Shown here piece by piece: positions 1 through 42,259 of a DNA stretch of 42,259 nt. Origin of the DNA: Lactiplantibacillus xiangfangensis. Lineage in GTDB: Bacteria > Bacillota > Bacilli > Lactobacillales > Lactobacillaceae. The stretch covers positions 1 to 42,259 of the forward strand of contig NZ_JQCL01000074.1 of assembly GCF_001438845.1 (NCBI RefSeq). The letters run 5' to 3'. The notes below the pieces were generated by a model. It was not told the DNA's origin, ran no database searches, and worked only from the letters and a program-made list of their open reading frames with translations. Position numbers and translations under genes: made by a program. The number at the start of each line of letters is the position of its first letter. The first letter of the stretch is position 1.

Positions 1-191
1 TAATCATCAGATGAATTATTGTATTTCATCTGACAACCATAAAGGGATTATCGCAGATTGCCCGAAACTCAAGGAGATTTTTTTGGCAGGATTTTGGCAG
101 GGAACCAAGTAAATTCTACCCATTTCAACCCGTTTCACTTCGTCTGAAATGCCGTTAAATCAAGCTTTTCACTTCAAGTGATACCTGCATT
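1..191. other. gene-free stretch downstream of guaA, at window edge
   Basis: No convincing gene is visible. It holds a short hairpin (CAGATGAA/TTCATCTG, about 8-34) and a direct repeat of TTTTGGCAGG near 80-101. The stretch directly follows the guaA 3' end, which is a known integration site for genomic islands in several Firmicutes and other bacteria (family knowledge). A short stop-to-stop reading frame on the minus strand around 1-100 could be a fragment of something that continues outside the window, but nothing recognisable can be assigned. Confidence 0.4.
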
Positions 192-1748
192 TTATTCCCA
201 TTCAATAGTCGAAGGTGGCTTGCTCGTAACATCATACACGATGCGGTTAACGTGGTCGACTTCGTTTACGATCCGTACGGAAATCTTTTGCAAGACGTCC
301 CATGGAATCCGTGCAAAGTCGGCGGTCATCCCGTCGATTGACGTTACGGCCCGGATACCGACTGTGTAATCGTACGTCCGGCCATCACCCATGACACCGA
401 CTGACTTGATCCCTGGTAATACCGTAAAGTACTGCCAGATTTCACGGTCTAAGCCGGCCTTTTTGATTTCATCCCGTAAGATATAATCACTATCACGAAC
501 GATTTCAAGCTTATCTTCCGTGATTTCACCAATCACCCGAATCCCAAGACCTGGGCCTGGGAATGGTTGCCGCCACACAAGGGCAGATGGCATGCCTAGC
601 TTTTCACCCAATTCACGTGCTTCGTCCTTGAACAAAGTCCGTAATGGTTCGATCAGCTTGAACTGCATGTCTTTTGGCAACCCGCCGACGTTATGGTGAG
701 ACTTAATCGTTTGCGCCGTGGACGTCCCACTTTCGATGACGTCAGTATACAACGTCCCCTGCGCTAAGAATTCCATCCCGTTTAACTTCGTCGCTTCTTC
801 GTCGAAGACTTGGATAAATTCGTTCCCAATAATCTTCCGCTTACGTTCTGGATCGCTAACGCCAGCTAATTTGCTCATAAACCGTTCTTTCGCATCAACT
901 TTAATGATGTTCAGTCCGAATTTACCTTCCAAACTAGCCATAACTTGGTCAGCTTCACCCTTACGTAACAGACCATGGTCCACGAAAATACTGGTTAATT
1001 GCGTCCCGATGGCCTTGTGTAATAACACGCCAACGACACTGGAGTCGACCCCACCGGATAATCCGAGTAAGACCTTCTTATCGCCAACTTCAGCCCGGAT
1101 CTTTTCGATTTGCATATCGATAAAGTCATCCATTGACCAGTTAGCTTCCGCTTGGCAGACGTTAAACGCGAAGTTCTTCAAGATGTTTTCGCCGTAGTCC
1201 GTGTTCCGAACTTCGGCGTGCAATTGAATCCCGTAGAACTTCTTGTCAACGTTTTGAATCGCTGCGATTGGGCAGTTCTTCGAAGTTGCCACCACGTCAA
1301 AACCATCTGGTGCTTGGGTAACCAAGTCACCATGGCTCATCCAAACTGACTGTTCCTTAGGCGTCCCGTCAAACAAGGTTGACGCGTCGCCGGTCACTTG
1401 GATGTTAGCCTTACCGTATTCCCGGTTGTCAGCTGATTCGACCTTACCGCCCGGAAGCATGTAAGTCATCAGTTGCATCCCGTAACAGATTCCCAAAATA
1501 GGCAAGCCTAAGTTGAAGATCTCAGGATCAACCCGAAAGGCGCCATCATCGTAAACACTGTTGGGGCCACCAGAGAAAATAATTCCCTTAGGGTGGCGGG
1601 CTTTGATTTCTTCAGCGGAAATCGTATTAGGCAGTAATTCCGAATAAATGCCGAAATCACGAATGCGTCGGGTAATCAACTGATTGTATTGACTACCAAA
1701 ATCCAACACAAGAATTGAGTCGAAAGACGCGGTGTCCGTTTTTGCCAA
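192..1748 (-). CDS. guaA: GMP synthase (glutamine-hydrolysing)
   Basis: Converts XMP to GMP with ATP and glutamine, the last step of de novo GMP synthesis in the cytoplasm. The class I glutamine amidotransferase domain comes first, with the nucleophile Cys in GICYGMQL and the His-Glu pair in IQLHAEVRN; lactobacilli use HAE where many species have HPE. The ATP-pyrophosphatase domain follows with the P-loop-like [11 protein letters not shown], and the C-terminal dimerisation domain ends in PSTIEWE. The most upstream start is GTG at 1757, but it lies inside the AAAGGAG ribosome binding site. The TTG at 1748 is 8 bases after that site and gives 518 aa, the usual length. It is a single gene with its own promoter at 1790-1818 and no visible purine riboswitch. 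Confidence 0.97.
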
Positions 1749-1789
1749 GTTGTTCACTCCTTTTGGATTAGTTAATGCTCAATAGGTCT

Positions 1790-1818
1790 ATCATACTGAT
1801 TTCTAAACAAGTGGTCAA
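1790..1818 (-). promoter_or_regulatory. guaA promoter
   Basis: Read on the minus strand: -35 TTGACC (1813-1818), a 17-base spacer, and -10 TATGAT (1790-1795). The predicted leader to the TTG start is only about 35 bases, so there is no room for a purine riboswitch. Confidence 0.7.
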
Positions 1819-1842
1819 TAAATATGAGAAATTTCTTAGGCG

Positions 1843-2766
1843 CTAATACTTACGAAAATAAACAGCGTCAATCACATGGTGCGCAATTTTGTGTAAAATC
1901 AAATCCGCACGATTGCGGGTCGGCAGGATATAATCATTCAAGTTTTTCAAATCAACGTCTTCCCACACCCGCTTCGCCATCTCGATTGCTTCACCATGAT
2001 CGCCAATCGCCCACGGGTAAAAATAGTTCTTAGGATCTTGGAAAGCCGTCTTCATCAACGCCTCAAACCGGTCCAAGTACCACGATTCAATCAGGTCGGC
2101 GTCAGCGTCCACGTAAACCGAAAAGTCGGTGAAATCGCTAATGTAGATCCGCTCGTTAGACGGTAGCTGGAGGACGTTGATTCCTTCGATGATTAAGATA
2201 TCCGGGTGGGTAATGACGTCGAACCGGTTCGGCACGATATCGTAAGTTTGGTGTGAATACACCGGCGCCTTCGCTAGCGGCCGACCACTCTTAACGTCGT
2301 TTAAAAACTGAATTAGCCGTGGCATGTTGTAGCTTTCCGGAAAGCCCTTGCGTTCCATCAGCTGCATTTTCTTTAATTCAGCGTTGGAATATAAAAAGCC
2401 GTCCGTCGTAATCAGCTGCGTCCGTCGATCTGGATACAAGTACTTCAGTAGTATTTCTAGCAAACGCGCCGTGGTCGTCTTCCCCACGGCCACGCTCCCC
2501 GATACCCCGATGATGAAGGGCGATTGTCGGTTTTGACGACGCAAAAAGGACGATTCCGTCGCCCGCCAGGATAAATAGTGCTCAAACTTTGCCTGCAACA
2601 AGTGGGTCACCGGCAAATAAATCTCGCGGACATCATCCAAACTAATGCGATCATTAAACGCTTTAATCTCATGTAAGTTGTCGGCGGTTAACGGCACGTG
2701 CCCGTCGCGGTAAAACTGCTTCCACTGTTCCCGTGAGAAGCGATAATAATTCAATTGCTCTTCCAT
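1843..2766 (-). CDS. coaA: type I pantothenate kinase
   Basis: Phosphorylates pantothenate with ATP, the first and usually controlling step of coenzyme A synthesis, in the cytoplasm. The 307-aa length fits bacterial type I (CoaA) enzymes. The Walker A motif is GVSGSVAVGKTTTAR near residues 95-108. Further family blocks are LITTDGFLYSN, PESYNMPRLIQFL and IIEGINVLQLP. It lies upstream of guaA on the same strand, but guaA has its own promoter between them. An extended -10 promoter (TGCTATAAT on the minus strand, about 2802-2810) lies upstream. Confidence 0.96.
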   Translation of the reverse strand: MEEQLNYYRFSREQWKQFYRDGHVPLTADNLHEIKAFNDRISLDDVREIYLPVTHLLQAKFEHYLSWRATESSFLRRQNRQSPFIIGVSGSVAVGKTTTARLLEILLKYLYPDRRTQLITTDGFLYSNAELKKMQLMERKGFPESYNMPRLIQFLNDVKSGRPLAKAPVYSHQTYDIVPNRFDVITHPDILIIEGINVLQLPSNERIYISDFTDFSVYVDADADLIESWYLDRFEALMKTAFQDPKNYFYPWAIGDHGEAIEMAKRVWEDVDLKNLNDYILPTRNRADLILHKIAHHVIDAVYFRKY

Positions 2767-2900
2767 AGTTGTCTGCCACCATTAGTAAATTAATGGGTTG
2801 ATTATAGCATAAAATATACTGTTTGCCGGGGATTAATTTAACCATAATCAATCATTACATAACTAATCGTTGGGCTCGCAAGTCAAAACACGTCCCTACT

Positions 2901-2932
2901 AAAAAAGCCACCCTGATTAGGATGACTTTTTT
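2901..2932 (-). terminator. rho-independent terminator of the LPXTG gene
   Basis: On the minus strand, AAAAAAGTCATCCT pairs with AGGGTGGCTTTTTT around a 4-base loop, ending in a T tract just past the stop codon at 2942. G-U pairs occur within the stem. Confidence 0.8.
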
Positions 2933-2941
2933 AATAACAAG

Positions 2942-5900
2942 CTAATCTTCGTGCCGCCGGTGACTCGCACCTAATCCAGCTAACAAACCGGTCAAACCAA
3001 GCACACCCACAAGGATTCCGGCTAAGCCAGTCGCCCGTTCATCGGTCTGCGGTAAGGCCGTCGCCTTAGCTTGCGCGGGGGCAACCGTATGATCCGCCTG
3101 ACTAGTTGAAGTTAACGTCCGTGCTGGTCGTGCCGTTTTAACTGGTGCCACTTGTTTCTGAGCCTCGATAGGCGCAGTTGGTTGGCTCGTCTCGCCATTA
3201 TTTCCTGGTTTAACCGTGTCGCTGGTACCAGGTTCCGTAATCGTGTCACCGTTACCTGAATCGGTCGTACTATTGTTATTTCCCGAATCAACCGCGTTAC
3301 CACCGTCGTCTGGATCAGTAATCCCGTCGCCATTGCCCGGGTCGGTTGTTATGCCGTCACCATCACCTGGATTGGTCGTTGTGCCACCGCCGTTATCTGG
3401 GTCAGTCGTTGTACCGCCACCATTATCGGGGTCGGTCGTTGTACCACCGCCGTCACCTGGGTCGGTCGTCGTACCGCCACCATCGCCGGGATCAGTCGTT
3501 GTACCACCACCATCGCCGGGATCAGTCGTCGTACCACCGCCATTACCTGGATCGGTCGTTGTACCGCCACCGTCACCCGGTTGGTCCGGTTTGCCGGCCT
3601 CAACGACTGTAACAACCGCCGTCTGGGTATAGACGTTCCCCACAATATCGGTATACGTGTAAGTTACTGGGTACGTCCCGGCAACGCTGGTATCCACCGT
3701 TCCGCTAACCGTCACTGCACTCACTGTCAGTGGCTGACCCGTTGCGTCGGTTACTTGGACCAAGTTGTCACCCGGCTGCCAAGTATCCCCGACTTTCAAC
3801 TGGCTGTCGGCTACTTTCAGCGTCGCCTGTGAAGCCACCACGTTAACGGTCGCCGTATCCGTCGCTAAGTTTCCAGCGGCGTCCACGTACCGTAACGTTA
3901 AGGTATAGGTTCCAGGTTTCTGAACGTTTGGTGTCCCAGTGGCCGTGATTTGGTTCAAGTTTGCTGCGGAAAGCTGCGTGCCGTCCGCCGCAAACGTCTT
4001 TTGCCAATCGATACTGTCGTTTAACGTCCAGCTGGCTTTTGGTCCAGCGATAATCGTCACGTTTTGAACACCACTCACAACCGCCTTAGTTTTAACCGTC
4101 GTGACCACCGCGGTGAACTGCTGCGTCCGGCCTAAATTGTCGGTGTACGCCAACACAATGGTCTGTGGTTGTCCAATCATGGCATCACTCAAGTCGGGTC
4201 CCGTAACCACTTGCACGTCAGCGTTTTTGCTATCAATTGATTGCCCCGTGCTGTCCGTCGCACTGTCGACGTCACTTAAATAGTCCCACTTAGCGTTCGG
4301 ACCAGCGATGACTTGTGTTGGCTTAGTCGTCAAACTGGCTAGGTCAACGGTCACAGTCATCGTTGCCGTGACAGGATTTCCCACTGCGTCCGTATAAGTT
4401 AGCGTCACCGTTTGGGCACCCGCCTGTGCTGCGTTAATCGGTGTCATCGTAACCCCGGTGAAATCAGTGGTTGCTTTACCGGAGGCGTCGGTCACGCTCT
4501 GTACCAAATCAGCCGCCGTCAGTTTTGAGACGTCTTGTGGCCAAACAACTTGATCATCTTTAGCCGTAATCGTCGCCTGACTCGCAAGTACGTTGACGAT
4601 GGCCGTCGCTGAATGCACGACGCCCTGGTCATCGGTGTACGCGAACGTGACGGTTTGTTGGCCCGCCTGCGTTAAATCTGGACCGTTATTCACATTAGTA
4701 ATCTTTAAATTAGCCCATTCACTGGTATCAATCGCATTGCCGTCGTAATCACTGACACTAGCCAGGTGGTCTAAGTAGTTCCAGGTTGCGTTCGGACCCA
4801 TGACCACTTCACTTGGATCAAAGCTAATCTGAGCTTTTGATTGGGTCACTGGTTGAAAGACCAGCGCACCCGCTAGTAAATCAAATCCGTTCATCGACTG
4901 ACCGTTGAGATCCGTTGGGTACGTCGTATACGACCCATCGCTAAGATAAAATTGACCATATACTAGCTGCCCTTGGAACAACTGCGGGTTAACTAACGTA
5001 TATTGCCAAACAGTTGCCGTGGTGCCGTCAGCCTGTTTCTGAGCAACTTGGTTGGCGTCGGCCACGACCAACGTCCCACTAGCCGTCCCATCAGCTTGAT
5101 AGTAGCGGACCTGATAATTGATTGATTCACCATGAATCCCCTTGATTGGCGAAGTGACGACGACCGTATCTCCCTGTCGATAACTAACGGCCTGTTTGTT
5201 CCAAGCATACTGAAGAAAGCCGGTCACACGTCCACCTTTATGCGCCGATAACGTGTTCAGCGGACTAAAATCGGTAATGCTATTTCCGGCAAACGACGCC
5301 ACCGGATTAGACTGTGGATAATCATTTTCAAGCACCGCTTGCACGAACGGCGCTAAGATCGCAAATTGATGGTTGTTCATTCCGTAAGGATTAATCGACA
5401 TCGACTTAGACGAACCAAAGTCTAAGTCATAGATATAGTGCGGGTCCAAATCAGCAATCGTCCGTAACTGCTCATCCGTTGCGGCCCCCCAGTAAGGCGT
5501 CTCTAACGTTAGCCCTCTCAAAGTAACCGCTTTCAGCGGTGTAAAATCGAAATTCGGCATCTCTTTATAGCTAGCTCCGATTGCCACTTGGAAGTTGACT
5601 GAAACCCGGGATGGCAAATCAGCCAAGGTTTCCAAACCTTTAAGGCTCGTTACCGGCTGAACAGTCCCGTTAACCGAAGTTGTCACATTCAGACTCTGTC
5701 CGTAGCCGTGACCATAAGCTTTGATGGCGGCCTTAGTCAGTAACTGGTCATCCTTCAAGCTCATCCCTTTGCGAACGGCGGCCAGTAAGGTTGGATCTTC
5801 AAACTGGTCACTTAAATCTTGATCATCATCCGCTGGTGCGCCGGGTGCATCCCGCAACGCCTTCTTCTGATTAGGCGCTGTCGGTTGTGCGGCATCCTTG

Positions 5901-6358
5901 TCAGCCGGTGCAGCGGCATCACTGGTCAGTTCATTATTCTGATTCAATTCCTGCCCAGCACCCGTTGCTGGTTTTTCATTATTCTGTGCATCGGACGTGC
6001 CGGACTGTGCTGGCGTTTCTGGTTCAGCCGACGTCTTTTCATCAGGCTGCGCGTCTGACACTGCGGGCTTTACTGGTTGTTCTGAATCGCCTTGATTTTT
6101 CGTTTCAACCTTACCAGTCGTGGTCAGGGATTCCGATTCCACTTTTGGCGTTCCAGTAGTCTTTAACGGTACCGCTGACCCCGTTGATTGACCACTCGTA
6201 ACCGTCGTATCAATGCTGTTATTAGCTGACTCATTCGTGTCGGCTTGCCCCACAACCTGTGTTAACCCCATGGTTGCTACCGTAATTCCGGCAATAACCC
6301 AAAACCGACCTTTTTTATACATCTTGTAATGACGTTTCGTTGTTTGCACTTGTGTCAT
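2942..6358 (-). CDS. LPXTG-type cell-surface adhesin with Ig-like repeats
   Basis: A 1138-aa protein predicted to be secreted and covalently anchored to peptidoglycan by sortase A. The N-terminus has the KxYKxGxxW-type signal (KMYKKGRFW, residues 12-20) and a hydrophobic segment ending in GQA. A Ser/Thr/Gln/Glu-rich stretch follows (about 40-170). Next comes a unique region (about 180-500) with leucine-rich, internalin-like phrases such as LKGLETLADL and TDFSPLNTLSAH. About five Ig-like repeats (500-925) then recur with phrases such as QTVTLTYTDAVGN. A Gly/Asp/Thr linker of 10-residue repeats (GDGGGTTTDP, about 927-1015) spans the wall, and the end is LPQTDE (1102), a hydrophobic segment and RRHED. 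The LPQTxE form is typical of L. plantarum-group sortase substrates. The ligand is unknown. Confidence 0.88.
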   Translation of the reverse strand: MTQVQTTKRHYKMYKKGRFWVIAGITVATMGLTQVVGQADTNESANNSIDTTVTSGQSTGSAVPLKTTGTPKVESESLTTTGKVETKNQGDSEQPVKPAVSDAQPDEKTSAEPETPAQSGTSDAQNNEKPATGAGQELNQNNELTSDAAAPADKDAAQPTAPNQKKALRDAPGAPADDDQDLSDQFEDPTLLAAVRKGMSLKDDQLLTKAAIKAYGHGYGQSLNVTTSVNGTVQPVTSLKGLETLADLPSRVSVNFQVAIGASYKEMPNFDFTPLKAVTLRGLTLETPYWGAATDEQLRTIADLDPHYIYDLDFGSSKSMSINPYGMNNHQFAILAPFVQAVLENDYPQSNPVASFAGNSITDFSPLNTLSAHKGGRVTGFLQYAWNKQAVSYRQGDTVVVTSPIKGIHGESINYQVRYYQADGTASGTLVVADANQVAQKQADGTTATVWQYTLVNPQLFQGQLVYGQFYLSDGSYTTYPTDLNGQSMNGFDLLAGALVFQPVTQSKAQISFDPSEVVMGPNATWNYLDHLASVSDYDGNAIDTSEWANLKITNVNNGPDLTQAGQQTVTFAYTDDQGVVHSATAIVNVLASQATITAKDDQVVWPQDVSKLTAADLVQSVTDASGKATTDFTGVTMTPINAAQAGAQTVTLTYTDAVGNPVTATMTVTVDLASLTTKPTQVIAGPNAKWDYLSDVDSATDSTGQSIDSKNADVQVVTGPDLSDAMIGQPQTIVLAYTDNLGRTQQFTAVVTTVKTKAVVSGVQNVTIIAGPKASWTLNDSIDWQKTFAADGTQLSAANLNQITATGTPNVQKPGTYTLTLRYVDAAGNLATDTATVNVVASQATLKVADSQLKVGDTWQPGDNLVQVTDATGQPLTVSAVTVSGTVDTSVAGTYPVTYTYTDIVGNVYTQTAVVTVVEAGKPDQPGDGGGTTTDPGNGGGTTTDPGDGGGTTTDPGDGGGTTTDPGDGGGTTTDPDNGGGTTTDPDNGGGTTTNPGDGDGITTDPGNGDGITDPDDGGNAVDSGNNNSTTDSGNGDTITEPGTSDTVKPGNNGETSQPTAPIEAQKQVAPVKTARPARTLTSTSQADHTVAPAQAKATALPQTDERATGLAGILVGVLGLTGLLAGLGASHRRHED
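3310..3585 (-). repeat. tandem 30-bp repeats encoding wall-spanning linker
   Basis: Roughly eight or nine imperfect 30-base units encode (D/N)GGGTTTDP(G/D) decapeptides in the surface protein. Units differ mostly at synonymous or D/N/G positions. Such arrays are prone to changes in copy number by slippage, which would change how far the adhesin reaches through the wall. Confidence 0.85.
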
Positions 6359-6432
6359 GATTTGTCGCCCCCGCTGTCAATCACTTTTCCACTATAATGA
6401 TTAAGTATGCTTAAATAAGAACCCTCTTATTA

Positions 6433-6460
6433 ATTATAGTACTGAATCATATTATGTAAA
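6433..6460 (-). promoter_or_regulatory. promoter of the LPXTG adhesin
   Basis: On the minus strand: -35 TTTACA (6455-6460), a 16-base spacer, and -10 TATAAT (6433-6438). The leader is about 70 bases and ends with the GGGGGCG ribosome binding region before the ATG at 6358. Confidence 0.7.
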
Positions 6461-6517
6461 TCAACTTAAACGTATAAAAAGTTACCTATGTTAACTATCT
6501 AAGCATAAAGAAACTAA

Positions 6518-6560
6518 AACACGGGATACGATCGTCAAGCTGACCACCGTATCCCGTGTT
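6518..6560 (-). terminator. terminator downstream of EamA transporter gene
   Basis: A perfect 13-bp stem (AACACGGGATACG with CGTATCCCGTGTT) is followed on the minus strand by TTTTAGTTTCTTT. It separates the EamA gene from the adhesin promoter. Confidence 0.8.
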
Positions 6561-6584
6561 AATTTTATTTCAATTATTTTTCCG

Positions 6585-7460
6585 CTACGCCGCGTACCGA
6601 ACTGATACAAATACGCTCCCTAGGATCAGCGCCGAACCAACGACGAATCCCGGGGTTAAATTTTCCCCCAGCAATAACCAGCCGAGCAGCGTCCCGACGA
6701 CTGGTTGCAATAAGTAAAACAAGCCCGAAGTACTCGTACTGATTAGCGTTAACCCGGCGTTCCACATCACAAACGCAAATGCGGTGGAAATAGCCCCCAC
6801 GTAAATCAAGCAGGTTAATACTTTCAAATTCAAGAAGTTCACACCCGCAAAAGCATCCGGCGTGCTCAACGCAAACGGCGTCAAACAGACCATCGCAATG
6901 ATCGTGGAAATAATAGTAATCTGTAGCGCACTGTAATCGGGCACCTTTTTGATTAGGACAGACATCAACGACCACGTCAGCGCCGCCAAGATCAGCAACA
7001 ACACCCCGACTAGGATGTGTTTGCCGGCGAGGTGAATCCCGACGATCATCACCACGCCTAAAGTCGCTAAAATTAGCGCGAACACTTTAACCCGGTTGAG
7101 TTTTTCCTTAAATAATAGCCACGCAAATAGCGCCATGAAAGTCGGCGTTGAACCGGTTACGACCGCTCCCGTCTGGGCACTGGAAAACCACGTCCCCGTC
7201 TCCTGCATGACAATTGACACGGCATACCCCGTCAGGCCAATCAGCGCAAACCATTTGTAATCCTTAACTTGCACGTGCCACTTTTCGCGTTTTAACAACG
7301 CAAATCCGATTAGAAAAATCAATGCCACCAGATACCGCAACCAGACAAGTTGTAGCGGGTGGATCAACCCAACGACTTCCTTGACCGCCACAAACGTCCC
7401 GCCCCAGATTGCCGCCGCACTACTCAGCAACACTGAGCCTAACACCTTTGAATTCATCAA
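6585..7460 (-). CDS. EamA/DMT-family transporter (putative metabolite exporter)
   Basis: A 291-aa protein with about ten predicted hydrophobic segments in two EamA halves, typical of the drug/metabolite transporter superfamily (RhaT/YdcZ-like). Family phrases are SAAAIWGGTFVAVKEV at the start, SAQTGAVVTGSTPTFMALFAWL at the end of the first half, and TSTSGLFYLLQPVVGTLLGWLLLGE in the second half. The substrate cannot be read from sequence. It is monocistronic, divergent from the GH20 gene, and closed by the terminator at 6518-6560. Confidence 0.88.
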   Translation of the reverse strand: MMNSKVLGSVLLSSAAAIWGGTFVAVKEVVGLIHPLQLVWLRYLVALIFLIGFALLKREKWHVQVKDYKWFALIGLTGYAVSIVMQETGTWFSSAQTGAVVTGSTPTFMALFAWLLFKEKLNRVKVFALILATLGVVMIVGIHLAGKHILVGVLLLILAALTWSLMSVLIKKVPDYSALQITIISTIIAMVCLTPFALSTPDAFAGVNFLNLKVLTCLIYVGAISTAFAFVMWNAGLTLISTSTSGLFYLLQPVVGTLLGWLLLGENLTPGFVVGSALILGSVFVSVRYAA

Positions 7461-7599
7461 CTAACACTCTCTCACACCAAATTTTAACTTTATTAAAATA
7501 ACAGAAAATATTATACCGCTAATTTGGCTTCTCAATTCAACGGATTAGCCGTCAATTGTTACTAATCCAAAGTTTTCTAAACTTTATAGTGCTAAATGG

Positions 7600-7629
7600 T
7601 TGCACTCTGATAAAAAAACTATATATATT
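7600..7629 (+). promoter_or_regulatory. putative promoter of the GH20 gene
   Basis: A TTGCAC -35 box (7600-7605) is followed 16-18 bases later by an AT-rich -10 region (TATATA or TATATT, 7622-7629). A ribosome binding site, GGGGGAATAAAT, precedes the ATG at 7664. Confidence 0.55.
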
Positions 7630-7663
7630 AAACTATTAGCTTTTATTAATTGGGGGAATAAAT

Positions 7664-8761
7664 ATGCACAAATGGCGATGGGGATTACTCACTCTGACGC
7701 TAATCCTAGGAATTAGCCTCATGACACAGTCTGCACAGGCAACTAAGAAATCCAAGGGACTAATTCTAGATAACGCTCGGCAGTATTACTCGGTCAAAAC
7801 GATCCAAGGCTTCATCCGCCGCGTCCATGCTGGGGGTGGGACGTTTATTCAGTTGCATTTAACGGACGACCACCGTTACGGCGTCGAAAGCAAAACGTTG
7901 AATCAAACGACCAAAAACGCCCGTCACAAGGGAAGCGTCTATTATAACCGTAAAACTAAGCTCGCCTTTTTGAGCAAAAAACAGCTCCGCTCCCTTATCG
8001 TTTACGGTCACAAGCGTCACGTCGAAGTCATTCCTGAAATCGATACGCCCGGTCACGCTAAGGCACTCGTCAAATTGCTCAAGACGTCCAGCGCTACCAA
8101 TAAGAAACTGGCCAAAAAAGTCACGACGGGCAATGAGTTGAATCTCCGGTCAGCCAAAACGGCCCCGTTTGTCAAAAAGCTTTTGGGTGAATACGTCGGC
8201 TTGCTCTACCGCGGCCAGCACATGGCCATCGGTGGCGACGAATACAGTGCGTCCACCGCAACTCATCAACCTAACACTGTTAAATATACCAACACATTGA
8301 ACCGTTACCTAAATAAGAAGCACCTCAAGACCACCATGTGGAACGACGGCCTGATGCGCGCAGACTTGAAGAAGATCGACCATAACATCCTGATCACCTA
8401 CTGGAGTTACGACGGTGAAAACGACGACCCCAAGCAGGTCAAACTTCACCGCAAGATTCGGCCAACCCTTCCCCAACTCAACAAAGCGGGCTTTCAAACC
8501 ATCAACGCTAACTTCTGGTACCTCTACATCATTACGAAACCAGCGACGTTCAAGAAGAGTAACGTCAATTACTGGAAAAATGACTTGAAGAAAAACTGGA
8601 ACGTTCAGGTCTGGGATAAGACGAACCACAAAGACCTCGCTAAGAGCAGCAAAAACATCGGCTCGGCCATCTCCATCTGGGGCGACGGCGAGAAAACTTA
8701 CTCGCAGTCCCAAGTCGTTAGCAAAACCGCACCGTTCTTAACGGCCTACTTTAAGCAATAA
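7664..8761 (+). CDS. secreted dispersin B-like GH20 beta-N-acetylglucosaminidase
   Basis: A 365-aa protein with a signal peptide (residues 1-26, cleavage after AQA) and a single GH20 catalytic domain, without the extra N-terminal domain of most hexosaminidases. Size and architecture match dispersin B of Aggregatibacter, which cleaves beta-1,6-linked poly-N-acetylglucosamine (PNAG) in biofilm matrix. Matching blocks, from memory of that protein, are GLILDNARQYYS, LHLTDDHRYGVES, EVIPEIDTPGHAKAL, MAIGGDEYS with the catalytic Asp192-Glu193 pair, LKTTMWNDGL, ITYWSYDGE and AISIWGD. The protein is rich in Lys, unlike its neighbours. It is probably released outside the cell, as no anchor is visible. 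PNAG as substrate is inferred from similarity; another GlcNAc polymer is possible. The gene is monocistronic and followed by repeat elements. Confidence 0.87.
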   Translation: MHKWRWGLLTLTLILGISLMTQSAQATKKSKGLILDNARQYYSVKTIQGFIRRVHAGGGTFIQLHLTDDHRYGVESKTLNQTTKNARHKGSVYYNRKTKLAFLSKKQLRSLIVYGHKRHVEVIPEIDTPGHAKALVKLLKTSSATNKKLAKKVTTGNELNLRSAKTAPFVKKLLGEYVGLLYRGQHMAIGGDEYSASTATHQPNTVKYTNTLNRYLNKKHLKTTMWNDGLMRADLKKIDHNILITYWSYDGENDDPKQVKLHRKIRPTLPQLNKAGFQTINANFWYLYIITKPATFKKSNVNYWKNDLKKNWNVQVWDKTNHKDLAKSSKNIGSAISIWGDGEKTYSQSQVVSKTAPFLTAYFKQ

Positions 8762-8800
8762 CGCCTAACCCCAAAGAGCGTTATTCCTTTATAACCTAGT

Positions 8801-8980
8801 CCGGTTGTCGCTGATAGCATGCGGTCGTGGGACCAGGTTAAGCCTGAGAAACGGTCTTAACCCTCGCCCGGAACAATTGCAAAAACCGCAATTGTCCCGG
8901 ACCGTCCGTGGTCTAAGGTCGGCAAAAAAGCGCCGACCAAATACCACCTTCACGACCGATACTATCAGCGACGACCTCTG
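8801..8980. repeat. multi-hairpin intergenic element E (outer stem plus three hairpins)
   Basis: The outer stem pairs 8804-8829 with 8951-8975 (core GTCGCTGATAG with CTATCAGCGAC, plus CGGTCGTG with CACGACCG). Inside are three hairpins: GGTTAAG/CTTAACC (8836-8862), a 13-bp stem with one mismatch around CAATTGC/GCAATTG (8868-8900), and GGTCGGC/GCCGACC extended by GTGGT/ACCAC (8909-8947). The whole can be drawn as a four-way junction. Its sequence differs from copies A-D, although the GGGACC…TTAAGCC…GTCTTAA order recalls the reverse strand of A. No protein is supported here. A weak hairpin, AACGC/GCGTT (8760-8783), just after the GH20 stop may be its terminator. Confidence 0.75.
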
Positions 8981-9016
8981 GCTATGCCATTAATTACTGG
9001 GGCTAAATAATTTTGT

Positions 9017-9200
9017 GCTTAGCGAAAGTCGGGTAGTCATGGTGTGCTGTGTCGGCAAGATTGGCAGACGCCCCATATGCCAATCTTGCGGGGCGATTTA
9101 AAGACGTGGTCTATCGGCTTTAAATCAAGGTCCCAGACCGCAGTATGGCTGGGGCCGGCCCCCATAGCACACCGAGACTGCCCGACGGAGCGGCTATTTT
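9017..9200 (+). repeat. structured intergenic repeat, copy A
   Basis: Outer stem 9028-9048 with 9166-9186 (GTCGGG…GGTGTGCT with AGCACACC…CCCGAC). Hairpin 1: GCAAGATTGGC (9055-9065) with GCCAATCTTGC (9079-9089). Hairpin 2: GATTTAAAG (9095-9103) with CTTTAAATC (9118-9126), loop ACGTGGTCTATCGG. Hairpin 3: GGTCCCAG (9129-9136) with CTGGGGCC (9149-9156). Left flank TTAGCG and right flank CGGAGCGGCTA are shared with the other copies. It lies tail-to-tail between the GH20 gene and the small gene at 9328. Confidence 0.85.
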
Positions 9201-9279
9201 AAAACAACACTTCCCACTACTACAACCTTGATGGCAATTTTGAACTGCATAACCTTTAGACAATAACTGATTCCAATCT

Positions 9280-9318
9280 AAAAGGCCTTTCCCGCTAAAA
9301 CGGAAAAGACCTTTTTTT
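9280..9318 (-). terminator. terminator after the 94-aa gene
   Basis: The stem AAAAGGCCTTTCCCG pairs imperfectly with CGGAAAAGACCTTTT and is followed by a T tract on each strand. It closes the minus-strand gene ending at 9328. Confidence 0.75.
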
Positions 9319-9327
9319 ATATTAAGA

Positions 9328-9612
9328 CTAAGCTTGTACAGCTCGCTGTTCGTCCTGCATGGCTAGATAAGCTGATTCAATGCGATTAAAGTGGTCGTTC
9401 GTGAAACGTTTGATGACTTGGTGCTGATCGTTCCAATCAATCACGATGTTATCGGCGACCGCGTCGTAGTAAATCGATAAGTGCTCATCGGTCTGACGTT
9501 GTGCGTAGTGCGCTTGAATTAAAACAACCAGTTCACCAATGGTTTGCCCAGCTGATAATAGTGGGGTATTGAAAAATGCTAAATAATTTTCTAACGTTGA
9601 CTTAATAATCAT
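9328..9612 (-). CDS. hypothetical protein, 94 aa, under a cre site
   Basis: Not recognised. It is a small, acidic, soluble-looking protein (start MIIKSTLENYLAFF, end DEQRAVQA) with no membrane segment, signal peptide or cysteine motif. The ATG at 9612 is preferred to a TTG at 9669, because the -10 element TATAAT (9671-9676) lies immediately upstream of that TTG. The ribosome binding site is weak (GAAAGCG). The cre palindrome at 9679-9694 lies between the probable -35 and -10, so repression by CcpA on preferred sugars is expected. Confidence 0.6.
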   Translation of the reverse strand: MIIKSTLENYLAFFNTPLLSAGQTIGELVVLIQAHYAQRQTDEHLSIYYDAVADNIVIDWNDQHQVIKRFTNDHFNRIESAYLAMQDEQRAVQA

Positions 9613-9670
9613 ATCAATCACGCTTTCTATTAGTAGTTGCCCTATTAATACCGTCGGCTTATAGGTCAAT

Positions 9671-9699
9671 TATAACAAAAGAAAGCGCTTTCTTGAATA
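9671..9699 (-). promoter_or_regulatory. promoter with embedded cre (CcpA) operator
   Basis: The perfect palindrome AAGAAAGCGCTTTCTT (9679-9694) fits the catabolite response element core (GAAAGCGCTTTC). On the minus strand it sits between a weak -35 (TTCAAG) and TATAAT (9671-9676), 17 bases apart. This placement normally gives repression by CcpA-HPr(Ser-P). Confidence 0.75.
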
Positions 9700-9723
9700 A
9701 CCAATCCATTTATCAATCCAAAC

Positions 9724-10650
9724 TTAGATTGTTAACGCACTCGCCACCTGGTTTGCTTGGCTAAATAAATCTTCAATAATTTCTTTAGCGGGACGAATCG
9801 TTGTGAACATCCCCGCAATTTCACCCGCCATCGGATTGCCGCCTTCAACGTCTCCGGCGTCAACCGCACGTTCAAACGCCCCGTCAGCTAATTGCTTCAA
9901 GTCCGTAACCGGCGCCGCTGCTTGTTCTAATTGTAAATAGTGTTCCAACATTGGGTTACGTAATGACCGAACCGGATCCCGGTGGGCGCGTCCCGTTACG
10001 ATAGTTTCCGTATCACTTGCCGCTAAGACCCGCTGCTTGTAGGCTTCCGCAACCGGACATTCGGCCGCCGTCAAAAAGATGGTCCCGCACTGAACGCCGG
10101 AAGCGCCCAGCGCAAACATGGCGGCAACTGAGCGACCATCACCGACACCACCAGCCCCGATGACGGGGATATCAACCGCGTCAACAACTTGTGGCAACAA
10201 GGCCATCGTTGACGTTTGCCCAATGTGCCCACCAGACTCTTGCCCTTCCGCGACGACCGCATCGGCCCCCGCCGCGACCATTTTATGCGCATGGTGTACC
10301 GACGCAATCACTGGAATAACCTTAATTCCCGCAGCATGGAGCGGGCCAATGTACGATGCCGGGTTCCCAGCGCCGGTCGTCACAACTTTGACGCCTTCGT
10401 CAATAATGACCTGCGCCAATTCCGGACAGTTTTTCATTTGAAGCATCAAGTTTACGCCAAACGGTTTATCCGTCAATTCACGCGTTTTTACGATCTCGAC
10501 CCGTAATTCATCAGCACTGAGTCCGGCAGAAGCTAAAACGCCAAGGCCGCCCGCTTCAGACACCGCCCCAACGAGCCGATGATCCGCAATGTGCATCATC
10601 GCACCAGAAAATATCGGGTACTGGATTCCTAACATTTCAGTAATCGTCAT
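9724..10650 (-). CDS. FabK / nitronate monooxygenase-family FMN oxidoreductase
   Basis: A 308-aa TIM-barrel flavoprotein. FabK reduces enoyl-ACP in fatty-acid synthesis; the related nitronate monooxygenases oxidise alkyl nitronates. Visible blocks are QYPIFSGAMMHIADHRLVGA (N-terminal FMN region), GGLGVLASAG, the active-site region VVAEGQESGGHIG with the His seen in FabK, IPVIGAGGVGDG (phosphate binding), and GVQCGTIFLTA. The C-terminal half, with AYKQRVLAASDTETIVTGRAHRDPVRSLRN, matches FabK better than classic nitronate monooxygenase. It stands alone rather than in a fab cluster, so an accessory role is possible. The ribosome binding site AGGAGG precedes the ATG, and a cre site lies just upstream. 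Confidence 0.8.
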   Translation of the reverse strand: MTITEMLGIQYPIFSGAMMHIADHRLVGAVSEAGGLGVLASAGLSADELRVEIVKTRELTDKPFGVNLMLQMKNCPELAQVIIDEGVKVVTTGAGNPASYIGPLHAAGIKVIPVIASVHHAHKMVAAGADAVVAEGQESGGHIGQTSTMALLPQVVDAVDIPVIGAGGVGDGRSVAAMFALGASGVQCGTIFLTAAECPVAEAYKQRVLAASDTETIVTGRAHRDPVRSLRNPMLEHYLQLEQAAAPVTDLKQLADGAFERAVDAGDVEGGNPMAGEIAGMFTTIRPAKEIIEDLFSQANQVASALTI

Positions 10651-10667
10651 TATTCATTCCTCCTATT

Positions 10668-10683
10668 ATGTAATCGTTTCCAT
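10668..10683 (-). promoter_or_regulatory. cre (CcpA) site upstream of the FabK-like gene
   Basis: On the minus strand, ATGGAAACGATTACAT matches the consensus WTGNAANCGNWNNCAW at every defined position. It lies between the presumed promoter and the ribosome binding site, where CcpA would block elongation. Confidence 0.75.
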
Positions 10684-10754
10684 TTTGTTAAGAATATCAC
10701 AATTAAACGTCGATTACTATCGACAATTCATCAAATTTGTCCCGCATTAAAGCG

Positions 10755-10801
10755 CAAAAAAAGACCCGCCATAACTAGACTTGGTCTAATCCTGGCAGGT
10801 C
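10755..10801 (-). terminator. terminator of helD
   Basis: On the minus strand, GACCTGCCA pairs with TGGCGGGTC with an inner TTAGAC/GTCTAG stem, followed by TTTTTTT. Confidence 0.85.
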
Positions 10802-10813
10802 ATTTTACGACGA

Positions 10814-13120
10814 CTAAACGGTCGCTTCATTTAACGTATATAGCTCTGGGTTAACACGGCTGAGTAACGGTGACAATTCGCCCACCGCCACGATTGTTAA
10901 TTCGTGCATCGCCCGTGAACAGATGGTATACAGCAATTGCCGTTCATCTTCGCGCTGGTAGTTATCCGGGTTAGCGTTCCACACGATCACCGCGTCAAAT
11001 TCAAGTCCCTTAGCTAAGAAGGATGGTACCACGATGACACCGGGTGCTAAACGTTGGTTTTCGGTCCGAATCAGCGTGACCTTTTCACCCCGAGCTTGCA
11101 GCGCATCGGTCAACGCTTCACATTCGGCTAGCGTCTTACCAATGATGGCCGTTGTATCGCGGTCCGAATCATTCATCGCAAGTTGGTCAACGACTTTATC
11201 CACGGCATCATCAAAGTCACTCGTCACCGCCACGTTAGGGAGGTCCCCCTGGCGATCAAAGGCAGTTACCGCTTCACCATTCACTAAGATTTCCTTAGTA
11301 AAATCGGTAATTTGTTGGGTAGACCGATACGACTTGGTCAATTGAACCACCCGGGTCTTCTCCGGATCAAACAACGTTTCAAGTTCACCAATCAGCGTGT
11401 GACTGTTTTCCTTAGTGAAAATGGCTTGGTTCAAGTCACCGAGCATCGTAAAGCGGGCATTTGGAAAACTAAATTTCAAGAAGGCTAACTGGAAGGCGTT
11501 GTAATCTTGAATTTCATCCAAGAAGACAAAGCGAATATCCCGTTGGCCCTTCTTACCCGTCATCAAATCGTGCAAGTACATGTAGGCTGAGACGGTCGTC
11601 AATGAAATGTGCCGTTCTTTGATGCTGGCTAATTTCTGTTCAACCGCAGCGTCCCATTCGTCCTGCGTAATATCGTATTTCGCTAGGTCAATAATTTGCG
11701 GGACTTCGCGTAAGAAGTGCGCGTATTGCATATTGATACTCAAGAAACGGTTCCGCACGATTTGCGTTCTAGCCGTTCCTAACCGTTTCATAACGATTTT
11801 ACGTGCCAAGAACTTAAATTCTTGATCCCCGTTCTTAAATTCACGGGGCTGGTTACCGTACAACTGGTTGATTTCTTCGCGTGATAAGTCCTGGACGACG
11901 TCTTCAACCCACTTAGACCGCATCTCAGATTCCACTTTGCGATTTAAGATTTTAATTAACTCTTCCTTGGTTTCCGATAACCGGTTACCTAAGTGGTAGT
12001 TTTCATTAAATGAATAGTAGATTTCTTTAATCTTTGTCCGTGGAATAATGACCTCATCGTTCAACGTGATGTTTCGAAAACGCATGTCGGCTTGTTCCAA
12101 ATGTTTGCCGTAAGTAGTCACCGCGTTAAAGAACGCTAGGCTCCCCTCCAACTTCGTCACTTTAGACATCGCCGCCGTATTTTCGGCTTCAAACCGTTGT
12201 TGCAAGGTCTCGACCTGCATCCGCGGCAACCGGTACGACGCGTACTGGTAGTACGTCATCTGTACCATGTTTTGTTCGCCTAGTTCTGGCAACACTTGGT
12301 TAATATAATCGTTAAATAATTGGTTCGGTGAAAACAAGATAACTTGTCCAGCCGTTAAGTTACCGCGGTACCGGTACAACAAGTACGCGACCCGTTGCAA
12401 GACCGACGACGTCTTCCCGGAACCAGCCGCCCCTTGAACGAATAACAAATCGGAACTCGTATCCCGAATAATTGTATTTTGTTCCTTTTGAATCGTCGTT
12501 ACGATACTCTTCATCTTAACGTCCGACTTTTCGTCTAGAACTTCTAGCAACATCGAGTCCCCAACCGCTTCGTCGGTATCGTAGACGGTCACAATTGTTC
12601 CGTCGTCAATCATCAACTGCCGTTTAAGCTTTACGTTGACTGACTGGGGACCATCCGGTGTTCTGTAGGTCACGTTGCCGAGCCCGCCGTCGTAATAAAT
12701 ACTAGAGATGGGCGCCCGCCAGTCATAGATCAAGAAGTGATCCGGCGTATCCGAAAACGAACTTAGCCCAATGTAAATGGTCTCGGTCTTCGGTTCACCA
12801 GCTTCATGGAAATCCAAGCGCGCAAAATACGCGTTTTTTTCCAACTTCTTAAGCGTTGATAACTGCTTAGTCGCGTGTTGCCAGCTATTTTGACGCTCAT
12901 CTAACATCTGTTGCTGCTGGCGCACGGACAGACCAGTCTCCATCATCCCTTCATAACTATCCGTCTTAATATTAACGTCGTTATAAAAGTTGGTTTTAAT
13001 GTCGGCTTGATCCTTCTCCGAGCGCGCAATGGTTTGGCTTTGTTGATCCTCGGCCACCTTAATCTTTGCAACCACGTGATCTAAGTGTTCTTGTTCTAAA
13101 GCTTTAATTGACTTAGCCAT
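10814..13120 (-). CDS. helD: HelD, UvrD/Rep-like ATPase that recycles RNA polymerase
   Basis: A 768-aa superfamily 1 helicase-like protein. In Firmicutes HelD binds RNA polymerase and releases stalled or post-termination complexes with ATP. The N-terminal about 75 residues form a charged coiled coil, the arm that enters the polymerase secondary channel. Walker A is VQGAAGSGKTSSVLQRVAYLLY (near residue 230). Walker B is RFVFLDEIQDYN, and helicase motifs include GDLNQAIF, VVQLTKSYRST and FLAKGLEFDAVIVWN. Length and order fit HelD rather than UvrD or PcrA. The promoter at 13156-13184 reads TTGAGT-N17-TAAAAT. It is monocistronic. Confidence 0.92.
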   Translation of the reverse strand: MAKSIKALEQEHLDHVVAKIKVAEDQQSQTIARSEKDQADIKTNFYNDVNIKTDSYEGMMETGLSVRQQQQMLDERQNSWQHATKQLSTLKKLEKNAYFARLDFHEAGEPKTETIYIGLSSFSDTPDHFLIYDWRAPISSIYYDGGLGNVTYRTPDGPQSVNVKLKRQLMIDDGTIVTVYDTDEAVGDSMLLEVLDEKSDVKMKSIVTTIQKEQNTIIRDTSSDLLFVQGAAGSGKTSSVLQRVAYLLYRYRGNLTAGQVILFSPNQLFNDYINQVLPELGEQNMVQMTYYQYASYRLPRMQVETLQQRFEAENTAAMSKVTKLEGSLAFFNAVTTYGKHLEQADMRFRNITLNDEVIIPRTKIKEIYYSFNENYHLGNRLSETKEELIKILNRKVESEMRSKWVEDVVQDLSREEINQLYGNQPREFKNGDQEFKFLARKIVMKRLGTARTQIVRNRFLSINMQYAHFLREVPQIIDLAKYDITQDEWDAAVEQKLASIKERHISLTTVSAYMYLHDLMTGKKGQRDIRFVFLDEIQDYNAFQLAFLKFSFPNARFTMLGDLNQAIFTKENSHTLIGELETLFDPEKTRVVQLTKSYRSTQQITDFTKEILVNGEAVTAFDRQGDLPNVAVTSDFDDAVDKVVDQLAMNDSDRDTTAIIGKTLAECEALTDALQARGEKVTLIRTENQRLAPGVIVVPSFLAKGLEFDAVIVWNANPDNYQREDERQLLYTICSRAMHELTIVAVGELSPLLSRVNPELYTLNEATV

Positions 13121-13155
13121 CTGTGACGCCCTCCATTCCTAAATATCGAACAATA

Positions 13156-13184
13156 ATTTTAGCACTATCCGCGCCATGACTCAA
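13156..13184 (-). promoter_or_regulatory. helD promoter
   Basis: On the minus strand: TTGAGT (13179-13184), a 17-base spacer, and TAAAAT (13156-13161). Confidence 0.6.
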
Positions 13185-13249
13185 TTAATAACCATTTAAT
13201 TATGGTTCATCAAGATGAAAACTACAAAATTCCGATAATTGCACTTAAA

Positions 13250-13318
13250 TTAGTCGCTCCGGCTATCAGAACTGATGTTACCGACACAGCACACCAATTC
13301 TGACTGCCTGCGCTAAAT
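13250..13318 (-). repeat. short derivative of the structured repeat, copy D
   Basis: Read on the minus strand it keeps the left end (TTTAGCGCAGGCAGTCAG, then GGTGTGCTGTGTCGG) and the right end (GCCGGAGCGACTA) of copies A-C but lacks all three inner hairpins. The remaining arms still pair: GGCAGTCAGAATTGGTG with CATCAGTTCTGATAGCC gives 17 pairs with one mismatch and three G-U wobbles. It follows the 37-aa gene on the same strand. Confidence 0.7.
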
Positions 13319-13345
13319 CAACCTATACCATTATAGGTTGATTTA
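13314..13345. repeat. perfect 14-bp inverted repeat (possible terminator)
   Basis: TAAATCAACCTATA and TATAGGTTGATTTA flank the loop CCAT. It touches the left end of copy D and lies downstream of the 37-aa gene. No strong T tract follows, so it may be a weak terminator or a protein site. The remaining bases up to 13551 show nothing further. Confidence 0.6.
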
Positions 13346-13551
13346 AATTTATTAAGTAGCATAGTGTTGATTTAAGAACATTTAATCTCAACTTCTATCC
13401 TATATTTATTAATTGAATCTTCGGCAAACTAAAATTAGGATTACTTTTTGATTCTGATAATCAGAAATATAATAACTTATGTTGCAGTATTGCCACACTT
13501 CCAGCGCAGCCAGTCAGGTACCTTTTTCACTAATATGTATTTCATATCTAC

Positions 13552-13665
13552 TTATTCTTCGACCATGCCCGTTAACCAAGCAATCGTAATCACAATGACT
13601 AATAAGACACAAAACGCCTGTAAAATCCGGTTCGTCCAATAAATCCATTCCGGGTTAGTTCGCAT
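13552..13665 (-). CDS. small membrane protein, 37 aa
   Basis: The reading frame begins MRTNPEWIYWTNR, continues with one strong hydrophobic helix (about residues 14-33) and ends GMVEE before TAA. A very good ribosome binding site, AAGGAGGAATCCGAA, directly precedes the ATG, which is the main evidence that it is translated. It is probably a single-pass membrane peptide. The sequence does not look like a known type I toxin, and no antisense partner is evident. Function unknown. Confidence 0.7.
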   Translation of the reverse strand: MRTNPEWIYWTNRILQAFCVLLVIVITIAWLTGMVEE

Positions 13666-13832
13666 TTCGGATTCCTCCTTTATAACAATATTATTCTAAT
13701 ATATCGTTTTTTCCGGGATTGTACGAACATTATTTTCACCTTTACGTGAATTTTTACATGAAAGTGAGCTATTCCTTTTCAAAAATCGTCAAAAAGAGTA
13801 ATCTTTCAAGGGAATACTTGGAGGGAAATGCC

Positions 13833-14774
13833 ATGCAAATAGTTGAACTAACACCTTACCAATCAGACTGGCGCACGACGGCTAGTCGCTTACAAACAAA
13901 TTTAAAGACGATTCTAGGAACCAGCCTACTTGCCAGCAGTCACGTCGGTAGTACCGCCATGCCACAAGTGCTTGCACGGCCAACCATTGACTTAGCCCTA
14001 CTGGTGAACGATGTTGTGACCGTCGCCAAGCAGCTCGACCTCGCCTTGATTGACGGGGCGCCGCACACCTTTAGCACGGTTCTATTGGGTCAAACGGTCC
14101 ACTTGATTATTTTAACGAATCAAGACGCCTACCAGCAGTTGCTCACTTTTCGTGACTACCTCAACGCGCACCGTACCGACGGCCGCAAATACACGGCTAT
14201 TCGGCAAAAGGCCAGTCAAGATGCCACGACTTACCTGCAAACTAAGGCCGCCTTTATGGCAGGCATCAATGACAAAGCCAGTGACTGGCTAGCCACAAAG
14301 GACCAGCATGAACATCACGACCGCACTGTTCGCGCCGAGCTCGTCAACATGTGTTTGATCGTAAATCCTAAAACCGGCGAAGTCGTCGTTGAGAACAAGA
14401 TCGACGCACAGTGGCGCGGACTTACTTTCCCCGGCGGACACGTCGATCCCGGCGAATCGCAAGTCAGCGCCATGAAACGCGAGGTCCTAGAAGAAACCGG
14501 CCTGACCGTTAACCAGCTCAAACTCGTTGGCACCGTTACCTGGGTTGAAAATGATCAGGGTGACGTGTCACTAGGAACGCTGTACACCACTAACGACTAT
14601 TCCGGTCATTTGTTAGCCGGGTCTTACGAAGGCGCCATCAGCTGGCAACCACTCAGCGCGCTGACGCCCGAAAAATTAGCCCCCGGAATCAGCGCCATTC
14701 TCAAAGTCTTTACCGACACGAGTCAAAACGAAGCCTTCTGGGGCTTTGACGACGACCAACTACGTGTTTATTAA
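13833..14774 (+). CDS. GrpB (UPF0157)-Nudix fusion protein
   Basis: The first about 150 residues match the GrpB/UPF0157 nucleotidyltransferase-like family (VELTPYQSDW at the start, SSHVGSTAMPQVLARPTIDLALLV as signature). The C-terminal half is a Nudix hydrolase with a complete Nudix box, GX5EX7REUXEEXGU (GHVDPGE…REVLEETGL, about residues 208-230). The Nudix part resembles MutT/YjhB 8-oxo-dGTP or nucleotide diphosphatases; the GrpB part has no settled function. An open frame extends to 13719, but the ATG at 13833 has the ribosome binding site GGAGGGAAATGCC and starts exactly at the GrpB domain (313 aa). The antiporter gene starts 20 bases downstream, so the two are probably cotranscribed. Confidence 0.85.
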   Translation: MQIVELTPYQSDWRTTASRLQTNLKTILGTSLLASSHVGSTAMPQVLARPTIDLALLVNDVVTVAKQLDLALIDGAPHTFSTVLLGQTVHLIILTNQDAYQQLLTFRDYLNAHRTDGRKYTAIRQKASQDATTYLQTKAAFMAGINDKASDWLATKDQHEHHDRTVRAELVNMCLIVNPKTGEVVVENKIDAQWRGLTFPGGHVDPGESQVSAMKREVLEETGLTVNQLKLVGTVTWVENDQGDVSLGTLYTTNDYSGHLLAGSYEGAISWQPLSALTPEKLAPGISAILKVFTDTSQNEAFWGFDDDQLRVY

Positions 14775-14794
14775 CGAATCGAGGAATCTATCTT

Positions 14795-16651
14795 ATGGAT
14801 CAAGTTTCACTAGTCATTATTTTATTTGCCGCTTTACTGATTCCACTAGTAATGGCCAAGTTTAAAATTAGCAGCCTCCCAACCGCGGTCATGGAAATCA
14901 TTATCGGCATCATCCTTGGGCCTAGCGTGTTCAACCTTGTTAACACGACTAGCTCAATTTCGCAGCTCTCCACTATTGGCGTCATTGTCCTCCTATTTTT
15001 AAGCGGACTGGAAATTGACTTCAGCTTATTCAAAAAGCGTCGCACGGCTTTGACACCGCTGGAACAAAAAAACGCCGTTAACTTGCCGAAATACTCACCG
15101 GTACGGTTATCGGTCTACGCTTACGGAACCATTGTTATCTTATCCTTACTCCTAGCCGCCGCCTTTAAAGTTAGCGGGTTATTCAGTGACTTCTGGCTGG
15201 CAACCATCCTATTTGCCACCATTTCCCTCGGAATCGTCATCGCCGCCTTAAAAGAAAAGGAACTCCTGAGCAAGGCGTTTGGACAAACGATTCTATTAAT
15301 CGGGGTCTTTGGTGAACTGGTCCCCATGATGGGTTTAACGCTCTACGCTTCCGTTTATGGGAGTGACTCCAAGAGCTTATGGCTATTATTATTAATCTTA
15401 GCGGTTGCCGCACTTTTACTTTTACGGTTCAAACCGTTCTTCCGTTTTTACCAAAATATCAATAAGTCGACGACCCAGCTAGACATTCGCCTAGCCTTCT
15501 TCTTAATCGTCACAATGGTTACGGTCGCCGAATCCGTTGGAGCCGAAAACATTCTAGGTGCGTTCGTCGCTGGGATTGTTTTGAAGCTGTTACAACCGAG
15601 CGAAAGTACCCGTGAACGTTTAGATTCCATCGGTTATGGTTTCTTCATCCCAATCTTCTTCATTACGACCGGGGTCGATTTGAACCTGCGCACGTTACTC
15701 TCCAGCGGTAAAACGTTGATTCTGATTCCACTCTTTTTCCTCGCCTACATGGTAGCCAAAGTTGGGGCCTACTGGGTACTTAAGCTGCGTTTCAAATCCG
15801 CAAACGCCTTGGCCGGGACGGCTTTAAGCGCCACAACTATGACCATGGTCCTAGCCGTCTTACGGATTGCTAAATCCATGCACACGATTACGACCGACCA
15901 GTCCGGCGCCTTTTTACTGGCCGCCCTAATCACCTGCATCGTATCACCGTTAATTTTCAACCACGCCTATTCATCCGAAAAAGAAGACCTCGTCAAGACG
16001 TCGGTCCACTTTATCGGGGCTAACTTAAGCACGGTACCGGTCGCCCAACAGTTACGTAAGGGTTGGTATGACGTTCAGATGTACACGAACCACGAGCACA
16101 ACTACGAGACCTACCACTCACAGCTACCCGTAACGTTAATGGAAAACTTTTCCGCCAGCGACCTAGAAGACGCCGCCGTTTTTGATACCGACATTCTTGT
16201 CTTGGGTCACATCGACGCCGAACGAAACTACGAGTTAGCAAAGGCCGCCCACGACTACGGGGTCAAACGGATTATTGTACGTTTTGAAGACCGTAACGTC
16301 TTGAACGAGCACGAGGATGAACTGAAGGACTTAGGCGTGGAAGTTTACAATACACCGGAAGCTAACATCACGTTACTGCGCGCCTTGATTGAATCACCAT
16401 CGACGCTATTGATGCTCCGTGACACCGAAAACAGTATTTACGAAGTTCGCGTTGTGAACCACCTCTACACCAATGTGCAGATCAAGAACCTCGCCTTTGC
16501 GAAGGACATTACCATCAGTCAGGTCATCCGCAACCGCAAACTGATCGTGCCAAACGGGAACACGATGATTATGTTCGGCGACCGGTTGATTTTTACCGGC
16601 TCCAAGCAAGACGCGCCACGCATTCGGCAAGCCTTAGCAACCGCCAACTAA
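14795..16651 (+). CDS. Kef-type (CPA2) cation:proton antiporter with RCK domains
   Basis: A 618-aa membrane protein. About 12 hydrophobic segments (residues 1-385) form a Na_H_Exchanger domain with family phrases GIILGPSVFNL, VIVLLFLSGLEIDF and GAFVAGIVLKLL. A C-terminal RCK_N/TrkA_N domain (VHFIGANLSTVPVAQQL…) and an RCK_C/TrkA_C domain (about 530-618) follow. It probably exchanges K+ or Na+ for H+ under control of a nucleotide or other ligand. The RCK_N glycine motif is GANLSTVP instead of GxGxxG, so classic NAD(H) binding may be weakened. The ribosome binding site is GAGGAATCTATCTT. It is likely in an operon with the GrpB-Nudix gene. Confidence 0.9.
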   Translation: MDQVSLVIILFAALLIPLVMAKFKISSLPTAVMEIIIGIILGPSVFNLVNTTSSISQLSTIGVIVLLFLSGLEIDFSLFKKRRTALTPLEQKNAVNLPKYSPVRLSVYAYGTIVILSLLLAAAFKVSGLFSDFWLATILFATISLGIVIAALKEKELLSKAFGQTILLIGVFGELVPMMGLTLYASVYGSDSKSLWLLLLILAVAALLLLRFKPFFRFYQNINKSTTQLDIRLAFFLIVTMVTVAESVGAENILGAFVAGIVLKLLQPSESTRERLDSIGYGFFIPIFFITTGVDLNLRTLLSSGKTLILIPLFFLAYMVAKVGAYWVLKLRFKSANALAGTALSATTMTMVLAVLRIAKSMHTITTDQSGAFLLAALITCIVSPLIFNHAYSSEKEDLVKTSVHFIGANLSTVPVAQQLRKGWYDVQMYTNHEHNYETYHSQLPVTLMENFSASDLEDAAVFDTDILVLGHIDAERNYELAKAAHDYGVKRIIVRFEDRNVLNEHEDELKDLGVEVYNTPEANITLLRALIESPSTLLMLRDTENSIYEVRVVNHLYTNVQIKNLAFAKDITISQVIRNRKLIVPNGNTMIMFGDRLIFTGSKQDAPRIRQALATAN

Positions 16652-16717
16652 CGCCTGAACATTTTATGGTAGAATGAACACATTGTGTCTTAGTTTAAAA
16701 TATAGAGGAGTTAGAGA

Positions 16718-17374
16718 ATGGCAACTTTTTCCGTTTACATGGTTCGACACGGACAAACCTACTTCAACAAATACCGCCGGATGCAGGGCTGGTGTGATTC
16801 CCCACTGACAACCGTGGGCGAAAACGACGCGCGCAACGCGGGTAAAATGCTCAACGGCATTCATTTCGACGCTGCCTACGCCAGTGACATGTCCCGCGCA
16901 ATGCGGACTGCCCAACTGATGCTACCGGCCAGTGATAACGCTGATTTAACCGTCCAACCACTAGCTGCCTTCCGGGAAGCTTTTTACGGCTACTTCGAAG
17001 GCGGCGACACGTCTCAGACTTGGTTTGAAGTCGGCGCGCCCCACAAAGCCCCGACCCTTTCAGCCATCATTGATCAGTACGGTATCGAAAAGGCTAAGGA
17101 CTTCTGTAAGGAGGCCGATCCTTTCCATAGCGCTGAAAACAATGCGGAGTTCTGGCAACGGGTCAACGGCGGCATCGATACTTTGCGTACCAATCAAAAA
17201 GACGGTGACAAAGTATTGCTCGTTTCACACGGCAATACCATTTACAGCATTGCCGACCGATTTGCCACGCTGACTTCACCGGAACGTCCCCAAAATGGGA
17301 GCGTCACTAAATTTACAATTACCGATGACGACGTCCAGCTAGACTACTTGGGTCGCAAAGACCACTTGGCGTAA
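16718..17374 (+). CDS. histidine phosphatase (phosphoglycerate mutase-like), first of a tandem pair
   Basis: A 218-aa member of the histidine phosphatase superfamily. The catalytic RHG motif is MVRHGQTYFNKY (His about residue 10), the second His is in VSHGNTIYS, and SDMSRAMRTAQL supplies the phosphate-pocket Arg. It lacks the length and motifs of true glycolytic GpmA, so it is a broad or unknown-substrate phosphatase. The next gene is a close paralogue starting 13 bases after its stop, so the pair is one transcriptional unit and probably a duplication. Confidence 0.88.
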   Translation: MATFSVYMVRHGQTYFNKYRRMQGWCDSPLTTVGENDARNAGKMLNGIHFDAAYASDMSRAMRTAQLMLPASDNADLTVQPLAAFREAFYGYFEGGDTSQTWFEVGAPHKAPTLSAIIDQYGIEKAKDFCKEADPFHSAENNAEFWQRVNGGIDTLRTNQKDGDKVLLVSHGNTIYSIADRFATLTSPERPQNGSVTKFTITDDDVQLDYLGRKDHLA

Positions 17375-17386
17375 GGAGGAATAACC

Positions 17387-18064
17387 TTGTCACAATTTTC
17401 AATTTACTTTATTCGCCACGGCCAAACCTACTTTAACCTATTCAACCGGATGCAGGGCTGGTCAGATTCCCCGCTAACGGACTACGGTAAGGAAACGGCG
17501 ACCAAGGTCGGGCAAGCCCTCGCCGGCACTAGGTTTGACGCCGTTTACTCAAGCGACTCTAAGCGGGCCATTGATACCGCTCGCCTCATCAGTAAAGCTG
17601 CGAACTTGACTCATCTAACACCTAAAGCGTTGATGAACTTCCGGGAAGTCTTCTACGGCTACTACGAAGGTGACGATTCAAGCCGCGCTTGGTCATTAGT
17701 CGGCCAAAAGTACGGTGTTAACAGCTTGCACGCCCTCTTAGACCACATCAGTATCGAAGAAAGTCGCGACCTAATGAAGTCGATTGATCCTTGGCACGAA
17801 GCTGAGGACAACGCGGCCTTCTGGGAACGCATTAACCAAGGCTTCGACTACCTAAAAGCGCACCATGACCACCATGAAAAGGTCTTGGTCGTTTCGCACG
17901 GCACGACCATTCGAAGCATGGTGGCCCACTTCGCCCCTGACATCGACATCACTCAGGGCCCTAAGAACGGTAGCCTAACCCGCATTGACGTGGACGGCGA
18001 CCAAATTAAAGTTGTGGACTACGCTAAAGAGCTGGTCCCAACCATCGCCAATCAACATTCATAA
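17387..18064 (+). CDS. histidine phosphatase (phosphoglycerate mutase-like), second of the pair
   Basis: A 225-aa paralogue of the preceding protein with the same plan: IRHGQTYFNLFNRMQGWSDSPLT at the start, SDSKRAIDTARL, FREVFYGYYEGD and VSHGTTIRSM. It starts with TTG behind AAGGAGGAATAACC. A strong terminator follows. Substrate unknown. Confidence 0.88.
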   Translation: MSQFSIYFIRHGQTYFNLFNRMQGWSDSPLTDYGKETATKVGQALAGTRFDAVYSSDSKRAIDTARLISKAANLTHLTPKALMNFREVFYGYYEGDDSSRAWSLVGQKYGVNSLHALLDHISIEESRDLMKSIDPWHEAEDNAAFWERINQGFDYLKAHHDHHEKVLVVSHGTTIRSMVAHFAPDIDITQGPKNGSLTRIDVDGDQIKVVDYAKELVPTIANQHS

Positions 18065-18082
18065 TAACCAATAAAAAATATT

Positions 18083-18124
18083 AGGCCTCTCAAACAGCGA
18101 ATCATCGCTTGTTTGAGAGGCCTA
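18083..18124 (+). terminator. terminator of the phosphatase pair
   Basis: AGGCCTCTCAAACA-GCGA pairs with TCGC-TTGTTTGAGAGGCCT around a short loop, followed by ATTTAT. The palindrome may also work on the minus strand. Confidence 0.75.
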
Positions 18125-18186
18125 TTTATGTCGCCTAAAAGTCTATAATTGCTAGCTACACCATAATAGTTACGATAGTTATTCCT

Positions 18187-18368
18187 AAATTGGCCGCTCT
18201 GTCAGGTAACCTTGAGTGCTCTGGGGGACGGTCACAGCCATGGTTCGGTCTGTGACCTCGATTCAAAGCCGACAACCCACGTCTTTGGATTGCCCCGCAA
18301 AATTGGCGTATGAAACGCTCGCCAATCTTGCCGACACAGCACTCAAGGCTACCTGACTGCACTCAAAA
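18187..18368 (-). repeat. structured intergenic repeat, copy B
   Basis: The outer stem GTCAGGTAACCTTGAGTGCT (18201-18220) pairs with 18338-18357 at 19 of 20 positions, and the exception is a G-U wobble on the minus strand. Hairpin 1: 18297-18307 with 18321-18331 (GCAAAATTGGC, GCCAATCTTGC). Hairpin 2: 18260-18268 with 18283-18291. Hairpin 3: GGTCACAG (18230-18237) with CTGTGACC (18250-18257), a compensated variant of copy A's stem. It lies tail-to-tail between the phosphatase pair and the SMR gene. Confidence 0.85.
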
Positions 18369-18458
18369 TAGTCTTCTATTGTTATGACTGTCGGACAACC
18401 GGAATAGCTTGCAAAAGATTAATTTGTATTAATCTAGATACTGACTTTTTCTGCCACG

Positions 18459-18773
18459 TTAACTCGTGACCTTAATACCAATAATGCCAATAATCAGCAT
18501 TGCGATAAAGATCCAGGTCACCGGTGCAATCGTATCCTTGAAAAAGACTAGGCCGACGATAATTGCACCCACCGCGCCAATTCCCGTCCAGATCGGGTAC
18601 GCAATACTCAACGGTAAATGTTTGGTGGCTAGGGCCAAGAAACCGAAGCTTAAGATCATTCCAACAACGGTCGCCGCGCTGTAACCCAAGTGGCTAAACC
18701 CATTACTCAATTTCATCATCGTCGCCCATACCACTTCAAACAACCCGGCGACCACTAAATAAATCCACGTCAT
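18459..18773 (-). CDS. sugE: SMR-family exporter, Gdx/SugE type
   Basis: A 104-aa protein with four transmembrane helices. The Gdx (formerly SugE) subgroup exports guanidinium ions. It shows GLFEVVWATMMKLSNGF with the conserved Glu and Trp, and AYPIWTGIGAVGA with the Tyr/Trp pair characteristic of Gdx rather than EmrE. Small SMR proteins work as dimers in the cytoplasmic membrane. The gene has its own promoter inside the end of the upstream Nudix gene region and a riboswitch-like leader. Quaternary ammonium export cannot be excluded. Confidence 0.87.
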   Translation of the reverse strand: MTWIYLVVAGLFEVVWATMMKLSNGFSHLGYSAATVVGMILSFGFLALATKHLPLSIAYPIWTGIGAVGAIIVGLVFFKDTIAPVTWIFIAMLIIGIIGIKVTS

Positions 18774-18873
18774 TATAAATTCCTCCTAAATAAAAAGGAC
18801 AACGCGCCCCACCTTCCACTTAGACCTAAGGAAGGTGGTTGCACATTGTCCGGTGACAATCCGTTTAATTAAT
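18774..18873 (-). promoter_or_regulatory. riboswitch-like leader of the SMR gene
   Basis: On the minus strand the leader first forms ATTGTC-ACCG-GACAAT (18845-18860). It can instead form a larger hairpin in which GGACAA pairs with TTGTCC (18797-18802 with 18846-18851), and CCACCTTCC with GGAAGGTGG inside (18809-18838). That larger hairpin is followed by TTTTTATTT and then the ribosome binding site AGGAGG. The two structures share bases and exclude each other, as in a transcription-attenuation switch. A guanidine-sensing class would suit the downstream gene, but a consensus match was not verified. Confidence 0.55.
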
Positions 18874-18880
18874 TCAGTTC

Positions 18881-18909
18881 ACTATAACAAAACTAGGTTT
18901 AGCGGTCAA
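18881..18909 (-). promoter_or_regulatory. promoter of the SMR leader
   Basis: On the minus strand: TTGACC (18904-18909), a 17-base spacer, and TATAGT (18881-18886). Confidence 0.7.
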
Positions 18910-18911
18910 AC

Positions 18912-19349
18912 TCACTCCCCCGTTAACATCCACTTCGTCAGCGGCGTTAGCGGTTCCGGGAGCGCGTCTAGTTCATAGAACCCCGCCGTACTCGTCTCAT
19001 CAGTTGCTTTGACCAACTCACCGCCGTTAGTATTGCCACGGTAAAGCACCGTCACACTGTCGATCACATCCCCATTAGGATAGCGGTAGTGCATCTTGGG
19101 ACCGCTAAAAACGTCAATCAAGGTCAGGTCACCAACGGTTAGGCCCGTTTCTTCTTTTAATTCACGACGGGCCGTCTGCTGAACGGACTCGCCGGGTTCA
19201 GTCGATCCTGCTGGTAACCCCCAGCAGTGATTATCGTTGCGGTAGACCAATAACACTTTTCCTACCGAATTTTGCGCAAGCATCGCCGCTCCGGCCACGA
19301 CTAACGGCTGGTGGCCCACTTTTTTTCTGAGATTTAAAACGTAACCCAT
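18912..19349 (-). CDS. Nudix hydrolase
   Basis: A 145-aa MutT-like hydrolase of nucleoside diphosphate derivatives. The complete Nudix box runs from GLPAGSTEPGE to RRELKEETGL (about residues 45-67). The N-terminal GYVLNLRKKVGHQPLVVAGA is typical of a lactobacillar Nudix group. Substrate unknown. It is divergent from hflX. Confidence 0.88.
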   Translation of the reverse strand: MGYVLNLRKKVGHQPLVVAGAAMLAQNSVGKVLLVYRNDNHCWGLPAGSTEPGESVQQTARRELKEETGLTVGDLTLIDVFSGPKMHYRYPNGDVIDSVTVLYRGNTNGGELVKATDETSTAGFYELDALPEPLTPLTKWMLTGE

Positions 19350-19437
19350 TTAAAAGTCCCCCTTAATACCTGAACCAATAATATTTTAATTAGGCATGTT
19401 ATACTTGAAGCAACTATAACACGTCAGGAGTGATTGA

Positions 19438-20733
19438 ATGTCCGAAACTAACGTGAATCAAGTTCAAGAAGTTATTATTGCCGGGATGTCTAAAACGGTC
19501 TCTAATTACGATTACGCGATGTCGGAATTAGAAGCCCTCGTTGAGGCAAATAACATGCACGCTGCGCTACGGATCGACCAGGGGTTGGACAAACCCAACT
19601 CAGCCACTTACTTTGGTAAAGGTAAAGTGGTTGAGATTAAGGAAGACGCCGAAGCACATGATTTACACATTATGGTGATTAACGCCGACTTGACGCCCAG
19701 TCAGGTCCGTAACCTTGAAGAACAAACGGGGCTTCAAATTATTGACCGCACTGGTCTGATTTTGGAAATCTTTGGTACTCGGGCTCGCAGTAAGGAAGCC
19801 AATCTCCAAGTTAAGATTGCCCAACTTCAGTACCAATTACCACGCTTACGAACCAGTATCTCGAACCGGCTTGACCAACAAGCCGGCGCAGCAGCTGGTG
19901 GTGGCGGTGGGTTTACCAACCGTGGTTCTGGTGAAACGCAACTGGAATTAAACCGGCGGACGATCCAAGACCGCATCAGCCATGCTAAGCATGAACTGAA
20001 GGAACTCAATAAGGACGAAGAAGTCCGGCGCTCACAACGCGACAAGGCCGGTTTGCCTAACGTGGCTTTAGTCGGTTATACCAACGCTGGTAAGTCCACG
20101 ACCATGAACGGCTTAGTCCGATTATTTGGTAAGGGTGAAGACAAGCAGGTCTTTGAAAAGGACATGCTCTTTGCCACTTTGGATACGAGCATCCGTCAAT
20201 TGACCTTCCCCGATAACAAGCAATTGCTACTCAGCGACACGGTCGGTTTTGTCAGCAACTTGCCGCATAACTTGATCAACGCCTTTCGCTCAACGCTGGC
20301 AGAAGCAGCTAATGCGGACCTATTGATCCAAGTTATCGACTACGCTGACCCACATTACAAAGAAATGATGGCGACAACCGATAAGACTTTGAAAGAAATC
20401 GGCGTCACTGATATCCCAATGATCTACGCCTATAACAAGGCTGATTTGACGGAAGCCAACTATCCTAATCAACAAGACGATCAGTTGATTTACGCGGCCA
20501 AAGACGAAAAGTCACTACAAGTCTTGACTCAAATGATGAAGGACAAGGTCTTCAAAGGTTACGTTACGACAACGCTCCTCATCCCATTTAGCGATGGTGA
20601 CGTGGTTGCTTATTTAAACGACAACGCCAACATTCTAAAGACGGATTACGTGGCTGACGGAACCCAGCTAGAAGTTGAACTTAACAGTGTGGATGCCCAA
20701 CGTTATGAAAAATACGTGGTTACGCCCGCTTAA
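19438..20733 (+). CDS. hflX: GTPase HflX
   Basis: A 431-aa ribosome-associated GTPase. HflX splits or rescues stalled 70S ribosomes, notably under heat stress. The N-terminal HflX domain (about 1-180) ends in the Gly-rich GGGGFTNRGSGETQLELNRR, a family hallmark. The G1 motif GYTNAGKST (about residues 212-220), G3 DTVGF and G4 NKAD follow. The ribosome binding site is CAGGAGTG. It is followed by its own terminator and repeat copy C. Confidence 0.95.
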   Translation: MSETNVNQVQEVIIAGMSKTVSNYDYAMSELEALVEANNMHAALRIDQGLDKPNSATYFGKGKVVEIKEDAEAHDLHIMVINADLTPSQVRNLEEQTGLQIIDRTGLILEIFGTRARSKEANLQVKIAQLQYQLPRLRTSISNRLDQQAGAAAGGGGGFTNRGSGETQLELNRRTIQDRISHAKHELKELNKDEEVRRSQRDKAGLPNVALVGYTNAGKSTTMNGLVRLFGKGEDKQVFEKDMLFATLDTSIRQLTFPDNKQLLLSDTVGFVSNLPHNLINAFRSTLAEAANADLLIQVIDYADPHYKEMMATTDKTLKEIGVTDIPMIYAYNKADLTEANYPNQQDDQLIYAAKDEKSLQVLTQMMKDKVFKGYVTTTLLIPFSDGDVVAYLNDNANILKTDYVADGTQLEVELNSVDAQRYEKYVVTPA

Positions 20734-20749
20734 AGATGACTATAACGAA

Positions 20750-20785
20750 ACAGCTCCTGCAGAATTGACTGCGGAGCTGTTTTTG
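20750..20785 (+). terminator. terminator of hflX
   Basis: ACAGCTCC-TGCAG pairs with CTGC-GGAGCTGT around a short loop, followed by TTTTTG. Confidence 0.85.
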
Positions 20786-20852
20786 TTTATCACGAACGTT
20801 AGAAGTAACTGTCAACCATTGTTTCTGGCTAATAACCACCATCCAATTTATG

Positions 20853-21034
20853 TTTAGCGCAGTCAGGCAGTATCGGTGTGCTGTGTCGGCGACATTGATT
20901 GGCGTTCTTAGCCGGTGAATGTCGCAGGGCGATTCAAAGACGTGGTCTATCGGCTTTGAATCGAGGTACCAGACCGCACTCCGGCTGGGACCGACCCCAT
21001 AGTACACCGGTACTGCCTGACGGAGCAACTACTT
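20853..21034 (+). repeat. structured intergenic repeat, copy C
   Basis: The outer stem 20862-20882 with 21001-21021 pairs over all 21 positions, two of them G-U. Hairpin 1: GCGACATT (20889-20896) with AATGTCGC (20918-20925), extended by ATTGGC/GCCGGT. Hairpin 2: GATTCAAAG (20931-20939) with CTTTGAATC (20954-20962). Hairpin 3: GGTACCAG (20965-20972) with CTGGGACC (20985-20992). Its right flank CGGAGCAACTA contains the reverse complement of the TAG stop of the next gene (21029-21031). Confidence 0.87.
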
Positions 21035-21916
21035 CATTAACTGTTTTTTTCCACTGCGAACTGCGGCGCGCCATAGCGAACTAGCTGTCCATAAACTTAC
21101 GATAACGATTAGCCAACTCAACGCCGTCAACGACAGCGATTTGACGACCGTCGCCGCTACGATGACCCCGAGAATGCCGCCCAAAATAATCCCAAAGAGG
21201 CCCCGGTAGTCGACCCGATCGTGCCGAATAAAGTTAACGGCCGACGTTGGCATCAGTAGCGCACACGACAACATCATAATCGGAAAAGCCGCAATCGGCG
21301 TTAATCCTAAGAAGTAAACCATTACCATGCACGGTGCGTATAACCCCACCCCAGCGGACATTAACAATCCCAAAATAAAGTTACCCGCAATACCGATGGC
21401 AAGCGACCAACCGCGTAACGCGGTGGCCTGATTCGCCGCACCTAGCAAGTTGATCCAGCCAAGGAGTTTGGCGGCCATTAGCCCAGCGGTGATCACTAGT
21501 GCAACGCCCATAATCAGTTGAATTCGGCGCTGATTTAGCTTGGTCATGACCTCACTACCTAGCAAAGCCCCAATCGTTGCCGCCAAGACTAAACCGATCA
21601 GCGTCCACGGGTCAACCTTCACCGTCGTCACGAAGAACAACGCCTCAAACGCCGTCGGAATCGCGTGCATGGTGTTCAGGGTCCCCGGCAGTTGCCGCTC
21701 ATCCTTTAAATAGTGACTCGCTTGAAAAATTGCTGTGGAAGTGACAAAGCTACCGATGCCCAAGGTGTCCAAAAAATCGGTCACCGCGCCAATGCCCATT
21801 CCCCAGCCAAAACTACGATCAATAATAGCAACGTCGTGATGCTTTGCACCGTTTAACAGCAAGCCAAATAAGCCGACGCTCGATAACGTCAGAATGACCA
21901 CGATTGCAATTACCAT
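21029..21916 (-). CDS. TauE/SafE-family membrane transporter
   Basis: A 295-aa protein with about eight hydrophobic segments and TauE/SafE-type glycine-rich helices (GWGMGIGAVTDFLDTLGIGSF and GALLGSEVMTKLNQRRIQLIMG). The family is linked with export of sulfite or organosulfonates, but most Firmicute members are uncharacterised. The ribosome binding site is GGGGAAG before ATG. The stop codon lies inside the conserved terminus of repeat copy C, so the C-terminus may have been altered by that element. Confidence 0.82.
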   Translation of the reverse strand: MVIAIVVILTLSSVGLFGLLLNGAKHHDVAIIDRSFGWGMGIGAVTDFLDTLGIGSFVTSTAIFQASHYLKDERQLPGTLNTMHAIPTAFEALFFVTTVKVDPWTLIGLVLAATIGALLGSEVMTKLNQRRIQLIMGVALVITAGLMAAKLLGWINLLGAANQATALRGWSLAIGIAGNFILGLLMSAGVGLYAPCMVMVYFLGLTPIAAFPIMMLSCALLMPTSAVNFIRHDRVDYRGLFGIILGGILGVIVAATVVKSLSLTALSWLIVIVSLWTASSLWRAAVRSGKKQLMK

Positions 21917-22165
21917 AATTCTTCCCCACTCTCTAATGCGTACTTGTCAGATTATACTCGCCTTTTGAGGTGGAACAAAATAAATTACTACTAGCACCGC
22001 GTGTCAAGATAATAAAAATATGAATATTTTGTGATTTTTTCATTAATAAATATAATTGATTATGATATGATAGTTTTTAACTGTGATAATAATTTACTCA
22101 GTTACATAATCTTACTTATATCTATTATATTTCGCCTAGTATAAGTATTCTTAGGAGGAACATCA

Positions 22166-23413
22166 ATGTCAGAATCAAAATTTTGTATGAAGTGTGGAAA
22201 GAAGATTCCCATTAACGCTACTTTTTGTCCTATTTGTGGTGCAACCCAGGAAGCAACGTCCGCCACTGAAAAGCAAAACACCAGCGCTCCCAAAATGGAC
22301 AATCAGCCTAACCGTCCAGAGCGCGACAATATGTGGACAGCACTGAAATTGGGTGTTCAACAAACTTTTACTTGGTCGCAACGAATCTCTCGCCCACAAT
22401 ACTGGTGGCTTTACTTAGACTTAGTATTGATCAGCTTTATTTTAAATATTGTGCTGGGTTACAACGTATATAACACCCCATTTCAAACTGGTATTTTACA
22501 TACTATATTGATTCTTATTTATTCTGCACTTTCGGCATGGATCTCAGTCATGCAATTTACAGCAGGTGTGCGCCGACTCCATGACACCAACCGATCAGCC
22601 CACTATTTATGGCTATCACTTATTCCAATTGTCGGACCAATTTTAATTATTGTTTTCTTATGTCAACAACCTAAGGAAGCCGGCAAACGCTTCGATCACT
22701 CATCTGGGCAATCAAAGCCCTGGGTAAAGAAATGGTGGACTTGGTGCATCCTGGTGTTAACTACCGCCGTCTTTGCTGGCCTTATTGGTTTTTCAACTTA
22801 TACGATGTCCCTTGCCGATTATCCAACAACAACCACTACCAGCACTGATGATAGTTACGATGATAGCGATGATGAAGATACTGATAGTGAAGACAGTGAT
22901 GACGACGATACTGATTCCGAATCAAGTTCTGATACCGACAGTATTACTATTGATGACGATAAGATTAACCTTGCTGATCAACAAGCTTACACGACTTCAT
23001 TTAGTGATAGTAGCTGGGCTGGTTCTACGTTTAAAATCGACAAAATTGCGGTTTACAAAACAGACGGAACATACACTAACGGTGAAGGTAGCGATAAACA
23101 AGAGTTTAACGGAATCGTAAAGGTCCACATGAATATTCATGCAGGACGTGATATTTCAGCATACCCAACCCAAGCCAAGCTAAGCACTAACGACGGTCAA
23201 CAGGTGGACGCCGATTTCGACAGTGATGATTTTGACGGTGAGATGAACAGTGGCACCAATGCTGATGGTAATCTATACTTTATTTTGCCAAAATTATCCA
23301 GTATTAAAGACCTGACAAGCGTTCGTTTAAAATGGGATGCTAGTTACGATACTGATGACTACGACGATGACAATGACTTTAAAACTTTCGATGCTACAAT
23401 TAATTTGGATTAG
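22166..23413 (+). CDS. zinc-ribbon/DUF805 membrane protein with acidic extracellular part
   Basis: A 415-aa protein in four parts. The N-terminus is a zinc ribbon (Cys7, Cys10, Cys21, Cys24; KFCMKCGKK…FCPICG). A DUF805 membrane domain follows (about 50-175: TWSQRISRPQYWWLY, then GVRRLHDTNRSAHYLW). A further transmembrane helix is at about 190-215. Beyond it lie a low-complexity Asp/Ser linker (about 225-265) and a C-terminal domain (about 268-415) resembling DUF4352/DUF5067-type extracellular beta domains. The ribosome binding site AGGAGGAACATCA is excellent. Base composition is more AT-rich than its neighbours. It is monocistronic with a terminator. Function unknown; it may sense or modify the cell surface. 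Confidence 0.8.
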   Translation: MSESKFCMKCGKKIPINATFCPICGATQEATSATEKQNTSAPKMDNQPNRPERDNMWTALKLGVQQTFTWSQRISRPQYWWLYLDLVLISFILNIVLGYNVYNTPFQTGILHTILILIYSALSAWISVMQFTAGVRRLHDTNRSAHYLWLSLIPIVGPILIIVFLCQQPKEAGKRFDHSSGQSKPWVKKWWTWCILVLTTAVFAGLIGFSTYTMSLADYPTTTTTSTDDSYDDSDDEDTDSEDSDDDDTDSESSSDTDSITIDDDKINLADQQAYTTSFSDSSWAGSTFKIDKIAVYKTDGTYTNGEGSDKQEFNGIVKVHMNIHAGRDISAYPTQAKLSTNDGQQVDADFDSDDFDGEMNSGTNADGNLYFILPKLSSIKDLTSVRLKWDASYDTDDYDDDNDFKTFDATINLD

Positions 23414-23463
23414 TTACCGACTAATTTCCGATATGTATTCACTTCAATAAACAAATTTTCTCA

Positions 23464-23508
23464 TTAGCCCCCATCGACCTAGCTGCCTGCTAGTCCAATG
23501 GGGGCTAA
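23464..23508 (+). terminator. terminator after the DUF805 gene
   Basis: TTAGCCCCCAT pairs with ATGGGGGCTAA and an inner CTAGC/GCTAG stem, followed by ATTTAT. Confidence 0.75.
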
Positions 23509-23514
23509 ATTTAT

Positions 23515-23768
23515 ATCATTATGGCTTTTAAGTCAGCATCATCATTCATCAGGGTATGCTTAAAGTTAGCGTAATCAAGCTATTTTATCGCAAATTATGG
23601 CATGACAGGTCAGTAGAAACTACATTTAAATATAAATACTTTTATAAAAAGTCGAACTATATTTATGCTTGCAATGCCGAATAATCATTTTTATCGAACT
23701 TTAACATCAAATAGTTATCATTAGTTCGGATTTAAAGCTTAAAAGTGATTTTTTTAATGTGATTTTCA
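23515..23768. other. AT-rich gene-free stretch
   Basis: No open frame with a ribosome binding site, repeat copy or strong hairpin was found. The AT content is clearly higher than in the flanking genes. It may be upstream sequence of the permease or a decayed remnant. Confidence 0.4.
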
Positions 23769-23853
23769 TTGTCAGCACATAAATTTTCTGCTATGCTTAG
23801 AACAATTATCTGTGGCTATTTTGAAACGGACCGCCCGGCTTATCCGGACGGTC
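23769..23853 (+). promoter_or_regulatory. promoter and leader hairpin of the APC permease
   Basis: TTGTCA (23769-23774), a 17-base spacer and TATGCT (23792-23797) make a good promoter. The leader carries a GC-rich hairpin, GACCGCCCGG with CCGGACGGTC (23829-23853, one mismatch), not followed by a T tract. It may protect the 5' end or tune translation. Confidence 0.5.
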
Positions 23854-23878
23854 TTCTGAAAGTGAGGACCTCTTTTTC

Positions 23879-25204
23879 ATGCAAGATGCGAAACAAGAAA
23901 CGACCTTGAACCGGTCCCTCGGCTTCTGGTCAGCATTATCACTCGTTGTCGGGACCGTGATTGGTTCGGGAATTTTCTTTAAACAATCATCAGTACTCGA
24001 TAGCGCTGGTTCCACCGGCATGGCCCTACTTGCCTGGTTACTAGGAGGCCTCATTACCTTAACGGCTGGCTTGACCATTGCCGAAGTTGGGGCCCAAATG
24101 CCACACACCGGTGGCCTTTACGTTTACATGGAGGAGATCTACGGTAAATTATGGGGATTCTTGTCCGGCTGGATGCAAGTTGTCGTTTACGGCCCCGCAA
24201 TCATCGCTTCAATCGCCGCTTACCTCGGCATCCTGTTAGTTGGCTTCTTCAACTTGAACGGGAGTTGGCAGGCACCGCTAGCCATTATCGTCATTGTATT
24301 AATCGGAATTTTAAACATGTTCGAAAACCGCTGGGGCGCCGCCTTTCAAATCGTGACGACCCTCGGAAAGTTACTCCCCATCGCCGCCATCATTATTTTC
24401 GGTCTGTTTTTCGGTAACCAAGACGCCTTTGGGCAATCCTTACATACCGTTACCCAATCGACCGGAAGCTTCGGGGTCGCCGTGTTAGCCACCCTGTTCG
24501 CTTACGACGGTTGGATTCTTGTCGCCAACTTAGGCGGAGAAATCAAGAATCCCCAAAAGATTCTTCCCCAAGCGATTATTCTTGGAATTTCACTCGTCTT
24601 AATTGCTTACACGTTGGTTAGTTATGGGATTCTTCATTTTATTCCAGCTGATACGATTCATAAGTTGGGCCAACAGACAACCGTTTACTTCGCCAACGCG
24701 GCCTTCGGGACCATTGGTGGTCGGTTGCTCAATATCGGGATCATCGTTTCAATGGTGGGCTGTTTAAACGGGAAGATTATGACCTTCCCCCGGATCGTCT
24801 ACGCCATGGCTGAACGTAACCAGTTACCATTTTCAAAACAATTGAGTTACTTAAATAAAAAATCTCACGAACCGATCGTCGCGACTTTGGTCATCTTGGC
24901 CTATGCGAGTGTCATGATTCTCTTCTTTAATCCTGATCGGTTATCTGACCTGTGTATCTTCACCGTTTACTGTTTCTACGTGGCGACCTTTATCGGGGTC
25001 TTCCGGTTACGTAAACGGAAGCGCGGAATCGAGCGACCATTTTCGACGCCTGGCTTCCCAGTGACTCCGCTCATTGCCATCTTAGGGGCCCTGTTCGTCA
25101 TCGTCAGTGAAATTGGTTCTGACCTTCCCGGGGTACTTCTTTCTCTGGTTATCGTTGCCATCGGGATTCCCGTTTATTACTGGAAGCAACGGCAAAACGC
25201 TTAA
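23879..25204 (+). CDS. APC-superfamily amino-acid permease (SteT/LAT-like)
   Basis: A 441-aa protein with 12 predicted transmembrane helices. The first helix signature is GTVIGSGIFFKQSSVL, and LTAGLTIAEVGAQMPHTGGLYVYMEEIYG matches the L-amino-acid transporter (LAT) branch that includes B. subtilis SteT, a Ser/Thr exchanger. The exact substrate is unknown. The ribosome binding region GTGAGG is 11-12 bases from the ATG, a rather long spacing. The convergent exopolysaccharide operon shares its terminator. Confidence 0.88.
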   Translation: MQDAKQETTLNRSLGFWSALSLVVGTVIGSGIFFKQSSVLDSAGSTGMALLAWLLGGLITLTAGLTIAEVGAQMPHTGGLYVYMEEIYGKLWGFLSGWMQVVVYGPAIIASIAAYLGILLVGFFNLNGSWQAPLAIIVIVLIGILNMFENRWGAAFQIVTTLGKLLPIAAIIIFGLFFGNQDAFGQSLHTVTQSTGSFGVAVLATLFAYDGWILVANLGGEIKNPQKILPQAIILGISLVLIAYTLVSYGILHFIPADTIHKLGQQTTVYFANAAFGTIGGRLLNIGIIVSMVGCLNGKIMTFPRIVYAMAERNQLPFSKQLSYLNKKSHEPIVATLVILAYASVMILFFNPDRLSDLCIFTVYCFYVATFIGVFRLRKRKRGIERPFSTPGFPVTPLIAILGALFVIVSEIGSDLPGVLLSLVIVAIGIPVYYWKQRQNA

Positions 25205-25241
25205 TCGGATTAAAATCGAATTTGACCGTTAATTCTTAAAT

Positions 25242-25279
25242 AAAAAATGAGTTGTGATAAAAATCACAGCTCATTTTTT
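25242..25279. terminator. bidirectional terminator
   Basis: AAAAAATGAG-TTGTGAT pairs with ATCACA-GCTCATTTTTT, with T tracts in both directions. It separates the permease from the convergent GH8 gene. Confidence 0.85.
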
Positions 25280-25288
25280 CATTTATTC

Positions 25289-26467
25289 TTAATCTGCATC
25301 CCCGAGAGTTCCACTAGTCAACAACGTCACCATGTGCAACGTGGCGGGATAGTAGCCTTGTTTAACCAAGCCCATATCTAATTCAGGCGCGTACCGCTGA
25401 CTCAGCTTTTGATCATTTAACACGTAGGCCGCATACGCAACCGGCGCGGTAAAGGCAGCACTATCGTATTGTGCCAATAAGTTTCCGCTTAAATCATGGA
25501 CCGTTCCCGGCCGCTGACAGTGTCTAAAGAACTTCAACATCTTAGCCGTGACGTCATAACTGATTCGACTGTGATTCAACTGATAATCATAAGCCACCCG
25601 CCAAGGCACCCGGCAAGCGTTGAAACCGTACTGGTGGTCATACGGTGAATCTACCTGTTTAGGTAAAACCGACCCCACATCCAAGTTGCGGCCTTGAACC
25701 GTCACAAAGTCCGCCATCAACCCAGTTTCATATTTTCCACTTAACTTCTGTAGCACCGTTTGACTGTTCTGAACAACTTGGGTCCACGTCCCATCACGGG
25801 TATACCGGGCAAACTTCCGAAAATAGGCGGTGATTAGGTCTGAAGAACGCACCAATTCACTGCTCTGCCCTTCTTTTGCCCAGTCGCCAACCCGTGGTAG
25901 CTTCGTCACCGGGTTGATCTCACGCGCCGCGATGGCCTTAAGCAACCGGCGCGCCAGTTTGCCATAGTCGTGACGTCCCGGTTTACCGTGCTGAGCCCAG
26001 TACTCGTCCGCTAAGATCAAGGCGTACGCAATGTCTAAATCACCATCGGTTGCGCTGGTCTTCTCTGCGGTCGTACTGACCATCCGTTGACCAACCTGCT
26101 GCTGACGCCAGGCCATTAGCGGGTTATCTTTGGAGATCTGGTGATCCACGTAATACTGGGTCAACTGATCAAAGGTCTTTTGACTGCCAAATCCTTGTCT
26201 GGCCGCCATAATCGCAATCAGCATCCCGTACCCCTGTGCTTCTGATAACGTCTGTTTCTTGTCATGGTCTTGATTCGTAACGACAAACTTTGCGTTCGAA
26301 TCCCCTTGTAAATAAGTGCCTTTCCAGACACGGTAGTGCTTCGCGACCATTGGTTTATTGACCTTAATCGTCGCCGTTGGTCGTTGGGTCACGTAGATTC
26401 CCACCCCCAATGCGAAAGCAGCGATGATACTCAGTCCACCAATCAAAAATTGCCAATGTCGTTTCAA
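25289..26467 (-). CDS. membrane-anchored GH8 glycoside hydrolase (BcsZ-like)
   Basis: A 392-aa protein with one N-terminal transmembrane anchor (about 7-27) and an extracellular GH8 domain. The general acid Glu76 is in TLSEAQGYGML. The family signature SATDGDLDIAYALILA (about 138-153) contains the catalytic Asp residues, and SPYDHQYGFNACRVPWR also fits. GH8 enzymes in bacterial cellulose and related operons (BcsZ; PssZ in Listeria) cut beta-1,4-linked polymer during secretion. It is last in the operon, 14 bases after the synthase gene. The actual polymer here is not known. Confidence 0.9.
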   Translation of the reverse strand: MKRHWQFLIGGLSIIAAFALGVGIYVTQRPTATIKVNKPMVAKHYRVWKGTYLQGDSNAKFVVTNQDHDKKQTLSEAQGYGMLIAIMAARQGFGSQKTFDQLTQYYVDHQISKDNPLMAWRQQQVGQRMVSTTAEKTSATDGDLDIAYALILADEYWAQHGKPGRHDYGKLARRLLKAIAAREINPVTKLPRVGDWAKEGQSSELVRSSDLITAYFRKFARYTRDGTWTQVVQNSQTVLQKLSGKYETGLMADFVTVQGRNLDVGSVLPKQVDSPYDHQYGFNACRVPWRVAYDYQLNHSRISYDVTAKMLKFFRHCQRPGTVHDLSGNLLAQYDSAAFTAPVAYAAYVLNDQKLSQRYAPELDMGLVKQGYYPATLHMVTLLTSGTLGDAD

Positions 26468-26481
26468 CTCTTTTTCCCCCG

Positions 26482-27780
26482 TTAAAAGCGTTCCGTCTTA
26501 TACCATTTGGTTTGGCGCTTGCCAGTGACCTTATCCCTTAACATCTCTAACAACGCGACGATTGAAACTACAATAAACAGCTGAGCGTACGTAAAGTAAG
26601 CCATCACCGTGTGCACAAAATTAGTGACCGTCGCCTGGCCGTAATCACTTGCCAAGGCAATGTTCATTTGCAACAAATACAGATAAAACATCAACAACCA
26701 GTTGATCCCAAACACGATGGCGAGTGGTGTCTCCAAAGAAACGAGCGGGTTGAGCTGCGGCCACCAGATACTAGCCAGCGCTAAGGCCGTGTTCGTCACA
26801 AACAAGATGTTTGAAACGATGATAGCAACGCTAAACCACAAGTAGACGCAGACGTAGTACAGAATTTCCAATTTGACCCGCCACGGTGTGCGGTCAAATA
26901 AGTAGCGCAAGTTACTAAAAATCACTTCGTAGTTCCCACGGGCCCACCGTTTACGCTGATGATAGTAGGTAAACAGCGTCTCGGGCTCTTGCTGAAAAGC
27001 TTCGGAGCGGTGCGCCAGCGCAATCAGCTTACCCGATCGCATGAGCCGAAATGATAACGCCGTGTCTTCCGTGAGGGCCCCGTTATTCCAGCCCCCCAAC
27101 TCACGCACGACCTGCGTTTTGATAATAAAGTTCGTCCCCGGGATCCGGCCAATCTTAAACAACTGCCACATACCGGTATGTTGAATGCGCTGCGTGTTCA
27201 CGATTTCTAAGTGAATACACCGCGTCAAAAAGTTCTGCTGGTAATTCCGGGTTTTGTTGCGGCCAAACACCGCCGCGTAGCGTTCAGGGTCTTCTAAACC
27301 TTTCTGAATTAAGAAGTAGAGTGCGTTCACTTCTGGCGCCGCATCCGCATCGTACACACACAAGTATTCACCGTGTGCGATTTTCAAGGCGTCGTTTAAG
27401 ACCCCGGCCTTGCCACCCGTCCCCGTTCGTTCAATCACTTGTAAGTCACGTCCCGCAAATTCTGGTGTTGCTTTTAACTTACGAACCTGTACCGCGGTCT
27501 GATCCTGACAATTATCCGCGTAAACGAGGACTTCGACCCGTTTTGCCGGATAATTCAAGTTAAGAATGGCGCGGACGGTTGCCTGAATCACCAATTCTTC
27601 ATTATGGGCTGGAACAACGATGGTCACGCTGGGCGTCCGTTTTAAAGGCGCCAACGTGGCCGAGTTATTCTGCTTCAATTGCTTAAAAATAAACCAAACA
27701 CCGCCAATTAACGTCATCACGGTCACCGTTACGGATAACCAAATTGAGAGAATCGCAATGATGTATAACGTATTAATCAC
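26482..27780 (-). CDS. GT2 processive glycosyltransferase (polysaccharide synthase)
   Basis: A 432-aa membrane glycosyltransferase of the BcsA/PgaC/NodC type. An N-terminal helix (about 5-32) precedes the GT-A domain with VTIVVPAHNEE, DADAAPEV (metal-binding DxD-like), LTEDTALSFRL (catalytic TED) and YYHQRKRWARGN (QxxRW), the signature of processive synthases. C-terminal helices (about 300-425) form the export pore. It has no PilZ domain, so any cyclic-di-GMP control must come from another protein. It starts with GTG at 27780, overlapping the preceding 52-aa gene by 8 bases, which implies translational coupling. Confidence 0.92.
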   Translation of the reverse strand: MINTLYIIAILSIWLSVTVTVMTLIGGVWFIFKQLKQNNSATLAPLKRTPSVTIVVPAHNEELVIQATVRAILNLNYPAKRVEVLVYADNCQDQTAVQVRKLKATPEFAGRDLQVIERTGTGGKAGVLNDALKIAHGEYLCVYDADAAPEVNALYFLIQKGLEDPERYAAVFGRNKTRNYQQNFLTRCIHLEIVNTQRIQHTGMWQLFKIGRIPGTNFIIKTQVVRELGGWNNGALTEDTALSFRLMRSGKLIALAHRSEAFQQEPETLFTYYHQRKRWARGNYEVIFSNLRYLFDRTPWRVKLEILYYVCVYLWFSVAIIVSNILFVTNTALALASIWWPQLNPLVSLETPLAIVFGINWLLMFYLYLLQMNIALASDYGQATVTNFVHTVMAYFTYAQLFIVVSIVALLEMLRDKVTGKRQTKWYKTERF

Positions 27781-27931
27781 AGCGGCGGTCCTCCTTGTTG
27801 AACCGGTGGACGGTCAGTCTAAAAATCCGCCACCAACACAGCCCGAGGGTAATTACCGTCAAAGCTAAGAGAACTGTCACAATCGTACACATGGGCATAA
27901 CCCACAGGCAGTTTTCTAATTCCATATTCAT
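27773..27931 (-). CDS. small membrane protein of the exopolysaccharide operon, 52 aa
   Basis: The frame starts MNMELENCLWVMPMC, has one long hydrophobic helix (about 13-37) and a basic tail (WWRIFRLTVHRFNKEDRRCD). A ribosome binding site (AGGAGAAACAACGA) precedes the ATG at 27931. A second in-frame ATG lies two codons later. The stop overlaps the GT2 start by 8 bases, and the gene begins 12 bases after the degenerate GGDEF gene. Position and coupling suggest a subunit or assembly partner of the synthase; the sequence matches nothing I recognise. Confidence 0.78.
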   Translation of the reverse strand: MNMELENCLWVMPMCTIVTVLLALTVITLGLCWWRIFRLTVHRFNKEDRRCD

Positions 27932-27943
27932 TCGTTGTTTCTC

Positions 27944-28810
27944 CTATAAATACTCTCTGGCAATATCAGTTTCCGCGTTCCGTTCCAGTTGTGCCAACGC
28001 TTTGGTAGCATTACATTCCCGTACCATGTGCTGCGTTGAATAGGTGACTTGACCGACTCGCAAAATAAGCGCATTGCTTTCCAACCCGATTCCCCCCGCA
28101 ACTTTTGCGACGTTCGCCTTGAACTTATGTCGCATCGTTGGCGCATTAGCGCGGCTGAGCATCGGTGACAAGATGATGAACTTTCCGGCGCCCAAGTAAT
28201 ACAACTGGTCTTCCGCGTAACGTGACTCATCCAAGTGTTTAGCCATTGCTCGCAGTAGCGCGTTAAACTGCTGGTTACCTAAATAGTTGACGACGTTTTC
28301 CAAGAAATCGATCTTGACCATCGTTAACGTAAAACGGTAATTCCGCTCATGGTGCCAGACTAGCTTCATTTCACGGTTAACCGCGGTATTTAGCGCGTGT
28401 TTATTTTGTGCTCCGGTAATGAGTTCCAAGTCCGGTTTGGCACGTTCTAAATCACTCAGGGTTGCCGCCAGCGCCTTACGTTTCAATAAATGGTGGTCTA
28501 ACAAGAACGTTAAGTAGGTCGTTAGCGGCGTAATCGTTAATAGCGCGATTGCGGCCCACAGATACATTTCTCGGGTATAGGGCATGACCAGCATTAATCC
28601 GCCGGCACTCATCCCAACAAACGACAGCATACCACCCAAAATAATGTAAGTTGACCGTCCTAACAATAGGCCGATGCCAAAAGTTCCCGCGACGACCGCA
28701 AAGTTGAGCCAAGACCCATTGATGACACTAAAATATAGTAACGTGTACTGATACGCCAAAACGGCGAGTATCCCCATAAAAACAACGTTATCAATCATTT
28801 GATGCTTCAT
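27944..28810 (-). CDS. membrane protein with degenerate GGDEF domain
   Basis: A 288-aa protein with about four N-terminal helices (1-105), a short linker and a GGDEF-like domain (about 125-288). The start block is DLELITGAQNKHAL (canonical DxLTGLxNRRxL). The active-site motif is GAGKF (207-211) instead of GG(D/E)EF, so it should not synthesise cyclic-di-GMP. At the inhibitory-site position there is RYAED (197-201): the Asp is in register, but the Arg is one residue early compared with RxxD. It may be a receptor that activates the GT2 synthase, as a comparable degenerate GGDEF protein does in Listeria. It lies in one operon with the next three genes. Confidence 0.82.
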   Translation of the reverse strand: MKHQMIDNVVFMGILAVLAYQYTLLYFSVINGSWLNFAVVAGTFGIGLLLGRSTYIILGGMLSFVGMSAGGLMLVMPYTREMYLWAAIALLTITPLTTYLTFLLDHHLLKRKALAATLSDLERAKPDLELITGAQNKHALNTAVNREMKLVWHHERNYRFTLTMVKIDFLENVVNYLGNQQFNALLRAMAKHLDESRYAEDQLYYLGAGKFIILSPMLSRANAPTMRHKFKANVAKVAGGIGLESNALILRVGQVTYSTQHMVRECNATKALAQLERNAETDIAREYL

Positions 28811-28843
28811 ATTGTAAATCCCCCATAGTGATGATTAGCTTTC

Positions 28844-29608
28844 CTAACGAAGCTTGCGTAAACTTAAGTAATACAAGCCGCCGACCACGCCGGCACCGCC
28901 AATAATATTGCCTAAATAGACTGGTATGATGTTGGTCACGAACTGCCCCCAGGTCGCGCCACCCTCAAAAATCGCTGCTGGAATCAAAAAGCAATTGGCA
29001 ATACTATGTTGAAATCCAATGGCAACGAAGGCCATGATTGGTAACCAGATGCCAAGCATCTTACCGGCACCGTCCTTAGCAGCCATTGCCAACCAAACAG
29101 AAATCCCAACCAGCCAGTTACAGCCGACCCCTGAAACGAGGCTCGCCCAAAACGGCATGGTGATTTTCGACTGTGCCATGGCAATCACCGTCGCTTGGAC
29201 GGGTTGCGCATGCGTTAAACCGGTGACGTGGCCTAAAAAGAATGCCACGCACGCGGCCCCAATAAAGTTCATAATTGTAATTTCTAATAAGTTCACTAAA
29301 AAATCACGCCAGCTAACCTTGTGATCGTAAGCCGATAAACTGACGACCATCATGTTGCCAGTCACCAACTCCCCGCCCATGAGCAGAATCACAATGAGAC
29401 CTAACGGGAAGACCCCCGCACCAAGAACCGGTGCAAAACTCGCCCAGGCTTTCGGCACGGCGGCCACCACCCGAACATCAGCGAGAAAGCCGAGCGCAAT
29501 CAGCGCCCCACCAAAGAATCCTAGAATTAACTTAGCACCTATCGCTAACTTAACTTTCGCTTGTCCCTTATCAATTGCCTGTGTGATCACTTCATCTGAA
29601 CCAAACAC
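28844..29608 (-). CDS. FNT-family formate/nitrite transporter
   Basis: A 254-aa protein with six predicted transmembrane helices, the size of FocA-type pentameric channels. Blocks GGALIALGFLADV, GVFPLGLIVILLMGGELVTGNMM and GVGCNWLVGISVWLA match the FNT family. The probable substrate is formate, with lactate or nitrite possible. Only 33 bases, with no terminator, separate it from the degenerate GGDEF gene, so it may be cotranscribed with the polysaccharide genes although its function looks unrelated. Confidence 0.88.
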   Translation of the reverse strand: MFGSDEVITQAIDKGQAKVKLAIGAKLILGFFGGALIALGFLADVRVVAAVPKAWASFAPVLGAGVFPLGLIVILLMGGELVTGNMMVVSLSAYDHKVSWRDFLVNLLEITIMNFIGAACVAFFLGHVTGLTHAQPVQATVIAMAQSKITMPFWASLVSGVGCNWLVGISVWLAMAAKDGAGKMLGIWLPIMAFVAIGFQHSIANCFLIPAAIFEGGATWGQFVTNIIPVYLGNIIGGAGVVGGLYYLSLRKLR

Positions 29609-29745
29609 GACTTCCGCCTCCTTTTAATCTTACTGTCGCTTGTTACGGACATTATACTGGATAATTCACTTTATTTTATTAAAAAAATAACATTTGTTAA
29701 AAAAGTCACAAGATAACGTAAAAAAAGGATTCGGATAAAACTCAA

Positions 29746-29782
29746 AGAGCCATTCAGAAATATGATATTTCTGAATGGCTCT
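29746..29782 (-). terminator. terminator after the amino-acid ABC operon
   Basis: A near-perfect palindrome, AGAGCCATTCAGAAATAT with ATATTTCTGAATGGCTCT, is followed on the minus strand by TTTGAGTTTT. Confidence 0.75.
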
Positions 29783-29805
29783 TCCTATTATTATGGTCAA
29801 AACGT

Positions 29806-29912
29806 GCGCCAAAAGGCAATTTGTTCCGCTTAATCCGAAATCAGCGACCATTCCAAACCCAGGAATAATCGCTGATTTCACGTTAATGATCGCAAACTGA
29901 CCGCCTTTTGTC
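29806..29912 (-). repeat. nested-hairpin element downstream of the ABC permease
   Basis: On the minus strand, CAAAAGGC pairs with GCCTTTTG as an outer stem. It encloses a strong hairpin, GAAATCAGCGA with TCGCTGATTTC, extended by ATTCC/GGAAT. It begins about 10 bases after the permease stop and precedes the terminator. An 82-codon frame crosses it but lacks a ribosome binding site. It is unlike repeat family A-D. Confidence 0.55.
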
Positions 29913-29924
29913 ACACTCTTATTC

Positions 29925-30578
29925 TTATGCTAATTTTTTATCTAAAATTCGTGACAATACGGATAGCGCGTAACAAATGACGAAGTACATCAACGCAATC
30001 ATAACAAACATTGGAATGATGTAAGCCGTATTTTGACCGTAAATGATTTGCGCATGATTTAACAATTCCGGCAAAACAATGATGGTTGCCAGCGATGTAT
30101 CTTTAATTAATGAGATAAATTGACTAACAATCGTTGGGATTGTCTTCTTGATAGCTTGGGGGAAAATAATGTGCCATAACGCCTGAACGTAAGTCATCCC
30201 GTTTGCACGCGCCCCTTCCATCTGACCGTAATCAACAGCCAAAATTCCGGAGCGAACGATTTCCGCAAGCATGGCCGATTCAAAGATCGTCATGGCGAGG
30301 ATCGTTGCGAATAGGATCCCCGGTTTAAAGCCCAAGTGCGGTAACCCAAAGTACGTAAAGAAGATAATCAAAATTAACGGTAAGTTGCGGACCATGTCAA
30401 CAACGAAACCGATGACCGCGGATAAATACTTAATTTTAACGTAGCGTAACACGCCGAGAATTGACCCGATAATAAAGCTAGCAATGATGGAGACCACGGA
30501 AACTTCCACGGTCACCCAGAGGCCTTCGAGCAAGAAACGGATGTTAACCCACGAATAGGCTTGAATAAAATTTTGCAT
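29925..30578 (-). CDS. amino-acid ABC transporter permease (second)
   Basis: A 217-aa inner-membrane subunit of a polar amino-acid (HisM/GlnP-type) importer. About five helices are visible, with the EAA loop MEGARANGMTYVQALWHIIFPQA that contacts the ATPase. It starts 14 bases after the first permease and is probably its heterodimer partner. Confidence 0.92.
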   Translation of the reverse strand: MQNFIQAYSWVNIRFLLEGLWVTVEVSVVSIIASFIIGSILGVLRYVKIKYLSAVIGFVVDMVRNLPLILIIFFTYFGLPHLGFKPGILFATILAMTIFESAMLAEIVRSGILAVDYGQMEGARANGMTYVQALWHIIFPQAIKKTIPTIVSQFISLIKDTSLATIIVLPELLNHAQIIYGQNTAYIIPMFVMIALMYFVICYALSVLSRILDKKLA

Positions 30579-30592
30579 GCTGAATGCCCCCT

Positions 30593-31234
30593 TTAATTTG
30601 CGAGCCGTTTTTCAAGGTGCCGCATGTAATAGCTCAGCGGCAGCGTGATAACAAGGTAAAAGACCCCGACGACCATGTAACTATTGATCGTATCGAGTGA
30701 CAGTGACGCAATCGAGTTGGCCTGATACATCAGATCAAAACCAGCGACGAACGCGAGCACCGACGAGTTCTTAACCAAGTTAATGAACTGATTTCCTAGC
30801 GGCGGGATGATAATTTTGAAAGCTTGCGGCAACACGATTTTACTCATGGCTTGCCAGTACGTCATCCCGTTAGCACGGGCGCCTTCCATCTGTCCCGGAT
30901 CAACCGACTGAATCCCCGCACGGACCGTTTCAGCGATGAAAGACGACGTGTAGATGGTTAACCCAATCGTCCCAGCCGTAAAACCATCAATTTTTGCGAC
31001 GTACAGTGGGATGATTACATAAAAGAACATCGCAATCACCAGTAACGGAATGTTTCGGAAGATTTCAATGTAAACCCGGCCGATGACGCGCATCGCCTTA
31101 TTCGGCAACACTTCAAAAATGGCAAACATCGTCCCGATGATGGTACTAAAGACCAGTGCAATGACGCTGGACAACAACGTATAGCCGATTCCTTGAACCA
31201 GTTCAGACCAGTAATGCGTTACGATATAGATCAT
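30593..31234 (-). CDS. amino-acid ABC transporter permease (first)
   Basis: A 213-aa permease of the same family, with FRNIPLLVIAMFFY and the EAA loop MEGARANGMTYWQAMSKIVLPQA. Its start shares a base with the end of the binding-protein gene (both at 31234), indicating translational coupling. The ATPase-binding protein-permease-permease order is typical of Gln/Glu/Asp importers. Confidence 0.92.
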   Translation of the reverse strand: MIYIVTHYWSELVQGIGYTLLSSVIALVFSTIIGTMFAIFEVLPNKAMRVIGRVYIEIFRNIPLLVIAMFFYVIIPLYVAKIDGFTAGTIGLTIYTSSFIAETVRAGIQSVDPGQMEGARANGMTYWQAMSKIVLPQAFKIIIPPLGNQFINLVKNSSVLAFVAGFDLMYQANSIASLSLDTINSYMVVGVFYLVITLPLSYYMRHLEKRLAN

Positions 31235-32070
31235 TAGCGCGCCGCCTCCTTATAGTCAAAGCCGGGCACGTTGCCAAACCACTTCTTTAAGATGCGGTTA
31301 TAAGTGCCGTCCGCTTCGATTTCTTTTAGGGCTTTATTCACTTCCGCTTTAAAGTCCCCTTGTCCCTTATTGATTGCAATCCCGTAAGGTTCCTTCGTAA
31401 AGGCGCCCCCGACCACTTGGTAGCCAGGATTTTGCGTCGCCATCCCGTAAAGGATCCCGTTATCCGTGGTCAACGCGGCGCCTTGTCCAGACTTCAATGC
31501 CGTCATGGCCTGCGCGTAATCGGATAATTCCAACACCCGGGCTTTGGGTGCAAACTTCTTAATGTTAGCCACCGAGTTTGCCCCGGTCACCCCGAGAACC
31601 TTAGTCCCAGGTTTGTTCAGATCTTTCACAGATTTGATGCTGCTGCCCTCCTTAACCAGTAAGGACTGGCCCGCGTCAAAGTACGATTGTGAGAAATCAA
31701 CCTGCTTTTCACGTTCGGGGGTAATCGTCATCGTCGCAATGATTGCGTCGATGTTCCCATTTTTTAACAATGGGATTCGGGTTTGACTGGTCACTTGGAC
31801 AAACTTAGCGTGCCCGTTCTTGCCTAAAACGCGCTTAGTCACCGCTTTGGCAATATCCACGTCAAAGCCCTTAACCTGGTTGTCCTTCACGTCCATCAAG
31901 CCAAACAGCTTCGTATCCGCTTTGACGCCCCAAGTAATCGTGTTGTTCGCCCGGTCATTTTGTAAAACGTCTTGTTGAGACAACGACTTACGGGAACCGC
32001 ACGCCGTTAGTACAATCACCAACAAACTAAGTATCCCGAGCGCACTCGTTATTCGTTTCAACTTTTTCAT
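31234..32070 (-). CDS. amino-acid-binding lipoprotein of ABC importer
   Basis: A 278-aa solute-binding protein. It has a lipoprotein signal with lipobox LTAC (Cys24 becomes the lipidated N-terminus), then SBP_bac_3 domain blocks KAVTKRVLG, DAIIATMTITPEREKQVDFSQSY and YGIAINKGQ. The ITPEREKQVDFS phrase with an acid-binding pocket is usual for glutamine or glutamate/aspartate proteins; the exact substrate is uncertain. It is probably tethered outside the membrane to feed the two permeases. Confidence 0.92.
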   Translation of the reverse strand: MKKLKRITSALGILSLLVIVLTACGSRKSLSQQDVLQNDRANNTITWGVKADTKLFGLMDVKDNQVKGFDVDIAKAVTKRVLGKNGHAKFVQVTSQTRIPLLKNGNIDAIIATMTITPEREKQVDFSQSYFDAGQSLLVKEGSSIKSVKDLNKPGTKVLGVTGANSVANIKKFAPKARVLELSDYAQAMTALKSGQGAALTTDNGILYGMATQNPGYQVVGGAFTKEPYGIAINKGQGDFKAEVNKALKEIEADGTYNRILKKWFGNVPGFDYKEAAR

Positions 32071-32090
32071 TCATATGCCTCCCCGCTTAC

Positions 32091-32831
32091 TTAGTGTGCG
32101 ATGATCTTGCTCAAGAATTGGCGGGCCCGTTCGTTAGCTGGTTGCCCGTCAAAGAAGGTTTCCTTGGCATCATCTTCCAAGATTTCGCCATCCGCCATGA
32201 AGATCACGCGGTCAGCCACTTCGCGGGCAAAGCCCATTTCATGGGTCACAACGAGCATGGTCATACTGGAATCCTCGGCGACCGACTTCATCACGTTCAA
32301 CACGTCGTCAATCATTTCAGGATCAAGCGCCGACGTTGGTTCGTCGAATAACAGACACTTCGGCTTCATCGCAAGCGACCGCGCAATGGCAATCCGCTGT
32401 GACTGTCCACCTGAAAGTTGGCTCGGTAAGTTGTTCGCTTTATCAGCCAACCCGACACTGTCTAACAGCGCCATCGCCAATTTCTTATTTTCAGCTTCCG
32501 GCCGTTTTAACACTAACCGGGGAGCAATCATAATATTTTCTAATACCGTTTTATTAGCGTATAAATTAAAATGTTGAAAAACCATCCCGACATTTTTCCG
32601 AATCTTGTTCATATCGGTTTTCCGGTCCGCCAAGTCAAATCCATTGACTAACAACTGTCCGGACTGAACCCGTTCCAAACCGTTGACGGTTCGAATCAAG
32701 GTACTCTTACCAGAACCAGAGGGGCCAATCAAAACAACTTTTTCACCCTCATTGATTGTTAAGTTAATATTCTTAAGGGCGTGAAAGTCACCATAATACT
32801 TTTCCACGTTGTGAAATTCGATCATTGACAT
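32091..32831 (-). CDS. glnQ: amino-acid ABC transporter ATP-binding protein
   Basis: A 246-aa cytoplasmic ATPase driving the importer. Walker A is LIGPSGSGKSTLIR, the ABC signature LSGGQSQRIAIARSLA, Walker B CLLFDEPTSALDP, and the switch His is in VVTHEMGFA. The open frame reaches 32888, but the ATG at 32831 (MSMIEFHNV) has an AAGGTGA ribosome binding site and starts at the domain border. It is the first gene of the four-gene operon. The glnQ name reflects family similarity, not proven glutamine transport. Confidence 0.92.
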   Translation of the reverse strand: MSMIEFHNVEKYYGDFHALKNINLTINEGEKVVLIGPSGSGKSTLIRTVNGLERVQSGQLLVNGFDLADRKTDMNKIRKNVGMVFQHFNLYANKTVLENIMIAPRLVLKRPEAENKKLAMALLDSVGLADKANNLPSQLSGGQSQRIAIARSLAMKPKCLLFDEPTSALDPEMIDDVLNVMKSVAEDSSMTMLVVTHEMGFAREVADRVIFMADGEILEDDAKETFFDGQPANERARQFLSKIIAH

Positions 32832-32938
32832 CGTTGTCACCTTCGCTTTCTCTATCAGTCTTGGACTGACGAACAAGAATAATCGCATTAATACTAAAAG
32901 TTAAATAACCCTTATTCTTCGTTAATGCTATTTAAATA

Positions 32939-32967
32939 GTTTAATACATAATTAGTAAATCTGTCAA
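32939..32967 (-). promoter_or_regulatory. putative promoter of the ABC importer operon
   Basis: On the minus strand a perfect -35, TTGACA (32962-32967), is followed after 16-17 bases by a weak -10 (TTAAAC or ATTAAA). The leader is about 100 bases. No riboswitch was recognised in it or in the AT-rich bases up to 33100. Confidence 0.5.
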
Positions 32968-33102
32968 AAACCATACTTTTATTGTTCGCTATAGCCAAAA
33001 TAGTGGGATAGTTTCCAAACTATTTCAGTTAAAATAACTCATTTTTCATCTTTATTCTGAATAAGGCTCCTTTTTCAGCGTAGATTGTTCGGAATTCAAA
33101 GC

Positions 33103-33142
33103 AAAAAAGCGACTGCAAAAATTTTAAATTTTGCAGCCGCTT
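33103..33142 (-). terminator. terminator after the 49-aa membrane protein gene
   Basis: On the minus strand, GCGGCTGCAAAA pairs with TTTTGCAGTCGC, followed by TTTTTTG. Confidence 0.85.
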
Positions 33143-33202
33143 ACTAAAAACTTTATTTTAATGTCCTACCCTCATGACAACGCCCACCCTCGTCATGCGA
33201 CT

Positions 33203-33352
33203 TTATTTCTGCTTTGATTTTTCATAAATGATAACGCCAATATAACCAACCAGCATTAACATTAAAATACCCCATAAGGCGTACGCGGTCATATCCACGA
33301 TAGCTGGACGCGCAAACCACACCACGGCTAGACCTAATTTAATTGGTAACAT
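33203..33352 (-). CDS. small membrane protein, 49 aa
   Basis: The frame begins MLPIKLGLAVVWFARP, has a hydrophobic helix (about 22-43, AYALWGILMLMLVGYIGV) and ends YEKSKQK. An AAGGATTAAC ribosome binding site lies before the ATG, and a strong terminator follows it, so this is a genuine transcription unit. No family was recognised. Confidence 0.68.
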   Translation of the reverse strand: MLPIKLGLAVVWFARPAIVDMTAYALWGILMLMLVGYIGVIIYEKSKQK

Positions 33353-33555
33353 GTTAATCCTTGCTTTCTTGATGTTTAGCCATAGTCTAACCGTTTACGG
33401 CGTCCCCTAAAAGCACTGCTAACTTAGCGTTTTCTGAAAAATTCTCATTTTAGTCATTTAACTAATTATTAACCCTTTAGTCCCAGTTTCTTTACTTTTG
33501 ATGGTTAGACTGCAGTTAATAACCATCACCGATAACCTTTTAAGGAGGTCCGCAT

Positions 33556-33810
33556 ATGTTACTCGACCAAAAAACAACGATTACTAACATTATTGCCGCT
33601 CAAATTTTTAAAGTGTTCTATCCCTTCGTCATCGCACGAACTGAAAATGGTACCTATCTTCAACTAAAACTCTCTGCTAGTGAACGACGCGATCCCCTGT
33701 TTTGGGACGAACTCCGCAGTATCTTACAAGCTAAACTCTGGGTCCCCGTCGGCCGCCACTACCACCAATTGCTAGACAACGGCTGGTTAGCCCCAACTCC
33801 CATTTCATAA
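33556..33810 (+). CDS. hypothetical protein, 84 aa
   Basis: Not recognised. It is a soluble-looking protein, MLLDQKTTITNIIAAQIFKV… to …WLAPTPIS, with an excellent ribosome binding site (AAGGAGGTCCGCAT) and its own terminator, so it is very likely translated. The Trp/Leu-rich C-terminal half suggests a small folded domain. It is divergent from the 49-aa gene. Confidence 0.72.
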   Translation: MLLDQKTTITNIIAAQIFKVFYPFVIARTENGTYLQLKLSASERRDPLFWDELRSILQAKLWVPVGRHYHQLLDNGWLAPTPIS

Positions 33811-33829
33811 ATCGACTATCCGCATTACT

Positions 33830-33867
33830 AAAAAAGCGCATCCCTAGATTTTAGGAATGCGCTTTTT
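33830..33867. terminator. bidirectional terminator
   Basis: AAAAAGCGCATCCCTA pairs with TTAGGAATGCGCTTTTT, with T tracts both ways between two convergent genes. Confidence 0.88.
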
Positions 33868-33900
33868 GTGCCCACAATCGAGATTATTTAATAACGACGC

Positions 33901-34893
33901 TTAAAAAGCGTGGTCGGTCGGTTGACCCTTCAAAATGGCGAGAACGTCATTCAAACTGATGTCGACCATGTTCTTAACGGCTAAGTTCGTGTAGAACCCA
34001 ACGTGTGGCGTGATCATGACGTTTGGCATCTGCATGAGTTGTGCAACGTTAGTATCTTGTAAAACTTCACCTTGGTGGTTCTGGTTGAATAACGCGGCTT
34101 CGCCCTCAACGGTATCCAAGGCTGCCCCGGCAATTTCTCCCGCCTTCAAAGCATCAACTAAGTCCCCCGTTACAATAACGGGCCCACGGGACGCATTGAT
34201 GATGAAAGCATCGTTTTTCATCAGCTTCAAAGCTGCGGCATCGATCAACCCTTTTGACGTTTCGTTGAGGTCCACGTGTAAGTCAACCACGTCAGCTTGC
34301 TTCAACAAGTCTTCCTTCGTATCAACGTAAGTCAAAACGTCTTCTAATTCTGGATGACGGACGACGTCGTAGGCAATCACTTTAGCGCCTAACCCGTGGA
34401 ATAACCGGGCAGCGGTCCCACCGATCCGGCCAGCGCCGATAATTCCCACCGTTAAGGAGCGAATTTCACGGGCTTGTAAGCCGGCCCACTGGAAGTTTTG
34501 TTGGCCTAAGCGGCTGTCAAAGAGCTCCAAGTTACGAATCAAACGCATCGTTTGCGCAACTGACATTTCAGCAACTGAGTTTGGCGAGTAAGCTGGGACG
34601 TTCGTCACCGTCAGGCCGGCCTTCTTGGCAGCGGGAATATCAATCGTATCCACGCCGGCCGTCCGACTCGTCAGCTGTTTAAGGCCCATATCGGCGAGCT
34701 TTTGGTAAACGCTAGGATCGTCACCAATCGCACTTCGTTGCTGAATAACGACCCCGTCGTAACCCCTCGCAAGTTCCGCCGTATCCGGATGGAATTCTAA
34801 ATCATTGGTATCGACTTGGACGTGGTTACTTTCAGCCCACGCCTTAATCGCTGCTTCTTCATCGTCACGAACACTGAACATTAAAATTTTCAT
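33901..34893 (-). CDS. D-2-hydroxyacid dehydrogenase
   Basis: A 330-aa NAD-dependent dehydrogenase reducing 2-keto acids to D-2-hydroxy acids (D-lactate or D-2-hydroxyisocaproate type). The Rossmann motif is VGIIGAGRIGGTAARLFHGLG (about 147-167), the active Arg lies in NASRGPVIV, and the His in ITPHVGFYTN. It starts only 2 bases after the aminotransferase stop, so the two form an operon: the transaminase makes a keto acid and this enzyme reduces it, regenerating NAD+. This suggests conversion of branched-chain or aromatic amino acids, such as phenylalanine to phenyllactate, but the specificity is not proven. Confidence 0.9.
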   Translation of the reverse strand: MKILMFSVRDDEEAAIKAWAESNHVQVDTNDLEFHPDTAELARGYDGVVIQQRSAIGDDPSVYQKLADMGLKQLTSRTAGVDTIDIPAAKKAGLTVTNVPAYSPNSVAEMSVAQTMRLIRNLELFDSRLGQQNFQWAGLQAREIRSLTVGIIGAGRIGGTAARLFHGLGAKVIAYDVVRHPELEDVLTYVDTKEDLLKQADVVDLHVDLNETSKGLIDAAALKLMKNDAFIINASRGPVIVTGDLVDALKAGEIAGAALDTVEGEAALFNQNHQGEVLQDTNVAQLMQMPNVMITPHVGFYTNLAVKNMVDISLNDVLAILKGQPTDHAF

Positions 34894-34895
34894 AC

Positions 34896-36089
34896 TTATT
34901 TTTCCTCCGCTGCTTTCTTACCGACGTATTCACCGATGCGTTCGACCGCCGTCTTCAAATTGTCCATTGAAGCCGCGTAACTGATCCGCACGTAGCCTTC
35001 CCCACCAGGACCAAATGAGCTTCCTGGAATCAAGGCAACCCGGGCTTCGTGCGCTAACTCACGGCAGAAGGCCATGCTATCTTGCGGCAAGCCCGCTGGG
35101 ATTTTACTGAACAGGTAGAAAGCCCCTTCTGGCTTGGCGGATTCGAACCCGAGCTTGTTTAACGCGTCGTATAAGTAGTCGCGCCGTGCTTGGTATTCTT
35201 TCTTCATTGCTTGCGCGTCATCCATCCCGTTGCTCAACGCTTCAGCGGCTGCGGCTTGCGCATTTGTTGTCGTCGACGTAACTGTGAATTGATGGATTTT
35301 GCCGAGTTGCGCCGTAATCGCTTTTGGCGCGCACATGATCCCAATGCGCCAGCCGGTCATCGCGTGAGACTTCGACACCCCGTTGAGTAAAATCGTTTGT
35401 TCTGGCAAGTAGCGCGCAATCGACACGTGGGTCGCGCCGTATGTCAATTCGCTGTAAATTTCGTCAGATAAAACGAAGATCGGTTTGTCTGCCAACACGG
35501 CAGCTAAAGCCCTTAAATCATCCTCACGGTAAGTGACCCCAGTTGGGTTGGATGGGAAGTTCAAAACGACCGCCTTCGTCTTAGGATGAGCTGCTAACGT
35601 TTCCTTCAACATCTCTGGTGAAAGCACGAAGCCGTTTTTGGACGTATCCATGAAGACTGGCGTTGCGCCGTTTAACTTCGCAATCGCAATGTAGAGTGGG
35701 AAAATTGGGGTTGGAATCAAGACTTCGTCACCGGGGTTCAAAATTGAACTCAGTGCGGTGTAGATTCCACCAGTGGCACCAGCGGTAATGATAACTTCAC
35801 TAGCTGGATCGTAGTGAACGTCGTACTTCTTGGCTAAGAAATTAGCCGCCGCTTCGCGTAACGCTGGCGTCCCGTTTGATGGGGCGTAGTGGCTCTCATT
35901 GTTTTCGATACTCTGAATCGCCGCCTGCTTCACGTGTTCTGGCGTATCGAAGTCAGGTTCGCCAAGGGTTAAGCGAACAATTCCCGGAATGTTGGCGATT
36001 TCCGCGTTAAAAGCTAAGATATCGGATGGCTGGATGGCTGCGATTTCATGATTCATATTTTGAACTAATGTTTCTGAACTAATTGACAT
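34896..36089 (-). CDS. PLP-dependent aminotransferase (class I, AraT/AspC-like)
   Basis: A 397-aa fold-type I aminotransferase. VRLTLGEPDFDTPEHV starts the domain, ITAGATGGIYTALSSIL holds the PLP phosphate loop, NFPSNPTGVTY and VLSDEIYSELTYG follow, and the PLP Lys lies in NGVSKSHAMTGWRIG. The open frame extends to 36203, but that part is the leader RNA. The ATG at 36089 has the ribosome binding site GGGAGGAACCAAT and gives the normal length. Pairing with the hydroxyacid dehydrogenase suggests catabolic transamination of aromatic or branched-chain amino acids. It is controlled by an attenuator leader. Confidence 0.92.
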   Translation of the reverse strand: MSISSETLVQNMNHEIAAIQPSDILAFNAEIANIPGIVRLTLGEPDFDTPEHVKQAAIQSIENNESHYAPSNGTPALREAAANFLAKKYDVHYDPASEVIITAGATGGIYTALSSILNPGDEVLIPTPIFPLYIAIAKLNGATPVFMDTSKNGFVLSPEMLKETLAAHPKTKAVVLNFPSNPTGVTYREDDLRALAAVLADKPIFVLSDEIYSELTYGATHVSIARYLPEQTILLNGVSKSHAMTGWRIGIMCAPKAITAQLGKIHQFTVTSTTTNAQAAAAEALSNGMDDAQAMKKEYQARRDYLYDALNKLGFESAKPEGAFYLFSKIPAGLPQDSMAFCRELAHEARVALIPGSSFGPGGEGYVRISYAASMDNLKTAVERIGEYVGKKAAEEK

Positions 36090-36147
36090 ATTGGTTCCTC
36101 CCGTTTGTTTAAAAGTTGGTGCGAGCGTCGCGTGGGTGGCATTCGGT

Positions 36148-36412
36148 TGCGTCAAAAAAGACGCACCCTTTGAAAATTCAAAGGGTGCGCCACTAAAAAA
36201 CACTTATTTAGCCACCCTTGGAATTTTCAAACATCCATGGGCGCCGTTTAATCACAAAAAGCTTTTGGCAACCGCATCGATGCAAACATCGAGTCCGTGT
36301 TTGCACCTAAGCAGCGGGCACAAACACTAGCGAAAATACCAAAAGTAAAAGCTAGTTGAATTTTTTATGTGACTTAACGGTAATGACATATCATTAGCTC
36401 CTCATCAATTAT
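36148..36412 (-). promoter_or_regulatory. structured attenuator leader of the aminotransferase operon
   Basis: On the minus strand a three-way-junction-like domain comes first: P1 CTTTTGG/CCAAAAG (36339-36345 with 36262-36268), P2 GTGTTTGTGCC/GGTGCAAACAC (36317-36327 with 36297-36307) and P3 CGATG/CATCG (36278-36291). Then segment S1 (36213-36231) can pair at 18 of 19 positions with S2 (about 36164-36182). S2 can alternatively pair with S3 to form the terminator at 36162-36189, followed by CTTTTTTG. This is the layout of an antiterminator/terminator switch. AAGGGTGG in S1 recalls a T-box, but the canonical T-box continuation ACCGCG is absent. Confidence 0.6.
36162..36189 (-). terminator. intrinsic terminator within the aminotransferase leader
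   Basis: CGCACCCTTTGAA pairs with TTCAAAGGGTGCG, followed on the minus strand by TCTTTTTTG (T tract 36153-36160), well upstream of the start codon. Confidence 0.85.
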
Positions 36413-36419
36413 TAATCTA

Positions 36420-36448
36420 ACTATAACCATTCAAAGAATCTCTGTCAA
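36420..36448 (-). promoter_or_regulatory. promoter of the aminotransferase leader
   Basis: On the minus strand: a consensus TTGACA (36443-36448), a 17-base spacer, and TATAGT (36420-36425). The leader is therefore about 320 bases. Confidence 0.8.
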
Positions 36449-36498
36449 TAGGTAATTTGCTATACTAGAGACAGATGACTTTGAAGGGATGATGCATT

Positions 36499-37131
36499 TT
36501 GACTTACCAAGCACTGATGTTTGATATTGACGGCACCTTGACCAACAGTCTACCAGCGTACACGCGGGTCATGCGCCAAGTTTTGAAGGAATACGGGCTC
36601 AGCTTCAACGAGGAACAAGCCCAGCGGACCTTTCCCATGGCCGCCGAACAAGCCATGGCGGACCTCGGCGTCGCCGCTGACGAGTTTGACCATTTCCAAG
36701 CTCGTTACGAAGCCGTTATGGCGGATCACTTCCAGGATATTCAACTCTATCCTGGAATCGAACACTTGATCACTACGCTACCAGCATCCGTTAAACTCGG
36801 AATTGTGACGTCACAACGGCGCAACGAATTGGAAGCTGGCATGCAGCCCCACCAAGCGATGATGACTAAGATGGCCGTCACGATTGGGGCCGATGATACG
36901 CCAAAACGAAAACCCGACCCGCTACCCTTGCTGACCGCGTTAGAACGCGTTCACGTAGCGCCCGAAAATGCTTTGTTCATCGGGGATTCGCTTAGTGACG
37001 AACAGACGGCTAAAGCCGCCAACGTTGACTTTGGTTTAGCCGTTTGGGGGATGGACCCCAACGCCGACCATCAACAAGTCGCTCACCGCTTTGCCCATCC
37101 TGACGACATTGGTCGATTATTTAAAAATTAA
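36499..37131 (+). CDS. HAD-superfamily phosphatase
   Basis: A 210-aa HAD subfamily IA hydrolase (phosphoglycolate phosphatase/PpaX-like). Motif I is MFDIDGTLTNSL with the nucleophile and acid Asp, motif II IVTSQRR, motif III Lys in PKRKPDPLP, and motif IV FIGDSLSDEQTA. The start is a TTG behind AAGGGATGATG; the nearby ATG is out of frame. Substrate unknown. Its transcription diverges from the aminotransferase leader. Confidence 0.87.
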   Translation: MTYQALMFDIDGTLTNSLPAYTRVMRQVLKEYGLSFNEEQAQRTFPMAAEQAMADLGVAADEFDHFQARYEAVMADHFQDIQLYPGIEHLITTLPASVKLGIVTSQRRNELEAGMQPHQAMMTKMAVTIGADDTPKRKPDPLPLLTALERVHVAPENALFIGDSLSDEQTAKAANVDFGLAVWGMDPNADHQQVAHRFAHPDDIGRLFKN

Positions 37132-37142
37132 ATTCAGATGAT

Positions 37143-37187
37143 AAAAATGCAGCACAGAAATTTCAAAATTTCTGTGCTGCATTTTTT
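37143..37187 (+). terminator. terminator of the HAD gene
   Basis: AAAATGCAGCACAGAAATTT pairs with AAATTTCTGTGCTGCATTTT, followed by more T residues. Confidence 0.88.
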
Positions 37188-37271
37188 GTTTAAAGCCGAC
37201 TAATATAGGGCCATCCCAAGCCGTCCATAAAACGTCGGCGTGATCCAGCATCTTTTGTAATCGCGGTAAAT

Positions 37272-37310
37272 CAAAAAGAAAGCCATGATAACTAGTATCA
37301 CAGCTTTCTT
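37272..37310 (-). terminator. terminator after the 272-aa membrane protein gene
   Basis: On the minus strand, AAGAAAGCTGTGATA pairs with TATCATGGCTTTCTT around CTAG, followed by TTTGA. Confidence 0.75.
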
Positions 37311-37327
37311 GCTTAATAACATCTATT

Positions 37328-38146
37328 TTAACTTTCACGATCCTCGTACGCCACTTGAGCCGTCACTTGGTAATCGCCCGCTTGTTCGATGGTCGAATTG
37401 CGCCCCGCAATTTTTTCCATCCCACCGGTGATCACCGTTGACGCCAAGTACAACTTGTAGTCTTCATGGGCATCGTGGACGTCGGTCAACCCAACCCGTT
37501 TAATGTGTCCAACGGGCTTTTGATCCATCTGGTTAATCCCCGCGTAAATCACTAAGTGGTGGTTTTCTAATTTCAATTGTGAAAAGGGAATCTGGATGCC
37601 TTGTCCAATTGCGTAGACCGAGTCACCCGTTGCCTGTGCCTGTTGCATGATTTCTTTATCGCTTAAGCCACCGTAATCTAACCGGACAATGTTCGCCGCT
37701 TGTAACTGATCAACGATCTGATGAACGTTATCCTGTTCCGCGCGTGACGTCTTGACGGTTGCAGGTAACAGCTCCTGACCATCAAAAATCCCGTTAGCTG
37801 GAATATACGGTTGCTGCTGATTTTGTTGGCCATTTTTCTCCGCTGCCAGCGCCTCTTTAGGTTTACCACCTAGTAGCTTCTCAATTTTCGGTGATAAATC
37901 ATACTTAGCCGTCTTATTGGTAAAGTAATAGAGCACGTTTAACACGATGAAGTAAATCAACACCAAAAAGACCAGCATGTAGAGCAGGCCACGTAACCAA
38001 GCCCCATTTTGCATCAAGCGAATTGCAACGTAACCCAAGTAAAGGTTCCCGGCAATCCCAATCGCAATATAAATCTGGTTCTTAATTTTAAGGTTGACGT
38101 TGACGTAACCCAGCGCGTGGTTGATCATATCTAAAATACTAAACAT
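37328..38146 (-). CDS. uncharacterised lactobacillar membrane protein, 272 aa
   Basis: Two or three N-terminal hydrophobic helices (about 28-75: IYIAIGIAGNLYLGYVAIRL and LLYMLVFLVLIYFIVLNVLYYF) precede a cytoplasmic linker rich in Gln/Lys. A C-terminal beta-rich domain of about 140 residues follows (NIVRLDYGGLSDKEIM…, LENHHLVIYAGIN…). It resembles a family conserved in Lactobacillaceae, possibly the one catalogued as DUF6681; I am not certain of the number. It starts 3 bases after the stop of the Ser-rich gene, so the two are translationally coupled. Confidence 0.72.
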   Translation of the reverse strand: MFSILDMINHALGYVNVNLKIKNQIYIAIGIAGNLYLGYVAIRLMQNGAWLRGLLYMLVFLVLIYFIVLNVLYYFTNKTAKYDLSPKIEKLLGGKPKEALAAEKNGQQNQQQPYIPANGIFDGQELLPATVKTSRAEQDNVHQIVDQLQAANIVRLDYGGLSDKEIMQQAQATGDSVYAIGQGIQIPFSQLKLENHHLVIYAGINQMDQKPVGHIKRVGLTDVHDAHEDYKLYLASTVITGGMEKIAGRNSTIEQAGDYQVTAQVAYEDRES

Positions 38147-38149
38147 TCA

Positions 38150-38629
38150 CTATTCGCCCCCGTCGCTAGTCGTATCATCCGCAGATTCCGTCGTTGTTGC
38201 CGAACTAGACTGCGTCGTACTTGATGATTCTGATGAATTATCATCATCATTATTAGCCGAGCTACTGTGTGCCTTGGACGAACTGTTGTGGGTCGTTGTT
38301 TGACTAGAACTAGCCGCCGAGCTACTGCTCTCATCCGTCGTTGAACTACTATCGCTCTGTTCTTCACTGCTAGAACTTGAACTTTGATCATCGCTGGATG
38401 AATCGCTGCTGGACTTGTCCGATGCATCCTTATCACTAGAACTCTGATCATCAGGTTTATTTTTATCGCTATTATCAGAAGACGATGTGACAACGCGACT
38501 TGTACTACTTGCCGCCGCACCGTTCACCGTATGAGTCGTTTTATTGACCACCACGTTTGTGGCACCAAGCGCTAATACAATTGATACGATTGCAAATGGT
38601 GAAATAAAGGGAGGTGTTCGATATGCCAT
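38150..38629 (-). CDS. Ser/Asp-rich membrane-anchored protein
   Basis: About 159 aa. A hydrophobic N-terminal helix (PFISPFAIVSIVLALGATNVVV) acts as anchor or signal. The rest is low complexity, dominated by Ser with Asp, Glu and Thr (residues about 45-155), and probably extends outside the cell as a stalk. There is no sortase motif. ATG at 38629 is preferred to 38638 because the AGAAAGGA ribosome binding site is then at normal distance. It is coupled to the following 272-aa membrane protein. Function unknown. Confidence 0.7.
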   Translation of the reverse strand: MAYRTPPFISPFAIVSIVLALGATNVVVNKTTHTVNGAAASSTSRVVTSSSDNSDKNKPDDQSSSDKDASDKSSSDSSSDDQSSSSSSEEQSDSSSTTDESSSSAASSSQTTTHNSSSKAHSSSANNDDDNSSESSSTTQSSSATTTESADDTTSDGGE

Positions 38630-38842
38630 CAATGTCATTCCTTTCTAATTATGCCGTTTGTTATCTCAAATAATAATTAAACCATGGACTGGCCAAGAAT
38701 GCACTCATTCCGCCACAAATTAATAAACTCTTTACGATACTAAGCCTTAAACTCGCTTTGCCATGTCGTTTTCATTCTCAACGGTACTTGTACCATATTC
38801 TCACGTCAGTTGTTAACCGGCAAATCCAATGCTAGTAGACAA

Positions 38843-38887
38843 CAAAATCTCCCTCAGAACTATCGCTAGTTTCTGAAGGAGATTTTT
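38843..38887 (-). terminator. terminator of the Fur-family gene
   Basis: On the minus strand, AAAAATCTCCTTCAGAAACTA pairs imperfectly with TAGTTCTGAGGGAGATTTT. The roughly 200 bases between here and 38642 contain nothing recognisable. Confidence 0.8.
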
Positions 38888-38905
38888 AATTTAATCTACT
38901 TGTCG

Positions 38906-39346
38906 TTAGTCGACCGCTAATTTAGCCGTACAGTCTGCGCACAGCCCGTAGAGTTCAATCCGGTGCCCGGTAATCGTACAACCAGGGAGTTGGGCTTCAA
39001 ACGCATCCAGCGGACAAGCTTCTAATTCCTGCACCTTACCGCAGTTGGAACAAATAAAGTGGTGATGATGCTGGTGCTTGAAATCACACTGGTACTTCAC
39101 CAATGTCTGGTTCGCCTGGGCCTTTAATTCCAATAACCCGAGTGTTTCAAATTCCTTCACGTTGCGGTAAATTGTATTGTGACTCATTCCAGGAAACAAC
39201 GTGCGCATGTGCTCGTCTACTTCCGAAATGGCAACGTAGTGATCTTTGTAAGTGACCAAATAGTCTATCAGTGCCTGCCGCTGCTTGGTGATTTTCAGCT
39301 GATTGCGGCGTAAAATCGCCACGGCCTGTTCAATTGTTGTGTCCAT
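38906..39346 (-). CDS. Fur-family metalloregulator
   Basis: A 146-aa ferric-uptake-regulator family repressor (Fur, Zur or PerR type). The winged-helix DNA-binding half contains LKITKQRQALIDYL and SHNTIYRNVKEFETLGLL. The metal-binding half has the His-rich FKHQHHHHFIC and two CxxC pairs (CSNC and CADC) for structural zinc. The metal sensed cannot be decided from sequence. The ATG at 39346 is preferred to the upstream TTG, since that TTG directly adjoins the GGGAGGTG ribosome binding site. Its targets are not visible in this window. Confidence 0.9.
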   Translation of the reverse strand: MDTTIEQAVAILRRNQLKITKQRQALIDYLVTYKDHYVAISEVDEHMRTLFPGMSHNTIYRNVKEFETLGLLELKAQANQTLVKYQCDFKHQHHHHFICSNCGKVQELEACPLDAFEAQLPGCTITGHRIELYGLCADCTAKLAVD

Positions 39347-39455
39347 GCGGCGCAACACCTCCCATTAGTTACTGAAACGGCATTAAAAGCATGCCGTCAG
39401 TTTCTAAATCATAATCATTACTATTTAGTTTAGCATAGCTATTCGGGAAAGTGAA

Positions 39456-40034
39456 TTAATTTACCGGTCCATCGGCCATTTGATAGTGCCGCACAAGCGC
39501 GTCTAGCTTTTGCTTCGTTACTTGCCAATCGTCGTTCACTATCGCAGTCGCGTGTCCCACCAGCCCAGCCGGCAATTCTTGGTCACGACGATATTCGTTA
39601 CTAGCGACCCGTTTTTTGATCCGAGCGGGATGGTCGCCGCGTTTAGTCAACCGTTCCACTAACGCCCCCTGATCCGGGACTTCTAAGTAAATGATGACGG
39701 CCTGTTCGCCTAACTCCCGAGCATACGTAATCGCCCCCGCCGTGTCCAACACAATACTAATGAATGGGGACTTGGCCCACGCTGCCGCTAGCCCTTCGCG
39801 TGAAGACCCGTATTGATTACCGCTATAAGTCACGTGCTCCAAATAATGCTTCGTTGCAAAACTAGTCGGGGTTTCAAAATAGTAGTCCCGCCCATCAACT
39901 TCGCCGTCGCGCGGGGCCCGGGTCGTATGGGTGATTACCTGGGGCACACCGTAGTGGTCCTTTAAATAATGGCTCACCGTTGTTTTGCCACTTCCCGTGG
40001 GTCCAGTAATCACAAAAATTCGTTTGGACGTCAT
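39456..40034 (-). CDS. guanylate kinase-like protein
   Basis: A 192-aa P-loop kinase of the guanylate kinase fold. Walker A is ITGPTGSGKTTVSHYL, the GMP-binding region is THTTRAPRDGEVDGRDYYF, followed by YSGNQYGSS, and the lid Arg residues are in RIKKRVASNEYRRD. It is shorter and more divergent than the housekeeping Gmk, so it is likely a paralogue with altered or no nucleotide kinase activity. It is divergent from the 49-aa gene. Confidence 0.82.
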   Translation of the reverse strand: MTSKRIFVITGPTGSGKTTVSHYLKDHYGVPQVITHTTRAPRDGEVDGRDYYFETPTSFATKHYLEHVTYSGNQYGSSREGLAAAWAKSPFISIVLDTAGAITYARELGEQAVIIYLEVPDQGALVERLTKRGDHPARIKKRVASNEYRRDQELPAGLVGHATAIVNDDWQVTKQKLDALVRHYQMADGPVN

Positions 40035-40079
40035 GTTTATCTCCTTATAAATGTGTCGTATGTAAAGCTTTTCATTTGC

Positions 40080-40111
40080 GTTATATCAATAATAATAGTA
40101 TGATATACAAA
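40080..40111 (+). promoter_or_regulatory. promoter of the 49-aa gene
   Basis: TTGCGT, a 17-base spacer and TATGAT. The near-palindrome ATGTAAAGCTTTTCAT (about 40060-40075) lies just upstream, between two divergent genes, and could be an operator. Confidence 0.55.
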
Positions 40112-40183
40112 TTGTAAGGTTCAAAGATGATGAAAGCATCTCGTAGCATAACCAAACAATTTTCATGAAGGGAGTTTTGTCAA

Positions 40184-40333
40184 ATGAAATTTCAAACAAC
40201 GAACAGCTGGTTCAGCATTGTGTTAGATACACAACGCCAATTATTTGTTGCAACTGACAAACTTCATCCAGAATTGTCCGCTGAAGGCGTAACAATCGAA
40301 GATGCAGTTGCAAACTTGGAAGTTCAAGCCTAA
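40184..40333 (+). CDS. small soluble protein, 49 aa
   Basis: The frame begins MKFQTTNSWFSIVLD and ends AVANLEVQA. It has a good ribosome binding site (GAAGGGAGTTTTGTCAA), a promoter about 75 bases upstream and a strong terminator downstream, so it is a complete small transcription unit. It has no membrane segment and looks like a compact alpha/beta peptide. No family was recognised. Confidence 0.75.
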   Translation: MKFQTTNSWFSIVLDTQRQLFVATDKLHPELSAEGVTIEDAVANLEVQA

Positions 40334-40380
40334 CGTCAATAATTAATTTTAAAAAAATAGTTTTAACGTTTAGTTTAAAA

Positions 40381-40423
40381 ATTACTGGTGCCCGTTTATG
40401 CGACGGTACCAGTAATTTTTTTG
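40381..40423 (+). terminator. terminator of the 49-aa gene
   Basis: ATTACTGGTGCCCG pairs with CGACGGTACCAGTAAT, followed by TTTTTTTG. Confidence 0.88.
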
Positions 40424-40448
40424 TCTTTTTTTGACTAAAAGCCTTTAA

Positions 40449-40874
40449 CTAGCCTTTGTTGTCTTGCGCTTCGATGTAGTCATTGGCCTGATCCAACATC
40501 TTTTTTAGATTATCATAAGTTAGTCGTTTACGTGCCGTGGCGTAATCGAACCAACCGACCGCACTGATTTCCACTTTTTGACGCGTTACCGCTACACCAG
40601 TCGGCACTTGGCTGACAAACAAGGTCACTTGCTTCAAGTTTCCGTTTGGTAAGGCGTATTCGGTATAAGCCTTAAAATTCGTATCCAGTTGAACGTCTAA
40701 CTGAGTCTCCTCGCGAATTTCGCGTTGAGCGGTCTCCGCTAACGTTTCGTTGCCTTCCAAGTGACCCTTGGGAAAGCCCCAAAAATCACTGGTAGCACTT
40801 TGCAATAATAAATAGGCAGGATGGCCATCTTTTTGCTGATAAACCACAGCCCCACTCGCTACTTCTGTACTCAT
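40449..40874 (-). CDS. Nudix hydrolase (Ap4A-hydrolase-like)
   Basis: A 141-aa Nudix protein with the GFPKGHLEGNETLAETAQREIREETQL region, similar to bis(5'-nucleosyl)-tetraphosphatases. The box is complete except that the usual Gly after EET is Gln. The N-terminal ASGAVVYQQ and Trp-Gly-Phe-Pro-Lys (WGFPKGH) are typical of the Ap4A group. ATG at 40874 has AGGAAC at 7 bases. The right end of the TnpB element lies about 150 bases upstream. Confidence 0.87.
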   Translation of the reverse strand: MSTEVASGAVVYQQKDGHPAYLLLQSATSDFWGFPKGHLEGNETLAETAQREIREETQLDVQLDTNFKAYTEYALPNGNLKQVTLFVSQVPTGVAVTRQKVEISAVGWFDYATARKRLTYDNLKKMLDQANDYIEAQDNKG

Positions 40875-41022
40875 CAAATGTTCCTGCTATGCAAAATATG
40901 GAGAAATATAGAAAAACATTACTGATTTCTATTTTTAGAAAGATTACATATTTCCTTTCTTGATTTTTGCTTGCTGCCGTTATCACGCCAGTATTCCGAT
41001 ATTCCACCAGGGAGTAATCACA

Positions 41023-41077
41023 TTGACCAACTATGACAGCTTAAGGGCTTTAGCCAGCCCCGTTAAATTATTATTTT
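41023..41077 (-). mobile_element. candidate right end of the IS200/IS605-type element
   Basis: After the tnpB stop, the minus strand shows a hairpin (GGGCT…AGCCC) and then reads GTTGGTCAA. TCAA is the kind of tetranucleotide at which some IS605-family right ends are cut. If so, the element ends at 41023 and the omega RNA scaffold would stop there, with flanking bases TGTGATTACTCCCTGG as the guide. The boundary is an inference. Confidence 0.45.
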
Positions 41078-42232
41078 TTAGATTAAATCTAATAAGTTGG
41101 CAACAGCATTCTCGTCACGATCCAGTATTGCGCCACAGCTATAACAAACATATTCACTATGCTTAGTCCGATGTGTTACATTGCCTTGTAGCGTAATTTT
41201 GTCGGCTCCAACTTTGATGTGACCACACTTTGAACAACGCTGTGTTGAAGGATACTCGTGATCTGCCAGAATAAGCTCTTTACCATACCAGTCGCACTTA
41301 TAACTTAATATTTGCCGAAAGTAACCAAACATTGACCGTTGTAAGCCCTTAGAAGCAACGTGACTCATCTGCATCTCCTTAACGGATAAGTCTTCAATCA
41401 CGATTTTATCGTAATTATTGACCAGCTGTGTCGTGAACTTTTGCATGATATCATGCTGGATGTTGGCAACTTTACGATAATCACGCTGCAATTTGGTTCT
41501 CATTGCACCGTAACGACTGCCCTTAGTTGCTTTATTACCATCCACAACTCGCTTATGAGATAACTGCTTTTGGTAAAAATTGATGCGCTGATACAACTTA
41601 CGTAACCGTTTCGGCAAGGTATCAACAATACCAACAGTGTAGTTTAAATGGCCAACATTCACATCAACAGCTGAATTATCACCAGTTTGTGGCTTGTCAT
41701 CAAGTTCAACCTCAAAGGGAAGACTGGCCCAGTATTTCCCATTTTCACGATAAATACTGACCACCTTCAGTGTGCCTGACAAATCAGTATGTTTGCTAAT
41801 CCTGATGTCATACCAATCTTTAACGCCACGTGGCTTATCCAATCGAAGTTTGCCCGCGACAATTTTAGCCCGGTCGGTTTTAAAACCTTGACGCGCAGCC
41901 TTTTTTGATTTGAACGCCGGTTTACCCCAGTCAGGCTGTGACTTATCAAAGAAGTTCTGCCAAGCTGTTCCTAAATCAGCAATTGCCAATTGTAAGGTAC
42001 GCGCTGATAACACGTATTGCCAATCAGCTTTATTCGCGACCAATTCATTCCGAACTGAATAAGTACTAGGGCGAGGACTATCGGAATCAAGTGTATGCAA
42101 ATCATACATGTCATTCCAGGTAGCCAATCCTTCATTCCAACAATACCTGCGATAATCACAAAGCCTATCGAGTACCTTTTTCATATGACGATTGGGATAA
42201 AGCCTTACTTTTTGTGTTCGGATCATCAGCAT
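41078..42232 (-). CDS. tnpB: TnpB, RNA-guided nuclease of an IS200/IS605-type element
   Basis: Up to 387 aa, counting from GTG at 42241; one of several ATG codons between 42226 and 42235 is also possible, so the start is uncertain. The N-terminal helix-turn-helix OrfB region (KVRLYPNRHMKKVLD) is followed by a split RuvC domain with Asp193 (VDVNVG), Glu283 (IVIEDLS) and the C-terminal LDRDENAVANL. All three catalytic acids are present. The zinc ribbon CSKC…CYSC is inserted before the last block and has a somewhat long spacer. TnpB cuts DNA guided by an RNA made from the element's right end. No tnpA is visible; it could lie beyond the window edge. Confidence 0.88.
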   Translation of the reverse strand: MLMIRTQKVRLYPNRHMKKVLDRLCDYRRYCWNEGLATWNDMYDLHTLDSDSPRPSTYSVRNELVANKADWQYVLSARTLQLAIADLGTAWQNFFDKSQPDWGKPAFKSKKAARQGFKTDRAKIVAGKLRLDKPRGVKDWYDIRISKHTDLSGTLKVVSIYRENGKYWASLPFEVELDDKPQTGDNSAVDVNVGHLNYTVGIVDTLPKRLRKLYQRINFYQKQLSHKRVVDGNKATKGSRYGAMRTKLQRDYRKVANIQHDIMQKFTTQLVNNYDKIVIEDLSVKEMQMSHVASKGLQRSMFGYFRQILSYKCDWYGKELILADHEYPSTQRCSKCGHIKVGADKITLQGNVTHRTKHSEYVCYSCGAILDRDENAVANLLDLI

Positions 42233-42259
42233 CATCACCACCCAAATTAGTGTTGTCTT

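Follow-up and report, generated by a model that had tools for sequence, protein, structure and literature searches.

MITE-like elements with a covarying three-hairpin module in Lactiplantibacillus xiangfangensis and other lactobacilli

The REP, BIME and REPIN sequences are intergenic, folded units that occur in inverted pairs and consist of palindromes of 20-40 nt; the REP sequences mobilised by RAYTs are short, carry a GTRG-type tag and have an associated RAYT transposase. The family described here is likewise composed of paired, inverted and folded intergenic units, but these units are of about 175 nt with three hairpins, and terminal repeats and target duplications are found.

BOX, RUP and SPRITE of Streptococcus pneumoniae are interspersed, folded, modular and non-autonomous repeats, which in the cited part of PMC3049150 are described as being in excess between converging genes and transcribable as 5' or 3' extensions. 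The lactobacillar elements resemble them in these respects, but their modules are longer, have three hairpins, occur as homologues on the two strands, and covary across genera under a tree-based test; from the boxA-boxB-boxC arrangement of BOX they are set apart by architecture, not by sequence comparison. Prokaryotic MITEs, as far as the cited part of PMC10969869 describes them, share with these elements the terminal inverted repeats, target duplications, small size, intergenic location and stable folds; typical MITEs are AT-rich, whereas the lactobacillar modules are GC-rich, with a fold that is supported by covariation and conserved across genera. Two streptococcal transcripts, as described in the parts of the sources cited, are also relevant. 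SSRC8 of S. pyogenes was detected by Northern blot and circular RACE, and its neighbours are a cell envelope proteinase gene on one side and a hypothetical gene on the other (PMC3675131). SN47 is a transcript of 122 nt from S. pneumoniae TIGR4, located on the plus strand in the interval from SP0051 to SP0052 (PMC2887815).

In searches of the open-access PMC literature, no paper was recognised as describing the present family. We regard the family as real and as a new class of structured RNA on a BOX-like kind of mobile repeat, for which a function is proposed below. It represents a structured RNA with strong covariation in several lactobacillus genera, with up to about 100 modules per genome, whose tested copies are without an Rfam family.

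Copies in the analysed window

The window, i.e. the whole stretch of 42,259 nt of L. xiangfangensis DNA that was analysed, contains the following features of the family.

8802-8979, minus strand: copy A, L module (superfamily-model match, 67.4 bits, E 1.2e-17)
8980-9018, strand-less: copy A, AT-rich spacer between the 5' ends of L and R
9019-9192, plus strand: copy A, core of the R module (covariance-model match, 177 bits)
~9027-9047 paired with 9160-9186, plus strand: copy A, outer stem
9055-9089, plus strand: copy A, hairpin 1
9095-9126, plus strand: copy A, hairpin 2
9129-9156, plus strand: copy A, hairpin 3
9193-9259, plus strand: copy A, 3' tail, ending in the degraded terminal repeat CATAACCTTTAG (flank alignment of 32 copies)
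13255-13316, minus strand: copy D, decayed remnant (35 bits, E 2.2e-8)
18195-18365, minus strand: copy B, core of an R module without L partner (169.3 bits)
20854-21027, plus strand: copy C, core of an R module without L partner (174.9 bits)

A sequence-only reading of the window had claimed a common fold for copies A, B and C, with an outer stem around three hairpins; this fold was borne out, and the stem sequences and compensated stems that had been quoted are present in the window. The loop of hairpin 2, described there as nearly constant, is identical in A and C and slightly different in B (ACGTGGGTTGTCGG). Copy D, the L module of copy A, the terminal repeats, the target duplications and the many genomic copies go beyond that reading.

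The predicted RNA fold of copy A has a free energy of -104.6 kcal/mol compared with a shuffle mean of -64.3 (z -9.8), and none of 200 shuffles folded as well. The 5' end of its L module faces the 5' end of the R module from the opposite strand; since the superfamily model matches 8802-8979 on the reverse strand, L is a homologue of R that is read in the opposite direction (MFE z -11.3 for this region, with the plus strand folded). A single promoter-like site in the spacer is no more than chance would give, and copy A as a whole showed neither a promoter nor a terminator exceeding chance, and no intrinsic terminator.

All three copies A, B and C are located between converging ORFs. Copy B, for which no strand had been given before, lies between a His_Phos_1 gene (plus) and an SMR-type efflux gene (minus), with the L-less junction TCCGGTTGTC upstream of its R module, and copy C lies between a GTP-binding GTPase gene (plus) and a TauE-family gene (minus; all Pfam assignments). 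Copy D retains the outer ends; its inner hairpins are gone.

Near copy B, two adjacent related genes at 16718-18064 share an 80% identical stretch, the second one encoding a histidine-phosphatase family protein. Further, a 30-bp direct repeat occurs at 3298-3597 in seven copies of overlapping register, within an ORF at 2942-6358 (minus strand).

Genomic copies, element ends and distribution

A covariance-model search of the genome, which had been proposed as a check, was performed with a model built from 40 copies and yielded 122 matches at E <= 0.01, some of which are antisense hits to the same places; 62 matches of more than 149 bits represent the class of the window copies, and diverged subfamilies are found besides. 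Annotation of 411 kb of the 2.99-Mb genome, in 93 patches that surround known hits, gave 78 hits of the class of the window copies (Ra) and 54 of their partner module (La); the diverged classes Rb and Lb account for 30 and 17 hits, respectively, and fragments are counted throughout. Decayed copies such as D are common. The family marks many intergenic gaps, which would be a gain for the annotation of lactobacilli.

Of the 64 complete R modules in the patches, 29 are accompanied by an L module at a distance of up to 130 nt on the 5' side. A total of 30 L-R pairs was found, all on opposite strands with the 5' ends facing each other across a gap of 20-85 nt (median, 39 nt), and all 18 adjacent pairs at loci of other genera have the same divergent order; exceptions are a same-strand L fragment beside one R module (C81) and same-strand neighbouring modules at two further loci (L299 and L319). 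The other 35 complete R modules are without adjacent L; hence persistence does not depend on the pair. Thirteen of these 35 keep a TCCGGTTATC-like junction at the position where L would be, and the junctions look as if L had been lost or gained between short direct repeats.

In the flank alignment, leaders and tails are conserved, and one repeats the other in inverted form (AACTAAAGGTTGAAAG and its complement). The terminal inverted repeats (CTAAAGRTTGAAAG) lie outside the modules and gave 73 matches with <= 1 mismatch, compared with one for the reversed control. Exact target duplications of 7-8 bp border 12 of 29 non-overlapping bounded elements (chance expectation, 33 of 2000 random flank pairings; 1.7%); these 12 elements are of 338-668 bp, and five consist of L plus R, two of two R-type modules, and five of a single module. 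By its ends and duplications, the element is a MITE that carries one or two structured-RNA modules, and the ~180-bp unit described at first is a single module within a MITE-like mobile insertion. The ends, the target duplications and the small size, apparently without a transposase, all agree with MITEs; the AT-richness that is typical of MITEs, though not defining, is lacking in the modules (GC content 0.50-0.67), and the spacers and ends look AT-rich by eye.

Among the ends with <= 1 mismatch, no pair flanking a transposase-sized interval was noticed, and the element ends alone had no match in plasmids. For other genera, a pairwise search revealed no clear terminal repeats, but multiple alignments showed ACTAAAG.TTG-like ends in L. 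brevis and Companilactobacillus.

Of 106 element clusters, five were unclassifiable by gene context, and the other 101 are located in 47 convergent, 48 tandem and six divergent gaps. The 127 background gaps from the same neighbourhoods (mechanical ORFs of >= 80 aa) comprise 17 convergent, 77 tandem and 33 divergent ones, i.e. the elements show a convergent excess (p 5e-8) and a divergent deficit (p 7e-5). R modules in tandem gaps show no orientation preference, with 22 pointing the same way as their neighbour and 20 the other way.

Seventy loci from the stronger of 112 matches were compared between genomes G000 and G004, and the gap is occupied in both at 40 of them. At the site of copy A, an R module is present in G004 with most of the L module missing, and in a third genome (G012) the element is absent with both flanks matching; the G012 loci L186, L201 and L211 contain no module. 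Sixteen of 19 same-orientation R comparisons gave 88-98% identity, whereas the 15 opposite-orientation comparisons gave 69.5-86.1%, which is as dissimilar as random copies (78.0 +- 5.4; 120 pairs); thus, a large share of the shared gaps represents independent insertions. An in-place inversion as the origin of the flipped elements was rejected for the same low identity. The frequent occurrence of unrelated, oppositely oriented elements in shared gaps of the two species suggests insertion hot spots or repeated replacement. The family is a rare case of a mobile-repeat RNA fold that can be traced across genera and also between two species at a shared insertion site.

A search of relatives had also been proposed. 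A search by DNA similarity detected copy A in eight of 60 relatives including its own genome, all of one genus. The superfamily model (R2) matches 31 of 201 genomes, in nine of 40 sampled Lactobacillaceae genera; at the level of the order it matches nine of 295 genomes, three of them outside Lactobacillaceae, and at the level of the class three of 398 (the family, order and class runs used stricter filters and a capped number of matches per genome). A strict loop pattern was found in 45 stretches, all from Lactobacillaceae genera or Lactobacillus sp., namely Levilactobacillus, Lactiplantibacillus, Furfurilactobacillus, Companilactobacillus and Lactobacillus sp.

An origin as plasmid or phage repeat was rejected, with copy A being without a match in plasmids or phages. 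An L. brevis module had no plasmid match and a Companilactobacillus module no phage match; the latter had one partial plasmid match of 40.6 bits, in Limosilactobacillus reuteri, and this partial module is located downstream of an IS30 transposase gene (plasmid NZ_CP030091.1, L385, 2969-3071). Among 29 viral contigs picked by the loop pattern, two (L225 and L237) have real modules and the others look like chance; on the former, an IMG/VR contig catalogued as viral, a divergent module pair occupies positions 851-1375.

Covariation, strand asymmetry and proposed function

The covariation test that had been suggested was performed with a tree-based null (own scripts, in the style of R-scape). For 63 copies from one genome, six of 14365 column pairs were significant, and all six belong to the fold. 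For 89 sequences from several genera (alignment fitted to the model; one antisense row and duplicates dropped), 32 of 14196 pairs were significant, and all 32 belong to the fold with none elsewhere; 91.6% of the cells in this alignment are paired, compared with 26.3-45.5% when one arm is slid by 1-3 columns. RNAalifold predicts 61 pairs for the alignment of 40 R copies, of which 32 have double changes, and 56 pairs for the alignment of 29 L copies, of which 30 have double changes. The initial view that the structure is under selection, either as RNA or as cruciform, is thus supported in that the covariation survives a null that takes account of the tree. Because the ~180-bp unit is a module of a mobile element, much of this covariation arose during its spread.

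In 62 of 63 Ra, 41 of 42 La, 16 of 20 Rb and eight of nine Lb copies, the sense strand gives the more stable fold of the two strands. For pairs that are common to both folds, the ratio of G-T to A-C cells is 86:34 for Ra, 50:43 for La, 20:13 for Rb and 11:9 for Lb. Both strands of copy A fold strongly, and its difference between sense and antisense is partly an effect of base composition (shuffle means of -64.3 and -58.1). The asymmetric stability and the G-U excess moderately favour selection as RNA over selection as cruciform, and partly show that selection acts on the fold as sense-strand RNA.

Changes between orthologous copies were analysed in 15 of the 19 same-orientation R comparisons (left out: both comparisons at L364, with 90.5 and 84.1% identity, L353 with 84.0% and L357 with 82.4%). 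Paired sites have changed less often than unpaired sites (83 of 1638 and 75 of 940, respectively; Fisher p 0.004). Single changes in the sense fold gave 38 G-U versus 15 A-C (p 0.002), and 26 versus 11 when confined to the pairs common to both folds (p 0.02); six of eight double changes retain Watson-Crick pairing. In eight L pairs, the ratio for common pairs (13:10) was not significant. These changes weakly support selection on copies after their insertion; from the rates, constraint after insertion is not evident, since divergence of the R modules (6.9%) is on a par with that of the rest of the aligned intergenic DNA (7.1%) and divergence of the L modules is higher (10.3%), although both stay below third codon positions (17%).

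We consider it probable that the family is a mobile element with modules selected as RNA. For the fuller reading, i.e. non-autonomous MITE-like elements whose working cargo is the structured RNA module, our confidence is somewhat lower and still better than even. In lactobacilli the module would mostly be transcribed as a 3' extension of a neighbouring gene and would fold into a compact domain, and a host protein would bind through two hairpins. The two inner hairpins share AG-A-C...G-G-CU (with an A-G mismatch or bulged A), as seen by eye in the alignments, and this is likely a protein-binding feature; the steps of 3' extension and protein binding themselves are put forward as a tentative suggestion. 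With a divergent pair, transcripts arriving from the left and from the right would each include a module in sense orientation, which would suit gaps between converging genes; convergent gaps may equally just tolerate insertions best, as the cited part of PMC3049150 argues for BOX, RUP and SPRITE.

An alternative is that the fold acts as DNA, as a cruciform or as single-stranded hairpins recognised by a transposase or during replication, and that RNA is irrelevant. The elements do move, both strands fold strongly, and the L orthologues show no G-U excess on common pairs; yet the sense strand is the more stable one in nearly all copies, the R orthologues do show a G-U excess on such pairs, as does the streptococcal set described below, the terminal repeats lie outside the modules, and a streptococcal relative is transcribed according to the cited part of PMC3675131, the SN47 transcript of PMC2887815 being a candidate for another. 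We consider this explanation unlikely.

Likewise unlikely, in our view, is a plain parasite that does nothing and whose arms are kept complementary by template switching (palindrome correction) rather than by selection. The equal rates at orthologous sites and in other intergenic DNA, the common decayed copies and the convergent excess, which would also be expected of a tolerated parasite, fit this explanation; however, palindrome correction predicts no strand asymmetry, and such asymmetry is observed. Moreover, conservation is among the highest in the hairpin loops and at the junctions, and several genera retain the fold, as does a Streptococcus-like genus in which the site upstream of purE is fixed.

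Streptococcal relatives and Rfam matches

In this Streptococcus-like genus (that of genome G237), 18 of 118 genomes match, with one copy each; we take the genus to be Streptococcus from its Rfam matches and the look of its proteins. A PurE-like reading frame is located just downstream of the module in 16 of the 18 genomes, and PurD-like sequence upstream of it in 13. SP0051 of strain TIGR4 is presumably purD. The fold is retained in the alignment of these copies, with double changes in 25 of 50 pairs and with 25 G-U versus eight A-C cells.

Whether the family is already catalogued has a divided answer. Four of five streptococcal loci matched Rfam SSRC8_2 (RF02616) with 39.8, 38.1, 32.2 and 29.8 bits, and the fifth had no match; all scores are below the gathering threshold of 72 bits. 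The alignment involves hairpins 2 and 3 of these relatives and positions 137-243 of the 281-nt model, hence the match is partial, and the lactobacillar modules tested do not match this model. Copy A matched no Rfam family even at E 10, modules in nine further loci had no match at E 0.01, and modules in six loci had only weak matches at E 1. The link to streptococcal RNAs that were seen on gels and tiling arrays makes it testable whether RNAs of bacterial MITEs act.

The streptococcal copies also bear on a third alternative, an ancestral cis-regulatory leader or trans-acting sRNA that was captured by a MITE and whose ligand is still sensed, or whose partner is still bound, by the lactobacillar copies; the single copy upstream of purE, the double changes in half of its pairs and the SSRC8 homology speak for it, but it is very unlikely given that the lactobacillar elements avoid divergent, promoter-bearing gaps and that SSRC8 of S. 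pyogenes is at another locus (in the cited part of PMC3675131). Just as improbable would be a twin module that supplies the RNA for a system of RNA-assisted transposition or immunity evasion, in which sense RNA of the divergent pair would bind a host or transposase partner in trans and direct insertion into, or replacement within, preferred convergent gaps; streptococci would then have retained two modules, one upstream of purE and one in the form of SSRC8.

A loop similarity of the streptococcal hits had suggested an L10 (rplJ) leader; this was rejected, as the hits are upstream of purE and below the Rfam threshold, and the true leader of the genome is a different sequence (RF00557, 70.2 bits at C15:205044-205156). 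The best other RF00557 match (22.3 bits, C98:21600-21759) overlaps one module and is below threshold.

Two other Rfam matches are located in the window. At 62-206 (minus strand), just 3' of a GMP synthase gene, there is a match to rli38 (55.1 bits; threshold, 49), which is unexpected outside Listeria. At 40983-42241 (minus strand), a TnpB-like gene with OrfB_IS605 and Cas12f1-like TNB domains has the Rfam Transposase-1 RNA (RF03014) at its 3' end; this is probably an IS605-type TnpB with its guide RNA.
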